From assembly GCA_022843175.1 (NCBI GenBank), contig JALHOE010000018.1:1-64000 (forward strand): a stretch of 64,000 bases of DNA, written 5' to 3'. Positions within the stretch are counted from its first letter, which is position 1. Each line of letters begins with the position of its first letter. The notes under the pieces were generated by a model. That model was not told where the DNA came from. It worked only from the letters and a program-made list of their open reading frames with translations, and did no database searches. Source of the stretch: Deltaproteobacteria bacterium. Lineage in GTDB: Bacteria; Myxococcota_A; Polyangia; Polyangiales; JADJMO01. The position numbers and the translations under genes were made by a program. Positions 1 to 64,000 of the stretch are shown piece after piece.

Positions 1-2
1 CC

Positions 3-44
3 CCTGCGCCTGCGCCTGCGCCCGCGCCCGCGCCCGCGCCTGCG
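3..44. repeat. CCYGCG hexanucleotide tract
   Basis: Seven tandem hexamers, CCTGCG or CCCGCG, run without interruption and end at a run of five T. One plus-strand frame would read Pro-Ala repeats, so this may be the edge of a Pro/Ala-rich coding region or a simple intergenic tract. The window begins here and does not decide between them. I see no gene between this tract and position 180. Confidence 0.6.
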
Positions 45-180
45 TTTTTGCGGGGGCGTCCGCAACTAACGCGTATAGCGAGTAGATCGGAATCTGGAAG
101 GGGGCATGGCTGCGGGGGCGGGGCGGCTCTCGTGCGATCGATTGTCGCGACGCGCGACGCGCGATCTCACGCCCCCAGCG

Positions 181-993
181 CTATTTGCAGCAGCGGAAGC
201 CCGTGGAGTAGTCGTGGTAGCTCGGGCCGTGGGCGGTGGTCTTGTAGTAGCAACCGTCGCCGTTCTTGTGCGTGTCCATGTAGTAGCCGCCCTTGAACTG
301 CGCGGCGCCGGCGCCGTCGGCCGTCCACTCGTGGAGGTTGCCGACCATGTCGTAGACGCCGTAGCTGTTCTTGCACTTGCCGTGGGCGCCGGTCTTCGAG
401 ACGGTGTCGGGGAGCTGATTGATCCGCGGGTCGTTCATCTTGTTCGGATCGCCGAACGCGTCGGGCGAGGGGCCGAACAGCTCGACGACGGGGTGCTGGC
501 GGGTGCCGTCGCCGTTGCAGCGGCCCTTCACCTCGTCGTCGCCGTAGGGGTACTTCGTGGGCGACTTGCCCTGGCAGGCGCGCATCCACTCGTCGGGCAT
601 GCACAGGCGCTTGCCGGCGTTCTCGCAGGCCGCCTTCGCCTCGACCGCCGAGATGTACCCCTGCGGCATCACGCCCTTGTGCACGACCGCCTTCACCTTC
701 ATGCCGGTGACCGGGAGGTGGGCCGGGTGCGCCTTCGTCTTGCCGCCGGGGAGCACCTCGACCGTGGAGGCCTCGTAGCGGTCAATGCAGAAACCGCCCG
801 TCTCGGTGGGGATCGGCGCCATTCCGGCGGGGCAGCCCTTGGGGGCGATCAACTTCGCCGACGGGGCGAGCGTGGTGGAGGACGACTTGTTCGGCGCGGC
901 GTTGAGCGACGCCGTTTTGCCCTTCGCGTACGCGTCGAGCGCGCACGTCCCGAGGGACAGCGCGACGACGGCAGCGATCGAGACCGACCTCAC
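181..993 (-). CDS. secreted FGE/SUMF1-like domain protein
   Basis: A 270-residue protein with the formylglycine-generating-enzyme (FGE-sulfatase/SUMF1) fold. After a GTG start at 993 comes a hydrophobic signal peptide ending near DAYA. The domain follows with MAPIPTETGGFCIDRYEAS, then KRLCMPDEWMRACQG, GNLHEWTAD, and a C-terminal TGFRCC close to the usual TGFRC ending. Family members include FGE proper, EgtB and PvdO. This one has no DinB-like N-terminal domain, so it is not EgtB, and its export signal places it outside the cytoplasm. Longer frames upstream are poor sequence, so the GTG directly before the signal peptide was chosen. It is divergent from the gene at 1123 across a 129-bp gap. 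The substrate is unknown. Confidence 0.85.
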   Translation of the reverse strand: MRSVSIAAVVALSLGTCALDAYAKGKTASLNAAPNKSSSTTLAPSAKLIAPKGCPAGMAPIPTETGGFCIDRYEASTVEVLPGGKTKAHPAHLPVTGMKVKAVVHKGVMPQGYISAVEAKAACENAGKRLCMPDEWMRACQGKSPTKYPYGDDEVKGRCNGDGTRQHPVVELFGPSPDAFGDPNKMNDPRINQLPDTVSKTGAHGKCKNSYGVYDMVGNLHEWTADGAGAAQFKGGYYMDTHKNGDGCYYKTTAHGPSYHDYSTGFRCCK

Positions 994-1122
994 GGCCGCG
1001 AGATGTACCGCTCGGCCGGGGCCGAGGCAAAGACCCGGGCATCGGTCCGCCCGCGCTGGAACCTCGCCACTACCGCATGTCTGTCCGCGCCGACGTCCCG
1101 CTTCAAGTACGCTTCGCCCTCC

Positions 1123-1479
1123 GTGACCGTAAAGGGAAAGGACGACGCCGGGACTCGGGCGACCGTGCCGCCGCCGCACTCCTCCCGCGAGCTGAACCTC
1201 GGGAAGATGATCCCGGCGCTGCGCAGGCCGGTGTCGGTGCCGCTCGGCCGACTCGAGATGACGGTGTTCGCTCGGATCGACGGCCGCCGCGCCGTGACCG
1301 ACATCGCCTCGGAGGTGGGGCTGAGCCCCTTCGAGGTCCTCCGTATCATCGAGCGGCTGATGGAGCTCGTGCCCGACCTCACGCTCGGTGAGTCGGAGGT
1401 CGTCGAGCTCTCGACCGACGACCTGTGGGACGTCGAGGACGCCGGGAAGACCGGCGAGACTCCCTCGACCAAGCGCTAG
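1123..1479 (+). CDS. short winged-helix-like protein, RIDGRR family
   Basis: A 118-residue protein that I do not recognise as a named family. Its core is VPLGRLEMTVFARIDGRRA followed by a helical TDIASEVGLSPFEVLRIIE segment, and the tail is acidic. It is clearly paralogous to the protein at 6912-7223, which has VPLGPLEHLVMRRIDGRRS and a similar helical stretch. The GTG at 1123 was chosen because it gives VTVK and about the same length ahead of RIDGRR as the paralogue, which starts MTVA. An ATG at 1207 is the alternative. The helices resemble a small winged-helix or adaptor fold, which is inference. Its stop overlaps the stop of the convergent TerB-like gene. Confidence 0.6.
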   Translation: MTVKGKDDAGTRATVPPPHSSRELNLGKMIPALRRPVSVPLGRLEMTVFARIDGRRAVTDIASEVGLSPFEVLRIIERLMELVPDLTLGESEVVELSTDDLWDVEDAGKTGETPSTKR

Positions 1480-1940
1480 CCGCGCCGCGCCGCGCGGGCG
1501 CGTTCGAGCTCTTCGTCGAGGCGCCGGCGGAGGCCGATCAGGTCGAAGCGGTCGGGGCGGTCTCCGTGGGCCGCGACCTCACGCATGATTTCGTCGGCGT
1601 GCGCGCGGGGCGCGGCGGGCACGTTGAGCGCCGTCGCGAGCTTTTCGAGCGCGGCCTGTTCGTTCGCCGTCACCTTGCCGTCGAGCTGCGTGATCCACGA
1701 CGCGACGGCGTAGACGTAGAGCCGGTCGCTCTTGGACATCTTGAGGCGGTCGATGAACGCGATCGTCTGCGGGTGCTTGGTGGCCTCTTCGATCTCGGCG
1801 ACGGTGTCGAGGTCGAGGCCCTCTTCGAGCGCCGTGCGCATGATCGCGTCGGCCGCCTCTTGCGTGAGGGTGCCGTCCGCCCACCCGACCGCAGCGAGCG
1901 CGAGGTACACATCGCGTCCGAGGAGCGGATGGGTGGCCAC
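1476..1940 (-). CDS. TerB-like helical protein, copy 2
   Basis: A 154-residue protein of the TerB-like type: an all-helical fold with YLALAAVGWADGTLTQEAAD near the N-terminus, then DRLYVYAVASWITQLDGKVT. These GWADG and LDGKVT acidic turns are typical of TerB and related domains. The GTG start at 1940 shares one base with the TAG stop of the upstream paralogue, so the two are probably translationally coupled. TerB-like domains occur in tellurite and stress proteins and as modules in signalling proteins, and the actual role here is unknown. No other ter genes are nearby. Confidence 0.75.
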   Translation of the reverse strand: MATHPLLGRDVYLALAAVGWADGTLTQEAADAIMRTALEEGLDLDTVAEIEEATKHPQTIAFIDRLKMSKSDRLYVYAVASWITQLDGKVTANEQAALEKLATALNVPAAPRAHADEIMREVAAHGDRPDRFDLIGLRRRLDEELERARAARRG

Positions 1941-2410
1941 TATTCGGGCTTGGCTGCGCGTGCGGCTTGGGCTGCGGCGAGGCGCTCTTCGAGCGTCGTG
2001 CGAAGCGCGAGCAGATCGAACCGCGCGGGGCGGTCGCCGGTGGCGGCGATCTCGGCGAGGACCTCGTCTGCGTGCTTTCGGGGCGCGTCGGGGATGCCGA
2101 GCGCGGCGCCGAGCTTGGAGAGCACGTCTTCTTCTTCGGGGGTGATCACGCCGTCGAGGCGGGTGATCCACGAAGCGACCGCGTAGACGTAGAGCCGGTC
2201 GGCCTTGGACATGTTGAGGCGGTCGATCACGCCCATCGAGACGGGCTTCTTGGTGGCCTCTTCGATCTCGGTGATGGCGTCGAGCTCGAGGCCCTCTTCG
2301 AGCGCGGTGCGGACGATGGCGTCCGCCTCTTCCGGGTCGAGCGCGCCGTCGGCCCAGCCGACGGCAGCGAGAGCGAGGTACACGTCGCGACCGAGGATCG
2401 GCTTGGCCAT
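1940..2410 (-). CDS. TerB-like helical protein, copy 1
   Basis: A 156-residue paralogue of the downstream gene. Both share LGRDVYLALAAVGWADG near the N-terminus and DRLYVYAVASWIT in the middle. It starts at ATG 2410 with MAKPILGRD. It is first of a tandem pair, and its TAG stop overlaps the GTG of copy 2 by one base. The 14-bp gap from the FKBP gene upstream on the same strand suggests one transcript of four genes: two FKBPs, then two TerB-like proteins. The function is not established. The TerB assignment rests on the conserved aromatic and acidic turn pattern. Confidence 0.75.
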   Translation of the reverse strand: MAKPILGRDVYLALAAVGWADGALDPEEADAIVRTALEEGLELDAITEIEEATKKPVSMGVIDRLNMSKADRLYVYAVASWITRLDGVITPEEEDVLSKLGAALGIPDAPRKHADEVLAEIAATGDRPARFDLLALRTTLEERLAAAQAARAAKPE

Positions 2411-2424
2411 GGCGGACTAACCTA

Positions 2425-2892
2425 TCACTCGACTCCGAGCAGCTCGACGTCGAAGATGAGCGTGGCCTTGGCCGGAATCTTCGGGGGACGGCCCATCTCG
2501 CCGTAGGCCATCGGGTAGGGGATGGTGAGCTTGCGCTTGCCGCCGACCTTCATGCCGGCGAAGCCCTCGTCCCAGCCCTTGATCACCTCGCCGGCGCCGA
2601 GGGTGAACGTGAACGGCTCGCCGCGGTCGACCGAGCTGTCGAACTTGGAGCCGTCGGTCAGGGTGCCGGTGTAGTGCACCTTGATCCTCTTGCCCTTCAC
2701 TGCCTCGGGACCGCTCCCGAGCTTGAGATCGACCTTCTGCAGCTGGCCGGGCGCGGCGGCCGGCGTGGGCGCGGGGACGGTGGGGATCGGCGCGGGCTTC
2801 TGCGCCGGATCGCTGCTGATGGGATCGGGCTCGGTGACCCGGCTGCAGCCGAAGAGCACGAGCGCGGCGAGCGTGAGGGTGCGGTGACTCAT
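2425..2892 (-). CDS. FKBP-type prolyl isomerase lipoprotein
   Basis: A 155-residue protein with an N-terminal lipoprotein signal ending LVLFGC, a proline-rich linker, and a single FKBP domain. The FKBP signature residues are visible: [35 protein letters not shown], then [18 protein letters not shown]. FKBPs catalyse cis-trans isomerisation of prolyl bonds. This one is expected to be tethered in the envelope and to help fold exported proteins. Its ATG overlaps the TGA of the upstream FKBP gene in an ATGA arrangement, so the pair is coupled and arose by tandem duplication. The upstream copy has no lipobox. Confidence 0.93.
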
Positions 2893-3215
2893 GACACGCC
2901 CAGGAGTTCGACCTCGAACACCAACGTGGAGTTCGCGGGGATGAGGTCGCCGCCGACGGCGCGGCTGCCGTAGGCGAGCTCCGGCGGGATGGTGAGCTTG
3001 CGCTTGCCGCCGACCTTCATGCCGGCGACGCCCTGGTCCCAGCCCTTGATCACCTCGCCGGCGCCGAGGGTGAAGCCGAACGGCTTGCCCCGGTCGAGCG
3101 AGCTGTCGAACTTCTTCCCGTTGGTGAGCGTGCCGGTGTAGTGCACCGAGACGCGCTTCCCCGGCTTGGCTTCGTCACCCTGGCCCACGACGAGATCGAC
3201 GGATTCGAGCGGCAT
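2889..3215 (-). CDS. FKBP-type prolyl isomerase, cytoplasmic
   Basis: A 108-residue single-domain FKBP with [35 protein letters not shown] and [16 protein letters not shown]. It begins at ATG 3215 and has no signal peptide, so it is probably cytoplasmic. It is the first gene of the FKBP-FKBP-TerB-TerB run and overlaps the next FKBP by four bases. Its sequence is closely related to the lipoprotein copy, so the duplication has produced one soluble and one lipid-anchored enzyme. A divergent gene, arfB, starts at 3265. Confidence 0.93.
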
Positions 3216-3264
3216 GCCGGGCGATCTAACGCGCGCGCCGCCGAACGTCTACGCTGCGCGCGCC

Positions 3265-3690
3265 ATGGCGGATCCGATCGTCGTTAAGGGCCCGGTCGTC
3301 GTGCCGGCGGCGGCCATCGAGGTCCGCGCGGTCCGCTCGAGCGGGCCCGGCGGCCAGAACGTCAACAAGGTGTCCTCGAAGGTGGAGCTGCGCGTCGACC
3401 TCGCCCGGGTCGAGGGGATGACGGCGCGCGCGCGGTCGCGGCTGCTCGAGCAGGTGCGCACCCGCGTCGACGCCGACGGCTGGCTCCTCATCAAGAGCGA
3501 CAAGACCCGCGACCAGGGGCGCAACCTCGCGGACGCCCGCGAGCGCGTCGTCGAGATCATCGCGCGCGCGCTCATCGAGCCGAAGGTCCGGCGGGCCACC
3601 AAGCCGTCGCGCGGCTCGGTGGAGCGCAGGCTCAAGGCGAAGCAGGTGCGCTCCAAGACCAAGGCCGCGCGCCGCACGCGCGACGACTAG
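3265..3690 (+). CDS. arfB: ArfB-type peptidyl-tRNA hydrolase (ribosome rescue)
   Basis: A 141-residue release-factor-like protein. The catalytic GGQ lies at residues 29-31 in SSGPGGQNVNKVSSKVEL, which is the ArfB/ICT1 form of the motif. The C-terminus is a basic tail (RRLKAKQVRSKTKAARR) of the kind that ArfB places in the empty mRNA channel. Lacking the codon-recognition domains of RF1/RF2, it hydrolyses peptidyl-tRNA on stalled ribosomes without reading a stop codon. ATG 3265 gives the normal length. It is convergent with the gene ending at 3737, with a strong hairpin between them. Confidence 0.95.
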   Translation: MADPIVVKGPVVVPAAAIEVRAVRSSGPGGQNVNKVSSKVELRVDLARVEGMTARARSRLLEQVRTRVDADGWLLIKSDKTRDQGRNLADARERVVEIIARALIEPKVRRATKPSRGSVERRLKAKQVRSKTKAARRTRDD

Positions 3691-3711
3691 CGGAGGCGAA
3701 GCCGACGCTGT

Positions 3712-3736
3712 GAGCCTGTGTGACTCACACAGGCTC
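3712..3736. terminator. bidirectional hairpin between convergent genes
   Basis: A perfect inverted repeat, GAGCCTGTGTGA, a single C, then TCACACAGGCTC, occupies the whole gap before the stop codon at 3737-3739. It lies between arfB on the plus strand and the minus-strand gene ending at 3737. With a few central bases open it forms a stem of about ten pairs. No T-run follows, so it may act as a factor-assisted terminator or an mRNA end stabiliser. Confidence 0.6.
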
Positions 3737-4309
3737 CTAGCCCTCGTCGAGGTCGAACTCGAACATCAGGTTGACCATCGGGCACTCGAAGCGGCTGTCG
3801 ATGCGCGGGGCGTGGCCGATGTAGCGCGGGGCGTGGCCCTCGCCGGCGACGAGCTCGATCGCGCGCTCGAGGAACGCCGCGGCGAGGATGGGCGCACGGT
3901 TGGGCGCGTCGCCCGATTTGCGCGCGGCGTGCTCGGGCGCGACCACGCGGAGGATGGCCTTCTTCGGCGCGACCTCGACGCTGCTCGCTCCGAAGTTCGC
4001 GCGCCCGTCGAACAACAGCGACGCACCCTCCTTCAGGAAGCGGAACGGGTCGCCGCCGAACTCCGCCACGCGCGGCGCGACGATGGCATCGGCGCGCGCA
4101 CGGCCCACGGCGCGCGCGAGATCGCCGCTGCCGTGCGCGACGACGTCGTCGGCGGCGTTGAGCGCGGCGACGAAGGCCTCGTCGGGCGTGTCCACGTCGA
4201 ACGCGCCCTCGGGGATCGAGACCTGCTCCCACGCCTCGGTGTCGAGCTCGGCCGCGACATCGCGCAGCTCGCGGAAGGCCTCGGCGGTGGCGGTGGGCGT
4301 CTCGCTCAT
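3737..4309 (-). CDS. hypothetical protein downstream of egtD
   Basis: A 190-residue soluble protein with no signal peptide that I do not recognise with confidence. The N-terminal half is acidic and alpha-helical, with PTATAEAFRELRDVAAEL. The second half contains FDGRANFGASSVEVAPKKA and ends in an acidic MFEFDLDEG. The pattern recalls myxobacterial paralogous families of unknown function that carry a heme-pocket-like or MXAN-type domain, but this is only an impression. Its ATG overlaps the TGA of egtD in ATGA form, so the two are co-translated. That is the best clue to its role. Confidence 0.7.
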   Translation of the reverse strand: MSETPTATAEAFRELRDVAAELDTEAWEQVSIPEGAFDVDTPDEAFVAALNAADDVVAHGSGDLARAVGRARADAIVAPRVAEFGGDPFRFLKEGASLLFDGRANFGASSVEVAPKKAILRVVAPEHAARKSGDAPNRAPILAAAFLERAIELVAGEGHAPRYIGHAPRIDSRFECPMVNLMFEFDLDEG

Positions 4310-5262
4310 GACGCGAGCTCCGAGAGCACGAGGGCGAAGCCTTCGCCCGAGAACCAGCGGCGCACGCGCAGGCCCGCGGCCCGCAGGGTGTGCTCGGTGG
4401 TCTCCCGGGTGAACTTGCGGCTGATCTCGGTGAGGATGCGCTCGCGGTCGTCGAAGTCGACGGTGAGGTCGAGCGCGCGGATCCGCACGCGCTGCGCGCC
4501 GCGCGCCTCAAGGTGCATCTCGATCCGCGCGAGGGGGACGTCGTAGCGAGCGCGGTGCTCGAACCGGTCGAGATCGAAGTCCGCGTCGAGCTGGCGGTTG
4601 ATCACCGCGAGCACGTTCTTGTTGAAGAGCGCCGTGACGCCGGCCGCGTCGTCGTAGGCGCGCTCGAGCGTGGGCACGTCCTTCACCAGATCGACGCCGA
4701 GGAGGAACGTGTCGCCCGGCGCCATGCGGCGGGCGAAGGCGCCGAGCACCGCCGGGGCCTGCTGCTCGTCGAGGTTGCCGACGGTGCTCCCGAGGAACGC
4801 CCACAGCCGCGGGGCCGTGGAGCGCGGCACGCGCGCGACGTCGTGCTCGAAGTCCCCCACGATGGGATCGATGATCAGGCTGGGGACGACCGCCCGGAGC
4901 GAGCGCGCCGAGGCCTCGAGCGCTTCGGTAGAGATGTCGAAGGGCAGATAGCGCGGGCTCCGCATTTGCTGGAGCAAGAGGCCGGTCTTGCGGGCGAAGC
5001 CGCTGCCGATCTCGAGCAGCTCGTGGGCTCCGCTCTCCTGCACGATCGCCGCCGCGTCGCGCTCGAGGATCGCTCGCTCTGCGCGCGTGAGGTAGTACTC
5101 CGGCAGCTCGCAGATCTGATCGAACAGCTCCGAGCCGCGCGTGTCGTAGAACCACTTCGGCGGGAGCGAGCGCGGGCGCGCGGAGAGGCCGCGCCGAACG
5201 TCTTCGGCGAGCTGGCTGTGAATGGAGGAACCCTGCGGCACGGTCGCGGTACAGGCTAACAT
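4306..5262 (-). CDS. egtD: L-histidine N-alpha-methyltransferase EgtD
   Basis: A 318-residue EgtD, the enzyme that trimethylates histidine to hercynine in ergothioneine synthesis. The family signature is clear: SLPPKWFYDTRGSELFDQI, YYLTRAERAIL near residues 56-66, the SAM site LEIGSGFARKT near 84-93, and FLGSTVGNLD. The ATG at 5262 leaves only 15 bp to the divergent LysR gene. An in-frame GTG at 5241 giving VPQGSSIHSQ is an equally good start and leaves more promoter room. EgtB, the next enzyme of the pathway, is not in the window. The downstream gene is coupled by a four-base overlap. Confidence 0.92.
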   Translation of the reverse strand: MLACTATVPQGSSIHSQLAEDVRRGLSARPRSLPPKWFYDTRGSELFDQICELPEYYLTRAERAILERDAAAIVQESGAHELLEIGSGFARKTGLLLQQMRSPRYLPFDISTEALEASARSLRAVVPSLIIDPIVGDFEHDVARVPRSTAPRLWAFLGSTVGNLDEQQAPAVLGAFARRMAPGDTFLLGVDLVKDVPTLERAYDDAAGVTALFNKNVLAVINRQLDADFDLDRFEHRARYDVPLARIEMHLEARGAQRVRIRALDLTVDFDDRERILTEISRKFTRETTEHTLRAAGLRVRRWFSGEGFALVLSELAS

Positions 5263-5277
5263 CACCGGTACCGCGCG

Positions 5278-6174
5278 ATGGCCCTTCCCTCGATCGAGAG
5301 CCTGCGCTGCTTCGACGCCGCTGCGCGCATGCTGCGTTTCCGCGCCGCCGCCAAGGCGGTCGCGCTCACCCCGGCCGCGCTCGGGCATCGCATTCGGCAG
5401 CTCGAGGACGATCTCGGGGTGAAGCTCTTCGAGCGGACCACGCGCACGGTGCGCCTCACCGCCGCCGGCCTCGCGGTGCTCCCCTACGCACGAGCTTGCC
5501 TCGAGGCTGCGGCCTCTTGCGGTCGCGCCGCGAAGGGGGAGATTGGCCCCGCGCCGATTGAGCTGCTCGTCGGTACCCGCCACGAGCTCGGGATCAGCTG
5601 GCTGACGCCGTCGCTCCACGCCATCGAGGCGCAGCACCCCGGGCTCACCGTGCACCTCTACTTCGGCTCGGGGCCCGATCTGCTCCTGCGCGTGCGCACC
5701 CTCGAGATCGACTGCGCGGTCACCTCGAGCCGCCTCGGCGATCCGTCGCTCGAGGCGATCCCGCTGCACGAGGAGCACTATGCGTTCGTCGCCGCGCCGA
5801 AGCTGCTCCGCCAGAAGCCCCTCCGCCGCGCCGAGGACGCGCGAGCCCACACGCTGATCGACGCGTCGCCCGAGCTCCCGCTGTTCGGCTACTGGCGCGA
5901 CGCCGCGGGCGGCGGCGATCGGCTGTCGTTCGGTCACGTGCTGCGCATGGGCACCATCGGCGCGATCCGCGAGCTGGTGCTCGCCGGCGAGGGCGTGGCG
6001 GTGCTCCCGGTCTACCTCGTGCGCGACGACCTCCGCGCGCGCAAGCTGGTGAGGGTGTTCCCCAAGGTCACGCCGATCAACGACTGGTTCCGCCTGATCT
6101 ATCGCCGCGACGATCCCCGCAGCTCGGTCTATCAAGCGCTCGCCAACACGCTCCTCGCGATCCCCCTCCGCTGA
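5278..6174 (+). CDS. LysR-family transcriptional regulator
   Basis: A 298-residue LysR-type regulator of usual length. The N-terminal winged helix is plain: SIESLRCFDAAARMLRFRAA, then ALTPAALGHRIRQLEDDLG and KLFERTTRTVRLTAAGL. The rest is a periplasmic-binding-like co-inducer domain, ending in QALANTLLAIPLR. It is divergent from egtD, and LysR proteins commonly control the gene they diverge from, so egtD is a candidate target by inference. Its TGA shares one base with the ATG of the precorrin-2 dehydrogenase gene, so they are probably in one transcript. The effector is unknown. Confidence 0.92.
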   Translation: MALPSIESLRCFDAAARMLRFRAAAKAVALTPAALGHRIRQLEDDLGVKLFERTTRTVRLTAAGLAVLPYARACLEAAASCGRAAKGEIGPAPIELLVGTRHELGISWLTPSLHAIEAQHPGLTVHLYFGSGPDLLLRVRTLEIDCAVTSSRLGDPSLEAIPLHEEHYAFVAAPKLLRQKPLRRAEDARAHTLIDASPELPLFGYWRDAAGGGDRLSFGHVLRMGTIGAIRELVLAGEGVAVLPVYLVRDDLRARKLVRVFPKVTPINDWFRLIYRRDDPRSSVYQALANTLLAIPLR

Positions 6175-6710
6175 TGGACCTCTATCCGCTCTTCCTTCGC
6201 CTGCGCGGCCGCCGCGTGCTCGTCGTCGGCGCGGGCAGCGTCGGGGCGCGCAAGGTGCGCGAGCTGCTCGCGGCGGGGGCGGACGTGCGCGTCGTCGCGC
6301 TCGCGGGGGAGCTCGAGGGGGTCTCGGTCGAGCATCGCGCCTTCGTCGAGAGCGATCTCGACGGCGTGTGGCTGGTGATCGCCGCGACCAACGACGGCGC
6401 GGCCAACCGCGCGATCGCCGAGGCCGCGGAGAAGCGGCGCATCTTCGTCAACGCCGTCGACGATCCGCCCAACGCGTCCGCGTTCTTCGGCGCGGTCGTG
6501 CGGAGGCCGCCGTTCCTCATCGCGATCTCGTCGTCCGGCGAGCTCCCCGCGCTCTCGCGTTTGCTCCGTGAGGTGCTCGAGTCGGCGCTCCCGAGCGATG
6601 CGTGGATCGCGCATGCGCGGGCGCTTCGCAAGAAGTGGAAGGAGGAGGGGACGCCGATGGGCGAGCGGTTTGGGGAGCTCGTGCGGAGGATCGGCGAAGG
6701 GAAGGACTGA
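6174..6710 (+). CDS. precorrin-2 dehydrogenase (siroheme synthase N-terminal type)
   Basis: A 178-residue protein matching the N-terminal half of CysG and the Met8/SirC proteins. It oxidises precorrin-2 to sirohydrochlorin with NAD and may also insert iron. It shows DLYPLFLRLRGRRVLVVGAG with a Rossmann GAGSVG, then VIAATNDGAANRAI, VNAVDDPPNASAFFGAVV and IAISSSGELPALSRLLRE. The C-terminal methyltransferase half of CysG is absent and is supplied separately by the SUMT gene at 10815. Together they can make siroheme for the sulfite reductase at 14574. Part of this gene, 6471-6587, is duplicated at 7311-7427. Confidence 0.93.
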   Translation: MDLYPLFLRLRGRRVLVVGAGSVGARKVRELLAAGADVRVVALAGELEGVSVEHRAFVESDLDGVWLVIAATNDGAANRAIAEAAEKRRIFVNAVDDPPNASAFFGAVVRRPPFLIAISSSGELPALSRLLREVLESALPSDAWIAHARALRKKWKEEGTPMGERFGELVRRIGEGKD

Positions 6711-6723
6711 GGCGCCTTGCGTC

Positions 6724-6909
6724 GTTCAGGCGCTCGCTGACGCGCGCGCCTATCGCTGACGCGCGCGCCTATGAGGAGGCTGCGCGCAGGGAAATAGGCG
6801 CGCGCGTGAGCGAGCGCCTGAACGTTGCCAAGCAGTCCCAGCCGCGCGCAGGGAAATAGGCGCGCGCGTGAGCGAGCGCCTGAACGTTGCCAAGCAGTCC
6901 CAGCCGCGC
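6724..6909. repeat. palindromic and tandem repeat block
   Basis: Two tandem units of 62 bp lie at 6782-6843 and 6844-6905, essentially identical, followed by the start of a third. Each unit contains a 30-bp arm (6794-6823 and 6856-6885) that is the near-exact reverse complement of 6724-6753. A 19-bp subunit also repeats in tandem at 6734-6772. The whole block can fold into large alternative hairpins between two convergent genes. Its core, CGCTCGCTGACGCGCGCG, resembles the repeats at 10726 and 11563, so this is one dispersed family. Confidence 0.85.
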
Positions 6910-6911
6910 GC

Positions 6912-7223
6912 CTACGCGTCGTCGTCCTCGAGATCGTCGGCGTCGAGGATCGCGTAGCGCCCGCTCGCATGTCCGAGCTCCGCGACGCCGAGCTCCTCGA
7001 GGCGGAAGACGAGCGCGAGGACCTCGCGCGACGACAGCTCGAGCAGCGCGGCGATGTCCGCGAGGGAGCGACGACCATCGATCCGACGCATCACGAGGTG
7101 TTCGAGCGGACCGAGCGGCACCCGCGGCGCGCCACGCGGACGCGGCACACTGACCGCGGCGACCGCGTCGTCGAAGCCAGGAGCAACCACGGGCGTCGAT
7201 TGGCGACGCAGTGCAACCGTCAT
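6912..7223 (-). CDS. short winged-helix-like protein, RIDGRR family
   Basis: A 103-residue paralogue of the protein at 1123-1479. It has VPLGPLEHLVMRRIDGRRS, then LADIAALLELSSREVLALVF, and an acidic C-terminus ending DDLEDDDA. ATG 7223 is unambiguous. The family is not one I can name. The shared motif and helix pattern suggest a small helix-turn-helix or adaptor domain of the sort found in many copies in myxobacteria. It is convergent with the precorrin-2 dehydrogenase gene across the repeat block. Confidence 0.7.
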   Translation of the reverse strand: MTVALRRQSTPVVAPGFDDAVAAVSVPRPRGAPRVPLGPLEHLVMRRIDGRRSLADIAALLELSSREVLALVFRLEELGVAELGHASGRYAILDADDLEDDDA

Positions 7224-7310
7224 GAAGCGCGCACGATGCGCGCTCCGCGGCGCGTGCGCAATTGACGGTGGCCAATGTCAGGGGCACCTGACTCTCGGGC
7301 GGCGCATCGG

Positions 7311-7427
7311 AACGCGTCCGCGTTCTTCGGCGCGGTCGTGCGGGGGCCGCCGTTCCTCATCGCGATCTCGTCGTCCGGCGAGCTCCCCGCGCTCTCGCGC
7401 CTGCTCCGCGAGGTGCTCGAGTCGGCG
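7311..7427 (+). pseudogene. 117-bp internal copy of the precorrin-2 dehydrogenase gene
   Basis: This stretch matches 6471-6587 with about four mismatches and no indels, exactly 840 bp downstream of the parent. It encodes NASAFFGAVVRGPPFLIAIS and ELPALSRLLREVLESA. Both flanks are unrelated to the parent gene, so it is an isolated internal fragment without a promoter, N-terminus or end. An ORF runs through it from 7275 to 7526 but has no other recognisable content. It marks the left edge of the 7.3-10.0 kb segment. Confidence 0.85.
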
Positions 7428-7905
7428 CGCGGTGCCCGGCACCGGAAGCAACTGGTCCTCGGAGTCTACGGAAGCGGCTGTCGGCCCGCGATGAGCTGCG
7501 GTCAAGAGACCGCTGAAGCGCGCTGATCGACGCCCTTTCGTCTCGTGCGCCGATTCTCGGCGGCTCGCAACTCCAAAGTGTCGAACGCGACCGATTGCGA
7601 CATCGTACGTCGCACGTGCAACGCCTTCGCCGCGTCCGACCGCCACAACGAAGCCAGGAGTGAGCGTACGCACGCGCCATCCGGTTTCGGATCCACACTG
7701 GGGAAACGACGTCGATCGGTCGGTGTCGTTTGCAGACGTCGATTAGGAGTTGCTCGTGGGCGGGTGAGGTCACTGATCCTCTCGACGAAGCTGGCAACTC
7801 AGGCAGCGGCGTGCGTGGTCTACGGTGGCGGCGGTATACGTCGGACGACGAGACATTCAACGGCTAGCGTTGGTGTGGTCGATGGTTTGGCGGCATCATT
7901 GGTAC
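7428..7905. other. gene-free stretch
   Basis: No convincing gene, RNA or repeat was seen in this 478-bp stretch. Base composition is visibly less GC-rich than the neighbouring genes. Short ORFs on both strands lack family signatures. It probably contains the promoter for the lipoprotein gene at 7906. Confidence 0.5.
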
Positions 7906-8343
7906 ATGCGCGGACGGGCGGCTTGGGCAGCTTGGGCAGCTTGGGCCGTCGCGTGTTCGCCGTCCGTGGGAAGGCGTGAGCCGGCGGTTCCATCGGCGCC
8001 GTTGGCTCACGCCGACCCGACTGTGCAGTATCAAAAGCTCTACGCGGAAGGCGCGGGCTGTTTTCGAGCCGCTGACTACGTCTGCGCCGCCGACAAATTC
8101 AACCTCGCATACGAAGCTCTGCCCCGAACTGACGCGCTTTTCATGCTGGCCTCTGCACACGAGAGGTTGGGACACCTGCGCGTGGCGCACACGCTGTACC
8201 GCCGGTACTTGAAGTCGTCACCGAAAGATCGCGCCGAAGTAGAGCGGCGCGTGATGGCAATAGAGCAGAATCTCGAATGCACGCCGACGGACAAGCTTTA
8301 CGGCAACTGCGCAAACGGGAAGCCTGTCTACCCGCCGGAGTAG
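7906..8343 (+). CDS. small lipoprotein with TPR-like repeat, copy 1
   Basis: A 145-residue protein. A signal region containing AAWAAWAAWAVAC ends at a lipobox-like cysteine. Three tandem 9-bp units (GCTTGGGCA type) encode this repeated Ala-Ala-Trp. The mature part contains GAGCFRAADYVCAADKFNLA, DALFMLASAHERLGHLRVAH and TLYRRYLKSSP, a pair of TPR-like helical hairpins, then a cysteine pair near the C-terminus. It is paralogous to the next gene. The function is unknown. TPR-type lipoproteins usually act as envelope scaffolds. Confidence 0.7.
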   Translation: MRGRAAWAAWAAWAVACSPSVGRREPAVPSAPLAHADPTVQYQKLYAEGAGCFRAADYVCAADKFNLAYEALPRTDALFMLASAHERLGHLRVAHTLYRRYLKSSPKDRAEVERRVMAIEQNLECTPTDKLYGNCANGKPVYPPE

Positions 8344-8392
8344 CAGACCTCAGATGGCGGGCAACCTCGGACGGCCCTGATACGTTCAACGG

Positions 8393-8869
8393 ATGAGGAG
8401 ACGCAGCCGTCGGCTCGCCATACCCGTCGTCACACTGGCCGCCGCGGTGGCGTCGGTGGCGTGTCGCCGAGACAGCCCTCCGCCGATCGTGCGCACCCAG
8501 GTGGCCCCACTTCCCGCGTCGTCGACCTCGCGCGCACGCGACCACTACCTAAAGGGCGGTGAGTGTTTTCGTGCAGGCGATTACGAGTGCGCGATGGAAC
8601 ACTTCAAGATCTCCTACGAATTAACGGGCGATCCGAACGCGTTGTTCATGTTGGCGTCTTCTCATGACAACGCCGGTCGGTGGCGCGCCGCCCGCAAGCT
8701 CTACCGCCACTACCTCCGCACCAATCCGGTGGAGCACCTCGACGTCAAAACGCGGATTGAACGTCTCACCAAGCAGATTTCGAGCGCGTGTACCCCAGCC
8801 CAGAAGCTATACGCCGGATGCAGAGCCGACGGGAAGCCGCTCTATCAGGGCGACGACGGCGACGATTAG
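8393..8869 (+). CDS. small lipoprotein with TPR-like repeat, copy 2
   Basis: A 158-residue paralogue of the preceding gene, separated by 49 bp. It has a signal peptide ending VASVAC, then GGECFRAGDYECAMEHFKIS, ALFMLASSHDNAGRWRAARK and LYRHYLRTNP. The C-terminal ACTPAQKLYAGCRADGKPLY mirrors the CTPTDKLYGNCANGKPVY of copy 1. The tandem pair is probably co-transcribed. The conserved cysteine pair and C-terminal motif define a small family whose role I cannot name. Confidence 0.75.
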   Translation: MRRRSRRLAIPVVTLAAAVASVACRRDSPPPIVRTQVAPLPASSTSRARDHYLKGGECFRAGDYECAMEHFKISYELTGDPNALFMLASSHDNAGRWRAARKLYRHYLRTNPVEHLDVKTRIERLTKQISSACTPAQKLYAGCRADGKPLYQGDDGDD

Positions 8870-8965
8870 CGCCTGACGAAAGCCGTTGTATCCGCCAACG
8901 GAGTAAAACTCGCCCACCGAGGCCGTTGAGATACCTGTCGAGGATCGAACCCTGGAGAGTAGTCC

Positions 8966-9427
8966 ATGCGCAGCGACATCGAGTTGGGAGACGACGAGTC
9001 CATCACGTTGGTCTGCGCGGACGTTCGAGCCCGAGCCCCCGTCGGCGGCCGGGTGAACTGGCGAGGTGACCTCCAACTGCGGGATCGCGTCTGGATCACC
9101 GTCCCGGACTTCTACAGGAACGACGACAGGAGGCACGAGGAGGACGCCAGGGCGCTCCTGGACGCATCGGGCAAGCTCGATCCCAGCAGCGACTTGGGCA
9201 GGGCCGCCGCAAGCCTTGGAGCCTACGGTGCCCCCGGTACGACGACCGTCGCGACGATCGGAGGCTCGTCGGTCGAGTTCACCGGGGGAGGCACCAAGGT
9301 CGTGTCGTCGAAGATGTCGGTCTTCGACGCGCTGCGAGGCGAGCGAACGGTCGACCTCGCGAGAGAGTTGGCGACGCTGCGGGCCGCGATCCTTGAGCTT
9401 CACGATCGCATCGGTGGTGGGAAGTGA
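8966..9427 (+). CDS. hypothetical soluble protein
   Basis: A 153-residue protein without a signal peptide or recognised domain. It starts at ATG 8966 after a good ribosome-binding site, GGAGAG, eight bases upstream. The sequence is acidic with glycine-rich turns such as VATIGGSSVEFTGGGTKVVS, and ends in an amphipathic helix, LARELATLRAAILELHDRIG. Its TGA overlaps the GTG of the next gene by four bases, so the two products are made together. The partner is a predicted exported protein. I do not infer a function. Confidence 0.65.
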   Translation: MRSDIELGDDESITLVCADVRARAPVGGRVNWRGDLQLRDRVWITVPDFYRNDDRRHEEDARALLDASGKLDPSSDLGRAAASLGAYGAPGTTTVATIGGSSVEFTGGGTKVVSSKMSVFDALRGERTVDLARELATLRAAILELHDRIGGGK

Positions 9428-9957
9428 CTCTGAGTTCGCGCGGCCTTGGGATGCTGGTGGCCGGCGCCGCGCTGGTGCTGGCACAGACGTCCCAGGCCTA
9501 CGACAAGCGTCACCGTATCTCCCTCGTCGCGAGTCCGCTGTCCGTAAGCTCGAAGGTCAGTGGCTACCTACCGAACGCGCGGCGCGTCGACCGGTACATG
9601 CTGGCCGCAATCCACTACGAGGTCCGTGCGATCAGCATCTTGCACCTCGGGGTCTTGACCGAGACGAACGCGATGGGGGCCGGGCTTGCCGGCACGCTCG
9701 GCTTGTCCGGCGCTATCGGTCGCGTGACGGTCGGCGGAGGTGCGGCGGTCGGTGGTGCCTGGTTGTGGCGCCCCGAAGACCAGCCTGGAGGCACGCGCGT
9801 GGACCTCTACCTTCACGGTGGGTACGCCGTTACCGAGAGCATTGTGCTCGGCCTTCGATTCGGACTATCGGCAGCGGGCTTCGGTAGCGCGGCCGACGGT
9901 ACCTCGAACTACTACTGGACGTTTCCCGTCGCATTCATCGCGACCTATCGTCTTTGA
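9424..9957 (+). CDS. predicted outer-membrane beta-barrel-like protein
   Basis: A 177-residue protein with a GTG start coupled to the preceding gene. An N-terminal signal peptide ends near LAQTSQA. The mature protein alternates short hydrophobic strands and glycine turns, such as GVLTETNAMGAGLAGTLGLS and TVGGGAAVGGAWLW, and ends in an aromatic-rich strand, YYWTFPVAFIATYRL. This pattern suits a small eight-strand barrel or surface protein. No family was recognised and the barrel assignment is inference. Confidence 0.6.
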   Translation: MTLSSRGLGMLVAGAALVLAQTSQAYDKRHRISLVASPLSVSSKVSGYLPNARRVDRYMLAAIHYEVRAISILHLGVLTETNAMGAGLAGTLGLSGAIGRVTVGGGAAVGGAWLWRPEDQPGGTRVDLYLHGGYAVTESIVLGLRFGLSAAGFGSAADGTSNYYWTFPVAFIATYRL

Positions 9958-9969
9958 GAGGAGATCAAG

Positions 9970-10014
9970 ATGGTCTCGCTGCGTGCGGCGGAATTCAGCG
10001 CAGCAGCTCCGTGA
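9970..10014 (+). pseudogene. truncated gene start
   Basis: A GAGGAGA ribosome-binding site, spaced normally, precedes ATG 9970. The reading frame MVSLRAAEF then meets, at about 9995, the 3' end of the oppositely oriented NRDE gene and stops after 14 codons. It looks like the first codons of a third gene of the 8966-9957 operon, cut off at a junction. The inference rests on the well-formed start and the abrupt change of context. Confidence 0.4.
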
Positions 10015-10720
10015 AGTCCACGAACGGCGTCGTGCACGGTGGGCCCTCTGCGTGCCGATACTCGTGCACCACGCCGGGCTCGAGCCGCACAATCGCCGAC
10101 GAGCGCGTGCCGTAGAGCGGGGTGTGGATGCAGAGGGCTTGCAGCTCGCGGAGCATGTCGTGACTCAGGAAGGAGCCGGGCACGTCGGGGACGTCGGCCT
10201 TCTGGTGGTCGGCGAGGATCGTCTCGAGCGGCACGCCTTCGGCGAGCAGCGCCTCGGCGCGGCGGGTCTTCGGATAGTCCTCGGCGCCGATGCGGTCGTT
10301 GGCGAGCACGATCACGCCGGGGGCGAGCTCTTCGATCGTGAGCTCGTCGCGCGCGTAGGCGACGAAGAGGCGATGGCCGTCGCCGAAGAGGAGGTTGAAC
10401 GGGTTGTAGCTCTTGCCGTCGACGGCGCGGAGGTGCTCGAGGACGCCTTCGACGGTGCCGCGGCGGAGTGCTTCGAGCACGAGCTCGCCGCGGGAGTGCT
10501 TGGTGGGATCGGGTGGGCGGAGCGTGCGTTGGTTGGTGACGGCGACGAACAGGCCGCGTGGGGTGAGGCCGAGCCAGGTGCCGCGCGCCACGGCGTCGCG
10601 GCCGCCGACGATGCCCGGTTCGAGGAGCGCGGGGGGAAGCGCGGGGCGGGCGTAGAACTCATCGCGGTTCGCGGCGATGGTGAGCGAGCCCTCGCGGTGA
10701 ACGGCGATGATGGTGCACAT
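9995..10720 (-). CDS. NRDE/TANGO2 family protein
   Basis: A 241-residue protein starting MCTIIAVHREGSLTIAANRD. The N-terminal Cys and the NRDE box (residues 18-21) define the NRDE (TANGO2) family. Also seen are GTWLGLTPRGLFVAVTNQR and SHDMLRELQALCIHTPLYGT. Members are soluble and share the N-terminal nucleophile fold layout, and the eukaryotic TANGO2 has been linked to heme or lipid handling. The bacterial substrate is not established. ATG 10720 places the family's Cys at position 2. The gene lies between the acquired segment and the siroheme/sulfur block. Confidence 0.9.
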   Translation of the reverse strand: MCTIIAVHREGSLTIAANRDEFYARPALPPALLEPGIVGGRDAVARGTWLGLTPRGLFVAVTNQRTLRPPDPTKHSRGELVLEALRRGTVEGVLEHLRAVDGKSYNPFNLLFGDGHRLFVAYARDELTIEELAPGVIVLANDRIGAEDYPKTRRAEALLAEGVPLETILADHQKADVPDVPGSFLSHDMLRELQALCIHTPLYGTRSSAIVRLEPGVVHEYRHAEGPPCTTPFVDFTELLR

Positions 10721-10725
10721 GACCT

Positions 10726-10805
10726 GGAGCCGCGAGCGTAAGCGAGCGGGTTGTCGAGAAGGAATACGGGTTCGGGACAACCCGCTCGCTGACGCTCGCG
10801 GCTCC
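10726..10805. repeat. long-armed REP-like palindrome
   Basis: Two 30-bp arms, 10726-10755 and 10776-10805, are reverse complements with one mismatch and flank a 20-bp loop. The arm core is CCCGCTCGCTGACGCTCGCG. The element fills the gap between the NRDE gene start and the stop of the methyltransferase gene. One further arm is at 11563-11592 inside the same methyltransferase gene, and a related core is at 6724-6885. In translation such arms read NPLADARGS or PRASASGL. Confidence 0.85.
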
Positions 10806-10814
10806 GAGACGGCG

Positions 10815-11606
10815 TTACGACGCCAGCGCGAGCAGGGTTTCGGCGGTGACGGCGCGGGACACTACGTCGCCGACCACGATCAGCGCCGGCGCCGGCAGTT
10901 GTGCGCGCGCGACGTCCTCGGCGATCGTCTCGAGGGTGCCGATCACCAAACGCTGGGTGGGGCGTGTGGCGTGGGCGATCACTGCGACCGGCGTCGAGGG
11001 GGCGCGACCGGCGTTGATCAGCGACGACGCGGTCTCCGCGAGGCGGCCGAGGCCCATGTAGAGGACGACCGTGCCGGTGATCGGGACGGTGACCGCGAGC
11101 TTCGGATCGCCGTCGCCGCTGGACGCGTGCGCGGTCGCGAAGGTGACCGACGAGGCCTCTTCGCGGTGGGTGAGCGGGATGCCCGTGGCCGCTGCCGCGC
11201 CGAGCGCCGCGGAGATGCCGGGGACGATCTCGAACGCGAGGCCCGCCGCGGCGATCTCCTCGGCCTCCTCGCCGCCGCGGCCGAAGATCATCGGATCGCC
11301 GCCCTTGAGGCGGACGACCGTCTTGCCCTCGCGCGCGCGCTCGATCACCGCGGGGTGGATCTTGTCCTCGTGGTAGCGGCAGCCCTTCGCGCGGCGGCCG
11401 ACCGGGATGCGCTCGGCGTGCGGGGGGGCGAGGGCGAGGATTTCGTCGGAGATGAGCTCGTCGTAGGCGATGACGTCGGCTTCGCTGAGCGCGCGGACCG
11501 CTTTGATGGTGAGGAGCTCGGGGTCTCCGGGGCCGGCGCCTACGAGCCAGATTTTTCCTTGCGACAACCCGCTCGCTGACGCGCGCGGCTCTGGGTGTTT
11601 ATGCAT
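10815..11606 (-). CDS. cobA: uroporphyrinogen-III C-methyltransferase (SUMT)
   Basis: A 263-residue SUMT that methylates uroporphyrinogen III twice with SAM to give precorrin-2, the branch point to siroheme and cobalamin. Signatures are IWLVGAGPGDPELLTIKAVR near residues 19-38, AYDELISDEIL, VVRLKGGDPMIFGRGGEEAE, and EIVPGISAALGAAAATGIPL. The first residues, PEPRASASGLSQ, are encoded by a copy of the REP-like repeat (11563-11592). The N-terminus has thus been extended or replaced by repeat DNA, and the true start could be the TTG after it. It overlaps ssuC by eight bases and ends the minus-strand sulfur operon. Confidence 0.94.
   Translation of the reverse strand: MHKHPEPRASASGLSQGKIWLVGAGPGDPELLTIKAVRALSEADVIAYDELISDEILALAPPHAERIPVGRRAKGCRYHEDKIHPAVIERAREGKTVVRLKGGDPMIFGRGGEEAEEIAAAGLAFEIVPGISAALGAAAATGIPLTHREEASSVTFATAHASSGDGDPKLAVTVPITGTVVLYMGLGRLAETASSLINAGRAPSTPVAVIAHATRPTQRLVIGTLETIAEDVARAQLPAPALIVVGDVVSRAVTAETLLALAS
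11563..11592 (-). repeat. REP-like arm inside the cobA 5' end
   Basis: A single arm of the palindromic family found at 10726-10805, with the shared core ACCCGCTCGCTGACGC. It lies in frame within cobA and supplies about residues 5-15 of the protein. SUMT proteins normally begin directly at the GKVYLVGAGPGDPELL segment, so this is an insertion at, or a redefinition of, the N-terminus. Confidence 0.75.
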
Positions 11607-12283
11607 CTGCGGTTCCCCAGCGGCGGCCGACTTCGCGGTCCAGGCGACCGAACAACAACCACTCGCTCGCGCGGCCGAGCGCGACGATGGTCACGATGAT
11701 GGCGAGCACCAGCGCGGTGTCGCCGATGTCGCGGCCCGTCTCGAGCAGCTGCCCGAGACCGCCGGATACGAAGAGGAGCTCACCCGCCATCAGCGAGCGA
11801 AGCGCGAACGTCCACCCGAGCTTGGCGCCGGAGAGGATGCCGGGGAACGCCGCCGGGATGACCACCGAGAAGAGGAGTCGCGGGCCGCTCGCGCCCATCG
11901 TGCGCGCGGCGCGGACCAGCTGCGGCGGCACCTGACGGACGGCGCCGTCGGTCGCGACGGCGATCGGGAGCAGCGCGCCGAGCACGATCACCGTCTGGAT
12001 CGCCCACTCGCTCAGGCCGAACCACAGGATCGCGAGCGGCAGCCAGCAGATCGACGGCACCGACGACAGCCCGAGGATCAGCGGACCGACCGTGGACTTC
12101 ACCTTCTGCGAGCGCGCGAGCGCGACGCCGAGCAGCACGCCGAAGACGACCGAGAAGCTGTAGCCGATGAGCAAGCGCACGACGCTCGTGGCGATCGCGC
12201 GCGTGAGCGTGCCCTCGCGCACCGCGGCCACGATCGATCGCCCGACCGCGAGCGGGCCGGGGAAGAGCGGGCTGTGCGCGAGG

Positions 12284-13213
<930 letters not shown>

Positions 13214-13255
13214 GCCTTTGGGATAGCGGACGCCCTTTATGTTGTCAAAGCGCGT

Positions 13256-13933
13256 TCAGCGCTCGTAGGCGATCAGATTCAGGTATCGCGCCTCGGCCCC
13301 GCCCGGGTTCTCGTAGATGTGCGGGCGGTCGGCCGGGAAGCAGATGGAGTCGCCCGCCGCGAGGTCGTGCGACTCGCCGTCGACCGACAGCCGGACGGCG
13401 CCGGTGAGCACCACCAGCACCTCGCTCGTGCCGCGGGCGTGGGCCTCGGCGGCGTGCTGCGAGCGGGGCGCGAGGCGAAGCTCGTAGAGCTCGATGAGCG
13501 GCGACGCGCCGACGGGGGCCAGCGGCCGGCTCTCGAGCTTTCCGTCGAGCGAGCGGAGGACCGTCGCGTCGGCTCGGCGCAGCACGGAAACGGCCCCGCG
13601 CGCCTCACCGACCAGCTCCGCGAAGGGGACGCCGAGGCCGACCGCGATCTTCCACAGGAGGCCGATCGTCGGCGTGGACTTGTAGGTCTCGATCTGCGAG
13701 AGCGCGGCGCGGCTGACGCCGCTCGAGGCCGCGAGATCGTCGAGCGACATCGCCCGCGCCTTGCGCTTGACCCGGAGGTTGTCGGCGACGCGACGCCCGA
13801 GCTCGGCCGCGCCGATGTCGTCGCCGCTGCCGGAGGCCTTGCCCCTTACGCGCGCGGGCTTGGGCGCGGGCTCCGCGACCGCCGTCACCGCCTTCTGCGC
13901 TGTCCCCTTGCGTGCGGCCACCGGTTCCTCCAC
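13256..13933 (-). CDS. XRE-cupin transcriptional regulator of the sulfur block
   Basis: A 225-residue regulator. An Ala/Pro/Lys-rich N-terminal extension is followed by an XRE helix-turn-helix (about 45-105) with MSLDDLAASSGVSRAALSQI. A cupin domain (about 130-220) contains HARGTSEVLVVLTGAVRL and SICFPADRPHIYENPG. In this family the cupin binds a small ligand. It starts at GTG 13933, divergent from cysC across 62 bp, and is followed by ssuB on the same strand. Control of both sulfur operons is a strong inference from position. The putative operator is listed at 13941-13969. Confidence 0.9.
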   Translation of the reverse strand: MEEPVAARKGTAQKAVTAVAEPAPKPARVRGKASGSGDDIGAAELGRRVADNLRVKRKARAMSLDDLAASSGVSRAALSQIETYKSTPTIGLLWKIAVGLGVPFAELVGEARGAVSVLRRADATVLRSLDGKLESRPLAPVGASPLIELYELRLAPRSQHAAEAHARGTSEVLVVLTGAVRLSVDGESHDLAAGDSICFPADRPHIYENPGGAEARYLNLIAYER

Positions 13934-13940
13934 AATAACG

Positions 13941-13969
13941 GACGCCGCGTCGACATATCGAACGGCGTC
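13941..13969. promoter_or_regulatory. inverted repeat in the regulator-cysC intergenic region
   Basis: Arms GACGCCG and CGGCGTC are exact inverted repeats separated by 15 bp, with a partly symmetrical ATAT centre. The site is central in the 62-bp gap between the divergent regulator (start 13933) and cysC (start 13996). That is where an autoregulating divergent repressor would bind. Its function is inferred. Confidence 0.5.
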
Positions 13970-13995
13970 ACAGTTTCAACTACGGACCTTACACG

Positions 13996-14574
13996 ATGTC
14001 GCGGAAAGATAGGGGCGCCGTCCTCTGGTTCACGGGGCTCTCGGGAGCCGGCAAATCCACCCTCGCAGAGGCCGTGGCGCCGCGGCTTCGCGCCGAGGGC
14101 AAGAAGGTCGAGTCCCTCGACGGCGACGTCGTGCGGACGCACCTGTCCAAGGGCCTCGGCTACACCCGCGAGGACCGCGAGCTCAACGTCGCCCGCATCG
14201 CGTTCGTCGCGCACCTCCTCCAGCGCAACGGCGTGTTCGTGCTGGTCTCGGCGATCTCGCCGTACCGCTCGATGCGCAGCGCGGCGCGGGAGCTCATCGG
14301 GCAGGACTTCGTGGAGATTCACGTCGCGCCGCCGCTCGAGGAGTGCATCCGCCGCGACGTGAAGGGCCTCTACGCCAAGGCCATCTCCGGTGAGATCAAG
14401 GAGTTCACCGGCATCAGCGATCCCTACGAGCCGCCGGAGTCCGCCGAGCTCACGCTCGATACGAGCGCGATGAGCATCGACGAGGGCGTGGGACGCATCG
14501 TTCAGCGCTTGCGGGAGCTGTCGTTCCTCGAGCCGTCTTCTGTCGACCGTCAACCGTCAACCGGGAATCCGTGA
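13996..14574 (+). CDS. cysC: adenylylsulfate kinase
   Basis: A 192-residue APS kinase that phosphorylates APS to PAPS with ATP. It has the P-loop GLSGAGKST (14-22), SLDGDVVRTHLSKGLGYTR, DRELNVARIAFVAHLLQRNG, ISPYRSMRSAARE and GISDPYEPPESAEL. The last residues, SSVDRQPSTGNP, are encoded by a CCGTCAACCGTCAACC-type heptad repeat and are not family sequence. The TGA overlaps the ATG of the sulfite reductase. It is first gene of a four-gene sulfur operon. No ATP sulfurylase is in the window. Confidence 0.95.
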   Translation: MSRKDRGAVLWFTGLSGAGKSTLAEAVAPRLRAEGKKVESLDGDVVRTHLSKGLGYTREDRELNVARIAFVAHLLQRNGVFVLVSAISPYRSMRSAARELIGQDFVEIHVAPPLEECIRRDVKGLYAKAISGEIKEFTGISDPYEPPESAELTLDTSAMSIDEGVGRIVQRLRELSFLEPSSVDRQPSTGNP

Positions 14575-16298
14575 TGTCCAACGCGCCCTTCATCCCTCGT
14601 TTCTCCTCGCCCGCCGACATCGACGAGTTCGTCAGCAAGCTCGAGGCGTTCGAGAAGGGGGAGCTCGGGCCGGATCAGTTCCGCGCCTATCGCCTCACCC
14701 GCGGCGTCTACGGCCAGCGCCAGACCGACGTGCAGATGCTCCGCGTGAAGGTCCCCGGCGGCCTCCTCGGCAAGGAGCAGCTCGACGCCATCGCCGACGT
14801 CGCCGACACCTACTCGCGCGGCTTCGCCCACATCACCACGCGGCAGAACTTCCAGCTCCACTTCATCAAGATGAGGGACGCCGAGCCGGCGATGCACCGC
14901 TGCGACCAAGCTGGCCTCACCACCCGCGAGGCGTGCGGCAACAGCGTGCGCAACGTCACCGCCTGCGAGCGCGCGGCGATCTGCGGCGACGCCGCGTTCG
15001 ACGTGTCGCCCTACCAGGAGGCCACCGTCCGCTACTTCCTCCGTCACCCGCTCGCCGCCACGCTGCCGCGCAAGTTCAAGATCGCGTTCAGCGGCTGCGG
15101 CACCGACTGCGCCGTCGCCGCGATCCACGACCTCGGCTTCATCGCCAAGTCACAAGGCGGCGTCGCCGGCTTCAAGGTCGTCGTCGCCGGCGGCCTGTCG
15201 ACGCTTCCCATGAACGCGATCGTGCTCCACGACTTCGTGCCCGCCGCCGAGATCGCGCGCGTCGGCGAGTCGATCCTCCGGGTGTTCGACCGCCTCGGCA
15301 ACCGCGAGAACAAGCACCGCGCGCGCCTCAAATACGTGCTCAAGAAGCTCGGCGAAGAGGGCTTCCGCGCGAAGTACCAGGAGATCCGCGCCGAGGTCGA
15401 CGCCGAGGCGAGGGCCGAGCTGAAGCTCCCCGAGAACCCGCAGCGCACGCCCGCGCCGCCGGTCGAGCTCGCGGGGCGCGAGTCGGGCGTGCACCCGCCC
15501 CCCGGCTACCTGCAGTGGCGCGCGGCCTCGGTCGTCGACCAACGGCAGGACGGCTACACCGCCGTCTACGTCCGCCTCAAGCTCGGCGACATCAACTCCG
15601 CGCAGATGCGCGCGTTCGGCCCGCTGATCGAGAAGTACGGCGACGGCTCGGCGTACCTCACGATCGATCAGAACCTGATGATCCCCTTCGTCGACAAGCG
15701 CTCGCTGCCGGCGATCTTCGTGGCGCTCAAGGAGCTCGGGCTCGCCGAGCTCGGCATCCACACCGCGAAGGACGTCACCTCGTGCCCCGGCGCCGAGACG
15801 TGCAACCTCGCGGTCACCTCCTCGCGTCAGCTCGCGGCGGCGATCAGCGATCGCCTCGACCAGCCGGACGCCGAGCACCTGCAGGGCCTCGCCGGCACGG
15901 TGATCAAGCTCTCGGGCTGCCCCAACTCGTGCGGGCAGCACCACATCGCCGACCTCGGCTTCCACGGCGCGGCCAAGAAGGAGGGCGGCAAGACCTACCC
16001 GATGTACCAGCTGCACCTCGGCGGCGGCATCGACGAGAACGGCGCGTACTTCGGGCGGCAGGTCGTGAAGCTCGTCGCGCGCCGCGTGCCCGAGGCCGTC
16101 GTGAAGCTGCTCGCGCTCTACGAGGCCGAGCGCACCGAGGGCGAGACGCCGAAGTCGTTCTTCAAGCGCGTCGACGGCAAGCGCGTCGTCGCGGCGCTCG
16201 GCGATCTGGTGGGCGGGTTCCAGGCCGGCGAAGAAGCAGACATCGGAGAGACCGTCGGCTTCCAGGTCGCGGTCGGCGAGGGAGAGTGCGCCGCCTGA
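14574..16298 (+). CDS. sir: ferredoxin-type nitrite/sulfite reductase
   Basis: A 574-residue siroheme and [4Fe-4S] reductase that takes sulfite to sulfide with six electrons. The N-terminal ferredoxin-like half-domain has HITTRQNFQLHFI and CGNSVRNVTAC, and there is a second copy after residue 310. The cluster ligands follow the classic spacing: two cysteines in SCPGAETC near 403 and 409, and two in SGCPNSCG near 448 and 452. ATG 14574 shares a base with the cysC stop, with GTG 14571 directly before it. The siroheme pathway genes at 6174 and 10815 fit this enzyme. Sulfite rather than nitrite is inferred from cysC and cysH beside it. Confidence 0.92.
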   Translation: MSNAPFIPRFSSPADIDEFVSKLEAFEKGELGPDQFRAYRLTRGVYGQRQTDVQMLRVKVPGGLLGKEQLDAIADVADTYSRGFAHITTRQNFQLHFIKMRDAEPAMHRCDQAGLTTREACGNSVRNVTACERAAICGDAAFDVSPYQEATVRYFLRHPLAATLPRKFKIAFSGCGTDCAVAAIHDLGFIAKSQGGVAGFKVVVAGGLSTLPMNAIVLHDFVPAAEIARVGESILRVFDRLGNRENKHRARLKYVLKKLGEEGFRAKYQEIRAEVDAEARAELKLPENPQRTPAPPVELAGRESGVHPPPGYLQWRAASVVDQRQDGYTAVYVRLKLGDINSAQMRAFGPLIEKYGDGSAYLTIDQNLMIPFVDKRSLPAIFVALKELGLAELGIHTAKDVTSCPGAETCNLAVTSSRQLAAAISDRLDQPDAEHLQGLAGTVIKLSGCPNSCGQHHIADLGFHGAAKKEGGKTYPMYQLHLGGGIDENGAYFGRQVVKLVARRVPEAVVKLLALYEAERTEGETPKSFFKRVDGKRVVAALGDLVGGFQAGEEADIGETVGFQVAVGEGECAA

Positions 16299-16972
16299 AC
16301 GAGTCAGAGCTGGAGCAGGCGACCCCGCGCGAGCGACTCGCGTGGGCGGTCGACCGCTTCGGCGAGCGCCTGCTGTTCACGTCGTCGTTCGGCGCGGGGG
16401 CGGGCGTGCTCCTTCATTTGTGGAGCGAGGTCGCGCGCGGGCTCCCGGTGGTGTTCCTCGACACGGGCTTCCTGTTCCCCGAGACGCTCGAGTACCGCGA
16501 TCGTCTGGTCGAGCTCTTGAAGCTGAACGTCGAGGTGGTGCGGCCGGCGGTGGGGCGCGAGGAGTTCCTCCGCGAGAACGGGGCGAACATCATGGAGTTC
16601 AACCCGGACCTCTGCTGCGACCACAACAAGGTCGACCCGCTCAAGCCGTACCTCGCGCGGGCCGAGGGCTGGGTGTCCGGCGTGCGGCGCGATCAGTCGG
16701 CCGCGCGCGCGTCGACGCCGATCCTGCTCCCCACCGAGGAGGGCCCGATCAAGGTCCACCCGCTCGCGACGATGACGGCGGCGGAGGCGAAGGCCTACGT
16801 GCTCGAGCACGCGATCCCCGAGCACCCGCTCGTCGCGCGTCGGTACCTCTCGATCGGCTGCGCGCCGTGCACCCAACCCGTGGCCGAGGGCGAGGACGAG
16901 CGCGCCGGTCGCTGGGCCGGTCGCGGCAAGACCGAGTGCGGCATCCACACGGCGCTGCGACCGCGGTCATGA
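16286..16972 (+). CDS. cysH: APS/PAPS reductase, iron-sulfur type
   Basis: A 228-residue reductase that releases sulfite from APS or PAPS. Seen are LFTSSFGAGAGVLLHLW (PP-loop), PVVFLDTGFLFPETLEYRD, the pair CC in DLCCDHNKVDPLKPYL (110-111), GCAPC (about 192-195) and the catalytic KTECGIH near the end. The CC plus CxxC set is the [4Fe-4S] type usually specific for APS, although cysC in the same operon makes PAPS. No ATG lies near the expected start. GTG 16286, overlapping sir by 13 bases, fits the family length. The end overlaps the next gene by four bases. Confidence 0.9.
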   Translation: MRRLNESELEQATPRERLAWAVDRFGERLLFTSSFGAGAGVLLHLWSEVARGLPVVFLDTGFLFPETLEYRDRLVELLKLNVEVVRPAVGREEFLRENGANIMEFNPDLCCDHNKVDPLKPYLARAEGWVSGVRRDQSAARASTPILLPTEEGPIKVHPLATMTAAEAKAYVLEHAIPEHPLVARRYLSIGCAPCTQPVAEGEDERAGRWAGRGKTECGIHTALRPRS

Positions 16973-17925
16973 ACCGCCGCGGCTTCCTCCGGTTGTCGGC
17001 CGCGTCGATCGCGGCGGCGTCGGTCGGCTGCATCGGCAAGACCGGCGTGCCCGGCACCGTGCGCATCGGCTACCTCCCGAACCTCACGCACGCGCCGATG
17101 CTGACGGCCGTCGCGAGCGGCGCCCTCGCGCGCGCGCTCCCCGGCGTGAAGATCGAGCTGCGCACGTTCCGCGCCGGGCCGCGGGTGTGCGAGGCGCTCC
17201 TCGGCAACGCGATCGACCTCGGCGTCACCGGGCCGGGGCCGCTCGTTGCCATGCACGCGCGTCACGCCGGAAACCCGCTGGTCGTCGAGTCGGGGGTCGC
17301 GTCCGGCGGGGCGTCGCTCGTGGCGCTGCCGCACATTCAGCGCGCGAGCGATCTCGCCGGCACTCGCGTGGCCACGCCGCAGATCGGCTCCACGCCCGAC
17401 GTGTCGATCCGCTCGTGGCTCCTCAAGAACAACGTCGCCACCAAGGAGCGCGGCGGGGACGTCATCGTCGACGCGCTCGCCGCCGCGAACATCATGGAGG
17501 AGATGCGACGCGGCGCGATCAGCGCGGCGTGGCTGCCCGAGCCGTGGGCTTCGCGCATCGTCGTCGAGCTCTCCGCCAAGCGCCTCGTCGACGAGCGAGA
17601 GCTCTACCCCTCGCGCCGCTTCCCCACTGCGCTGCTCGTCGCCCGCCGTCCGTTCCACGACGCGCGCCGTCCCGAGGTCGACGCCGTCGCCAAGGTGCTC
17701 GCCGCGGAGATCGCGCGAGCCGCGACGCCCGAGTTCCGCGTGGAGGCCGGCGCGGAGATCAAGAGGCTGACCGGCAAGGGGCTGCCGCCGAAGGTGATGG
17801 AGCCGGCCTGGGCCCGCGTCGACTTCACGACCGACAAGCTGCCGGCCGAGCTCGTGAGCATCGCTCGCGACGCCGAGCGCCTTGGCTACCTGCCGCGCGC
17901 GGACGTGTCGGGACTGCTCGCGTAG
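16969..17925 (+). CDS. ssuA: ABC substrate-binding lipoprotein, SsuA/TauA-like
   Basis: A 318-residue binding protein. The N-terminus has a twin-arginine-like MNRRGFLRLSAAS followed by SVGC, so it is probably exported folded and lipid-anchored. The mature domain starts VRIGYLPNLTHAPML, typical of NMT1/SsuA-type proteins, with GNAIDLGVTGPGPLVAMHA and RRGAISAAWLPEPWAS. It overlaps cysH by four bases. The matching permease and ATPase are on the opposite strand at 11599-13213, so the importer is split over two divergent operons under the same presumptive regulator. Substrate specificity is not proven. Confidence 0.88.
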   Translation: MNRRGFLRLSAASIAAASVGCIGKTGVPGTVRIGYLPNLTHAPMLTAVASGALARALPGVKIELRTFRAGPRVCEALLGNAIDLGVTGPGPLVAMHARHAGNPLVVESGVASGGASLVALPHIQRASDLAGTRVATPQIGSTPDVSIRSWLLKNNVATKERGGDVIVDALAAANIMEEMRRGAISAAWLPEPWASRIVVELSAKRLVDERELYPSRRFPTALLVARRPFHDARRPEVDAVAKVLAAEIARAATPEFRVEAGAEIKRLTGKGLPPKVMEPAWARVDFTTDKLPAELVSIARDAERLGYLPRADVSGLLA

Positions 17926-17973
17926 CGGTCGGACGCGGTGAATGGCCGCCGGGGTCGTCCGTCGAAGGCCCAC

Positions 17974-18267
17974 ATGAAGCTCATCCAATTCCTTGTCCTC
18001 GCGATCATGACCGCCACCGCCGCCTGCTCGTCCGACGAGAGCAGCAGCTCCACCACCGGCGGCTCCTGCCAGGAGGCGAGCAAGGTCGCCGACGAGTGCA
18101 ACGCCAAGCAGCCGACCGACGGCGGCGCGACCACGAAGATCACCTTCGACGTCGCCAAGTGCCAATCGGCGGGCGCGCAGGGCGAGACCGCGGCCAAGTG
18201 CATCGTCAGCAACCGCACCAACTGCGACTGCTTCATCGCCTGCGGGATCAAGGGAAGCTGTCCCTGA
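17974..18267 (+). CDS. small cysteine-rich lipoprotein
   Basis: A 97-residue predicted lipoprotein: MKLIQFLVLAIMTATAAC, a Ser/Thr spacer, then a domain with cysteines in SCQEASKVADEC, KCQSAGAQG, KCIVSNRTNCDCFIACG. It begins at ATG 17974, 48 bp after ssuA, and may be in the same transcript. Six cysteines after the lipobox in so short a domain suggest disulfide bonding outside the cytoplasm. No family was recognised. Confidence 0.75.
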   Translation: MKLIQFLVLAIMTATAACSSDESSSSTTGGSCQEASKVADECNAKQPTDGGATTKITFDVAKCQSAGAQGETAAKCIVSNRTNCDCFIACGIKGSCP

Positions 18268-18295
18268 GTCCGAGGAGTGCTATGGACCGCTCTCG

Positions 18296-18667
18296 ATGAG
18301 CCGTCCCCTCCTCCTAGCGCTCGGTCTGTGCCTGTTTGCCTGCAAAAAGGAGCAGCCCGCGCCGCCCGCGCCGGCCGCGGCCCCCGCCCCGGTAGAGGTG
18401 AAGGGCCGGCGGGTCGACATCACCGCCTCGGCCGCTGGGTTTGCGCCCAAAGAGGTCACCGTCCAAAAGGGTGAGGCCACGACGCTCGTGTTCACCCGCA
18501 CGACGGACGACACCTGCGCGACCGAGGTGGTGTTCCCCGAGATCAAGCTCGAGAAGAAGCTCCCCCTCAAGCAGCCCGTCGCGGTCGAGGTGCCGGTCGG
18601 CGAGGCCCGCACGCTCGCGTTTCAGTGCGGCATGGGCATGTACAAGAGCAAGGTCGTCATCCAGTAG
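18296..18667 (+). CDS. cupredoxin-like lipoprotein
   Basis: A 123-residue lipoprotein. The signal ends LCLFAC, then comes a Pro/Ala linker and a cupredoxin-like domain with VDITASAAGFAPKEVTVQKG, TTLVFTRTTDDTCATEVVF and TLAFQCGMGMYKSKVVIQ. The two late cysteines and Met residues (CGMGM) are the likely copper site. In this cupredoxin-1 type domain the His ligands of plastocyanin are replaced by such residues. It starts 28 bp after the preceding lipoprotein gene, on the same strand. A role in periplasmic copper handling is inference. Confidence 0.8.
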   Translation: MSRPLLLALGLCLFACKKEQPAPPAPAAAPAPVEVKGRRVDITASAAGFAPKEVTVQKGEATTLVFTRTTDDTCATEVVFPEIKLEKKLPLKQPVAVEVPVGEARTLAFQCGMGMYKSKVVIQ

Positions 18668-18812
18668 CTGAGGCCAGGAGGCCTCTGCTGCGCGCGACTA
18701 CACGGCTGATCGAGATCGTCCCGTCGTACGTTCGCGGGTGCGTTCGCGCGCGTGGGTCGTCAGGATTGTCGCAGGCGCGTCGCGCGCTCTTCGCGCGACG
18801 CAGTCTTTCACG

Positions 18813-20111
18813 ATGGGCGATCCTCACTCCCGCGCGCGGGCTTCCCCCCGTGCGTCCGCTTCTCCTGCCGCCGGCGAGATCATCGCCGGGCGCTACGAGC
18901 TCGTCGCGCGCAGCGGGCAGGGCGCGATGGGCAGCGTGTGGGCCGCGAGGCACGTCGCGCTCGGCCACACCGTCGCGCTGAAGTTCCTCCACCCGGAGAT
19001 GGCGCTCTCGGACGACGCGTGCGCGCGCTTTGCCCGCGAGGCCCGCATTGCGGCGAGGCTCGGCGAGCGCTGTCGCTACATCGCGCGCGTCACCGACTAC
19101 GGCGTGCTCGCCGAGGTCGGGCCGTTCCTGGTGATGGAGTACCTGCACGGCGAGGAGCTGTCCGAGAAGCTGCGCCGCGACCGCCGCATCCATCTCCTCG
19201 AGGCCGCGCAGATCGTCACCCAGCTCTGCCGCGCGCTCGAGGTCGCGCACGCGGCGGGCGTCGTGCACCGCGACATCAAGCCGGCCAACGTCTTCCTCGC
19301 CAAGCCGCACACCAACATGGCGGTGTTCGTGAAGCTGATGGACTTCGGCGTCGCCAAGCTGCTCGACCACGCCGTCGAGCAGCACGGCCCGCGGCACCCG
19401 ACGCGCATCGGCTCGGTGATCGGGACGCCCGCGTACATGAGTCCGGAGCAGCTCCTCGCCCAGCAGATCGATCACCGCAGCGATCTGTGGGGCGTCGCGG
19501 CGATGACCTACCGGATGCTCACCGGCGAGTTTCCCTTCGGCAACGGCACGCTCGCCGAGATGGGCGTGCGCATCGTCACGCTGATGCCCCGTCCGCCGAG
19601 CGAGCTCGTGCACGAGCTGCCGCCCGCGCTCGACGCGTGGTTCGCGAAGGCGCTCGCCAAGTCGCCGGACAACCGCTTCTCGTCGGCGAAGGAGCTCGCC
19701 GTCGCGTTCGCCGCGGCGGCAGATGTCGAGCCGTTCCCGCTCGCTCTGCGCACGCCACACCCGACGCCGGTGCCGGGGTCGGACCGACCGCTCCTGCCGG
19801 AGTCCGGCGTGCGGCGCGCCGCCGAGCCGGCCACCGTGCGCGCGCTCGCGCGTCAGCAGACGGGCGTTCGTCGTCGCGGGCGCGATCACCTGGCGCTCAC
19901 CGTCGCCGCGGTCGTCGCGGTGATCGCGGGCCTCGCGGCGGTCGCGGTGGTGCGCCGGTCGTCGACGGATCGGCTCGAGATGAGCGTCCGGCAACCGGCG
20001 GTGTCGGCGGTGGTGTCGGCGACCGCGTCGGCGCTCGCGTCGCCCGCGCCGCCGCCGCCGTTACCGGAGCCGAAACCACGGCAAAAGGTGCCGGGCAAGA
20101 CGAACAAGTGA
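18813..20111 (+). CDS. membrane Ser/Thr protein kinase
   Basis: A 432-residue Hanks-type kinase. Kinase features in order: glycine loop SGQGAMGSVWAARH, VALKFL lysine, VVHRDIKPANVFLA catalytic loop, LMDFGVAKLL, GTPAYMSPEQLL, and SDLWGVAAMTYRMLTGEFPF. One transmembrane helix, LALTVAAVVAVIAGLAAVAV, follows, then a short Pro/Lys-rich outer tail. ATG 18813 was preferred over the upstream frame start at 18738 because the kinase family usually begins close to the AGRYEL segment. The last 90 bases and stop codon are copied at 27838-27936. Confidence 0.9.
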   Translation: MGDPHSRARASPRASASPAAGEIIAGRYELVARSGQGAMGSVWAARHVALGHTVALKFLHPEMALSDDACARFAREARIAARLGERCRYIARVTDYGVLAEVGPFLVMEYLHGEELSEKLRRDRRIHLLEAAQIVTQLCRALEVAHAAGVVHRDIKPANVFLAKPHTNMAVFVKLMDFGVAKLLDHAVEQHGPRHPTRIGSVIGTPAYMSPEQLLAQQIDHRSDLWGVAAMTYRMLTGEFPFGNGTLAEMGVRIVTLMPRPPSELVHELPPALDAWFAKALAKSPDNRFSSAKELAVAFAAAADVEPFPLALRTPHPTPVPGSDRPLLPESGVRRAAEPATVRALARQQTGVRRRGRDHLALTVAAVVAVIAGLAAVAVVRRSSTDRLEMSVRQPAVSAVVSATASALASPAPPPPLPEPKPRQKVPGKTNK

Positions 20112-20215
20112 CCATCAACTGAGCACGTCGTCAAACGGCGCAACTGGTTCACAGCTGATCGGCGTTTGCCAGATGCACGGTCAGGCGATGGGCGACCTAG
20201 CGTAGACTCGCGCAG

Positions 20216-22168
20216 ATGGCTCGGGCGATGGCGATTGACGACTCCCTGGTCGCGCTCGAGCGCGCAGACATTGTGGGGGAGATCGATCCCCGCGTGTCGT
20301 ACCGGCTCGGCAATCGACTGGGCGAGGGTGGCTTCTCGGTCGCGTTTTACGCGATGCGGCTCTCACCGGAGGGCAAAGCCCCCGTCGTGATCAAGCTCCT
20401 CAAGCCGTCGTTCGTCCGCGAGGCCGACGAGGCGGCGCGGCTGCTCGTGCAGAAGGAGGCCGTCGCGCTCGGCCGCCTCAATGAGCGTGTGCCGCCGACA
20501 CCGTTCGTGGTGCGCCTCATCGACGCAGGCAACGCCCATGTCTTCCACGAGGGAGCCGAACTCGCCCTCCCGTGGCTGGCCGTGGAGTATGTGCGCGGAG
20601 GCCCCGAGGGCACGACGCTCCGCGAGCGCGTTCGAACGAGCCTGCGGGTTACGGGGTGTGCGTTCGACGGCGCGCGCGCCCTCCGCGCGATCGAGTGCAT
20701 CTCGAGCGGCCTGCAGGCGGTCCACGAGGTCGGCGTGATTCACCGCGACATCAAGCCCGACAACATCCTCTGCTGCGGCTTCGGCGAGGACGAGTTGTTC
20801 AAGGTCGCCGACTTTGGAATCGCGCGTCCGCTCGGAATGGCAGGTACCTTCGGCGGGCTGGTGGTGGGCACACCGGGCTACGCCGCGCCCGAGCTCACCG
20901 CGCTCGATCAGCATGCAATCGGCGCGTGGTCGGACGTCTTCGCCCTGGCTGCGGTCGTGTTCTTCATCCTCACCGGCGAGGAGTATTTTCCCGCGCAGAC
21001 GCCGGCGCAGGCGATCCGACTCGCGAGAGAGCGCGGCCGCCCGCTGCTACGCGATCAGGCGGGGCTCGCGCCGGAGCTCCGAGAGCGCGAGCGCACCTGC
21101 ACGGCGCTCGATCGTATCCTCGCTCGCGCGACGGGGCTTCGCCCGGAGGACCGCCCGCAGAGCGCCGAGGGGCTCGCGAGCGAGATCGTCCCTTTGTTGA
21201 CCGGCGACTCCAAGCGCGGTCGACCGTCGCAGCTCCTGCGCTCGAGTGTTGGCGTCGAGAACACGGTGGTCGATCTGTGGAGTTGGATTGTTCGCCGCGA
21301 GCCCTCCGACGACATCTACATCCGCAGCGTCGCTTGGGACGGCGACGGAACATGCCTCGTCGCGAGCAATCACGGTCTGCGCTTCTGGGAGGGCACTGAG
21401 TGGGGCGCGCTCTCCTACGCGGCCGACCTGCCGACGCAGGGGATTCGCTTCGTGCGTCGTCAGTCACCCGGCGTGTGGTGGGTTGGCGGAGACGAAGCGA
21501 CGTTCGCGCGTCTCACCCTCCGCGGAGTTGCGGATATCATCCGCGGGCCCGATTGCACCCGCTCGTTCCGACTGTTTGCCGGCGATCCCGAAGAGGTCGC
21601 TGTGCTCACCAGCGTGGGCGCCGAGGGTACGTCGCTGCACGCGATGATCGCGCGCAAATGGTTGAAGGCGCTCCCTCTCGACGGCGTCGCGAACATCTCG
21701 GCCATCACGCGGCTCGATGAAGATCGGTTCCTCATTGCCGGCGCGAGCGTCGACCGACGCGCGTGGGCGGGGATCTATCGTCCCCTCGAGTGGAGCATCG
21801 AGCCTCTCGTCGCGCCCAACGTGCGCGCCTTCACCGCAGCCGCCGCGCTCACCGATCTCTCGGCGGCAGTGGTCGTCGGAACCAATGGCGTCGTCCTCTG
21901 GCACGACGGTACAAACGTCATGAGCGAGTCGGTTCCGGAGGGCGCAGATCTATCGGCAGCTACGATCGACATCAGCGGCCGCGGCTGGATCGCAGGCGCC
22001 GCCGGCATCTGGATCCGCGAGGTCACAGCGTCGGGGCCGCGCTGGCGTCGGTTCTGGAACGATCCGAAGCTCACCACGCCGATCGTCTCGTTGTACGCAG
22101 AGAGCGGGCGGGTGATTGCGGTGACGGTGGACGCGGGGGTGATCGAGGGGCAGGGGCGCGTGCGTTAG
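20216..22168 (+). CDS. Ser/Thr protein kinase with C-terminal propeller-like domain
   Basis: A 650-residue soluble kinase. The kinase domain (about 25-330) has LGEGGFSVAFYAMR, VIKLLK, VIHRDIKPDNILCC, VADFGIARPL, GTPGYAAPEL. About 290 residues follow with repeated short beta and Trp/Gly segments such as SVAWDGDGTCLVASNHGLRF, WWVGGDEATF and VVVGTNGVVLWHDG, which suggests a beta-propeller sensing or scaffold domain. No transmembrane helix was seen. It stops four bases before the stop of the convergent vWA gene. The target is unknown. Confidence 0.88.
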   Translation: MARAMAIDDSLVALERADIVGEIDPRVSYRLGNRLGEGGFSVAFYAMRLSPEGKAPVVIKLLKPSFVREADEAARLLVQKEAVALGRLNERVPPTPFVVRLIDAGNAHVFHEGAELALPWLAVEYVRGGPEGTTLRERVRTSLRVTGCAFDGARALRAIECISSGLQAVHEVGVIHRDIKPDNILCCGFGEDELFKVADFGIARPLGMAGTFGGLVVGTPGYAAPELTALDQHAIGAWSDVFALAAVVFFILTGEEYFPAQTPAQAIRLARERGRPLLRDQAGLAPELRERERTCTALDRILARATGLRPEDRPQSAEGLASEIVPLLTGDSKRGRPSQLLRSSVGVENTVVDLWSWIVRREPSDDIYIRSVAWDGDGTCLVASNHGLRFWEGTEWGALSYAADLPTQGIRFVRRQSPGVWWVGGDEATFARLTLRGVADIIRGPDCTRSFRLFAGDPEEVAVLTSVGAEGTSLHAMIARKWLKALPLDGVANISAITRLDEDRFLIAGASVDRRAWAGIYRPLEWSIEPLVAPNVRAFTAAAALTDLSAAVVVGTNGVVLWHDGTNVMSESVPEGADLSAATIDISGRGWIAGAAGIWIREVTASGPRWRRFWNDPKLTTPIVSLYAESGRVIAVTVDAGVIEGQGRVR

Positions 22169-22171
22169 CGG

Positions 22172-23302
22172 TCAGCGCACGATCGGCGCGCAGCCGAACT
22201 CCACGGATACTTTGGCGGCGGAATCGTTCTGCACGCGTGTGCACGCAGGGCCGCAGAGCACGACGCGCCGGTTTCCCTCGACGAACTGCCAACCGTCTGC
22301 GCCCGAGTCGCAAGGGTTGCGGTCGTCGCGGGGGATCGGCTCCTCGTGCCCGTCGGTGCCGGAGGTGTAGAGCACGTTGACCCGCGTTGGATCCAGTCGT
22401 TCGCCTGTCGGCAGCGGCGGAACGGCGAACTCGCACGCTGCGCGCAGTGCGACGCGCTTGGCCATCTCCTCGAACACCGGCCCGAAGTCGGGTTGGCAGA
22501 TCGGGTGCCAAGTGCCCTTGGTGAGCTTGGCCAGGGCGACATATTCAGCGCCGGCGTACAGCACCGAGGTGCTGCACTTCGTCTCCAAGGGAGGTGCGGA
22601 TGCGCCGCAGATCGGGAGGAACAGATAACGACGAAAGCCGGGAGTGCCGAACTGCTCGCCGGGTTTGGCCATGAGACGCTGGTCGAAGACGGACGCCGTG
22701 ATGAGCGTCCCGTCGGACGCCGTCGCGCGCGCGTCGTTGTCGGTGATGGGGATGAACACCTTGATCGCGTCGCGACGCAGCCCGTCCGCCCAAGCGTCGG
22801 ACGCTCCTAGCGGCGCGTCGTACGTCTCGAGGATGATCTTCAGCGTGTCGTAGTTGGCGACCGCGCGATTGACGGCGCGGAACGTGGGGGGCTTCGACGC
22901 ACACGTGGGCGGCCCCATTCCGAGCGGCGCTGGCACGCAAACGTCGTACGTGGGCGAGACCGTGGTCGTCCCGGGACGCGCAATCACGAAGACCCGATAG
23001 TCGAGCCCGGTCTTCTCGAGGTTGTCCGACAGCCGATTGATGTTCGCGCGGACGCTCGTGATCCTGTCCGACATGCTCCTCGACTGATCGATCGGGATGA
23101 TGATGTCGACGGGCGGCTTCGCCGTGACAGCCCGGGCGCAGCTCTTTCCAGTTTTGTCGGCGTCGGCATCGAGCGCGCCGCCTTCGGTCGCCTCGGCGTC
23201 GGGCACCTCGGCTCCGGCGCCAAGCTCGCCCGTCGATCCGGTGAGCAGCCAACAGCCGGCGCACGCAGCGAGCGCCGTCAACGCAACCAACGCCCCCCTC
23301 AC
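22172..23302 (-). CDS. vWA-domain lipoprotein
   Basis: A 376-residue lipoprotein starting at GTG 23302, with a signal ending AACAGC followed by WLLTGSTGELGAG. The mature part opens a von Willebrand A fold: PVDIIIPIDQSRSMSDRI carries the metal-ion site DxSxS, then IKVFIPITDNDARA. Several cysteine pairs follow. vWA proteins of this sort bind ligands or partners outside the cell. Its signal-adjacent sequence is shared with the IgGFc-binding-like lipoprotein at 25129 and with a relic at 23374, so these genes are related by duplication at their 5' ends. Confidence 0.85.
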   Translation of the reverse strand: MRGALVALTALAACAGCWLLTGSTGELGAGAEVPDAEATEGGALDADADKTGKSCARAVTAKPPVDIIIPIDQSRSMSDRITSVRANINRLSDNLEKTGLDYRVFVIARPGTTTVSPTYDVCVPAPLGMGPPTCASKPPTFRAVNRAVANYDTLKIILETYDAPLGASDAWADGLRRDAIKVFIPITDNDARATASDGTLITASVFDQRLMAKPGEQFGTPGFRRYLFLPICGASAPPLETKCSTSVLYAGAEYVALAKLTKGTWHPICQPDFGPVFEEMAKRVALRAACEFAVPPLPTGERLDPTRVNVLYTSGTDGHEEPIPRDDRNPCDSGADGWQFVEGNRRVVLCGPACTRVQNDSAAKVSVEFGCAPIVR

Positions 23303-23373
23303 ACCATGAGCGTACGGTTCTGTCGCTATGTCGACAACCGACGGGTGACGCCGTTGCGATCTACGGCGTCCGC

Positions 23374-23460
23374 ATGCTCGGGATCGGCGCGCTCGCGACG
23401 CGGGCCGGATCTTGGCTGCTAACGGGTTCGACCGGCGAGCTTGGAGCGGGATCCCCAGAG
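23374..23460 (+). pseudogene. relic of a lipoprotein 5' end
   Basis: An ATG at 23374 is followed by a frame reading SWLLTGSTGELGAGS, the same sequence that begins the mature parts of the lipoproteins at 23302 and 25129. The lipobox cysteine has become Ser and the similarity stops at about 23460. The rest of the 383-bp gap between 23303 and 23685 shows no gene. It must contain the promoter of the kinase at 23686. The relic is in frame with the kinase but adds no recognisable domain to it. Confidence 0.6.
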
Positions 23461-23685
23461 TGTTCGGCTCCACGCCGCGTATGCGCACGGCGGACGTTCA
23501 TCGACCTGCACTGCTCCAAAGGAGTTCTGGACGTACATCGACGTCCTCGGCGTACACGGCAACCGCCTCGCACGACCACCGCGGGATCTTCGCGGTTTCA
23601 AGGTAGAGATAGCCCTGCGTCCGCCCGTCGCGCGCACCGCCCGCTGCGAGCGGCCGAGCAGCCTGGTGCTATTCTGGCGACCCGA

Positions 23686-25125
23686 ATGGAAGCGGGGGCG
23701 ACGCTCGGCGGGAAGTACCGTCTGCTCCGCAAGCTCGGTGAGGGCGCGATGGGCGTCGTGTGGGAGGCGGTCAACGCCCGCACCGATCGACACGTCGCCC
23801 TCAAGCTGATCCCGCAGCGCGCCGCGGGCGACGAGCTGCGGAGCCGACTTCTGCGCGAGGCGCGCGCATGCGGGCGCATCAGCAATCGTCACGTGGTCGA
23901 GATGTACGACGTCGGGCAGACCGACGAGGGCGAGCCCTTTCTCGTCATGCAGCTGTTGTCCGGCGAGACACTCGCGAACCGGCTGACCCGCGTCGGAGTG
24001 TTGCCGGTTCGTCAAGCAGTCTCGATCGCGCTCTCGATCGCTCGCGGCCTCTCCGCTGCCCACGCGGTGGGCGTCGTTCATCGCGATCTCAAGCCCGCGA
24101 ACGTGTTCATCCACCGCGAGGGGGACGGCGAAGTCGAAGAGATCGTGAAGGTCGTGGACTTCGGCGTGAGCAAGGTGACCCTCCCCGACGAGGCCACCAT
24201 GACCGTGACGGGGAGCGCGATCGGCTCGCCCGCATACATGAGCCCGGAGCAAGCGCGTGGTCTCAGCGGCCTCGATGCGCGCACCGATGTTTGGGCTTTG
24301 GGCGTCGTGCTGTATCAGATGCTCGCGGGGCGTCTCCCGTTTGGGGGTGCCACTCCGTACGCGGTTGTCGGCGAGATCCTTCACGGCGACATCCCGCGCT
24401 TGAGCGCAGCGGTTCCGGCCATCGATCCGCTCATCGACGATCTCATCGCGCGTTGTCTCGAGCGCGACCGTGATCGCCGCGTCGCCAGCGTCGCGGACGC
24501 CGGCGCGGTGCTCGAGCGGGTGCTCCGTTCAGACTCGGTTGAACTCGTGGCCGCGCCGCGGAGTGCAGCCGCGCAGTCCCCCATCGTCGCGCTGAGCGAC
24601 GATGCACGGGTGGGGTTCGCCTCCACGATCGGCGTCGATGTGGCCGCGCCAGCTGCGACGATCGAGCTCACGCGCGCAGACTTCGCCATGGGGGGGGAGC
24701 CCGCCGATGATGCCATCGGCACCTCGACGACGCCGATGATGCGCGCGGTCGGTCCGCTCGCCGAGACGGAGCCCGCGGCGCCGCGCACGCCCAAGCGTCC
24801 GTTCGTGTTCGTCGCGCTCGCCTCGGCGGCGATCGGCGCCGCGATCGTCGGGGTGATCGCGAGCAGCAGCGCGCCTCCGCCTGCGCCAGCCATCACTCCC
24901 GCGTCGTCGCCGGCCCCGCTCGCGGTCCCACAAGCGGCGTCCCCGACCGGCGAGCCTTCGCACGAGCCGCCTGCTGCGTCGGCGAAGAAAGTGGCGCCGT
25001 CGACGACGGTGTCGACGACCTCTCCGAAGCCGAAGCCACCCGCCAGTAAACTGACCGCCCTGCCCAAGCCAACGACGAAGCCGATCGCGACGTCGAAGCC
25101 GGGGATCCCCGAGTCACCGGGTTAG
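23686..25125 (+). CDS. membrane Ser/Thr protein kinase
   Basis: A 479-residue Hanks-type kinase starting MEAGATLGGKYRLLRKLG. It shows GEGAMGVVWEA, VALKLI, VVHRDLKPANVFIH, VVDFGVSKVTL, GSPAYMSPEQARG and DVWALGVVLYQMLAGRLPFG. After a low-complexity stretch comes one transmembrane helix, FVFVALASAAIGAAIVGVIA, and a Pro/Ala/Lys-rich outer tail. Only three bases separate it from the next lipoprotein gene, so the kinase and the IgGFc-binding-like protein are expressed together. Confidence 0.92.
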   Translation: MEAGATLGGKYRLLRKLGEGAMGVVWEAVNARTDRHVALKLIPQRAAGDELRSRLLREARACGRISNRHVVEMYDVGQTDEGEPFLVMQLLSGETLANRLTRVGVLPVRQAVSIALSIARGLSAAHAVGVVHRDLKPANVFIHREGDGEVEEIVKVVDFGVSKVTLPDEATMTVTGSAIGSPAYMSPEQARGLSGLDARTDVWALGVVLYQMLAGRLPFGGATPYAVVGEILHGDIPRLSAAVPAIDPLIDDLIARCLERDRDRRVASVADAGAVLERVLRSDSVELVAAPRSAAAQSPIVALSDDARVGFASTIGVDVAAPAATIELTRADFAMGGEPADDAIGTSTTPMMRAVGPLAETEPAAPRTPKRPFVFVALASAAIGAAIVGVIASSSAPPPAPAITPASSPAPLAVPQAASPTGEPSHEPPAASAKKVAPSTTVSTTSPKPKPPASKLTALPKPTTKPIATSKPGIPESPG

Positions 25126-25128
25126 TTG

Positions 25129-26766
25129 ATGTCCTCGCGCGCCCAACTCTTCGTAGGTGCGGCGGCGCTGGCCGTGAGTGGCGTCGGCTGCTGGCTGCTC
25201 ACGGGATCGACTGGCGAGTTCGATGGGGCTGAGCCGGAGGATGCGAGCACCGAGTCCCCGGGATTCGACGCAGCGAGCGAAGCCGCCGCGACCAGCGATC
25301 TCCCCGTCACGTGCGCCGAGGCCGCCGAACGCCTCGCGTATGTGGGTTGTGATTTCTGGCCGACCGTCGTCGCGAACCCCGTGCACGAGGTCTTCGACTT
25401 CGCCGTGGTCGTGGCGAACATCGGCGACAACGCCGCCAGCGTTGATGTAACCGGCCCGGGCGGTGTCGCTAGGAGCACCACCGTCGCCGCCGGCTCGCTG
25501 GCCACCGTGTATCTGCCGTGGGTGAAAGCGCTGAAGGGCCCGGACTCCCCCGATTGTTCGACCGCGCCGGGCCTCACGAGCTCCGTCCGTGTCAACAAGG
25601 GTGCATACCATCTCGTCTCGTCCCGCCCGGTGTCCGTCTTTCAATTCAACGCGCTCGAATATCGGGCTACAGGGGGGCCGTCCGGTAAATCGTGGAGCGC
25701 CTGCGGCGCGTGCGGCGCCACGGGAAATGGTTGCTTCTCGTACACGAACGACGCGTCGTTGCTGCTGCCGAGCACGGCTCTGAGCGGCACGTATCGCGTC
25801 CTCGGGACGACGGGCATGCAGCTGGGCGGCGTTTCACAGGCACCCTATATCGCCGTCACGGCGACCCGCGACGGCACCAAGGTCAGCGTGCAGCTGGGGG
25901 CGCGCGGGGCGATCGTCGCTGGCGCGGGCGTCGTGGCGGCGGCCGCAGGGACGAAGCTTCAGCTCACGCTCGATGCAGGCGACGTCGCCGAGCTTCTCTC
26001 GGGAGGAGGCGAGCTTTCCGATCTGAGCGGCGCACTCGTCAGCGCCACGCAGCCAATACAGGTGATCTCGGGCGTGCCCTGTCTGCAGAACCCGATCGGC
26101 ACCGTCGCGTGTGACCACCTCGAGGAGTCGGTCTTTCCCGTGGAGACGTTGGGAAAGGACTATTTCGTTGGTGTGCCGACCGCGCCGCGAGGCTCGCCGG
26201 TGGGGCATACCGTCCGTCTTGTCGGCAATCGAGACGCGACGTCGTTGACCTACTCGCCGACCAAGCCGGCGGGAGCTCCGGACGTGATTAACGCGGGCCA
26301 GGTGGTCGATCTCGGCCGGTTGAACAGCGAACTCCGCATCACCGGGAGCAACGAGTTCAGTGTCGCGTCCATCATGCTCGGCGGTACCCTCGTGGATCCC
26401 GGCTCGGTCTCGACCGGCAAGGGCCGTGGCGATCCCTCGCTCTCCTTCGTCGTCCCAGTGGAGCAGTATCGAACGCGCTTCGTGTTCCTCGCACCGAGCG
26501 ACTACGACGTGTCATACGCCGACATTACTCACCCCGAGTCGGCGACGATGACGCTGGATGGCGAGGTGATACCGCCTGGCAAGCCAATCGGAGCGACCGG
26601 CTTCATGCTTGCCCGCGTGAAGCTCGGGCCCGGGCGCGGTGGAGCGCACTTGCTTGTCGCGTCGAAGCCGGTTGGCGTGCAGGTAATGGGTTATGGCGCG
26701 TACACGAGCTACCACTACCCCGGCGGTCTGAACCTCGGTCGGATCGCGCCGCCACCGATTCGCTAG
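25129..26766 (+). CDS. IgGFc-binding-like surface lipoprotein
   Basis: A 545-residue lipoprotein beginning MSSRAQLFVGAAALAVSGVG with the lipid-anchor cysteine directly after, followed by WLLTGSTGEF. The mature region resembles the IgGFc-binding N-terminal domain family. Seen are NPVHEVFDFAVVVANIGDN, GGVARSTTVAAGSLATVYLP, LVSSRPVSVFQFNALEY, ALVSATQPIQVISGVPC and ESVFPVETLGKDYFVG. Those proteins form mucin-like or adhesive surface layers in eukaryotes. In myxobacteria they are common surface proteins of unknown ligand. It is in a tight operon with a membrane kinase. ATG 25129 follows an alternative TTG directly. Confidence 0.85.
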   Translation: MSSRAQLFVGAAALAVSGVGCWLLTGSTGEFDGAEPEDASTESPGFDAASEAAATSDLPVTCAEAAERLAYVGCDFWPTVVANPVHEVFDFAVVVANIGDNAASVDVTGPGGVARSTTVAAGSLATVYLPWVKALKGPDSPDCSTAPGLTSSVRVNKGAYHLVSSRPVSVFQFNALEYRATGGPSGKSWSACGACGATGNGCFSYTNDASLLLPSTALSGTYRVLGTTGMQLGGVSQAPYIAVTATRDGTKVSVQLGARGAIVAGAGVVAAAAGTKLQLTLDAGDVAELLSGGGELSDLSGALVSATQPIQVISGVPCLQNPIGTVACDHLEESVFPVETLGKDYFVGVPTAPRGSPVGHTVRLVGNRDATSLTYSPTKPAGAPDVINAGQVVDLGRLNSELRITGSNEFSVASIMLGGTLVDPGSVSTGKGRGDPSLSFVVPVEQYRTRFVFLAPSDYDVSYADITHPESATMTLDGEVIPPGKPIGATGFMLARVKLGPGRGGAHLLVASKPVGVQVMGYGAYTSYHYPGGLNLGRIAPPPIR

Positions 26767-26770
26767 TCGG

Positions 26771-27793
26771 TCAGAACGGTAGCGACAGTCCGAGCTCGAT
26801 GCCGTGGCGAGCGACGTGCACCGTCGGCACGGCGGTCGACGTTTTCGCCGCGCTGGAGGGAGAGGTGAAGAGCGTGACTACGCCGACGATCAACGCGGCA
26901 GCTCCGACTCCGGCGCCGATCATCCCGCCGAGCCGAACGCCCTTCGCGATCCCGATCTCCGAGTTCTTGCTCTGCACTTCGCCCGTATCGGCGGTCCCAC
27001 CTGCGTACAGGCAAGCGTCGCCATCGTCGCTCAGACGAAACCCCTTCGTTCCGTCGCATAGTTCGCTGAGCTCCCCGCGCCGCGCGCGATACCCCGAGTC
27101 TGCGATCAGCGCAGTCGCACCCCCGACGAGCACGAGGCTTCCGCCGACGATCGTGAGCACCCAGCCGGCGCTTCGCGCGCCCGAGCTGGTCTCGATCGGC
27201 GCTCCCCCATCCTTGCTCGGCGCCGCGGCTCCCTCCGGCTCGAGCGGGGCGCTGACGACCTCGCGCGCGCCCTCCTTCAGCGTCACCGTGGTCGAGAAGG
27301 TCTTTCGCCCCGAGGCTATGACGCGGATCGCGTGTACCCCGGGATCCAACTCGAGCGGTTCGCCGGCGGTCGCATCGGCGTCGTCGATCTTGACCGACGC
27401 TCCAGGCACTTCGCCGACGACGCGGACCGTGAGGCGCGCGATGCGCGGCTCTAGTTGGTCGATCGCCGTCTTGGCGCGCGCCGCGTCGGCCGGGATCTTT
27501 TGTGCGTGCGAGGCGCTCAAGGCCGTTCCATACGTTGCCTTGGCGGCGACGAGATGGCCCTGCTGCTCCTCGCAGTATGCGAGGGCGAGGAGTGCCTTTG
27601 GCGCGGAGCGGATCTTGATGACCGCGCGGAACTTCTCCGCCGCGAGCGCCCACTCTCCCTGGTCGGAGAGCTTCTTCCCCTCTTCGTAGATCTTCGTGCG
27701 CTCGGCTTCGGTGGCGGAGGTGGGGCTGTCGCCGCGCGCGGGCCATGCGGGCACGGCGATCGAGACCGCGAGGAGAAGGGCGAGCGCGCGCAT
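26771..27793 (-). CDS. TPR/PEGA-like membrane protein
   Basis: A 340-residue protein with a cleavable signal (VSIAVPAWPARG). A TPR-like region follows with IYEEGKKLSDQGEWALAAEK and ALLALAYCEEQQGHLVAAK. A PEGA-like beta domain comes next, with RVVGEVPGASVKIDDADATA and DPGVHAIRVIASGRKTFS. Two hydrophobic segments lie near the C-terminus (VLTIVGGSLVLVGGATALIA and GGMIGAGVGAAALIVGVVTL). This architecture is frequent in myxobacteria beside kinases and is thought to scaffold envelope signalling. It is convergent with the IgGFc-binding-like gene, four bases between stops. Confidence 0.85.
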   Translation of the reverse strand: MRALALLLAVSIAVPAWPARGDSPTSATEAERTKIYEEGKKLSDQGEWALAAEKFRAVIKIRSAPKALLALAYCEEQQGHLVAAKATYGTALSASHAQKIPADAARAKTAIDQLEPRIARLTVRVVGEVPGASVKIDDADATAGEPLELDPGVHAIRVIASGRKTFSTTVTLKEGAREVVSAPLEPEGAAAPSKDGGAPIETSSGARSAGWVLTIVGGSLVLVGGATALIADSGYRARRGELSELCDGTKGFRLSDDGDACLYAGGTADTGEVQSKNSEIGIAKGVRLGGMIGAGVGAAALIVGVVTLFTSPSSAAKTSTAVPTVHVARHGIELGLSLPF

Positions 27794-27837
27794 TTCGGCG
27801 ACGAGTGTAGACGATCCTCGCAGCTCGCTGCTGCGCG

Positions 27838-27936
27838 GGCGACCGCGTCGGCGGTCGCGTCGCCCACGCCGCCGCCGCCGTTACCGGAGCCGAAACCACG
27901 GCAAAAGGCGCCGGCGAAGACGAACAAGTGACCATC
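27838..27936 (+). pseudogene. copy of a kinase gene 3' end
   Basis: This 99-bp stretch repeats 20018-20116, the tail, stop codon and seven bases past it of the kinase at 18813, with about five mismatches. It encodes PPPPLPEPKPRQKAPAKTNK and a TGA. It has no start and lies just upstream of the glycosyltransferase gene at 27973. Only the end of the gene was copied, as also seen for the membrane protein gene at 29867. Confidence 0.85.
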
Positions 27937-27972
27937 GCTCGACCCCGATGAGGGGTTAGGCTGAGGGTTGCC

Positions 27973-29127
27973 ATGAGAATCCTCTACGGAGTCGTCGGCG
28001 AGGGCATGGGTCACGCGACCCGCTCCAAGACCAGCCTCGAGTATCTCGTCTCGCGCGGTCACCACGTGAAGGTGGTGGTGAGCAACCGCGCCTACGGGTT
28101 CCTCGACAAGGCGTTCACCTCTTCGTTCCCGCGCACCTCCGAGGCGCGCGAGGGCCAGGGCGCGATCGACATCATCGAGATCCGCGGCCTGATCATGCAC
28201 TACGTCGAGGGCGCGTTCGACGAGGCGCGCTCGGTGCTCACCAACGTGCTCCGCGTGCCCGGGCTGCTCGCCGAGAACGTCGGCGCCTACTACGACGACG
28301 TGGTGCGGTGGAAGCCGCAGTGCGTGATCAGCGACTTCGACTCGTTCGCCTACCTCTTCGCGAAGGTGCACGGCCTGCCGATCCTCTCGATCGACAACCA
28401 GCAGATCATGCAGCGCTGCGAGCTCCCCGAGGCCGCGAAGAACGAAGACCTGAGCTCGTTTCGCGCCACCAAGGCGTTCGTCAAAGCCAAGCTCCCCGGC
28501 TGCGACAAATACGTGATCACGTCGTTCTTCTACCCGCCGGTCCGCGAGAAGTACCTCGACAAGACCGTGCTCGTCCCGCCGATCTTGCGCAAGTCGATCC
28601 TCGACGCGAAGCCGATCCCGGTGGCCGACGCCAAGCACTACCTCGTGTACCAGACCTCCACGAGCGACAGCTCGCTCATCCCCACGCTCAACTCGATCGC
28701 CGATCAGAAGTTCGTGGTCTACGGCCTCAACCGCGACGAGCAGCTCGGCAACTGCACGCTGAAGCCGTTCTCCGAGGCCGGGTTCGTCCACGACCTCGCC
28801 ACGTCGCGCGGGGTGCTCTCCAACGGCGGCTATTCGCTCCTCGGCGAGGCGGTGAGCCTGCACCGGCCGGTGTTCAGCGTCCCGGTGCGCAATCAATACG
28901 AGCAGCTGCTCAACGCGTGGTACGTGCGCGAGCTCGGCTACGGCATGTTCGAGGAGCACATCGAGGCGGCCCCGCTCCGCGCCTTCGTGCAGCGCACGCC
29001 CGAGTTCGCCGCCAAGGTGGCCACGTTCCACCACGACAGCAACCAGAAGCTCTTCAGCACGCTCGACAGCACGCTCGAGGAGTTCGAGACCGACACGTTC
29101 CACCGCGAGGTTCGCCGCAAGGGCTAG
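27973..29127 (+). CDS. MJ1255/VC2487-type glycosyltransferase
   Basis: A 384-residue protein of the GT-B fold family named for MJ1255 and VC2487. The N-terminus MRILYGVVGEGMGHATRSK has the Rossmann start and the GEGMGH motif. The C-terminal half carries the nucleotide-sugar region SNGGYSLLGEAVSLHRPVFS and LPILSIDNQQIMQRCELP. The glycosyl acceptor is unknown. Members often serve cell-surface polysaccharide or lipid glycosylation. It is followed at 29157 by a PilZ-like protein and at 29867 by a multipass membrane protein on the same strand. Confidence 0.88.
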   Translation: MRILYGVVGEGMGHATRSKTSLEYLVSRGHHVKVVVSNRAYGFLDKAFTSSFPRTSEAREGQGAIDIIEIRGLIMHYVEGAFDEARSVLTNVLRVPGLLAENVGAYYDDVVRWKPQCVISDFDSFAYLFAKVHGLPILSIDNQQIMQRCELPEAAKNEDLSSFRATKAFVKAKLPGCDKYVITSFFYPPVREKYLDKTVLVPPILRKSILDAKPIPVADAKHYLVYQTSTSDSSLIPTLNSIADQKFVVYGLNRDEQLGNCTLKPFSEAGFVHDLATSRGVLSNGGYSLLGEAVSLHRPVFSVPVRNQYEQLLNAWYVRELGYGMFEEHIEAAPLRAFVQRTPEFAAKVATFHHDSNQKLFSTLDSTLEEFETDTFHREVRRKG

Positions 29128-29156
29128 CGCCACCGGTTCTCGGCTATCCTCCGCTC

Positions 29157-29864
29157 GTGCAGCTGCGCGTTCGGTATTTTCGCGAGGCCGACGTCCGGGC
29201 GGACTACGAGAAGCAGCTCTCGCGCGGCGGGCTCCTCGTGCGCATCGGCTCGCACGACGAGCTCACGCAGTTTCAGCCGGTGAAGCTCGAGCTCGTCGCC
29301 TCGGCCACGGTGGTCGTCCTCGACGCGCAGGTGGTGCAGGTGTTTCCGATCGCCGGCGTCGCCGTCACGTTCACGCCCTCGCGCGCCCTCGAGAGCTGGG
29401 TCGAGGCCGCGTGCGCGACGGCGAGCGAGGACCGCGATCCGGAGCACTCGGTCGTCGGTGCGCCGGTCGAAGAGAAGCCGCGCCTCGCCGCCGCGGAGAC
29501 CAACGACCGGATCTCCGCCGCGCTCCGCGGCAACCGCGACGAGCGCGCGGCGATCCTCCGCGAGAACAACCCCGCCCTGCATGGACACGTGCTGCGTAAC
29601 CCGGGGCTGCAGCTCGACGAGATCGCCGCCATCGCCAAGATGCGCACCGTCAGCCCCGAGCTCCTCCGGCAGATCGCCGACAAGCGGGAGTGGGCGCAGC
29701 GTCCCGACATCGCCCTCGCGCTGGTGCGCAACCCGAAGACTCCGGTCAACGTCGCCGTCCGATTGCTCGACTACGTCGGCGCGGCCGAGCTCCGTCAGCT
29801 CGCCAAGGACCAGCACACCCGCACGCCGATCCAGCACGCCGCGCGCAAGAAGGTGCTCGGCTGA
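29157..29864 (+). CDS. PilZ-like domain protein with helical repeat tail
   Basis: A 235-residue soluble protein starting at GTG 29157. The first 85 residues fit a PilZ fold: VRYFREADVRADYEKQLSRG with the (L/N)SxGG-type turn in QLSRGGLLVRI, and VKLELVASATVVVLDAQVVQ. The RxxxR part of the c-di-GMP signature is not clear, so nucleotide binding is uncertain. The rest is helical repeats: LRENNPALHGHVLRNPGLQ and DIALALVRNPKTPVNVAVRL, like leucine-rich variant or HEAT-type repeats. It ends two bases before the membrane protein gene, so the two are operonic. Confidence 0.7.
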   Translation: MQLRVRYFREADVRADYEKQLSRGGLLVRIGSHDELTQFQPVKLELVASATVVVLDAQVVQVFPIAGVAVTFTPSRALESWVEAACATASEDRDPEHSVVGAPVEEKPRLAAAETNDRISAALRGNRDERAAILRENNPALHGHVLRNPGLQLDEIAAIAKMRTVSPELLRQIADKREWAQRPDIALALVRNPKTPVNVAVRLLDYVGAAELRQLAKDQHTRTPIQHAARKKVLG

Positions 29865-29866
29865 CG

Positions 29867-31390
29867 ATGCGCCGCTGGGTCGCGGCCGCGGTCGCGACGC
29901 TGCTCGTCGCGTACGTCACGCTCTCGCCGCTGTTCGCGGCGAAGTATCCGCCGATCACCGATCTGCCGTTCCATGCAGCGGCCGCGGCGATCCTCCGGCG
30001 CTACTTCGACGGGCGTTATCACTTCCGCGAGCAGTTCCAGGTTGTGCTGCTCAAGGCGCCGTACTGGACGCACCATGCGCTCGGCGCGCTCTTCGCGCTG
30101 GTGATGCCGATCGGCGCGGCGATCAAGCTCGCGACCGCGCTGCTCGTCGCGCTCCTGCCGGCCGGCCTCGCCACGCTGTTCTGGGGGATGAAGAAGCACC
30201 CGCTCCTCGGCCTGCTCGGCCTCGGGTTCGCGTGGAGCGCGCTGACGCACCTCGGGTTCATCAACTTCGTCGGCGCGATCGGCCTGTGCTGCATGGCGCT
30301 CGGATTGACGATGCGGCTCGTCGACGCGCCGACGCGCGGCCGGACGATCGCGCTCGGAGTTGTGCTCACGCTGGTGCTCCTGACGCACGTGTTCCGATTT
30401 CCGTTCACCGTCGCGGCGGTCGCCGGCGCCACGGCGTTGCTCTACCCCGCGACCCGAAGGTGGCGCGAGCCGCTCCTCGCCACGGCGCCGTCGCTGGCGC
30501 TGTTTCTCGCGTGGGTGGTGACGCGCGATCGCACGGCCACCGGCCTCGGCGCCGCGCGGTACGAGGGCGTGCAGTGGTCACGGCTCAAGGAGATCCCCGG
30601 CCACATGTTCGCCGAGCTGCGCACGTCGGACGAAATGGCGGCCGCGCGCGGCGCGGCGTTGCTGCTGTTGGTGCTCTTCGGGATGTGCGTGGTGGGGTTC
30701 TTCGTCGAGCGGCGCCATCGCGCGGTCGACCGCTTCGCCCGCGGGTCGACGCTCGCGGTCCTCGCGGTCGCGCTCGCGTTCCTCGGGCTCTACCTCACCT
30801 TGCCGATGAACCTCTCCACCTGGTGGTTCGTCTATCCGCGCGAGTCCGTCGCGGCCTGCGTCGTGGCCCTCGCGCTGTGCCCGGATCTGCCGCGCGGGCC
30901 GGCGTTCCCGGCGATCGCGTTCGCGGCGATCGCGTTCGCGACGGTGCGCCAGACCCGCGTCGTCACCGGCGCGTACCGAGCGTTCGACGGCGACACCGCG
31001 GACTTCCAGCGCATCGTGCAGCAGATCCCCGCCGCGCCGAAGCTCGCGTACCTGGTGTTCGATCACGAGGGCGGCCCGCGCGTCACGTCTCCGTGGGTGC
31101 ACCTCCCGGCGTGGGTGCAGGCCGAGAAGGGCGGGTGGCTGATGTTCCACTTCGCGAGCTGGAACCAGTGGCCGGTGCAGTACCGATCGGGCAGCGACGC
31201 CGTGCCGCCGCCGACGCCGTTTCGCTTCGAGTGGATGCCCGAGCGATTTCAGGTGCTCAAGCACGGGCCCTTCTTCGACACGTTCCTCATCCGCAGCCCC
31301 TACTCGCGCGCGTCGCGCCTCGCGTGGGATCCGTCGATCAAGTTCGTGGCCCGCGAGGGCAACTGGTGGCTGTATCGGCGGGAGCGGTAG
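29867..31390 (+). CDS. multipass membrane protein, parent of two truncated copies
   Basis: A 507-residue protein with eight or more hydrophobic segments in the first 370 residues, among them VAAAVATLLVAYVTLSPLF and STLAVLAVALAFLGLYLTLP. A soluble C-terminal domain of about 140 residues follows, with KLAYLVFDHEGGPRVTSPW and FASWNQWPVQYRSGSD. The layout resembles GT-C glycosyltransferases, with a membrane body and an outer C-terminal domain, but I see no certain family signature. It closes the 27973-31390 operon. Its last 720 or so bases occur again at 35944-36672, and a shorter decayed copy at 48603-49185. Confidence 0.75.
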   Translation: MRRWVAAAVATLLVAYVTLSPLFAAKYPPITDLPFHAAAAAILRRYFDGRYHFREQFQVVLLKAPYWTHHALGALFALVMPIGAAIKLATALLVALLPAGLATLFWGMKKHPLLGLLGLGFAWSALTHLGFINFVGAIGLCCMALGLTMRLVDAPTRGRTIALGVVLTLVLLTHVFRFPFTVAAVAGATALLYPATRRWREPLLATAPSLALFLAWVVTRDRTATGLGAARYEGVQWSRLKEIPGHMFAELRTSDEMAAARGAALLLLVLFGMCVVGFFVERRHRAVDRFARGSTLAVLAVALAFLGLYLTLPMNLSTWWFVYPRESVAACVVALALCPDLPRGPAFPAIAFAAIAFATVRQTRVVTGAYRAFDGDTADFQRIVQQIPAAPKLAYLVFDHEGGPRVTSPWVHLPAWVQAEKGGWLMFHFASWNQWPVQYRSGSDAVPPPTPFRFEWMPERFQVLKHGPFFDTFLIRSPYSRASRLAWDPSIKFVAREGNWWLYRRER

Positions 31391-31493
31391 CGCATTCCGG
31401 TGCTGATGGTTTTCAAATGCATCCTCCGAAGCGAATAGGATCGATCGCATCCAAGCGCCTGCGGCGAACTCCATCGTCGGTACTGTCAGTATT

Positions 31494-31598
31494 GGGGGTA
31501 GGGAATGGAAGCGTCCGCTGGCGATTCCAGTGGGCGAAAAAGGATCCCTTTTCCGAACTACACATCGGACGGCCAGGTTGAGCCGCGACGTCTCTGTG
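31494..31598 (+). repeat. dispersed 108-bp repeat, copy A
   Basis: The most divergent of five copies. It runs from GGGGGTAGGGAATGGAAGCG through GGATCCCTTTTCCGAAC to CGACGTCTCTGTG. It is the only recognisable item in the 365-bp gap (31391-31755) between the membrane protein and the protease gene. All five copies point the same way. See the finding on this family. Confidence 0.8.
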
Positions 31599-31755
31599 AG
31601 CATTCGCACCCGCGTCGCGGAACGCCCGATGTCGAGGCTTCGGCTGCACAGCAGCAGTCGAGATCCCTCGCGTGCGGCCCCCCGATCGACGTGACGCATC
31701 CGTCGCGCTTGACCGACCGCCTCGCCCGGGGCCCACTGGTGGCCGGAGGCGCAGG

Positions 31756-34700
31756 ATGGGTCAGGTTCTTGCTCGGTCGGTCGGTCGGTCGGTCGGTCGA
31801 CTTTGGGCGATTGCGATCGTTCTCTGCGCCTCTGCGCTGACCTGGTCGTCTCGTGCGCAAGCGGCACGCATCGTCCGTAATGTCTCTGCGACGAGGATCT
31901 TTCGCACGTATGCCGGGCTGAGCCTGAGCCACGGGACCGAGTATCAGTTCCGCACCGAGGCGTCCTGGCCAACCGATCCCTTCATGTACCTGCTGAACTG
32001 GCAGAACCGCGAGGTCGATAATAACGACGACAGCGTCCCCGGCAGCGACTTGAACTCCGAAATCACATACGCGCCTCCGCCGGGCGCCGCTGGTACTCAC
32101 TACGTCGTGGTCCGCTCCTACAGCACCGGGTCCGCTGGCGCCGGTCCCGTCCGCTGGCGTTCACGTCCTGCCGGGACGTCGACTTGGGGCTCGTGGAGCG
32201 ACCTGTCGTCCAATGCGTGGTTCGGCGGCGAAATCATCAACGTGGAGGCCGATCAGGACGAATACCGAACGGTGCTGCGCCCAACGATGCCCGACGTCGC
32301 TTCTGTACGCGGCACAATGGACACGGTCGTATACGGCATCTCGACGAATTCCTGGCTCAGCACGGTGGTTGCGTTCAACGACGATGGTGACATCGGATGG
32401 CTGTCGCAATTGCACAAGCCGACCGCGTCGTACATCGACAAGTTGTTGGTCGGTGCGTATTCGGTCGACGGCACGACGGACGTGCTGGCGAATGACCTCA
32501 CCGGCGACACGGATGGCGATGGCGTCGGGCCCGGTCTCGAGACCGAGGCCGGCTTGTGCGACAGCAGCGCATCGTGTCCGTTTTTCATCAATCCGAGGGA
32601 CAGCGACCACGATGGCTTGAGCGATGCCGACGAGCTCTTTGGGGCACCCTACGCCCTCAATCGCGATTTCGCGGTCCACCTGCCCGCGTGGGGCGCGAAT
32701 CCTCGGAAGAAGGACATCTTCATCGAGCAGGACTACGGCACATCGCTGTCCTCCAACCCCTTCACGGAATCGGACGCGGTGGCGATGCAGGCGAAGTTCC
32801 TCTCGGCGACCGAGGGTGAGATCAAGAACTTGTGGGGAGCGGGCGACGGCATCGCTCTCCACTTCGACGTCGCTGCGAACGGCGATCCCTGCCCATCCAA
32901 CCGCACACTCTGCGGCGGATGGGGCGCTGGCGGGGAGCGAACCAACACCGATGCGGTGCATCCGTCGCGCACCCTCCACTTCCGTCACTTTCGCCTCGAA
33001 AACGGCTACGGCGGTAAGGGTGGTGTACCGGCTAACCACTGGTTTTCCGGAACAGACCGTTTGGTATTCACTGCCGTCCACGAGCTCGGTCACACGCTCG
33101 GCCTCACGCACTCGGGACATTCCTCCTGGGACTCGTCGGGGACCGCGTTCAGTGACGTGGTCGACGGCAAGCCGCACTACGCGAGCCTTATGAACTACGC
33201 GTACAATTCCTGGACTCCGGAGGAGTTCTCCCACGGCGCCAACACGGCGGTCGTCGATCCGGCCAACCTCGCCGAGCTGTCGACCTATGCGTTCACGACC
33301 CCTGCTGATGCCGGCCGTTTGCTGTACACCGCGTCGCCGGGCACCTCGCATAAGTTCTGGGTGACCGACACCATGAACGGCACCGTCGATTGGAACCGCG
33401 ACGGTTACCTCGGCGAGGCGGGCGCGATCCGTGGCACGCTGCCGAACGCAACGATGGGTGGCTACACCCACAGCCTGGCGTCAGTCGAGGTCGCGCCGGC
33501 GGCCAACGTCGGCGCAGCGACACCGGATCTCGCCGCCTATTTCCCCGCGTCGCGACTGTATGCCTTTCATGCCAACGCCGTTCGCGACCGGATCTCCTAC
33601 CGTGCCGCGGAACACAACGGCAGGAGCGCCACCGGCGGCTGTATCGTCGGCGGCGGGCGCGCGCGGTCGGAGTGCCATGCGGTAAGCGACGAGTTTGCCG
33701 GCCCCGCTGCCAACGGCGGCGTGATCACGGCGGTCGCTGCGCTGCAGTGGCAAGGGGCGATGGTGGTGGTGTGGCGCACGAGCGAGAACAAGGTGTGGCT
33801 CAACCGCGCGGCGAGCTGGTGCAGCACCGCCACGTGCGACGCCGGTGCGACGAGGCTCGGTGAGCTCCGCGAGTGGCTCGCGTCACCGGTCCTCGTTGCC
33901 GACGGCGACGCAAACAGCTCGGACGTGGAGCTCACGCCGATGTACGTGTCGACTGCGGTGTCCGGTGGCATCTATCCGGCGAGCCACCCTCCCTCGACCG
34001 ACTCCGAGCTCCTGGCGGTGTTCTACACCAGCAACAGCGCCGGCAGCGGCGAGCACAGGTTCCGCTACCAGACGGACCCGACGAGCGCGACCGCTCGGTT
34101 CACCGCCTGGAGCGGGGCGCGCTCGGTGACGGTCTCTGGCTCGCCGTTGAGCGGAGACGTGGCTCCCGGCGTGACGGTGTGGCCGGCGCGGACCAACGCG
34201 ACCGACAACAACCTGCGCGCCCTTGGGTACGCCTGTGGATACTTTCCGCGGATCCCCGTGACCGCCGAGGGGACCCGCAACGTCGAGATGTACTGCTACG
34301 ACAAGGGGGCCGACGCGTGGTCGCTGCTGAGCGGCATCTCCAGCGCCGCCTCCGCCGACCGCAAACCGTATGTGGCCTTCCACGCGTTGCGCTACGCCGA
34401 CGGAAGCGTGATCGACGACCGCAAGGGTCTCTTCTGGGTCGGTGACGTGCGAGTGGACGGGGCGCGGATCCGGATTTCGGACGAGGTCTCCGAGGCCAGG
34501 CCGCCGCTGGGCGGCGGCCGTGGGCTGCGCTTCTCCGATCCCCTGGAGAAGACGACCAAGACGTTCCTCAACACGGGCGTCGCGGTGTACGCCGACCACG
34601 ACATCTCCGCGCCGAAGGCGCTCGGTCTCTATTACTACGGCGACCCAGAGATCAAGCACCTGACGCTGCTCGGCTTGTTCGACGGGTCATTCCACGCGGA

Positions 34701-34809
34701 GCTCAAGGACGGCAACGACTTCCACGTGATGGAGCAGGGAATCTGCCGCGGGCTTCACGACAACACCTGGTGCGGTGCGCAGGGGTACTGGGGTTATGCG
34801 TTTCCCTGA
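31756..34809 (+). CDS. secreted metzincin-type zinc protease
   Basis: A 1017-residue secreted protein. The signal peptide contains LWAIAIVLCASALTWSSRAQ. The zinc site HELGHTLGLTHSGH starts near residue 442 and fits HExxHxxGxxH, and a Met-turn LMNY lies near 479, so it is a metzincin. Ahead of this is a calcium-binding TSP3-type stretch (DTDGDGVGPGLETE, DSDHDGLSDADE). The C-terminal 500 residues are beta-rich and contain several cysteine pairs. Codons 7-15 are made by a TCGG tetranucleotide repeat, which could shift the reading frame. ATG 31756 was chosen as the start of the signal peptide. The longer frame to 31672 adds nothing plausible. Confidence 0.88.
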   Translation: MGQVLARSVGRSVGRLWAIAIVLCASALTWSSRAQAARIVRNVSATRIFRTYAGLSLSHGTEYQFRTEASWPTDPFMYLLNWQNREVDNNDDSVPGSDLNSEITYAPPPGAAGTHYVVVRSYSTGSAGAGPVRWRSRPAGTSTWGSWSDLSSNAWFGGEIINVEADQDEYRTVLRPTMPDVASVRGTMDTVVYGISTNSWLSTVVAFNDDGDIGWLSQLHKPTASYIDKLLVGAYSVDGTTDVLANDLTGDTDGDGVGPGLETEAGLCDSSASCPFFINPRDSDHDGLSDADELFGAPYALNRDFAVHLPAWGANPRKKDIFIEQDYGTSLSSNPFTESDAVAMQAKFLSATEGEIKNLWGAGDGIALHFDVAANGDPCPSNRTLCGGWGAGGERTNTDAVHPSRTLHFRHFRLENGYGGKGGVPANHWFSGTDRLVFTAVHELGHTLGLTHSGHSSWDSSGTAFSDVVDGKPHYASLMNYAYNSWTPEEFSHGANTAVVDPANLAELSTYAFTTPADAGRLLYTASPGTSHKFWVTDTMNGTVDWNRDGYLGEAGAIRGTLPNATMGGYTHSLASVEVAPAANVGAATPDLAAYFPASRLYAFHANAVRDRISYRAAEHNGRSATGGCIVGGGRARSECHAVSDEFAGPAANGGVITAVAALQWQGAMVVVWRTSENKVWLNRAASWCSTATCDAGATRLGELREWLASPVLVADGDANSSDVELTPMYVSTAVSGGIYPASHPPSTDSELLAVFYTSNSAGSGEHRFRYQTDPTSATARFTAWSGARSVTVSGSPLSGDVAPGVTVWPARTNATDNNLRALGYACGYFPRIPVTAEGTRNVEMYCYDKGADAWSLLSGISSAASADRKPYVAFHALRYADGSVIDDRKGLFWVGDVRVDGARIRISDEVSEARPPLGGGRGLRFSDPLEKTTKTFLNTGVAVYADHDISAPKALGLYYYGDPEIKHLTLLGLFDGSFHAELKDGNDFHVMEQGICRGLHDNTWCGAQGYWGYAFP
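31773..31800 (+). repeat. TCGG tetranucleotide repeat in a signal peptide
   Basis: Six perfect TCGG units followed by TCGA lie within codons 6-15 of the protease gene and encode RSVGRSVGR. A unit of four bases is not a multiple of three, so gain or loss of one unit would put the protease out of frame. This is the arrangement of contingency loci. Confidence 0.85.
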
Positions 34810-34821
34810 GAGAGGCAGCCG

Positions 34822-35163
34822 ATGACTGGCAGCGATCGATTCAAAACTCTTGTCCTCGTGCTCCTCAGCGGCGTGGCGCTGATCGGGCCGCAGGGCGGTC
34901 ATTCAACGACTGCCCGCGCCGCGCCGGCGACGTCTTCCTCGACCAAGCCGCCGCCGCCGGATGCAGACCCGCGACGCCACACGGTGATCGACGCGTGCAC
35001 GCGCTCGGCATACGCGGAGCTGGCGACCGCCGCGGTCGGCCTGCGCGCGCTGCACGGCGCCGACCTTGTTGGGTTCGAGCGCGCGTACGCCGCGCGCAAG
35101 GCGGCGCTGGTGGGCGAGGCGGAGCTTCGAAAGCGCGGCTGCGCCCGCGCGAGGGAGGAGTAA
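34822..35163 (+). CDS. small secreted protein
   Basis: A 113-residue protein with an N-terminal hydrophobic segment, LVLVLLSGVALIGPQG, and a Pro-rich spacer. A helical domain follows with TVIDACTRSAYAELATAAVG and two cysteines. No family was recognised. It begins 12 bp after the protease gene with a purine-rich ribosome-binding site, and its TAA stop overlaps the ATG of the next gene. The three genes are one operon, so a helper role for the protease is possible but not shown. Confidence 0.7.
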   Translation: MTGSDRFKTLVLVLLSGVALIGPQGGHSTTARAAPATSSSTKPPPPDADPRRHTVIDACTRSAYAELATAAVGLRALHGADLVGFERAYAARKAALVGEAELRKRGCARAREE

Positions 35164-35651
35164 TGGCAAAGCAGGATCGGCGGGCGGCGGTCGCGCTCGG
35201 CAGCGTGCTGGTCATCGGCGCGCTCGCCGGCGCGATCGCCTTCCATGCATCATGCCTCGCCAGCGATCCGGCCGACGTCACCGACGCGGTGCCGGCCGAT
35301 ACCCCGACCGACGTCCCGTTCGATACCGCGGCCGTCGTCTCTGCCGACGCGGCGACCGACGCCGATGGCGAGACCGCGCGCAACGGCGACGGGTGGATCG
35401 ACGGCGAATATTGCCCCGATCCCTTTTTCCCGCCCCGCACCGACGGCTGTCCATGCGACCCGGGAAACGGCGCCGGCTGTCGGCCTGCGCAGGTCGGCAA
35501 GGTCTGCGATTACTACCTTGGCTGCACGACGTCCGCGCACCGCTTCACCTGCCAGTACGTCGAGAAATTCGAGATGGACGCCTATTACGGGTACCAGCAC
35601 AGCACCATCCCCTGCCCGTCGGACACCGGGGTAAGCGACGCGCGCGACTGA
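35163..35651 (+). CDS. small envelope protein with Asp/Thr linker and cysteine domain
   Basis: A 162-residue protein with one N-terminal membrane segment, AVALGSVLVIGALAGAIAF, and a cysteine shortly after (FHASC). A long Asp/Ala/Thr-rich linker follows, DVTDAVPADTPTDVPFDTAA. The C-terminal domain has cysteines in EYCPDPFFP, GCPCDPGNGAGCRPAQ, VCDYYLGCTTS and FTCQY. This is a common plan for myxobacterial surface proteins. It is coupled to the preceding gene and ends the protease operon. Confidence 0.75.
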   Translation: MAKQDRRAAVALGSVLVIGALAGAIAFHASCLASDPADVTDAVPADTPTDVPFDTAAVVSADAATDADGETARNGDGWIDGEYCPDPFFPPRTDGCPCDPGNGAGCRPAQVGKVCDYYLGCTTSAHRFTCQYVEKFEMDAYYGYQHSTIPCPSDTGVSDARD

Positions 35652-35680
35652 TCTCGTCGTTACGAGGGGATCTCTCACCG

Positions 35681-35850
35681 TCACTCCTTGAGTCGCGCGC
35701 GCTCCTCTTCGAGCTCCCTTTTCTTGAAGGCGCGCCGCCGAGCGCGTAGCCGATCGAGTTACCGAGCAACAACGCGCCGGAGATGAGATGACGTGCTCGG
35801 CCGTCATCGCTTGCTTCTTGAGATCCGCCTCGAGCTCGGGAGATCGAAGC
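35681..35850 (-). pseudogene. 3' remnant of an unidentified gene
   Basis: On the minus strand this reads LRSPELEADLKKQAMTAEHV, then after a frame change ISGALLLGNSIGYALGG, then after a second change AFKKRELEEERARLKE and a TGA at 35681-35683. The pieces join into one sensible protein end with a hydrophobic stretch and a charged helix, so it is a decayed gene 3' end with two frameshifts. No full copy is in the window and I cannot name it. Its 5' limit coincides with repeat copy B. Confidence 0.6.
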
Positions 35851-35940
35851 GTCTGCGTGGGATCCAGTCGGCGAGTTGACATAGGATCCCTTCTCCGATC
35901 TACACCCCGGACGGTCGGGCTACGCCGTCGCGTCTCTGTG
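35850..35940 (+). repeat. dispersed 108-bp repeat, copy B
   Basis: From ATCGAAGCGTCTGCG on, with the conserved second half GGATCCCTTCTCCGATC through GACGGTCGGGCTACGCCG to CGTCTCTGTG. The first part has diverged. It lies exactly between a decayed gene end on the minus strand and the truncated copy of the membrane protein gene, which starts three bases later. Confidence 0.85.
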
Positions 35941-35942
35941 AG

Positions 35943-36672
35943 GTGCTGCTCGGGATGTGCGTGGTCGGGTTCTTCGTCGAGCGGCGCCATCGCGCGATCG
36001 ACCGCTTCGCCCGCGGGTCGACGCTCGCGGTCCTCGCGGTCGCGCTCGCGTTCCTCGGGCTCTACCTCACCTTGCCGATGAACCTCTCCACCTGGTGGTT
36101 CGTCTATCCGCGCGAGTCCGTCGCGGCCTGCGTCGTGGCCCTCGCGCTGTGCCCGGATCTGCCGCGCGGGCCGGCGTTCCCGGCGATCGCGTTCGCGGCG
36201 ATCGCGTTCGCGACGGTGCGCCAGACCCGCGTCGTCACCGGCGCGTACCGAGCGTTCGACGGCGACACCGCGGACTTCCAGCGCATCGTGCAGCAGATCC
36301 CCGCCGCGCCGAAGCTCGCGTACCTGGTGTTCGATCACGAGGGCGGCCCGCGCGTCACGTCTCCGTGGGTGCACCTCCCGGCGTGGGTGCAGGCCGAGAA
36401 GGGCGGGTGGCTGATGTTCCACTTCGCGAGCTGGAACCAGTGGCCCGTGCAGTACCGATCGGGCAGCGACGCCGTGCCGCCGCCGACGCCGTTTCGCTTC
36501 GAGTGGATGCCCGAGCGATTTCAGGTGCTCAAGCACGGCCCGTTCTTTGACACGTTCCTCATCCGCAGCCCCTATTCGCGCGCGTCGCGCCTGGCGTGGG
36601 ATCCGTCGATCAAGTTCGTAGCCCGCGAGGGCAACTGGTGGCTCTATCGGCGAGAGCGCTAGCGCCTTCCGG
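35943..36672 (+). pseudogene. truncated copy 1 of the 29867 membrane protein gene
   Basis: Matches 30672-31400 at a constant offset of 5272 bp without indels and with roughly 98 percent identity. It covers the last 240 codons, the stop, and about ten bases beyond. It encodes the last membrane segments and the whole soluble domain. An ATG at 35943 keeps the frame open, so a 239-residue product is possible. With no N-terminal membrane body and a start created at the repeat junction, it is best called a gene fragment. Confidence 0.85.
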
Positions 36673-36861
36673 CCGGGCTCGCTCAACGTGCTCGTGCACT
36701 GGGGTTTCGGTTTGCCGGTGGGGTTGTTCCTCGCGTTCCGCGCGCAGCGCGGCGCCGTCGGTCTCCGGCTGGGACTGACCGCGGGCTGATCCTGATCGGC
36801 GCGTCGCTGCTCGCGCGGTTCGCGATCCTCACGCGACGGCTCGGACCTCGCGATGCTTGAA
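36673..36861 (+). pseudogene. relic of a membrane protein C-terminus
   Basis: Reads SLNVLVHWGFGLPVGLFLAF and RAQRGAVGLRLGL in one frame. After one frame change it reads LILIGASLLARFAILTRRLG, ending at a TGA near 36861. The two parts make two consecutive hydrophobic helices with charged ends, as at the C-terminus of multipass proteins such as the NrfD family. That family name is a guess. It is an orphan 3' end with a frameshift, directly after truncated copy 1. Confidence 0.45.
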
Positions 36862-36920
36862 GCGCTGCCATCGCTCGCCGATATTCACACCGCACCGATC
36901 ACGAGAGGGAGCGAAGACAC

Positions 36921-38066
36921 ATGAAGCGAGTCCTGATCCTCGGCGCCGGCTTCGGCGGCCTCGAGACCGCGACCGGCCTGGGTGCAGCCCTGGGCGATGG
37001 CTACGAAATCACGCTCGTCGACAAGCGCGATGCCTTCTACGTCGGCTTCGCGAAGATCGACGTGATGTTCGGTCATCGGAGCGAGGAGGCGGTGAGCTCG
37101 CGCTACACCGAGCTCGCGCTCGAGCGCGTTCGGTTCGTGAAGGCGGAGATCACCGCGATCGACCCCGACGCACGTCGCGTCGAGACGAGCGCGGGCGCGT
37201 TCGATTACGACTACCTCGTCGTCGCGCTCGGCGCCGACCTCAACCCCGGCGCGACGCCGGGCTTCCCCGAGAGCGGTGGGCACGAGTTCTACTCGATGGC
37301 GGGGGCTGTGCGCCTCGGTCCGGTGATGGAGTCGTTCTCCGAGGGGACGTTCGTGCTCGCGATCCTCGGCGCACCCTACAAGTGCCCGCCGGCGCCGTAC
37401 GAGGTCGCCTATCAGATTCACGATCGGTTTGTCGCGCGGGGCGTGCGCGATCGCATCACGATGAAGATGGTGATCCCCGGGCCGCGCCCCGTTCCGAACC
37501 CCGCCGTCGCAACCGCGCTCGAACAGCTGCTGCAGGAGCGCAACATCGAGCTCGTCACCAAGGCCTCGGTCTCGTCGGTCGACGCGGCGAACAAGAAGTT
37601 GGTGCTCGCCGATCGATCCATCGACTACGACCTGCTCGTCGGCGTACCGGTGCACGGCCCGCCCGCGGTCGTTCGTGCGTCGAAGCTCGTCGACAAGGGG
37701 TACATCGAGCCGAGCACGATCAATCTCGAGACCAAATACCCGGGCGTGTATGCGGTCGGCGACGTGACCAAGCTGCCGGTCGGAGACGCCGCCGTGCCGA
37801 AGGCCGGCGCGTTCGCGGAGGACGCGGCGCGCACGGTGGTCTCGGACATCCTCGTCAAAGAAGGGCTGCGAGACGCGCTCGTGAAGTTCGAGGCGCGCGG
37901 CACGTGCTACTTCGAGCTCGGGAGCGGCGCCGTCGGGAAGGTCAACGCGAACTACTACGGCGGCGACAAGCCGGTGATGACGCTCGACGGCCCGTCGGAC
38001 GAGTACATCGCGCAGAAGAAAGACTTCGAGTCGTCACGCCGCGGGCGCTGGTTCAAAACCCAGTAG
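36921..38066 (+). CDS. NDH-2/SQR-like FAD-dependent oxidoreductase
   Basis: A 381-residue two-dinucleotide-domain flavoprotein. The FAD fingerprint is MKRVLILGAGFGGLETATGL at the very N-terminus. LVVALGADLNPG and the C-terminal FAD site GVYAVGDVTKLPVGDAAVPK complete the pattern of NADH dehydrogenase type II and sulfide:quinone reductases. It has a single cysteine at YKCPPAPYE in the second domain, and no SQR-type triad is evident. The C-terminus is hydrophilic. The electron donor is uncertain. It starts at ATG 36921 after GAGGGAG. It stands alone in the rearranged zone but looks intact. Confidence 0.88.
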   Translation: MKRVLILGAGFGGLETATGLGAALGDGYEITLVDKRDAFYVGFAKIDVMFGHRSEEAVSSRYTELALERVRFVKAEITAIDPDARRVETSAGAFDYDYLVVALGADLNPGATPGFPESGGHEFYSMAGAVRLGPVMESFSEGTFVLAILGAPYKCPPAPYEVAYQIHDRFVARGVRDRITMKMVIPGPRPVPNPAVATALEQLLQERNIELVTKASVSSVDAANKKLVLADRSIDYDLLVGVPVHGPPAVVRASKLVDKGYIEPSTINLETKYPGVYAVGDVTKLPVGDAAVPKAGAFAEDAARTVVSDILVKEGLRDALVKFEARGTCYFELGSGAVGKVNANYYGGDKPVMTLDGPSDEYIAQKKDFESSRRGRWFKTQ

Positions 38067-38084
38067 CCGCAAGGCAGCTCACGA

Positions 38085-38208
38085 CCGATCAGCTCGGGCA
38101 CGCTGCGGACCTCGGCGCTCGCGCGCGCCGAACCGCCAAGATCTCCGCGAGCCCGGCTTCGACCGAGGTCTTGCCCACGTACCCGAGCTCGCGGCGCACC
38201 TTTGGGCT
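38085..38208 (-). pseudogene. relic of an NAD-dependent epimerase-like gene end
   Basis: The minus strand reads KVRRELGYVGKTSVEAGLAE followed by ILA, then a stop at about 38085. It resembles the usual C-terminal segment of NAD-dependent sugar epimerases, where an RELGY segment precedes an EGL helix. Only about 26 codons are recognisable and nothing upstream fits. The rest of the 270-bp gap up to the next gene at 38337 is without features. Confidence 0.35.
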
Positions 38209-38336
38209 CGCCGTCCTCGGACATGGAGCGGCGCTCGCACTCGTCGCCCTCACGACGTTGGCCGCGGACCACGCCCTCGATCTCGCCCTCCGAGCGGATC
38301 GTAACGCGCACCCGGGTGCTAGCCTGACTGTGAGGA

Positions 38337-41300
38337 ATGCTCGGCCCGTTCGAAGGCAACCACCGCTTCCGCATCATTCGGCTGCTGGGTGCTGGAGGCA
38401 TGGGAGTTGTCTACGAGGCGCACGACGTAGAGCGCAACCTCCGCGTTGCGCTCAAGACGGTGCAGGCTGCCCATCCGGGCGCGCTGCAGCGGTTCAAGCG
38501 TGAGTTCCGTGCGCTCACCGATCTCGCGCATCCGAACCTAGCGTCGCTCTACGAGCTGTTCATCGACGACGCCGTGCCGTTCTTCACGATGGAGCTCGTC
38601 GCGGGCGTCGACTTCCTGTCCTACATCCGACAGCTCGACGCCCCTGTGCGAGCCGACCCGGAGGCGAGCACCGTCTCCGGCGATTCGCGCAACCTCGTCG
38701 CCGCCGGGGACGCTGTCGCCACCGACCCGATCGGACACGCCGGGACCAGCCCGGCGATCGGGCGTCGCTACGCGCTCGACTTCGCCCGACTTCGCGATGC
38801 GCTGCGACAGCTGGCGCTTGGAATGCACGCCCTCCATGGCAGCGGGAAGCTGCACCGAGACCTGAAGCCCTCCAACGTGCTGGTCACGCGCGCAGGCAGA
38901 GTCGTGTTGCTCGACTTCGGACTGGTCGCCGACATCGATCCCTCGGGCGCGCATGGGACCGAGCTCGACGCGCTCGCGGGCACGGTCGAGTACATGTCGC
39001 CCGAGCAGGCGGCATGCACCGAGATCGCGGAGCCAACCGACTGGTACGCGTTCGGCACGATGCTCTACGAGGCCCTGACCGAACGGCTTCCGTACGAGGG
39101 TCCGCGCATCAAGATCCTCGTTGACAAGAACGAGTGCGACCCGGAGCCGCCGTCGCGCTTCTTCGCCGATGTGCCAGCCGATCTCGAGCGGCTCGCGATG
39201 GATCTCTTGCGACGCGATCCCGCGGCACGACCGAGCGGCCGTCGCGTGCTCGAAGCCCTCGGCGTCGAGAGGGCAACGGTCAGTGTCAGTGTGGGCCGGT
39301 CGTCCGCCCACGCAACGGCGACGGCGCCGTTCCTCGGGCGTGAAGAGCAAGTCGTCGCGCTCGCCAGGGCCTTCGAGCGCGTCCTTCAGGGCAACTCGGC
39401 GACGGTGCACGTGCGCGGTTCATCGGGCATGGGCAAGACCGCATTCGTGAAGCACGCGATCGACGAGATGTCGCGCGTCCGCGATGAAGTCGTGGTGCTG
39501 TCGGGGCGGTGCTACGAGCAGGAGTCGCTCGCCTTCAAGGCGCTCGACAGCGCCATCGACTCGCTCTCGCGTCACCTGCGATCGATGCGTCGAGAGCAGG
39601 TCGAGCCGCTGCTGCCGCGCCATGCACACGCGCTCGAGCGCGTGTTTCCGGTGCTTCGGCGCGTCGAGGGAATCGCGACCGCACCGGGTCGTGGCGCCGG
39701 GGACCGCGTCGATCCCCACGAGCTGCGGCGGCGCGCGTTCGCTGCCCTGCGCGACATGCTCACGCGCATGGCCATGCGCAGTCCCCTGATCGTTTGGATC
39801 GACGACCTGCAGTGGGGCGACGTGGACTCGGGCATGTTGCTCGGCGAGCTGCTGCGTCCGCCGGACCCGCCGCCCTTCCTGCTGATCGTCAGCTACCGGA
39901 GCGAGGCCGACGTCGACGTCGGATGCCTCGGAGCCCTGCGGCGGGTCGAGGAGGCGACATCCACGGTCACCCTCGATGTGCAGGCGCTTCCGCACGCCGA
40001 GGCACGCAAGCTCGCGGCGATGCTGCTCGCGTCGAAGGAGAGCTCCGACGAGCTGGTCGAGTCGATCGCGTCCGAGTCCTCGGGCAATCCGTTCCTACTC
40101 AGCGAGCTCGTTCGGTTCCACCAATCCGGAGTTGGGCTGAGGCGCTCGCTCTCCGGCAAGCTCCACCTCGAGGACGTGATCGAAGCACGCCTCTCGCAAT
40201 TCTCACCCGGCGCGCGCCGGGTTCTCGAGCTCGTCGCGATCGCGGGGCGGCCGCTCGCGCTCGAGGTCGCGGTAGCCGCGTCCGAGCTCGAGGCGCCTGC
40301 CGCGCGCGCGGCGATCGCGCAGCTTCGCTCGGCCCAGTTGCTTCGGAGCGCGCGCGCGAAGGAGCAGGAGGCCCTCGACACGTTCCACGACCGCATCCGC
40401 GAAACCGCGATCAAGCTGCTCGACCCCGAGGCCACCACCCAACGCCACGCTCGACTCGTCGCGGCGATGGCCGCATCGCGGAACCCCGACCCCGAACAGC
40501 TCGCGGTCCACTCCCTCGGCGCGGGCGATCGGGTGAGCGCGGGCGAGCATGCCGAACGTGCCGGCGAACAGGCAGTGTCACTGCTCGCCTTCGACCGCGG
40601 CGCCGAATGGTACGCCCGCGCGCTCGAGTGGCGCCCCGTCGACGGACCGGCCGCGGGTGAGCTTCGCCGTCGACGCGCGGACGCGCTCGCCAACGCCGGG
40701 CGCGGCGCAGAGGCGGGACGAGAGTATCTCGAAGCGGCGAGACTGCGTCAGGGCACCGACGACGCCGAGCTACGGCAACGCGCGTCGGAACAGTTTCTCA
40801 CGATCGGCTGCATGGACGAGGGCATCGACGTCGTGCGGAGCGTGCTCGAGGGCTTGGGCGAACGCTACCCGGGCACGACGGCGCGAACCCTGCTGCTGTT
40901 CGTCCTCACGAGCATCCTCGTGCGGCTTCGTGGGTTCGGATTCCGCTCGACCCCCGGCAACGCCGTCAACCCGCGCGAGCTGCACCGAGTCGACACGTTT
41001 CGGTCGGCAGAGAAGGGCCTCATCTTCACCGACACCCTCCGCGGCCGGTACTTCTCCAACCGAGCGACGCTCGCTGCGCTGCGCGTCGGAGAGCCCAATC
41101 GGGTGTTCGTCTCGCTCGGCCACACTCTGATGAATGTGTCCGCGAGCGGGACGCGGTCCCTACCTCGCGCGCAGAAGCTCGAGCGACTCGTCGACGATCT
41201 CGCGCATCAACTCAACAACCCACACCGAAACGCGCAGCGGAACTTCTCCGTCGGGTGGAGCCGCTACCTGCTGGGCAACTTCGAACGAGGGTTCGAGCTG

Positions 41301-42140
41301 CTCGATAAGGCGGACCAGCAGTTCCGTGAGCTCGCCGAGGTGTCGTATTGGGAGCGCGACAGCTCCCGCATCTTCCTGATTTCGTGTCTGTGGTTCCTCG
41401 GGCGCGTCCGCGAGCTCGGGTCGCGTGTCGCGGAGTACGGCGAGGACGCGGTGCGACGCGGCGACGGCTACATGAACGCGTTCCTGGCGAGCGGATATGC
41501 GAACGCGTCGTGGCTCGCTGCCGATGACCCGGCGCGCTGCATCCGCGAGGCGACGACCGTGTTCGAGCGTTGGCCGATCGTCGCCAACGACCTACAGCGG
41601 TACTACGCGATCGTCGCCTGCAGCCAGGCCGATCTCTATCTTGGCGACGCCGCGAGCGCGCTCGCGCGCATCGACGATTCGTGGCGACGGCTCTACTGGG
41701 GCATTCTCGCGCACGTGCAGCTGAGCCGCGTGCAAGCGCTTCACCTGCGCGCTCGTGCGGTCGTCGGTGTGCTCGCGAGCTCGCCCGATGACCTCGCGTT
41801 GCGCCGAGACGCAGAGCGCAGCGTGCGCCGAATCTCCCGTGAGCGGTTTCCCTGTGCGCGCGCGATGGCCGGCTCGCTCGAAGCCTCCCTCGAGCTCCTC
41901 GGCGGCCGCCGCGAGAGCGCTGCCGCACGGTTCGCCGAGGCCGCGAAGCTGTTCGATGAGGTCTCGATGGCGCTCTATGCAGCCGCGTGCCGATACCGGG
42001 AGGGCGAGGTCCGTGGCGGCGAGCAGGGCAACGCGCTGCGCGAAGCAGCCGAGACGTTCATGCGCGCCGAGACGATCAAGAACCCGCAGCGCATGGTGGA
42101 CATGCTCGTGCCCACACGCCCGAAGGGGAACGAGCCGTAG
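38337..42140 (+). CDS. Ser/Thr kinase fused to AAA/STAND-type ATPase
   Basis: A 1267-residue three-part signalling protein. An N-terminal kinase (1-320) has GAGGMGVVYEAHD, VALKTV, LHRDLKPSNVLV near 172, LLDFGLVADI and GTVEYMSPEQA. An ATPase domain starts at FLGREEQVVALARAF (near 331), with Walker A GSSGMGKTAF near 361 and Walker B LIVWIDDLQWGD. A long helical TPR-like C-terminal half of about 600 residues follows. This is the PknK-like or multi-domain kinase plan of myxobacteria. The C-terminal repeats probably bind a partner or ligand that gates the ATPase. It starts at ATG 38337 after TGAGGA. Repeat copy C lies 48 bp after the stop. Confidence 0.92.
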   Translation: MLGPFEGNHRFRIIRLLGAGGMGVVYEAHDVERNLRVALKTVQAAHPGALQRFKREFRALTDLAHPNLASLYELFIDDAVPFFTMELVAGVDFLSYIRQLDAPVRADPEASTVSGDSRNLVAAGDAVATDPIGHAGTSPAIGRRYALDFARLRDALRQLALGMHALHGSGKLHRDLKPSNVLVTRAGRVVLLDFGLVADIDPSGAHGTELDALAGTVEYMSPEQAACTEIAEPTDWYAFGTMLYEALTERLPYEGPRIKILVDKNECDPEPPSRFFADVPADLERLAMDLLRRDPAARPSGRRVLEALGVERATVSVSVGRSSAHATATAPFLGREEQVVALARAFERVLQGNSATVHVRGSSGMGKTAFVKHAIDEMSRVRDEVVVLSGRCYEQESLAFKALDSAIDSLSRHLRSMRREQVEPLLPRHAHALERVFPVLRRVEGIATAPGRGAGDRVDPHELRRRAFAALRDMLTRMAMRSPLIVWIDDLQWGDVDSGMLLGELLRPPDPPPFLLIVSYRSEADVDVGCLGALRRVEEATSTVTLDVQALPHAEARKLAAMLLASKESSDELVESIASESSGNPFLLSELVRFHQSGVGLRRSLSGKLHLEDVIEARLSQFSPGARRVLELVAIAGRPLALEVAVAASELEAPAARAAIAQLRSAQLLRSARAKEQEALDTFHDRIRETAIKLLDPEATTQRHARLVAAMAASRNPDPEQLAVHSLGAGDRVSAGEHAERAGEQAVSLLAFDRGAEWYARALEWRPVDGPAAGELRRRRADALANAGRGAEAGREYLEAARLRQGTDDAELRQRASEQFLTIGCMDEGIDVVRSVLEGLGERYPGTTARTLLLFVLTSILVRLRGFGFRSTPGNAVNPRELHRVDTFRSAEKGLIFTDTLRGRYFSNRATLAALRVGEPNRVFVSLGHTLMNVSASGTRSLPRAQKLERLVDDLAHQLNNPHRNAQRNFSVGWSRYLLGNFERGFELLDKADQQFRELAEVSYWERDSSRIFLISCLWFLGRVRELGSRVAEYGEDAVRRGDGYMNAFLASGYANASWLAADDPARCIREATTVFERWPIVANDLQRYYAIVACSQADLYLGDAASALARIDDSWRRLYWGILAHVQLSRVQALHLRARAVVGVLASSPDDLALRRDAERSVRRISRERFPCARAMAGSLEASLELLGGRRESAAARFAEAAKLFDEVSMALYAAACRYREGEVRGGEQGNALREAAETFMRAETIKNPQRMVDMLVPTRPKGNEP

Positions 42141-42188
42141 TCGAGGGCCGGTCGCAAGAGACGCTCAACAGAGACGACGAGTTGATGT

Positions 42189-42245
42189 AGCGACCTTCTC
42201 CGATCTACACCGCGGACGGTCGGGCCACGCCGTCGCGTCTCTGTG
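42189..42245 (+). repeat. dispersed 108-bp repeat, copy C (3' half)
   Basis: Only the second half is conserved: CGACCTTCTCCGATCTACAC, then GCGGACGGTCGGGCCACGCC, ending GTCTCTGTG. It begins shortly after the end of the kinase-ATPase gene and ends 75 bp before the next gene. The upstream half is replaced by unrelated sequence. Confidence 0.85.
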
Positions 42246-42286
42246 GGCGTCTGCCGCCGCTCGGTAGCGATTGGAGGCGCCGGCTC

Positions 42287-42302
42287 GGGGAGTCGACTCC
42301 CC
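42287..42302. promoter_or_regulatory. perfect 16-bp palindrome upstream of the 42320 gene
   Basis: GGGGAGTCGACTCCCC is a perfect palindrome centred about 25 bp before the GTG start at 42320. Its position fits an operator or a leader hairpin over the ribosome-binding region. No regulator gene is adjacent, so the function is inferred from symmetry alone. Confidence 0.35.
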
Positions 42303-42319
42303 TGGTACGCTCCGCGGCC

Positions 42320-43774
42320 GTGGCGAGGTTTCCGCACAACTACGATCCGTACGCCAACCTCGTTACCGCGGGCGAGCACCTCTACTTCATCGATCACCAA
42401 GATCTCTCGGTCTCGCGCGTCTCCGGGGACGAGTTCGAGCGGTGGTTCGCGAAGCCGACCCGGATCCCCGAGGCCTTCACGGATCATCGCTTCCTCCACA
42501 CCACGATTGATCGGGACGGCGCGTTGTGGGTGCTTGGTGAGGACGGCAGCATCGTGAGGCGTCGCCACGGCGGCGCGCTCGAGGCGGTGACCAAACCACT
42601 CGCGAGCGCGGCCGGCCATTGGACCGATCAGGCGTCTCTCGTTCACGACTTCAAGCACGACCGCCTGGTCTTCTTTGGCGGCCAGAAGCGAAACGACACG
42701 CACGTGCTGGATCGCGGCCAAAAGAAGCTGCGCGTGCTCGACGGACGTGGGCCAAAGCGGGGGATGCCGTCCGCAGTCGCGACGTCCGCCGGTGTCTTCG
42801 TCGCGACGCACGACAAGATCTGGCTGCTCGTCGAGGACGGCTGGATCGAGGTCGCGACGCATCCAAGCGAGATGAAGCTGGTTGCCGACGAAGAGCGGAA
42901 GCGGCTGATCATCCTCGCGCGTCGCTTTGCGTTCCAGCAGGAGGTACGCAACCAACTCTTTGCCGCGTCGCTCGATCGCGAAGGCATCGGCGCATGGACC
43001 GAGCTCGACGACGCGCTCGCCCTGCACGCGATCCCCAACGGCGGCTACGGTCTGATCGGGCTCGATCCACAAACCGATCGACTTCTGTTTCTCACCGCCG
43101 TCGCGCAGTTCGTCGGCCACGAGACCAAGCCCTCGGTGACCGTCGAGCTGCCCGCAACGCTGATGACCGTCGGCGCCGGCTTTCCGACCCCCGCAGCCAA
43201 GCCGACCGCGGCCCGCAAGGGGAAAGCCGCGTGGTTTCGCCCTGCGATCGCGCTCACCAAAACCAAGAAGCGCGACGCGCTCGGAAGGACGATCCCCGAC
43301 GATCGCGAGCTCTTGCTGGTAGTTCCACCGCGACCGGCCTTGCCGTGCAAATCCGGCTTTGTAGTGACCGGCGATCCCGAGCACACCGAGCAAGCGTACG
43401 AGCTCTCCCTCGACTCGCCGACGTTCGCGGTTCGGTTCGTCAAGAAGCTCGAGACCGCCAGCATTGAGGGTCTCGTCGCTCGCGAAACGCCGTTCAAGGA
43501 TCTGGATCCGAGCAAGCGCGACGAGGTCGATACCGTGAGCGGCGAGGAGCCGGACCTGGCGACTGGCTCCAAGCTCGGAGGCTTCCCGTCCTTGCTCCAC
43601 GATCACAGCCACGGCCTCCGCGCGGCCGTGAAGTGCAAACGCTGCAGGGCGAAGCTTGTCTTCGCGGCGCAGGTCATGTCGCCCGACCTCGAGTTCGCGG
43701 ACCTCGACGGGAACCTCTATGTCTACGTATGCCCCGAGGGACATTCGGGAGCAGCGTTCCTCCAGACGAGCTAG
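42320..43774 (+). CDS. propeller-like protein with DUF1963-like C-terminus
   Basis: A 484-residue soluble protein starting at GTG 42320. The first 260 residues show repeated beta motifs such as RLVFFGGQKRNDTHVLDRGQ, GVFVATHDKIWLLVEDGW and YGLIGLDPQTDRLLFLTA, like Kelch or galactose-oxidase blades. The C-terminal part has SKLGGFPSLLHDHSHG, a zinc-like VKCKRCRAKLVF, and FADLDGNLYVYVCPEGHSG, the pattern of DUF1963/YwqG proteins. The fusion resembles bacterial immunity or housekeeping proteins of unknown activity. It is preceded by a perfect palindrome. Confidence 0.65.
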   Translation: MARFPHNYDPYANLVTAGEHLYFIDHQDLSVSRVSGDEFERWFAKPTRIPEAFTDHRFLHTTIDRDGALWVLGEDGSIVRRRHGGALEAVTKPLASAAGHWTDQASLVHDFKHDRLVFFGGQKRNDTHVLDRGQKKLRVLDGRGPKRGMPSAVATSAGVFVATHDKIWLLVEDGWIEVATHPSEMKLVADEERKRLIILARRFAFQQEVRNQLFAASLDREGIGAWTELDDALALHAIPNGGYGLIGLDPQTDRLLFLTAVAQFVGHETKPSVTVELPATLMTVGAGFPTPAAKPTAARKGKAAWFRPAIALTKTKKRDALGRTIPDDRELLLVVPPRPALPCKSGFVVTGDPEHTEQAYELSLDSPTFAVRFVKKLETASIEGLVARETPFKDLDPSKRDEVDTVSGEEPDLATGSKLGGFPSLLHDHSHGLRAAVKCKRCRAKLVFAAQVMSPDLEFADLDGNLYVYVCPEGHSGAAFLQTS

Positions 43775-43855
43775 CTGTTTGTCCGTCGACGGGCCGATCC
43801 ACACGTCCGCGTCCTTGGGTAAAGCGCGGGCGACCGTGCACCGACGCCATGAGCT

Positions 43856-44455
43856 CTAGCGCGGGGGCTGGAGCTGAAACGTGAACTCGTTGCGGATGTT
43901 GTTCGACAGCGTGTACGCCCACCGGACCCACTTCTCACGCGCGAGCGGAGTCGGCGTGTCGAAGCAGACCTCGGCCGTCGAGCGTTCGTAGCGCTCCTGC
44001 GCTGGGACCCACCGGCCCGTAGCGCCGTCGTATGAGTCATAGCTCACGACGAGCCCTGCGCCCGTCTTGACCTCGGGGGGACCCGCTGGCGGTAGGGTCA
44101 CGCCCGAAGCCGTGGAGAGCTCGTGCTTCGATGCGCTCCAGTCAATGACGCTGTCGGTCACATTCTGGAAGTTGTCCGCAAACTGGAGGCTCTTGCGCTG
44201 GAACGATCTGACTGCAAAGCACGCTTGCTTGTCCGTGTACGTCGTCCACGCGGCCGCCTCCGCGAACTTGTTCAGCTGCGCAATCGAGGGCCGGACGTTC
44301 CGGATTCCGGGACTCCGGAAGCGCTCACCGAATCGCTGCCACTCGTGCACTGCGTCGACGGTCTGTCCGCCGAGGCGCGCGGGCACGGTGTACTTCGAGA
44401 CGCTCGGACCGCATGCCACCAGACCCAGCAGGGCCCACGCAGAGAGACGCCACAT
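43856..44455 (-). CDS. hypothetical lipoprotein
   Basis: A 199-residue predicted lipoprotein starting at ATG 44455: MWRLSAWALLGLVACGPSV. The mature part is mixed alpha/beta with KQACFAVRSFQRKSLQFADN and VCFDTPTPLAREKWVRWAYT, and one cysteine in each half. No family was recognised. It is monocistronic, with convergent and divergent neighbours. Confidence 0.75.
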   Translation of the reverse strand: MWRLSAWALLGLVACGPSVSKYTVPARLGGQTVDAVHEWQRFGERFRSPGIRNVRPSIAQLNKFAEAAAWTTYTDKQACFAVRSFQRKSLQFADNFQNVTDSVIDWSASKHELSTASGVTLPPAGPPEVKTGAGLVVSYDSYDGATGRWVPAQERYERSTAEVCFDTPTPLAREKWVRWAYTLSNNIRNEFTFQLQPPR

Positions 44456-44613
44456 GGGCAAAACGTACTAGCCAGGGGCTAAGGAGTCCAAGTGAGTCCG
44501 ACGACGCCCATCGTCGTTCACATGGCACCACGCCGGTCTCACGCCGGTGGACTTCCGGTCGCAGCGCGTCGTCGCGCTCGGGCCGCTTGCCGCCTCCGCC
44601 GCGCGCTCCATGA

Positions 44614-44733
44614 TCAGCGCTTCAGGACCACGATCAGCAAGCGCACGACGGCGATCGCCAACACAACGATCGCCACCGACCCCTTGCTCACCTTCGGCCT
44701 CGCGAACGGCACCTCGACCGGCCCCGAGGGGGG
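44614..44733 (-). pseudogene. relic of a membrane protein C-terminus
   Basis: The minus strand reads PVEVPFARPKVSKGSVAIVV followed by LAIAVVRLLIVVLKR and a TGA at 44614-44616. This is a clean single-helix tail anchor and stop codon with no upstream gene. It is cut exactly where repeat copy D begins. It is part of the 664-bp stretch 44456-45119 that has no intact gene. Confidence 0.5.
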
Positions 44734-44837
44734 TAGGACGTCGAAGCGTCCGCAGGGGTTCCAGTGGGCGAGTCGACAGAGGATCCCTTCTCCGATCTAC
44801 CCCGCGGACGGTCGGGCTACGCCGTCGCGTCTCGGTG
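44729..44837 (+). repeat. dispersed 108-bp repeat, copy D
   Basis: A full-length copy from GGGGGTAGGACGTCGAAGCG through GTTCCAGTGGGCGAGTCGAC and GGATCCCTTCTCCGATC to GTCGCGTCTCGGTG. It is nearly identical to copy E over its whole length. On its left it abuts a decayed gene end. Confidence 0.9.
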
Positions 44838-44953
44838 GCTTCACAGCCACGATCGCCGACTGCGTTTCGACTGTGTTCCCTGCAAGACCGCGGGCGTAAG
44901 CCAGCGGTTCAGCGCGGCCCAACCCGACGTCAACATCTCACGCGGCAGGCAAT

Positions 44954-45121
44954 CTAGACCAGCTCTGCGACGAGCAGGCGGTGGCCGAGGTCGAGTGTCG
45001 GCAGCGTCCGCAGGTGGGCGTGTCTGCGATCCCACGCTCCGGACTCGAGGTCTGCGCGAAGAGATGCCAGGCCCTCGGCGAGATCCTCCTCGGCGCGGGC
45101 GAGCGCGTAGGCTGCGAGCAT
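44954..45121 (-). pseudogene. 3' remnant of a SAM methyltransferase-like gene
   Basis: The minus strand reads MLAAYALARAEEDLAEGLAS, LRADLESGAWDRRHAHLRTL and PTLDLGHRLLVAELV, with a TAG at 44954-44956. LRxDLxSGxWDxRHxxLRxL with a final GHRLLVA is a common ending of class I methyltransferases. The SAM-binding half is absent, and the fragment stops at the start codon of the opposite-strand gene at 45120. Confidence 0.55.
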
Positions 45122-45824
45122 GTACGTGCCCGACGCATTCGACGTCGAGTTCCTCGAGTGGCTTCGCGAGGCGACCGAACGGACCTGGCGCACCGTCAAG
45201 GAGCGGACCCTCGAGGACTACCGCCGCGCCGGAGTCGGCGGCGTCGGTTGGCGAACGGGGACGCGGTGGAGCGGTGGTCTCACCGACTCCGAGATCGACG
45301 CGATCGAGGCTCGCTACGACCTAAAATTCCCCGCCGACCATCGGTTACTCCTCCAGACCCTGCACTGCACCACACCGCGCATGGCCGGCGCCGCGTTCAC
45401 CGACGGTCGCATCATGGAACCAATCGAGCGTCCGGGCTTCTACGACTGGCTGCATGACGAAGACGCCATTCGCGCCGCGCTCAGTGAGCCGCTCGAAGGA
45501 ATCCTCTTCGACGTGGAGAACGAAGTCCTATGGCCGCCCAGCTGGGGACCGCGTCCACCGACCGCCGCGGCCCGCCGTGCGCGGCTCGCGGAGTTGATCG
45601 CCGCTGCTCCACGACTGATCCCGATCATCGGCCACCGCTACCTCGTGTCGGTCGAGCCGCACGTGGTGCTGTCGGTGCATCAAGCCGACATCATCGTGTA
45701 CGGCAGATCGCTGCGCGACTTCCTGCTGATGGAGCTGGAGTGGCTCACCGGCGTCAGCGCAGCGAACCTTGGGGAGGAGCCGGACACGTCGCGGCTGCCG
45801 TTTTGGGGTGAGCTGATCGGGTGA
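45120..45824 (+). CDS. SMI1/KNR4 family protein
   Basis: A 234-residue cytosolic protein. GGLTDSEIDAIEARYDLKFP followed by ADHRLLLQTLHC is the standard opening of the SMI1/KNR4 (SUKH) fold. Bacterial members are often immunity proteins against toxic nucleases or deaminases. LLMELEWLTG lies in the C-terminal helix region. No toxin gene is adjacent, so it may be an orphan immunity gene or have a general role. It lies between remnants of two other genes on the opposite strand, which fits cassette-like turnover of this zone. Confidence 0.82.
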   Translation: MYVPDAFDVEFLEWLREATERTWRTVKERTLEDYRRAGVGGVGWRTGTRWSGGLTDSEIDAIEARYDLKFPADHRLLLQTLHCTTPRMAGAAFTDGRIMEPIERPGFYDWLHDEDAIRAALSEPLEGILFDVENEVLWPPSWGPRPPTAAARRARLAELIAAAPRLIPIIGHRYLVSVEPHVVLSVHQADIIVYGRSLRDFLLMELEWLTGVSAANLGEEPDTSRLPFWGELIG

Positions 45825-45849
45825 CGAGGCGGGCGACCGCTGCTCGAGG

Positions 45850-45973
45850 TGCTCCGAGCCCGGAGCATCGACCCGGGTGTGCTTGCGGTCTCGGCGTCGA
45901 CCTCGGCCGGCGCCGTGCTCGTCTCCGAGCCACCACAACCGATCGCGAGCAAACACGCCACGAGCCGCCGCAT
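45850..45973 (-). pseudogene. possible 5' remnant of a lipoprotein gene
   Basis: An ATG at 45973 gives MRRLVACLLAIGCGGSETST with a lipobox-like LLAIGC, then an acidic linker APAEVDAETASTPG. The frame continues to 45680 only as antisense of the SMI1 gene. It looks like a lipoprotein start whose body has been replaced. It may equally be a short intact ORF. Confidence 0.3.
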
Positions 45974-46018
45974 ACCCGCAGCGCAGCCGATGGCACACGC
46001 GCTGCACCGTCCCGCGAT

Positions 46019-46936
46019 ATGCGCGTGCTCGTCACCTGGGGCTCCAAACGAGGCGGTACCGAGGGCATCGCTCGCATCGTGGGCGCGACGCTCGCCGAGC
46101 GGGGCCACGACGTGGTCATGAAGTCGGCCGAGCACGTCCGCGACCTCGACGGCATCGAGGCGGCGTTCGTCGGCGGCGCGCTCTACGGCAACCGTTGGCC
46201 CTCCAACGTGCGGCGTTTTGTTCGCCGAAACGTGCAACGCCTGCGCGAGATGCCGGTCTGGCTCTTCTCGAGCGGACCGCTCGACGACTCAGCCGAACGA
46301 GAGGAGATCCCTCCCCCCAACATGGTCGCGGTCCTCGCCGAGCGCGTGGGCGCGCGCGGACACATGACCTTCGGCGGCAAGCTCGACCCGGACGCGAAGG
46401 ACTTTCCGGCGAGGTCGTTCGCGGCCGAGTCGGCGGGCGACTTCCGCAACCCGGCGCACATCCGCCGCTGGGCCTCGGCGCGTGCCGACGAGCTGCCCAC
46501 GGCCCAGCCCGGCAAGGCGATAAATTATCCGGCGCACGCTCTGACGCGCTCGCTCCTCCACGGGGCGACGGGCTGGGCGCTCTGCGCGGGCACCATGACC
46601 GTCCTCACCCAGCTGTTGTCGCCGGGCACCGCGATCGTGCTCCACGCGATCGCCGCGCCGCTCTTCTTCCTCGGCATCGCCGTGCACTACTTCGGCGCAC
46701 GCGGCGCCCGCGACCCGCTCCCGACCGCGATCCTGTGGACACTGATGGTCCTCGCGCTCGACGTCGTGATCGTGGCGTCGGCGGTGTCGGGGAGCTTTGC
46801 GATGCTCGCGAGCGTCGCCGGGCTGTGGCTGCCGCTCGCTCTGATCTTCCTCGTCACGGCCGCCACCGGCGGTCTGATGTCGACGCTGCCGTGGCCGAAG
46901 ACGTCGAGCGAGCGCCCGTCGGCGACGGCGCGCTAG
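46019..46936 (+). CDS. flavodoxin domain fused to a membrane domain
   Basis: A 305-residue protein. The N-terminal flavodoxin fold (1-165) begins MRVLVTWGSKRGGTEGIARI and continues with AAFVGGALYGNRWPSNVRRF and PVWLFSSGPLDD, as in HemG-type protoporphyrinogen oxidases and related flavodoxins. The rest has four hydrophobic helices, including GWALCAGTMTVLTQLLSPG and WTLMVLALDVVIVASAVSG. The fusion would put an FMN domain at the membrane. The electron partner is unknown. It overlaps its convergent neighbour by a few bases. Confidence 0.78.
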   Translation: MRVLVTWGSKRGGTEGIARIVGATLAERGHDVVMKSAEHVRDLDGIEAAFVGGALYGNRWPSNVRRFVRRNVQRLREMPVWLFSSGPLDDSAEREEIPPPNMVAVLAERVGARGHMTFGGKLDPDAKDFPARSFAAESAGDFRNPAHIRRWASARADELPTAQPGKAINYPAHALTRSLLHGATGWALCAGTMTVLTQLLSPGTAIVLHAIAAPLFFLGIAVHYFGARGARDPLPTAILWTLMVLALDVVIVASAVSGSFAMLASVAGLWLPLALIFLVTAATGGLMSTLPWPKTSSERPSATAR

Positions 46937-48384
46937 GGTGAGCCGCACACGCGCATCGCCGCGAGAAACGTGTCGCCGAACCGTCTCTTGGCGCGCGCGA
47001 CGAGGGCTTTGTGCGAGGGCTCGTCGGAGAGAATCGAATCGCCGATGGGGTGCTCGAGGAGGAAGAGCGCGACCGCGTGGGCTGCGAGCGGGTCCTTCGC
47101 GGCGAGAGCGATCGCGCCGTCGTAGCCGAGGACCGTCCCGTAAGCCGTCGCGCGAGGACGCTCGATCATCCAGGAGAGGTACCAAAGGGCGACGCCCGCG
47201 TCGGTGATCAAGCCCGAACGCTCCGCCTCGCGCTCCTTCCAGTCGAGGTCCTGAACGTTGATGGCGAACAGGTCGGGCGATGAGAGCCGCTGCTTGACGT
47301 GCTCGGGCACCCGCGCCCGCGCCGCCTTGAGCGCGCGAAACGAGGGGTCGTCGAGGACGCGGAGGAGCGTTGTCGCCGCTTCGCTCTCGTGCTTCTTCTT
47401 CGAGCGGGTCGAGGCGACCAGCGTCTCGCGCGCCGCTTCGTCCATCGTGGCGAGCGCGCCGATGGCGGCGGCGCGGAGCGTCTCCGAGGTCTTTTGCAGC
47501 CACGGCGAGACCGACTCGGGCTCCATCGCGAGCATACCGAGCGCGGACATGGCCACGCGTGACGTGCGCGGCTTCGGCCCCTTCGCGTTGAGCAGCGCGG
47601 CGAGCTCCTTGGCGAGGTCGGGCTGCGCGAGCATCCGCGCGTAGGAGAACACCTTGGTGTTGAAGCTCTCGATCCACTCGCTCTCGGCCTCCGACAGGAC
47701 GGTGGCGAGGTCTGCGGGAGGTGAGGGCTCGGGCTTCTTCTCGACACGCTGGCGGACCGGCACCGCGTTCCGCTCGACACCGGCGAGGACGATGATGCCG
47801 CGACAGATCAACCAGCGCGGCTCGCCCGTGGCGATCGCGTTGCGGAGCTCGGTGAGTCCGACGCCGACGCGGGCGTGCAGATGTCGCCACGGATCGTTCT
47901 GATCGACCCTCGTTCCACTCTCGAAGAACGGCTCGTAGTCGCTGTGCTCGCGCGACAGCACGCGCAGCTCCTCGCCGGTCCACTCAACCAGCCGGTCGAA
48001 GCGCTCGTCCTTCTTGCGATGCTCGACATGGAAGTAGTGCGGCAGCTCGCCGAACCGCTCCGAGAAGTGCTCGCCCTCGATCCACGAGCCCGCGCTCGGC
48101 GTCGAATCGTAGAACACGACGTGCCAGTCGCCGACCCGGGAGACCCACGCCGCCATCTCTTGCGGCAGCTGCGAGTGCTCGAGCGCAGGACGCGCGAAGT
48201 CGACGAGAGCAACGAGCACGTCTTCGACGGAGGAGCGCCGTGCATCCACGATCAGGGCATCGAAGGTCTCCCGCGTGGTGTGACGACCGGGCCCGTCGTG
48301 CCGGCGGATGTTCTCGTAGATGTCCGCCTGCTCCCGCGCGAGCTTCACGCGCGCCGCTTCTGCTTTCGCGTACGGCTTGGTCAT
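46933..48384 (-). CDS. hypothetical large soluble protein
   Basis: A 483-residue protein from ATG 48384 (MTKPYAKAEAARVKLAREQA). There are no membrane segments or signal. Two parts are apparent: an N-terminal alpha/beta region with GDWHVVFYDSTPSAGSWIEG and a C-terminal helical-repeat region with ESVSPWLQKTSETLRAAAIG and GDSILSDEPSHKALVARAKR. The helical part looks like HEAT-type repeats. No family was recognised. Confidence 0.65.
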   Translation of the reverse strand: MTKPYAKAEAARVKLAREQADIYENIRRHDGPGRHTTRETFDALIVDARRSSVEDVLVALVDFARPALEHSQLPQEMAAWVSRVGDWHVVFYDSTPSAGSWIEGEHFSERFGELPHYFHVEHRKKDERFDRLVEWTGEELRVLSREHSDYEPFFESGTRVDQNDPWRHLHARVGVGLTELRNAIATGEPRWLICRGIIVLAGVERNAVPVRQRVEKKPEPSPPADLATVLSEAESEWIESFNTKVFSYARMLAQPDLAKELAALLNAKGPKPRTSRVAMSALGMLAMEPESVSPWLQKTSETLRAAAIGALATMDEAARETLVASTRSKKKHESEAATTLLRVLDDPSFRALKAARARVPEHVKQRLSSPDLFAINVQDLDWKEREAERSGLITDAGVALWYLSWMIERPRATAYGTVLGYDGAIALAAKDPLAAHAVALFLLEHPIGDSILSDEPSHKALVARAKRRFGDTFLAAMRVCGSP

Positions 48385-48602
48385 CGGTGGTGCTCTCGGA
48401 ATTCGTCCATCGTTCGCAACGCGCGGGCGGACCGTCTCGCCGAGGGCACGGGTCATCGTTCTCGCGAAGTAGCCACGATACCCACCCGGCTGGCCGTACG
48501 CGCGGAAGATTCGTCGCGTGCTCTGTCCGCGCCCGCGAGCGCTCTTGCGAGCTGCGCTTCTGCGGCCGATGCATCTTTCTTCTGCACGCGGAGGTTTCGA
48601 GC

Positions 48603-49185
48603 ACACCTGGTGGTCTGTGTATTCGCGCGAGTCCATCGCAGTCTGCGTCGTGGCCCTCGCGCTGTGCGCGGATCTGCCGCGCGGGCCGGCGTTCCCGGCG
48701 ATCGCGTTCGCGGCGATCGCGTTCGCGACGGTGCGCCAGCCGCGTCGTCACCGGCGCGTACCGAGCGTTCGAGGGCGACACCGCGGACTTCCAGCGCATC
48801 GTGCAGCAGCTCCCCGCCGCGCCGAAGCTCGCGTACCTGGTGTTCGATCACGAGGGCGGTCCGCGCGTCACGTCTCCGTGGGTGCACCTCCCGGCGTGGG
48901 TGCAGGCCGAGAAGGGCGGGTGGCTGATGTTCCACTTCGCGAGTTGGAACCAGTGGCCGGTGCAGTACCGATCGGGCAGCGACGCGGTGCCGCCGCCGAC
49001 GCCGTTTCGCTTCGAGTGGATGCCCGAGCGCTTTCAGGTGCTCAAGCACGGCCCGTTCTTCGACACGTTCCTCATCCGCAGCCCCTACTCGCGCGCGTCG
49101 CGCCTCGCGTGGGATCCGTCGATCAAGTTCGTAGCCCGCGAGGGCAACTGGTGGCTCTACCGGCGGGAGCGCTAGCGCATTCCGG
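48603..49185 (+). pseudogene. truncated copy 2 of the 29867 membrane protein gene
   Basis: Matches the last 190 codons of the parent, from the THWWFVYPRES-equivalent region to the stop and ten bases beyond. A two-base deletion at about 48739 breaks the frame, so the two halves are read in different frames. Identity is still about 97 percent, so the copy is recent. The 218 bp between the gene start at 48384 and this copy show nothing else. IS91-like debris and repeat copy E follow it. Confidence 0.88.
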
Positions 49186-49226
49186 CCCGGCTCACCGCGT
49201 TCGCGTTCGCGTACGTGGAATTGCAC

Positions 49227-49319
49227 GTGAGGTTGAGCGAGCCACCGAAGCGCTGCACGAAGGTGACGGCGCCGGCCATTCCCATCGACGAGCGCTCCCT
49301 CTCCGAACGGCTCCCCTAT
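49227..49319. mobile_element. IS91-type transposase debris
   Basis: On the minus strand 49227-49279 reads MAGAVTFVQRFGGSLNLT. This matches the GAVTFVQRFGxxLNLNxHxH segment that precedes the catalytic region of IS91-family (Y2) transposases. Directly adjacent on the plus strand, 49281-49319 reads PIDERSLSERLPY, nearly the same as SIDERSPSERLPY in the remnant at 49643. These are two pieces of related transposase sequence in opposite orientations, so the element is broken and rearranged. Confidence 0.6.
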
Positions 49320-49453
49320 CCAACAGCAATTGAAACGCGAGCGTCGCGGGACGTGATCAGCGACGACCTGCGTCGGCGCGCCGCGCGCGTCGTGCGAGCC
49401 ACTCCGCCTTCGTCACGAAACGAAGTGCGCTGCCGCCTGGCTGACCGCGATCC

Positions 49454-49563
49454 GGGGGTAGGACGTCGAAGCGTCCGCAGGGGATTCCAGTGGGCGAGGT
49501 GGCAAAGGATCCCTTCTCCGATCTACACCGCGGACGGTCGGGCTACGCCGTCGCGTCTCTGTG
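49454..49563 (+). repeat. dispersed 108-bp repeat, copy E
   Basis: A full-length copy, GGGGGTAGGACGTCGAAGCG to CGCGTCTCTGTG, nearly identical to copy D. An internal inverted pair, CGCGGACGG and CCGTCGCG with one bulged base, can form a hairpin with a ten-base loop. It lies between two pieces of IS91-like transposase debris. Confidence 0.9.
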
Positions 49564-49642
49564 AACGGACGCAAGGGTACACCTCCGGCCGGCGGCCGTA
49601 AGCGGCGCTGGTGGGGCGCGGAGGCGGTCGCGGGGAGCGGTG

Positions 49643-49871
49643 TCAGTCGTCGGGGGGCGGGAGCTCGATGCCGGGCTCCGACGGCGGCGGGCCTTCGGGC
49701 TCGGAGGTTGGCGGGGGCTGTGTTGAGTCGGGCGGTGCTTCGTCGGGATCGCGCGCGTAGGGGAGCCGTTCCGAGGGGGATCGCTCGTCGATGGAGGCGA
49801 GGAAGCGACGCGCTTCGTCGGACTGGTGGACGGCTGCGATGACCCGTGCGGGCGCAGGCTCGTATGTACGC
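49643..49871 (-). mobile_element. IS91-like transposase C-terminal remnant
   Basis: The minus strand reads TYEPAPARVIAAVHQSDEAR, RFLASIDERSPSERLPYARD, then a Pro/Glu/Ser-rich tail and a TGA at 49643-49645. RVIAAV followed by a helix and a Pro-rich tail is typical of the end of IS91-family transposases. The N-terminal and catalytic parts are missing. The fragment ends against the stop of the membrane protein gene at 49874. Assignment is by motif, so moderately sure. Confidence 0.5.
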
Positions 49872-49873
49872 GG

Positions 49874-52099
49874 CTAGTCCCGCTTGGAGAGCTCGTAGCG
49901 GTCGATGGCGAAGTAGAAGGTGCCCTTCTGCTCGAGCGAGCGCACCTCGAGGCTGTGGGTGCCGGCGGTGAGCGGGAGGGTGCCGGCGAAGACGGTGGTC
50001 GGCGGGCCGAACGCGCCGCGGTTGTCGAGCGGCTCGAGCTGCTTGCCGTCGATGGCGAGGGCGAAGCGGCCGCCATCGGGGCGGCGGATGAGCGTGACTC
50101 GCACGTCGTAGGTGCCGGCCTCGAACACGTGCTGGCGGAACCTCGCCCACGCGCCGGGCTCCTCGACCTTCAGCTCGAGCACCTGCTTGTTGAACGCGTC
50201 CCCGATGCCCTTGATCGCGGCGTAGCCGCCGGCGCGGTCGTCGGGCGGGAACTTCGCCTCCATCTCGCTCACGATGAGGCGCGGGCTCGGGACCGGGTTC
50301 TCGAACATGACCGGGACGCCGTTGCAGTCGACGCGCACGTGCTTCCACGTGGGCATCATGGTGACCATCTGCCGGTCGTGGTCGGGGCCGAAGTCGCGCA
50401 CGAGGAAGCGGTCGCCCGACTCCGGAGGCTTCGCGTTGAGGACCGACGCCCACCCGTACACCACGTCGCCGCGGTCGGGCTCGATGCAGTTGCCCACGTA
50501 GACCACCGCGCCGTGCACGTTGCCGCGGTCGAGGTGCTTGCGCACGCGCTCGGCCTGCCGCTCTCGATTGAGCTTGAGCAGGCGGTCGGGGAGGTCGCGG
50601 GTGTGCTCGTCGTGGATGACGAGCGTGAGGAGCACGACGCCGAGCGCCGACGCCCACAGCCGCAGGCGCGACGGCCCCTCGCCCTCGGCGAACGCGCTCT
50701 TGTCGAACGCCGACGCCGCGCCGGCCGCGATCGCGACCGTTAGGGGCCCCATCATGTCGGCCCACAGCCGCGCCCCGTGCTGGATCGCGTGGTAGTAGAA
50801 GCCGAAATACACGCCGATCGGCGCGAGCGCGGCCACGGCGATCACGGCGTCCTTGCGCTCGAGCTTGCGCGCGAAGAACAGCGCGAAGAGCGCGAGCGGC
50901 CACGCGGTGCCCCACGCGTCGGTGCGGAACACTGCCCACCGCATGCTGCTCACCACCACGGCGCGCTCGAGCGTGTAGCCCTCTTTGGGCGAGTCGAGCG
51001 GGTGCTCGCGCGGGCAGCCGATGCCCTCGCCGAAGCCGAGCCGATGGCAGCCGGGCACCGGCTCGGTCTGCGCGAAGTATTTGTCCTGCGGGAGCTCGAA
51101 CGGGCGATGCGTCGTCGCGAGGTTCCAGCCGGCCTGCGCGAGCGGCCCGAGCGAGAAGGCGAGCGCGAACGCGACGAGCGGCTTCTTGGTGCGCTCGAGG
51201 AGCTGGGGCCGCGGCCGGAAGCCCGCGAACCCGAGGGAGACGATCGCCAGCGCGGCGGCGAGCATGAAGGTGAGCGCCGTGGGCAGTCGCGTGATCACGA
51301 GCCACGCGCCGAACAAGCCGCCGGCGATCGCCGCGCGGCGCGCCACCCGTGGGTCCTCGTCGGTGAGCGCGACGTAGAGGCGCTCGAGCGCGAGCACCAG
51401 GAGCGCGGCGGCGAGGCCGTGGGAGAAGTATGCGCAGCCGACGACGTTGACGAAGCCGCTCGAGAGCACGAGCGCGGCGGCGAGCAGCGACGTGAGCCGG
51501 CCGTACACCTTCTCGGCGAGCCGCGAGGTGCCGAGGGTGAGCATCCCCACCGCGAACGCCGGCGCCGCCGCGGGCTGGCCGAGCTTGTGGAACACCGCGA
51601 GGAGCATCGGCCACCCGGGCTGGAACAGCGGGTAGTTGTGCCCGTCGTCCACCATGAACCGGATGCGGAAGAACTCGTAGAGCGGGTGCGACGAGGGCAC
51701 CGGCGCGCCCGCGGCGAACCTGCGGGCGAGGAGGTCGTAGGCGATCTCGTCCTGGATCTGCGGCCACCCGCCGAACGCTCGGAAGGTGATCCGCAGCGTC
51801 ACCAGCATCGAGATGGTGAACACCAGCAGATCGAGCACCCAGCGCGGGACGCGGTCGAGCAGCGCGCGGATGCGCTCGCCGTAGCGGATGAGCGCGACAC
51901 CGAGCGCGCTCGCGAGGACGGCGGGGAGCAGCGCGTCCTCGAAAATAGCGAACGCGCCGCGGTCCCAGCCCCGCGGCGCGCTCGTGGTGCGCATCGTGGT
52001 GATGACGATGAACACCATGACACCTGCCGTCAGCGTGACTCGCAGACGGAACCACCAGGCGCTAACTGGCTTCGGGGACGCGGCGGGCTCGGAGCTCAC
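49874..52099 (-). CDS. GT-C-like membrane glycosyltransferase
   Basis: A 741-residue protein with 11 or so membrane helices. An early outer loop contains GWPQIQDEIAYDLLARRF and NYPLFQPGWPMLLAVFHKLG, resembling the acidic first loop of PMT/ArnT-type GT-C enzymes that use lipid-linked sugars. The last 200 residues form a jelly-roll-like domain with GTYDVRVTLIRRPDGGRFAL and LPLTAGTHSLEVRSLEQKG, likely carbohydrate-binding. It starts at GTG 52099, overlapping the upstream gene by 38 bases, and a later start is possible. It is last of the flotillin operon. Confidence 0.8.
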   Translation of the reverse strand: MSSEPAASPKPVSAWWFRLRVTLTAGVMVFIVITTMRTTSAPRGWDRGAFAIFEDALLPAVLASALGVALIRYGERIRALLDRVPRWVLDLLVFTISMLVTLRITFRAFGGWPQIQDEIAYDLLARRFAAGAPVPSSHPLYEFFRIRFMVDDGHNYPLFQPGWPMLLAVFHKLGQPAAAPAFAVGMLTLGTSRLAEKVYGRLTSLLAAALVLSSGFVNVVGCAYFSHGLAAALLVLALERLYVALTDEDPRVARRAAIAGGLFGAWLVITRLPTALTFMLAAALAIVSLGFAGFRPRPQLLERTKKPLVAFALAFSLGPLAQAGWNLATTHRPFELPQDKYFAQTEPVPGCHRLGFGEGIGCPREHPLDSPKEGYTLERAVVVSSMRWAVFRTDAWGTAWPLALFALFFARKLERKDAVIAVAALAPIGVYFGFYYHAIQHGARLWADMMGPLTVAIAAGAASAFDKSAFAEGEGPSRLRLWASALGVVLLTLVIHDEHTRDLPDRLLKLNRERQAERVRKHLDRGNVHGAVVYVGNCIEPDRGDVVYGWASVLNAKPPESGDRFLVRDFGPDHDRQMVTMMPTWKHVRVDCNGVPVMFENPVPSPRLIVSEMEAKFPPDDRAGGYAAIKGIGDAFNKQVLELKVEEPGAWARFRQHVFEAGTYDVRVTLIRRPDGGRFALAIDGKQLEPLDNRGAFGPPTTVFAGTLPLTAGTHSLEVRSLEQKGTFYFAIDRYELSKRD

Positions 52100-52511
52100 A
52101 AAGAATGTCGTCGAGCTTACCGAGGATCGCGCGCTGTGACTCCTGTTCTTGTTCGCGGGGCGGGTTGAGCGCGGCCGCCGCCATCGCGGGGCCGATGGTC
52201 ATCACGATGGTGGCGATGGCCTTGCCCTCGCGGGTGACGGCGAAGACCTGCGCGTAGCCAACGTTCAAGCACGTGCTGATGAACACCAGCGCGTCCTCGT
52301 AGGTGCGGCACCGCGGGTTCTCGTCGCGCTCGGCGAGCCAGAACAACAGCGCGCCGCCGGCGACGGTGGTGGCGAGCGCGTCGAGCGGATCCCTCGCGAC
52401 CTGCTCGCGAAGGACCTGCTTGAGCGTCCCCCAAGAGACCCCCTGCCCACGGAGGGTCTCGCCGGTTGCGGCGGCGAGCGCGAGCAGGGTGGTCTTGTCG
52501 AGGGTGTTCAT
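52062..52511 (-). CDS. hypothetical protein of the flotillin operon
   Basis: A 149-residue protein from ATG 52511. Hydrophobic stretches ALATTVAGGALLFWLAERD and AIATIVMTIGPAMAAAAL could be membrane-associated. The ends are helical and charged. No family was recognised. It starts four bases after the flotillin gene stop and overlaps the next gene by 38 bases, so it belongs in the same transcript. Confidence 0.75.
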   Translation of the reverse strand: MNTLDKTTLLALAAATGETLRGQGVSWGTLKQVLREQVARDPLDALATTVAGGALLFWLAERDENPRCRTYEDALVFISTCLNVGYAQVFAVTREGKAIATIVMTIGPAMAAAALNPPREQEQESQRAILGKLDDILCELRARRVPEAS

Positions 52512-52515
52512 GGCG

Positions 52516-54279
52516 TTACTCCGCCGCTTCGGCGACCGGCTCGCCAGCTGGGGTCGGTGAAGACATCTCGCTCAAGAGGGCCTTCACCTTCTCGTCGAGC
52601 TTCTCCTCCTTGGCGAACCCGACCAGCTCCCGCATGACCGGGTAGGCCGCGCCCGCCTCGAGGATGGTCTTGAGGATCGGAGACGCTGCACCCGCGACGC
52701 CGTTGGTGCTGCCACCCTGCGGCTGCGTCTGCAGCACCTTGATCTCGGAGATGTGACGCGCGGGCTCCATCAGCTCGTGCGCCACCGCCGGCATCACCTC
52801 GATCGCCTTGAGCGCCAGATCACGCATGACCAGCTTCATCGCGACCGAGGACTCCGCCTCGATGTGCTTCTTCCTCGCCTCGGCCTCCGCGGTGCGCCGG
52901 CTGAGCTCTGCGCCCGCCAGCGTCTCGATGGCCTCGGCCTCCTTCTTCGCGGCCAGCGCGCGCGCCTCCGCCTGTGCGATCTCACCGCGCGCGAGCGCGA
53001 CGCGGACGTCCGCCTCGGCCTGCGCATCGATGACCCTCTTCTGGCGTTCGCGCTCCGCGTGCGCGGTCTCGGACGCCGTGGTGATGGCTTGACGTGCGGT
53101 CTCCTCCTCGGCGAGCGCGAGCGCCTTGGCCGCGGTCGCCCGCGCTTGCTGCTCCTCGCTCTGGACGACGGCGATCACCTTGCCGACGCGCGCGACCTCG
53201 ATGGTCTTCTCGCGCTCGATCTCCGCCGCTTGCACGACCCTCTCCTTCTCGATGCCCGCGGCCTCGATCTCGCGCCGCTTGGCGATCTCCGCCGCCTGCA
53301 GCGCCTTCTCGGCCTGGATCATCGCCTCGCGCTCGCGGCGCTGCTTGTCGGCCTCGGCCACCGCGATCGCCGCCTCCTGCTGGATGCGCCCGGTCTCGAC
53401 GGCCTGGGACTTCTCGTACGCCGCGAGGTCGCGCGACTGCTCCTGGATGAAGATCGCCTTCGCGGTCTCCGCCGCCTGCGCCGCCGCGTACTCCTGCACC
53501 TTGCGCTGCTGCTCCGCCTCGGCGAACGCCTTGGCCTGTTCGAGCTCGAGCTGACGCAGGCGCGCGCGGACGTTGGTCTCCTGGATCGCGTTCTCCTTGT
53601 CGCGCTGGATCTGGTTGGTCTTCTCGCGGTTGGCCTGCACCGACTCGGTGATCGCGCGGAGGCCGTCCGCGTCGAACACGTCGCGCTCGTCGAGCTCGCT
53701 CACCGGGATCATCGCGAACGCGGTGATCGACACGTTCTCGAGCGTGAGGCCGTTCTTCTTGAGCTCCTCGGCGAGGGCCGCCTGCACCGCCTCGGCGAAC
53801 TCCTTGCGCTCGCTGTGGAGCGCCATGAAGGTCTTGTTGGCGGAGACCGAGCGGAGCGCGTCGGTCAGCTTGCCCTCGATGAGATCGCCGATCGCGTGCT
53901 CGTCGAGGTTGCGCTCGCCGAACGAGCGCGCCGCCGCGAGCACGTCCTCGCCGAGCGGCTCCACCTTGATGAAGAGCTCGGTCGAGACGTTGGCCTTGAT
54001 CTTGTCGGCGGTGACGAGCGCCATGCGGCCCGCGCGCTCCACCGACAACTTCACCGACCGCAGCGACACGTGCTGCAGCTGGTGGAGGATGGGGTAGACC
54101 ATGATGCCGCCCCCGATCACCACCTTGTTGCCGCCAGCGCCGGTGCGCACGAGCGCTTCGTCGGCGCCACACCGGCGGTAGAACTTCGCGATCATCGCCA
54201 GCAGGCTGATGATCAACACGATGCCGCCTCCCGTCGCGAGGACGATGAAGAGCAGGCTCTTGTCGTTGAGTAGGTCCAT
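52516..54279 (-). CDS. flotillin-like protein (YqiK type)
   Basis: A 587-residue SPFH protein. A single N-terminal membrane helix, LLFIVLATGGGIVLIISLLA, is followed by an SPFH/band-7 domain with GGNKVVIGGGIMVYPIL and LEDEEL-like ENVSITAFAMIPVSELD. About 220 residues of Ala/Glu/Gln-rich coiled coil follow, with RLRQLELEQAKAFAEAEQQR. Flotillins organise membrane microdomains. The start at ATG 54279 is preceded by a GGAGG site. The gene upstream (54429) encodes a YqiJ-like OB-fold membrane protein, the partner found with YqiK in other bacteria. Confidence 0.93.
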   Translation of the reverse strand: MDLLNDKSLLFIVLATGGGIVLIISLLAMIAKFYRRCGADEALVRTGAGGNKVVIGGGIMVYPILHQLQHVSLRSVKLSVERAGRMALVTADKIKANVSTELFIKVEPLGEDVLAAARSFGERNLDEHAIGDLIEGKLTDALRSVSANKTFMALHSERKEFAEAVQAALAEELKKNGLTLENVSITAFAMIPVSELDERDVFDADGLRAITESVQANREKTNQIQRDKENAIQETNVRARLRQLELEQAKAFAEAEQQRKVQEYAAAQAAETAKAIFIQEQSRDLAAYEKSQAVETGRIQQEAAIAVAEADKQRREREAMIQAEKALQAAEIAKRREIEAAGIEKERVVQAAEIEREKTIEVARVGKVIAVVQSEEQQARATAAKALALAEEETARQAITTASETAHAERERQKRVIDAQAEADVRVALARGEIAQAEARALAAKKEAEAIETLAGAELSRRTAEAEARKKHIEAESSVAMKLVMRDLALKAIEVMPAVAHELMEPARHISEIKVLQTQPQGGSTNGVAGAASPILKTILEAGAAYPVMRELVGFAKEEKLDEKVKALLSEMSSPTPAGEPVAEAAE

Positions 54280-54345
54280 CACGGTACACCTCCATCTCTC
54301 GCCGCATATCGCGGCGTGCACGTCTCTTGGCTGATTTGCGCGCTC

Positions 54346-54419
54346 GTCGACCGTTGACCGTCGACCGTCGACCGCGAGAGCGCGGCGACGAGGCACGGAC
54401 GACGGATGACGGTCGACGG
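54346..54419. repeat. GACCGTC heptad repeats with inverted arms
   Basis: Short tandem units of GACCGTC/GACCGTT type at 54346-54374, with an inverted copy at 54408-54419 (arms CCGTCGACCGTC and GACGGTCGACGG). They fill the gap between the YqiJ-like gene and the flotillin gene. The same heptads make the last codons of cysC at 14542-14562. A hairpin here could tune the two genes of the operon differently. Confidence 0.7.
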
Positions 54420-54428
54420 ACGACGCGT

Positions 54429-55085
54429 TTACACGGGCGCGACGACCGGGCGGCCGCCTGCTTCGATGTCCACGACCACCACGTGTTTGCCCTCGCCCAC
54501 CGAGTCTTCGCCGGGGGCGAGCCTGCAGATCACGCGTAGGTCGTGCCCATGATCGTCACGGATGCGGACCTCGCCGAACTCGGGTGTCACGCGGGACGAG
54601 ATGACGACGCCCTCGCGGCCCACCAGGGCTTCGCGTGACGTGGCCTCTTGCGGCGTGAACAGCGGACCGAGGAGCCGCGCCGCGCCCGCGATGCCGGCGA
54701 GCGAGGCGACGATACCGGCGGGCACCGTCCAGAGGAGCGTGATCGGCGGCGGCGCGCCGCCGGCGTAGTTCGCGTTGAGGAGCAGGCCGGTGAGGGCGAA
54801 GGCGATCGCCCCCGTTTGCCACGCGAGCGAGAACGGGATGCGACCGACGCCGAGCAGATCGAGGAACGAGTGCTCGGATTCGGATTCGCCGTCGCCGTCG
54901 ACCTCACCGTCGACATCGCCCTCGACGTCGCCGTCGACCTCTCCGTCGACGTCACCGTCTGCGTCGTGGTCGCCGAACAACGACAGCGCACCGCTCGCCT
55001 GCAGCACCGCGACGCCAGCCGCGATCCCGAAGGCGATGGTGAAGGGGGCGTTGGCCCACGCTGTGATGTATTGAACGAAGCCCAC
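54429..55085 (-). CDS. YqiJ-like membrane protein with acidic insert
   Basis: A 218-residue protein from GTG 55085. The first helix, PFTIAFGIAAGVAVLQASG, is followed by a 33-residue run of Asp, Gly and Glu (HDADGDVDGEVDGD and on). Then come two more helices (GAIAFALTGLLLNANYAGG and LLWTVPAGIVASLAGIAGA) and a C-terminal OB-fold (REALVGREGVVISSRVTPEF, EVRIRDDHGHDLRVICRLA). This is the YqiJ/NfeD-like plan that pairs with flotillins. The acidic insert may bind Ca2+. It is likely first of the four-gene operon. Confidence 0.82.
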   Translation of the reverse strand: MGFVQYITAWANAPFTIAFGIAAGVAVLQASGALSLFGDHDADGDVDGEVDGDVEGDVDGEVDGDGESESEHSFLDLLGVGRIPFSLAWQTGAIAFALTGLLLNANYAGGAPPPITLLWTVPAGIVASLAGIAGAARLLGPLFTPQEATSREALVGREGVVISSRVTPEFGEVRIRDDHGHDLRVICRLAPGEDSVGEGKHVVVVDIEAGGRPVVAPV

Positions 55086-55186
55086 GGCTGCTACTCCGGT
55101 TCGCGGTGCGTAAACATCACCGCACCCGGAACCTAAGGTCGGCCGTGGCCAGGGGAAGGTTTTTGAAAACCGATTTCTCCAGAACG

Positions 55187-55951
55187 TCACCGACGCACGG
55201 TGGCAAGGAGCTCGAGCAGCGCGCGGTTGAACGCGTCGGGTCGCTCGACGTTCGTGAAATGTCCTGCGCCCTCGATCGTTACGAGCTTCGACGACGGGAT
55301 CGCGCGATGCATGATCTCCGCCTCGGACGGCGGCGTCGCTGCATCGTTGGTGCCGACCACGATCGTCGTCGGCACGCAAATGCCCTCGAGCTCGGGCGTT
55401 GCATCGGGTCGATCGCGCATCATCGCGAGCGCCGCCGCGACACCGTCGGGCGACTGCGCAGCGGCGAGGCCGCGGAGCTCTTCGATCACCTCGCGTGTGC
55501 TGTTCGGACCAAAGACCTTCGGTCGCATCGCGTCGAAGACCGCCGCCACTCCCTCGCGTCGCACGCGCTCGATGTTCGCGACGCGCCCCTGCTTGGCCTC
55601 GTCGCTGTCCGCGCCGGCCCTGGTGTCCGCGAGGAGCAGACCGGCGAGCTTGCCCGGGTGACGGCGAGCGAACGAGAGCGCGACGTACCCCCCCATCGAG
55701 AGGCCGACGACGACCGCACCTTCGACGCGCCGCGCCGCGAGGAGCTGCGCGAGCTCGTCCGCGTGGTCGTCGACCGAGGTGAGGGTGCCCGGCGAGGCGC
55801 CGAATCCGCGCAAATCCGCGGCGATGACCCGTCTGTCGGAGCCGACAAGCGCGTCGAGCTGCCGGCGCCACATGCGACGGTCGAGGGGGAAGGCGTGGAC
55901 CAGGAGGACCGCGACCGAGCCGGAACCGACGTCATCGTGCGCGAGGATCAT
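55187..55951 (-). CDS. alpha/beta hydrolase
   Basis: A 254-residue alpha/beta-fold hydrolase of normal length. The oxyanion segment is VLLVHAFPLDRRMWRRQ and the nucleophile elbow is VVVGLSMGGYVALSFA with Ser in GLSMGG. The acid is probably Asp in VVGTNDAATPP, and the general base is His in GAGHFTNVERPDAF. It resembles 3-oxoadipate enol-lactonase-type esterases, but the substrate is not predicted. It is a single gene, divergent from the cysteine-rich lipoprotein at 56022. Confidence 0.9.
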   Translation of the reverse strand: MILAHDDVGSGSVAVLLVHAFPLDRRMWRRQLDALVGSDRRVIAADLRGFGASPGTLTSVDDHADELAQLLAARRVEGAVVVGLSMGGYVALSFARRHPGKLAGLLLADTRAGADSDEAKQGRVANIERVRREGVAAVFDAMRPKVFGPNSTREVIEELRGLAAAQSPDGVAAALAMMRDRPDATPELEGICVPTTIVVGTNDAATPPSEAEIMHRAIPSSKLVTIEGAGHFTNVERPDAFNRALLELLATVRR

Positions 55952-56021
55952 TTGGCGCTGATTATGCCCGGTCGGTTTTGCGCGCTACACTCCGCAGCCC
56001 CAACGCGAGCGAGGTTTCGCC

Positions 56022-57086
56022 ATGCAGACCAGCTTTACTTGGCGCGGCCTCGGTCGCGTCGCGATGACTGCCTCCGTCCTTGTCGGTCTCGGTTTCGGCT
56101 GCGGTGCGCGCTCGTCCATGGAGGACGAGGGCAGCAAGGTCTCCGCCAACTGCGGCAACGGCACCTGCGACGCCGACGAGAGTTGCAACAACTGCTCGGC
56201 AGACTGCGGCAAGTGCGCCGGCTGCGGCGACGGCACCTGCAAGGAGCCCGAGACCTGCTCGTCGTGCCCCTCGGACTGCGGCAAGTGCGCCACCTGCGGC
56301 AACGGCGAGTGTAGCGGCGGCGAGAGCTGCAGCTCGTGCCCCGAGGACTGCGGCAAGTGCGTGGCCTGCGGCGACGGCGAGTGCAAGGGCGGCGAGGACT
56401 GCACCACCTGTCCGCGCGACTGCGGCGTGTGCTCCACCTGCGGCAACAAGATCTGCGACAGCGGCGAGACCTGCGACTCGTGCCCGGTCGACTGCGGCGC
56501 CTGCGCCAAGTGCGAGGACGGCTTCTGCAACGGCAGCGAGGACTGCCTCTCGTGCGCGGCCGACTGCGGCGCGTGCAAGACCTGCGGCGACGGCAAGTGC
56601 GAGGCCGGCAAGGAAGACTGCTTCACCTGCCCCGACGACTGCGGCGACTGCGAGTCCTGCGGCGACGGCAAGTGCACCACCGGCAAGGAGACCTGCGCGT
56701 CCTGCTCCAAGGACTGCGGCGACTGCTCGTTCTGCGGCAACGGCAAGTGCGAGCCGCCCTACGAGACCTGCACCAACTGCAACAAGGACTGCGGCGCCTG
56801 CGAGACGGTCGGCTGCTTCGAGATGTTCACCTGCGCGCTCAAGTGCATCGAGAGCGGCCCGGGCGGCACCCCGAGCCCCTCGTGCATCGGCGGGTGCGTC
56901 GCGCGCGGCTGCGCCGACGTGCAGTCGCTCTTCGACAAGGCGGTCATCTGCGCCATCGAGAAGTTCCCGATGTGCCGCGACGGCGGCGGCGGTGGGGGCC
57001 CCGGCGGCGGCCTGCTCGGCTGCGTGCAGAAGCTCTGCGACAAGCAGATCGCCGCGTGCTTCGGCGCCCGCTGCCCGTCGCCCTGA
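56022..57086 (+). CDS. cysteine-rich tandem-repeat lipoprotein
   Basis: A 354-residue lipoprotein. A signal peptide ending GLGFGC is followed at residues 44-262 by nine tandem repeats of 24-25 residues with the plan CGxGxCxxxExCxxCxxDCGxC, for example CGDGTCKEPETCSSCPSDCG. Six cysteines per repeat give more than fifty, all outside the cytoplasm, presumably disulfide-bonded. A C-terminal domain of about 90 residues carries more cysteines. Similar tenascin- or EGF-like cysteine-repeat proteins are known in myxobacteria. The ligand or function is unknown. Stops of this and the convergent gene are adjacent. Confidence 0.88.
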   Translation: MQTSFTWRGLGRVAMTASVLVGLGFGCGARSSMEDEGSKVSANCGNGTCDADESCNNCSADCGKCAGCGDGTCKEPETCSSCPSDCGKCATCGNGECSGGESCSSCPEDCGKCVACGDGECKGGEDCTTCPRDCGVCSTCGNKICDSGETCDSCPVDCGACAKCEDGFCNGSEDCLSCAADCGACKTCGDGKCEAGKEDCFTCPDDCGDCESCGDGKCTTGKETCASCSKDCGDCSFCGNGKCEPPYETCTNCNKDCGACETVGCFEMFTCALKCIESGPGGTPSPSCIGGCVARGCADVQSLFDKAVICAIEKFPMCRDGGGGGGPGGGLLGCVQKLCDKQIAACFGARCPSP

Positions 57087-58577
57087 TCAACGGCGGCGGC
57101 GGTAGGCGAGCGCGGCGAGGCCGAGCAGGAGTCCGAACGCGGACTCGTGCGGTCGGCCCGCGGCGCGGCAGCCGCAGCCCGCGGCGTCCTCGCTGCTGGC
57201 CGCCGGATCGCCGCCGTCGGTCGCGGTCGCTCCGTCTCCGGTGGTGACGCCGGAGTCGTCTCCGGGGGACGCGTCGCCGCCGGGGACCGAGGTGTCCTCG
57301 GTCGCGGCGTCGCTCGGCCCGGCGTCTCCGGGGCTCGGGATCGTGCCGCCGACGGTCGGCATGGTGGTGACGCAGTCGCCGAGCGATTGCTCGAGCGCGC
57401 CGTAGTCGTGCGGGCCGGTGCGCGGGCGGGCGCAGTAGTCGTCGGTCACCATCGGCGCGGTCCCCTTGTCCAGGAGCTTCGCGAGATCGCCCTTCTTGCG
57501 GAGGTCGCCCTTCAGCGGGTCGAGGTACATCGCGGCGAACTCGGTCACCGGGACGTCCATGAGGTTGTCGGGACCGCTGAAGGTCCCGCCGTCGCGCACG
57601 CGGATCTTGCTGGTCAGCACGTTGCCGTGCGCCTCGCCGCTCGTCGTGTTGAAGCGGAAGTCGACGCCGTTCGTTCCGATCAGGGTGTTGAAGAGGATCT
57701 TCGTGTCCTTCGCGCGATTGAGGTAGATGCCGACGTCGGTGCAGTTGGCGATGATGTTGTTGCGCATCGTGCCGCCGTCGTGCTCGACGCTGCACGGGGT
57801 GCCGGCGTTGAACGCGGGCGCGCAGAACTGCGGCGCGGTGCCGCCGCCGCCGAACGACAGGCCGATGCGCGTGCCGCCGGTGGTGTCGCGCGAGCACATC
57901 ACCAGGTTGCGCTCGAAGACGCCGTTCTTGCCGCCGCTCTTCATGAACGCGCCGTAGCTGACGTTGTCGCCGCCTCCCTTGTGGAAGTCGCGGATGATGT
58001 TGGCGCGGACGATCCAGTCGTCGCCGGTGTCGATGTTGAACTTGGTGGTCGGGTTGCCGGTGTTGCGCGGGCGGGTGTCGAACACCTCGTTGCCCTCGAG
58101 CAGGCCGCGGTGCGGCATCACCCAGGTGCCGCCGATGTTCGAGGCGTTGACCTTCAGCTGCGCGTTGAAGTCGTAGATCTTGTTGCCGCGCAGGACGAAC
58201 CCCTCGGCGGCGCCGCTCACGTGGAACGCGTGCTCGCAGTTGCTGTCGGTGGCGCAGGTGCCCTTGATGTCGAGGCCCTCGAAGGTCCAGAACGCGCCGG
58301 TGACGGCGAAGCCCTCGACGGTGTTGAGCTCGATCTTCGCTCCGAACGGCGCCGCGGACTTCACCTTGATCGGCGCCGCCGCCGTGCCGTTGGCCGAGCA
58401 CGAGACCTTGGCGGCGATCGCGTAGGTGCCGGCGGCGAGCACGATCGCGTCGCCGGGCTTGGCCTTGGAGATCGCGTCGGTGAGCTGCGCGGCGGTCGAG
58501 ACCGGGACGTCGGCGGCGCGCGCGGGGAGGGCGACGGCGATGGAGGCGAGGGCGAGGGCGACGGGGAGGGCGCGCAT
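57087..58577 (-). CDS. secreted beta-helix protein with MYXO-CTERM tail
   Basis: A 496-residue secreted protein: signal MRALPVALALASIAVALPAR, then a right-handed beta-helix fold. The helix region has DAIVLAAGTYAIAAK, GFVLRGNKIYDFNAQLKVNA and IVRANIIRDFHKGGGDNVSY, as in chondroitinase-B-type lyases and polysaccharide-binding proteins. A Ser/Asp/Gly-rich linker ends in EDAAGCGCRAAGRPHESA, then a hydrophobic helix (FGLLLGLAALAY) and RRRR. This matches the MYXO-CTERM sorting signal cleaved by myxosortase. The catalytic residues of a lyase were not verified. It ends against the cysteine-rich lipoprotein gene. Confidence 0.85.
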   Translation of the reverse strand: MRALPVALALASIAVALPARAADVPVSTAAQLTDAISKAKPGDAIVLAAGTYAIAAKVSCSANGTAAAPIKVKSAAPFGAKIELNTVEGFAVTGAFWTFEGLDIKGTCATDSNCEHAFHVSGAAEGFVLRGNKIYDFNAQLKVNASNIGGTWVMPHRGLLEGNEVFDTRPRNTGNPTTKFNIDTGDDWIVRANIIRDFHKGGGDNVSYGAFMKSGGKNGVFERNLVMCSRDTTGGTRIGLSFGGGGTAPQFCAPAFNAGTPCSVEHDGGTMRNNIIANCTDVGIYLNRAKDTKILFNTLIGTNGVDFRFNTTSGEAHGNVLTSKIRVRDGGTFSGPDNLMDVPVTEFAAMYLDPLKGDLRKKGDLAKLLDKGTAPMVTDDYCARPRTGPHDYGALEQSLGDCVTTMPTVGGTIPSPGDAGPSDAATEDTSVPGGDASPGDDSGVTTGDGATATDGGDPAASSEDAAGCGCRAAGRPHESAFGLLLGLAALAYRRRR

Positions 58578-58609
58578 GAGGCGAAGCGTACCCGTCCCGC
58601 GCCGATCTC

Positions 58610-61030
58610 CTACTTGGGGCAGGCCGCCTTGGTGGGCGGGGTCTGATCGTTGTCGGTCCGGCACTGCTGGAACGTGGGTTTCGCCGGATCGATGATGATC
58701 TTTGCGGTGAAGGTGTCGCTCTTGGTGATGGAAGCGTCGGCGGTGAAGGTGAGCACCTCGGTCTGGCCGGGGAAGAGCACGCGGGTGCTCTTCGCGGTTC
58801 CGAGGAGCTTCATCGGCTCCACGTAGAACCCGACCTCGACGCCGGCGGGGAGCGACGCGAGGCCGGCGTTGCGGAGCGAGGCCTCGAGCTGCACCGGGGT
58901 CGTGCAGCGGACCGCGAGCGACAGCGTGGCGTCGGGCGCGTCGAAGATGCCCTTGTCCTGCACGTTCTGGCGGAAGTTGTTCAGCCAGGGGAGCGTCCAG
59001 TTCTTCTTCTCGTTCTTCGGGATCGAGCCGTAGACGTTGGGGGCGTCGCACGCGGAGTCGCGGTCGTCGCAGATGTTGCTCACGTGGTAGGTGTGCTCGC
59101 TCCACAGCGTGCGGGTGCCGACCCACGCGTTGGCCGCGTCGCCGAACACGGTGACGCCGCTGTACGCCGTAGCGCCCATCGGCGGCTTCCACGCCGGGCG
59201 ACCGGTGACCGGATCGGCCTTGTTCCACGGGTCGACGTTGCACTTCCAGCCGGTGGCGCTCGGGTCGGCGCGGTTGCTCACCATCAGGATCTCGGAGCGG
59301 CCGTCGCCGTCGACGTCCGCCACGACCGAGGCCTCGGTCGCGGTGAAGGACGTGGTGAGGCCGGCGAAGCGCACCTTGCCGGTGGGGCCGTCGTACACCC
59401 AGACGAAGCACTCGTCGTTGTAGATGACCTCGGCGCGTCCATCTCCCTCGAAGTCGAACACGCTCGAGCCGGTGACCGACGAAGAGAGATCGTGGTTGGG
59501 CGCCGACCACATCACGCTCAGCGTCTTGGTCGCGAGGTTGACCTTGAACGCCGAGTACTGGTTCTGCATCGCGACGCCGATGTCGGGCACCTTGTCGCCG
59601 TCGAGGTCGGCGACGGTGGGCGGGCCGCCCGAGCCGGTGCCGGGGATGGTGAACGGACCGATCAGCGTCTTCCCCGTCGCGCCCTCGAGGATGTAGAGCT
59701 TGCCCGCGTTGACGACGACGACCTCGGGCTTGCCGTCCTTGTCGAAGTCGCCGATCGCGGGGAAGCCGTCGGTGATGTCGGTGCGGTTCCACAGGTTGGT
59801 GCCGTCGGCCTTGATCGCGCGCGGACCGGTGAGCAGCTCGAGGTTGCCGTCGCTCGCGCCGTCGAGGTCCACGAACGTGGAGAGATCGGTGTGCGTGTTG
59901 GCCGGAGAGGCGCCGAACTGCAGCGTGAGCTTGCCGCCCGCCGTGGTGAAGACGGTGTGGCCGTAGGCGATCTCGGGGGAGCCGTCGTGATCCATGTCGG
60001 CGATCGCGAGGCCGCCGCCCCAACCGAAGTTGTCGGCGGTCGCGCCGGCGCCGGGGATCGGCTTGTCGCTCGTGCGCACGACCTTTCCGGCCGAATCGAC
60101 GATCACCACGAAGCCCTCGCCGGTGACGGCGGCGATGTCGATCTTGCCGTCGCCGGTGAGATCGCCGATCGCGGTCGAGGTGCCGGAGAAGCCGATCGAG
60201 CCGGCGCTCGCGTTGCGGAGCGTCCAGATCTCGCTGCCGGTGCGGCCGTTGAGCATGCGGAGCACGCCGGTGTGGCACGCCGTCGGCGAGGCGCCGTTGC
60301 ACTGGCAGCACGTGCCGAGCCCGGCGGCGTCGAGCGCGCGACCGGACACGAAGACGACGCTCGGCGGATCGAGCTGGTCGACCTTGCCGTCGCAGTTCGC
60401 GTCGTAGAGCCGGCCGACCGTCGGCGTGGACCACACGTCGACGAACCCCGGATTGGCCTTGGCCGTGCCGGCGCCCCACGTCCACTCCTGCACCGCGTTG
60501 AGCTTGGCGACCGGCGGTCGGTACTCGCACTTGGCCACGCAGTCGCCAGCGTCGCCCGCGTCTCCGTCGGGGCACACCGCCGGGCGCTTCACGCATTTCC
60601 CGGGGATCGGCGGCGGCTCGAGGCACGCGCCGCCCGCGTCGCCCCCGGCGTCGACGCCGGCGTCGCTCGCGGGCTTGCTCCCACCGAGCGCGGTCTCGCA
60701 GTACTCGTCGGGCTTGCAGTCGTTGCCGCTGAAGCAGGGCCCGCCGGGCGCGACGCACTTGTCGAACAAGCACACCGTGCCGGTCGCGCAGCACCCGCCA
60801 CCACACACCGCTTCGGCGCTGGTGCAGCACTTGCCGTCGACGCACACGCCGCCGTCGCAGTCGGCCGCGCCGAGGCAGCCGCCGCCGATCTCGAAGGTGG
60901 TGCCGCCGGTGTCGTCGAGGGCCGTGTCGTCGCCGCTGGACGAGTCGGGTCCGCCCTTCAACGGATCCTCGGTCTTTTCGCCGCTGCCGCAACCCGCGAG
61001 AAAACCGAAGAGGACGACCCAGCGCTTCAT
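58610..61030 (-). CDS. FG-GAP/VCBS repeat lipoprotein
   Basis: An 806-residue lipoprotein: MKRWVVLFGFLAGCGSG, an acidic linker, a cysteine-rich region (CDGGVCVDGKCCTSAEAVC), then FG-GAP/VCBS-type repeats. The repeats are seen as GDLTGDGKIDIAAV, ADMDHDGSPEIAYG, GDFDKDGKPEVVVV, ADLDGDKVPDIGVA and ADVDGDGRSEILMV, each with the Ca2+-binding DxDxDG-type loop. The C-terminal 150 residues are beta-sandwich-like with a late cysteine. It is expected on the cell surface, in a binding or adhesive role. It is followed at 33 bp by the beta-helix gene on the same strand, so the two may be co-expressed. Confidence 0.88.
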   Translation of the reverse strand: MKRWVVLFGFLAGCGSGEKTEDPLKGGPDSSSGDDTALDDTGGTTFEIGGGCLGAADCDGGVCVDGKCCTSAEAVCGGGCCATGTVCLFDKCVAPGGPCFSGNDCKPDEYCETALGGSKPASDAGVDAGGDAGGACLEPPPIPGKCVKRPAVCPDGDAGDAGDCVAKCEYRPPVAKLNAVQEWTWGAGTAKANPGFVDVWSTPTVGRLYDANCDGKVDQLDPPSVVFVSGRALDAAGLGTCCQCNGASPTACHTGVLRMLNGRTGSEIWTLRNASAGSIGFSGTSTAIGDLTGDGKIDIAAVTGEGFVVIVDSAGKVVRTSDKPIPGAGATADNFGWGGGLAIADMDHDGSPEIAYGHTVFTTAGGKLTLQFGASPANTHTDLSTFVDLDGASDGNLELLTGPRAIKADGTNLWNRTDITDGFPAIGDFDKDGKPEVVVVNAGKLYILEGATGKTLIGPFTIPGTGSGGPPTVADLDGDKVPDIGVAMQNQYSAFKVNLATKTLSVMWSAPNHDLSSSVTGSSVFDFEGDGRAEVIYNDECFVWVYDGPTGKVRFAGLTTSFTATEASVVADVDGDGRSEILMVSNRADPSATGWKCNVDPWNKADPVTGRPAWKPPMGATAYSGVTVFGDAANAWVGTRTLWSEHTYHVSNICDDRDSACDAPNVYGSIPKNEKKNWTLPWLNNFRQNVQDKGIFDAPDATLSLAVRCTTPVQLEASLRNAGLASLPAGVEVGFYVEPMKLLGTAKSTRVLFPGQTEVLTFTADASITKSDTFTAKIIIDPAKPTFQQCRTDNDQTPPTKAACPK

Positions 61031-61088
61031 GGTGTTGAATGTATCAAGGGCTGTGACGCCGGCGAGCCGCGCGCATCAGAGGGGGCGA

Positions 61089-61352
61089 ATGACGGTCAAG
61101 ATTCTGTTCTGTCGGGCCTGAGGCTATCGCCCACGCGCGGCGAGGATCGCCGCCCGAATCAAAGAAGAGCTCGGGGTCGAGGTGGAGCTCGAGGTCGGCG
61201 CGCGCGGTCAGTTCGACGTCATGGTCGACGGCAACGTGGTGGCCTCCAAGCAGCAGGTCGGCCTCTTTGCGCGACTGCTCGGGACGGACGGCTTCCCCGA
61301 GGAGGACGCGACGGTCGACGCGGTCGAGGCGCGGCTTCAGGGGAGCACGTAG
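61089..61352 (+). CDS. selW: selenoprotein W-like (SelW/Rdx family), UGA read as selenocysteine
   Basis: An 87-residue thioredoxin-fold protein if TGA at 61119-61121 is read as selenocysteine (Sec11). The N-terminus reads MTVKILFCRA, then Sec, then GYRPRAARIAARIKEELG. The motif C8-x-x-Sec11 followed by GYRP is the redox motif of SelW, as in its CxxU-GYKP. Downstream the frame stays open with GARGQFDVMVDGNVVASKQQ, the family's VDGxxVxSK segment, to a TAG at 61352. The AGAGGGGG ribosome-binding site lies just upstream. A hairpin 22 nt after the UGA fits a bacterial SECIS. Ordinary ORF calling ends the frame at 61121. The role is redox, partner unknown. Confidence 0.85.
61137..61153 (+). promoter_or_regulatory. 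candidate bacterial SECIS hairpin
   Basis: GCGGCGA, a GGA loop, and TCGCCGC form a perfect 7-bp stem with a 3-nt loop, beginning 15 nt after the UGA at 61119-61121. Known bacterial SECIS elements have a short stem, a small loop with a G in its first two bases, and the loop 16-37 nt after the UGA. Here the loop starts 22 nt after and begins with GG. It would recruit SelB with Sec-tRNA. Confidence 0.7.
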
Positions 61353-62767
61353 AGCAGCTCGATGAGCGAGCTCGCCGGGTTGGCCCCGATGAGCACGTGG
61401 GCGGGCTTCTTCTCGCAGGTGAGCTGCACCCGGGCGGCGCCGTTGTCACCCGTGGCGAGGACCTTGCCCTCGGTGCACGGCCCGTAGGTGGCGTTGCAGT
61501 CGTTGAAGAACGCGAGCAGCCCGTCGCGCGGGAAATCGGGGCTGAAGGCCGCCTCGATCCCCGCGGCGTCGGGCTTGGCGATCAGCGCCTTCACCCGCTC
61601 GAGCGCCTTTGCGTTCCACGCGGTGAGCGCGGGCACGCAGGGCTTGGGCGTCCCCTTGCGGAGGAGCGCGCCGAGCGCCTCGTTCGCCACGCAGTCGAGC
61701 TGCTCGGCGTTCGCCACGTTCAACAGCAGCACGACGCCCGCGCGCTTGCCCGGATAGAGCTGCACCGACGCGCTGTAGTCGCCGATCGAACCGTTGTGGC
61801 CGACGAGCTTACCGAGGTCGGTTTCGCCGACGAACCAATTGACCCCGACGTTGCCGGGGGGGATCGCCGTCTGCGACTCGCGCAACGACGCCCGCGACAG
61901 CACCGCGTCGAGGCTCTCGCGCTCGCTCTCGGCGCGGGCCTCGAACGAGAGGAAGCGCGCGACATCGCTCACGGTCGAGTACAGACCGCCGGCGGGCTCC
62001 GCGGCGCCGAGGCGCCAGTGCGGGCCCGCCGCGCCCCATCCCTTCGCGGTGAGGGAGTAGCCGCGGGCGAACGCGGCCGGCTTGTCCCACGAGCTCTCGG
62101 TCATCTTGAGCGGCTCGAACAGCGAGCCCTCGATCATGTCGCGGAAGCTCTCTTTGGAGACGCGGGCCGCGATGATGCCCGCGAGGGCGACGGCGAAGTT
62201 CGAGTAGGCGAACCTGGTGCCGGGCTCGAACGCGAGCTTCGAGCCCTTGATCGCGTCGAACAGCTCGGTCTCGGTGACGTCGTGATCGCCCCGCCAATAC
62301 TCGGCGGTGCCGTCGCCGACGCTCGGGATGCCCGAGGTGTGCGTGACCAGGTGGCGGATCGTCACCTTGCCGTTGAGGAACGAGGCGAGCTCGGGGATGT
62401 GCTTGTCGACCGGGTCGTCGAGCGTGAGCTCCTTGCGGTCGCGACGCTGGAGCACCGTGACGCCGGTCATGACCTTGGTGACCGAGCCGATGCGAAACAC
62501 GGTGTGCTCGTCGACCCCGGCGCCGAAGCCCTTGCTGTAGACGAGCGTGTCTCCGTAGACGACGCCTGCCGCCATGCTCGGCCACTCGTGCGACTTGAAC
62601 TGCGCGTCGAGGTAGTCGTCGAGCGCTTTGCGCTCGGCCTCGGTCAGCGCTGGATCCGCGGGCGTTGCGTCGACCTCGGGGAAGGCGTCGGGGACCGGCT
62701 CCTGCTGGACCGGCGGCTCACTCTTCGAGGAGCAGGCGAGCAGGAGCAGGCACCACCACGCGCGCAT
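61337..62767 (-). CDS. serine hydrolase (beta-lactamase family) lipoprotein
   Basis: A 476-residue lipoprotein: MRAWWCLLLLACSSKSEPPV with the lipid-anchor cysteine at 12. The serine beta-lactamase/D-peptidase fold is shown by SVTK (SxxK), YSNFAVALAGII (YxN), and HNGSIGDYSASV in the third-motif position. The family includes class C-like esterases and DD-peptidases acting on the envelope. A C-terminal extension of about 110 residues includes cysteines in DCNATYGPCTEG and TCEKKPAH. Substrate unknown. It ends 16 bp inside the SelW gene on the other strand. Confidence 0.88.
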   Translation of the reverse strand: MRAWWCLLLLACSSKSEPPVQQEPVPDAFPEVDATPADPALTEAERKALDDYLDAQFKSHEWPSMAAGVVYGDTLVYSKGFGAGVDEHTVFRIGSVTKVMTGVTVLQRRDRKELTLDDPVDKHIPELASFLNGKVTIRHLVTHTSGIPSVGDGTAEYWRGDHDVTETELFDAIKGSKLAFEPGTRFAYSNFAVALAGIIAARVSKESFRDMIEGSLFEPLKMTESSWDKPAAFARGYSLTAKGWGAAGPHWRLGAAEPAGGLYSTVSDVARFLSFEARAESERESLDAVLSRASLRESQTAIPPGNVGVNWFVGETDLGKLVGHNGSIGDYSASVQLYPGKRAGVVLLLNVANAEQLDCVANEALGALLRKGTPKPCVPALTAWNAKALERVKALIAKPDAAGIEAAFSPDFPRDGLLAFFNDCNATYGPCTEGKVLATGDNGAARVQLTCEKKPAHVLIGANPASSLIELLYVLP

Positions 62768-62779
62768 CGTCCGCTCGTA

Positions 62780-62962
62780 TCACGAACGGCGCGCGAGGCG
62801 GAGCGCGGCCAGCGTGGCGATGAGCGCCGCAGCCGCGCCGAGCCCCGCTGCGCCCGGCGACGCGTTGCACCCCGCCGAGACCGCGCTCTTCGGCGTCGCG
62901 ACGGGCGCGGGCTTCTCGCCGTTGCAGGCGAGGAGCGCGAGGACGAGGATCAGGCGACGCAT
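62780..62962 (-). CDS. 60-residue lipoprotein with MYXO-CTERM-like end
   Basis: A very short protein: MRRLILVLALLACNGEKPAP with a lipobox LLAC, a 15-residue linker, then GCNASPGAAGLGAAAALIA and TLAALRLARRS. It carries an N-terminal lipid-anchor signal and a C-terminal Cys, hydrophobic helix and basic end as in MYXO-CTERM proteins, with almost nothing between. It may be a vestige of a longer protein or a true small double-anchored protein. It lies 12 bp upstream of the serine hydrolase gene on the same strand. Confidence 0.65.
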   Translation of the reverse strand: MRRLILVLALLACNGEKPAPVATPKSAVSAGCNASPGAAGLGAAAALIATLAALRLARRS

Positions 62963-63107
62963 CGAGGCCGAATCCTAGTCGGCGGTTATCATGGCGCATG
63001 GACCGGGGGCGCCCATTCCGCCTCCGGACGATCGTTCTGGTGCGCGCGGACGAGGCGCGGACAACTGGCCGCAAGGAACGCTTGAATTTGCTGTATAGGG
63101 TGGATCC

Positions 63108-63467
63108 GTGGACCGGTTGGTCGCCACGGTCGAGCGAGCGCTCGCCTCTCATCGCTTCCGCTACGCGGACGAGCGCGAACTTCAGGCTGGAATCGACCAG
63201 GTTCTGCGGGGCGCCGGGCTCGCGGTGGTCCGCGAGGCGTCGCTCGGGGCCGCGGGCACCATCGATTTCCTGGTCGGCGAGCTCGGCGTCGAGATCAAGG
63301 TGCGAGGGAGCCGCGCCGAGGTGACCCGTCAGGTCCACCGCTACCTCCAGCACGAGGCGCTCGCGGGGCTCCTCGTCGTGACCACGCGCGCCGAGCTCGC
63401 GCGGCTGCCGCCGGTCATCTCGGGCAAGCCGGTGTTCACCCATCACCTCACGTCGGGGGCGTGGTGA
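63108..63467 (+). CDS. small PD-(D/E)XK nuclease-like protein
   Basis: A 119-residue protein starting at GTG 63108. AGTIDFLVGELGVEIKV places Asp53, then Glu62-x-Lys64, as in the PD-(D/E)XK nuclease core. An acidic E/D cluster (ADERELQAG) precedes it. EVTRQVHRYLQHEAL follows as the recognition helix and LLVVTTRAELARLP as the last strand. The size suits a minimal Holliday-junction- or VRR-like nuclease. Its TGA overlaps the GTG of the SNF2-like helicase gene, so the pair acts together. The DNA substrate is not known. Confidence 0.72.
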   Translation: MDRLVATVERALASHRFRYADERELQAGIDQVLRGAGLAVVREASLGAAGTIDFLVGELGVEIKVRGSRAEVTRQVHRYLQHEALAGLLVVTTRAELARLPPVISGKPVFTHHLTSGAW

Positions 63468-64000
63468 GGAGCTTCGGCTCGGTGAAGCTCTCGCGCCACG
63501 CGTGGGAGATCGAGGCGGAGCCGCACGTCGCCGTCCGGTTCAAGCGCGTGTTCGGCAAGGTCGCGGTCTCGTCGAAGGGCGCGCTCCGCATCGGCGACAC
63601 CGAGGAGAACGCCCGCGATCTCTTGTGGTTCCTCGAGCGCTACCCGATGGACGTCGACGATCGGAAGTACCTCGAGCGGCGCGCCGCGCAGCACCGCGCG
63701 CGGATCGACGCGATCGAGGATCTGCTCTCGGGCAAGTACGAGCCGCCCACCTTCGACCTCGCGCTGACGCCGCGCCGCTATCAGCGCCTCGCGGCCGAGA
63801 TCGTCCTGCGCGGCGGCAGCCTGCTCATCGCGGACGACGTGGGCCTCGGCAAGACCGCGACCGCGATCTGCACGTTCACCGACAAGCGCGTGCTCCCGGT
63901 GTTGGTGGTCACGCTCGCGCACCTCCCGCGCCAATGGGAGAAGGAGGTGCAGGCGTTCGCCCCGCGGCTCCGCACCCACGTGCTCAAGCGGGCGCAGCCC
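63464..64000 (+). CDS. SNF2-like helicase, partial (runs off the window)
   Basis: The first 179 residues of an open frame starting at GTG 63464 and cut by the window end. After a 100-residue N-terminal domain comes LTPRRYQRLAAEIVLRGGSL (Q-motif-like), LIADDVGLGKTATAI (motif I, GLGKT at 127-131) and VVTLAHLPRQWEKEVQAF (motif Ia). The DDVGLGKT form is typical of SNF2 ATPases. It is translationally coupled to the small nuclease, so a two-gene nuclease-translocase unit is likely. The remaining helicase motifs and any further genes lie beyond 64000. Confidence 0.82.
   Translation, partial: MRSFGSVKLSRHAWEIEAEPHVAVRFKRVFGKVAVSSKGALRIGDTEENARDLLWFLERYPMDVDDRKYLERRAAQHRARIDAIEDLLSGKYEPPTFDLALTPRRYQRLAAEIVLRGGSLLIADDVGLGKTATAICTFTDKRVLPVLVVTLAHLPRQWEKEVQAFAPRLRTHVLKRAQP

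Follow-up and report, generated by a model that had tools for sequence, protein, structure and literature searches.

Selenoproteins of the SelW-like kind rank among the commonest in bacteria and make up the most abundant selenoprotein family of marine surveys (PMC1088965; PMC2398784), and they are present in other Deltaproteobacteria as well (PMC1794560). Annotation is known to miss them (PMC4607533), and the function of SelW has been called unclear (PMC1088965). The SelW of Campylobacter jejuni (CJnc60), an unannotated protein of 80 aa with a UGA in its coding sequence, has had its full-length translation supported by Ribo-seq and proteomics (PMC11955535). No report of a myxobacterial SelW was found in the literature searched, which lay mostly outside subscription journals. 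The locus examined here lies in a window of 64,000 nucleotides, the whole stretch of DNA that was analysed, and is almost certainly a real selenoprotein gene of this long-described bacterial kind, in a long form that is modestly new. With the SelW-like proteins of marine metagenomes and Deltaproteobacteria (PMC1088965; PMC2398784; PMC1794560) it shares the Rdx domain, the CxxU motif, a hairpin right past the UGA and the accompanying selA, selB, selC and selD genes, whereas it differs in its longer C-terminal part (about 87 aa in all, with an LLGxxGFP segment) and in belonging to a myxobacterium-type genome that also holds a Sec-type copy of about 70 aa. The C. jejuni protein is likewise small and UGA-containing, but NF041051, the NCBIfam equivalog model for Campylobacter SelTWH, matches the present protein below its cut-off (63.7 bits against 88).

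The gene occupies positions 61089-61352 of the forward strand, from an ATG at 61089-61091 through an in-frame TGA at 61119-61121 (codon 11) and 76 further sense codons to a TAG at 61350-61352, and its product of 87 residues, MTVKILFCRAUGYRPRAARIAARIKEELGVEVELEVGARGQFDVMVDGNVVASKQQVGLFARLLGTDGFPEEDATVDAVEARLQGST, carries the CxxU motif as Cys8 and the presumptive Sec11. Re-reading of the sequence gave exactly the coordinates, UGA position and length that the preliminary description had assigned to it. A purine-rich GAGGGGG just 5' of the ATG (61079-61085, forward strand) is a possible ribosome-binding site; it is not clearly conserved, and no clear site was seen before the counterpart in the sister genome (G003). 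A divergent gene (58610-61030, reverse strand), whose start the ATG follows at 58 nt, by its appearance encodes a large FG-GAP/VCBS-like protein and likewise adjoins the G003 counterpart (L010, 73% identity). The 3' end of the SelW gene overlaps by 16 bp a convergent gene (61337-62767, reverse strand), by appearance that of a beta-lactamase-family serine hydrolase-like protein. The earlier statement that open reading frame calling discards the gene is correct, although what precedes the UGA is not merely the 10-codon scrap then envisaged, since the mechanical caller reports a 231-aa GTG frame (60426-61121), mostly antisense to the divergent gene, that also terminates at this UGA.

Entered with Cys for Sec, the product was compared with the Rdx / SelT-SelW-SelH models PF10262 and TIGR02174. 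It matches Pfam Rdx with 49 bits (cut-off 22.6, E=7e-13, residues 2-79) and NCBIfam TIGR02174 (CXXU_selWTH) with 40.9 against a curated cut-off of 34.2, and the two matches span nearly the whole product on both sides of the UGA. Resemblance in sequence extends to human C17orf37/MIEN1, SAV_2001 and mouse SelW. AlphaFold2, run on the single sequence, gives a model with a pLDDT of 85.8 and the order strand-helix-strand-strand-strand-helix-helix, in which Cys8-Arg-Ala-Sec11 sits between the strand of residues 3-7 and the helix of residues 14-28, as a CxxU motif is expected to do. Foldseek places this model in the thioredoxin-like Rdx fold: 22 chains are matched at E <= 0.001 with bacterial SelW-related proteins on top, among them 3dex, 2fa8 and 2p0g, and mouse SelW (2npb) follows as a weaker match at rank 23. 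The Cys-type bacterial structures 3dex, 2fa8, 2p0g and 2oka share this fold, with query-normalised TM values of 0.70-0.78, but are only 20-31% identical, and 3dex aligns a Cys at the Sec position. Membership in the Rdx/SelW family, as first proposed, is thus borne out by profile, sequence and structure matches alike.

Relatives of the gene carry the UGA at the same codon. A Sec-type SelW is found in all four other genomes examined of the family, and the true counterpart in the same-genus genome G003 is 74% identical and keeps the UGA; the close relatives show no ordinary stop there, and similarity continues past the codon. Past the UGA the two genes of the genus differ at 13, 9 and 28 sites in codon positions 1, 2 and 3 (dN 0.20, dS 0.55), a pattern indicating that this part of the frame is under purifying selection. 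Of 184 genomes of the order, 41 encode a SelW of the Sec type, and G256, from another family of the class, has one of the long form. A contig search with the single SelW protein as query gave no match; with a narrow alignment it returned 11 named records, and Myxococcales and Sandaracinaceae bins are among those in which this codon is likewise UGA. UGA-bearing Sec-type SelW genes were also noted in Acidobacteria, Thermoanaerobaculia, Gemmatimonadetes and Actinobacteria bins (L072-L078). The homologues further include a Sec/Cys pair: the codon is TGA in the present genome, G003 and G256, and TGC (Cys) in a distant orthologue of the long form in G109 (L029, G109:C9:14587-14835). In that orthologue the first Cys is replaced by Ser (SxxC, as SQAC) and a further Cys stands four residues on (GYRCR), and its redox motif may have shifted; the G109 genome retains selA and tRNA-Sec despite its Cys-type long form.

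A hairpin of the SECIS type lies within the coding region (61137-61153, forward strand), with seven perfect pairs between GCGGCGA (61137-61143) and UCGCCGC (61147-61153) enclosing a GGA loop (61144-61146), 15 nt from the UGA to the stem and 22 nt to the loop. The isolated 30-nt hairpin segment has an energy of -14.4 kcal/mol. The bSECIS model (PMC13188914) allows a loop of 3-9 nt with a G in its first two bases, a stem of 4-16 bp, a spacing of 16-37 nt and an energy of at most -7.5, and the 7 bp stem, the GGA loop, the 22 nt spacing and the energy of the isolated segment fall within these limits. The perfect stem-loop noted previously is present as described, but taken by itself it does not exceed chance: comparison with shuffles gives z = -0.96, and a hairpin of equal length arises within the permitted spacing in 15% of synonymous recodings, and in precisely this register in 2%. 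Because the hairpin of the single gene is not significant, the argument was instead built on comparison across relatives.

That comparison is convincing. The stem stands in identical register in every Sec-type gene, and among 34 distinct relatives 95.4% of cells are paired. Both sides of a pair have changed in 21 cells of these sequences, where shuffles give 6.4. The covariation score reaches 0.339, whereas shuffling yields 0.135 (0 of 500) and sliding the register no more than 0.196, all of these figures counting sequences and not independent events. Two pairs are informative, columns 21-33 (C-G, U-G, G-C, U-A) and 24-30 (G-C, C-G). In each of them the two partners are third codon positions, and compensatory exchanges have preserved the pairing in 42 of 42 genes. 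In the Cys-type gene of G109 the pair 21-33 is C-C and unpaired, a single case that points in the expected direction. It is because hairpin and UGA are conserved in relatives that the observation rises above chance.

These comparisons weigh directly on the least improbable of the alternative readings, in which the locus would be a pseudogene, a Cys-type Rdx gene whose TGC or TGT has mutated to TGA and of which only a 10-residue scrap is translated. The standard code does read UGA as a stop and a Cys orthologue does exist, but the UGA is common to the sister species and to dozens of relatives in several families, the frame beyond it is under purifying selection, and synonymous positions within that frame form pairs of a conserved hairpin, one of these pairs being absent from the Cys form, all of which makes decay of the gene very improbable. 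A second possibility is that a near-cognate tRNA, such as that for Trp, reads through the UGA, or that the codon has been reassigned in this organism; read-through, too, would leave the frame open. Most relatives, however, terminate ordinarily with UGA, the orthologue has Cys at the codon, and the hairpin together with the co-occurrence of selA indicates Sec decoding; with a full Sec machinery in the genome as well, we regard this reading as slightly less probable still. That there is no gene at all, the similarity arising from an antisense or GC-rich frame coincidence, is the least probable reading, for although spurious open frames abound in this GC-rich genome and the convergent neighbour is overlapped, the Pfam match, the confident single-sequence fold and the dozens of relatives speak against it. 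The grounds for rejecting pseudogene, read-through and chance were that relatives share the UGA, that purifying selection acts on the frame and that synonymous sites pair.

The machinery itself was sought in the window's own genome, a draft of 9.75 Mb in 470 contigs that is 95% complete. Matches to selB (279 bits), selA (389) and selD (360) are present, along with a tRNA-Sec with the anticodon UCA (65.1 bits, cut-off 47), and the selA, selB, selC and selD genes that the preliminary description had implied are all there, selA and selB being cut by contig ends. The selD gene (L017:1423-2526, G000:C44) has an in-frame UGA of its own at the usual GUxCK position, followed by a predicted hairpin, and brings the number of selenoproteins predicted for the genome to at least three. 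No in-frame stop was seen in its formate dehydrogenase-like matches (L065-L067; G000:C114, C33, C124); the Sec trait of the genome is therefore not explained by a Sec-type formate dehydrogenase, and Sec appears not to be kept for that enzyme here. Across the order selA occurs in 36 of the 41 genomes with a Sec-type SelW and in 19 of the 143 without one (Fisher p 4.6e-19, for genomes that are not independent), and in each of the five Sec-type genomes lacking selA a tRNA-Sec scores above the cut-off, though only marginally in G176.

The explanation that we favour with high confidence is that the gene encodes a cytosolic SelW/Rdx selenoprotein with a thioredoxin-like CxxU site. The hairpin past the UGA would recruit SelB with Sec-tRNA(Sec), and delivery of this tRNA would place selenocysteine at codon 11, an insertion that is strongly indicated by the family match, the selA-selD set and the relatives in which similarity runs on beyond the UGA, in agreement with the decoding first suggested. 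The folded product would be a small thioredoxin-like domain whose active site holds Cys8 and Sec11 as its redox pair, and by analogy with its family it would most likely act as a thiol/selenol oxidoreductase whose Cys-Sec bond is resolved by thioredoxin or glutathione.

A shorter SelW, also of the Sec type, occurs in addition both in the own genome (G000:C425) and in G003 (G003:C6), and the longer Sec-encoding paralogue alongside this ordinary one of about 70 aa is the modest novelty of the locus. The copy on G000:C425 (about 1742-1954 of that contig; L014:1498-1710) has the motif CVAU-NYLPR and a hairpin in the same register with a GGTCT loop. It is conceivable, though we hold this only tentatively, that the form of about 87 residues (the present genome, G003 and G256, with the Cys-type G109) constitutes a Sec-encoding Rdx subfamily of its own in myxobacteria, kept beside the shorter SelW because its partner or substrate differs. 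The five longer forms, that of G209 included, do not group in one supported clade; with G209 left out, the other four do (96/93).

The view of how Sec decoding works is not changed by this gene. It is a further instance of standard annotation losing a SelW-type selenoprotein gene, and it extends the Sec-type SelW genes, of which a genome sometimes has two, to the myxobacteria, where the Sec/Cys orthologue pair offers a natural comparison for why selenocysteine is kept or dropped.
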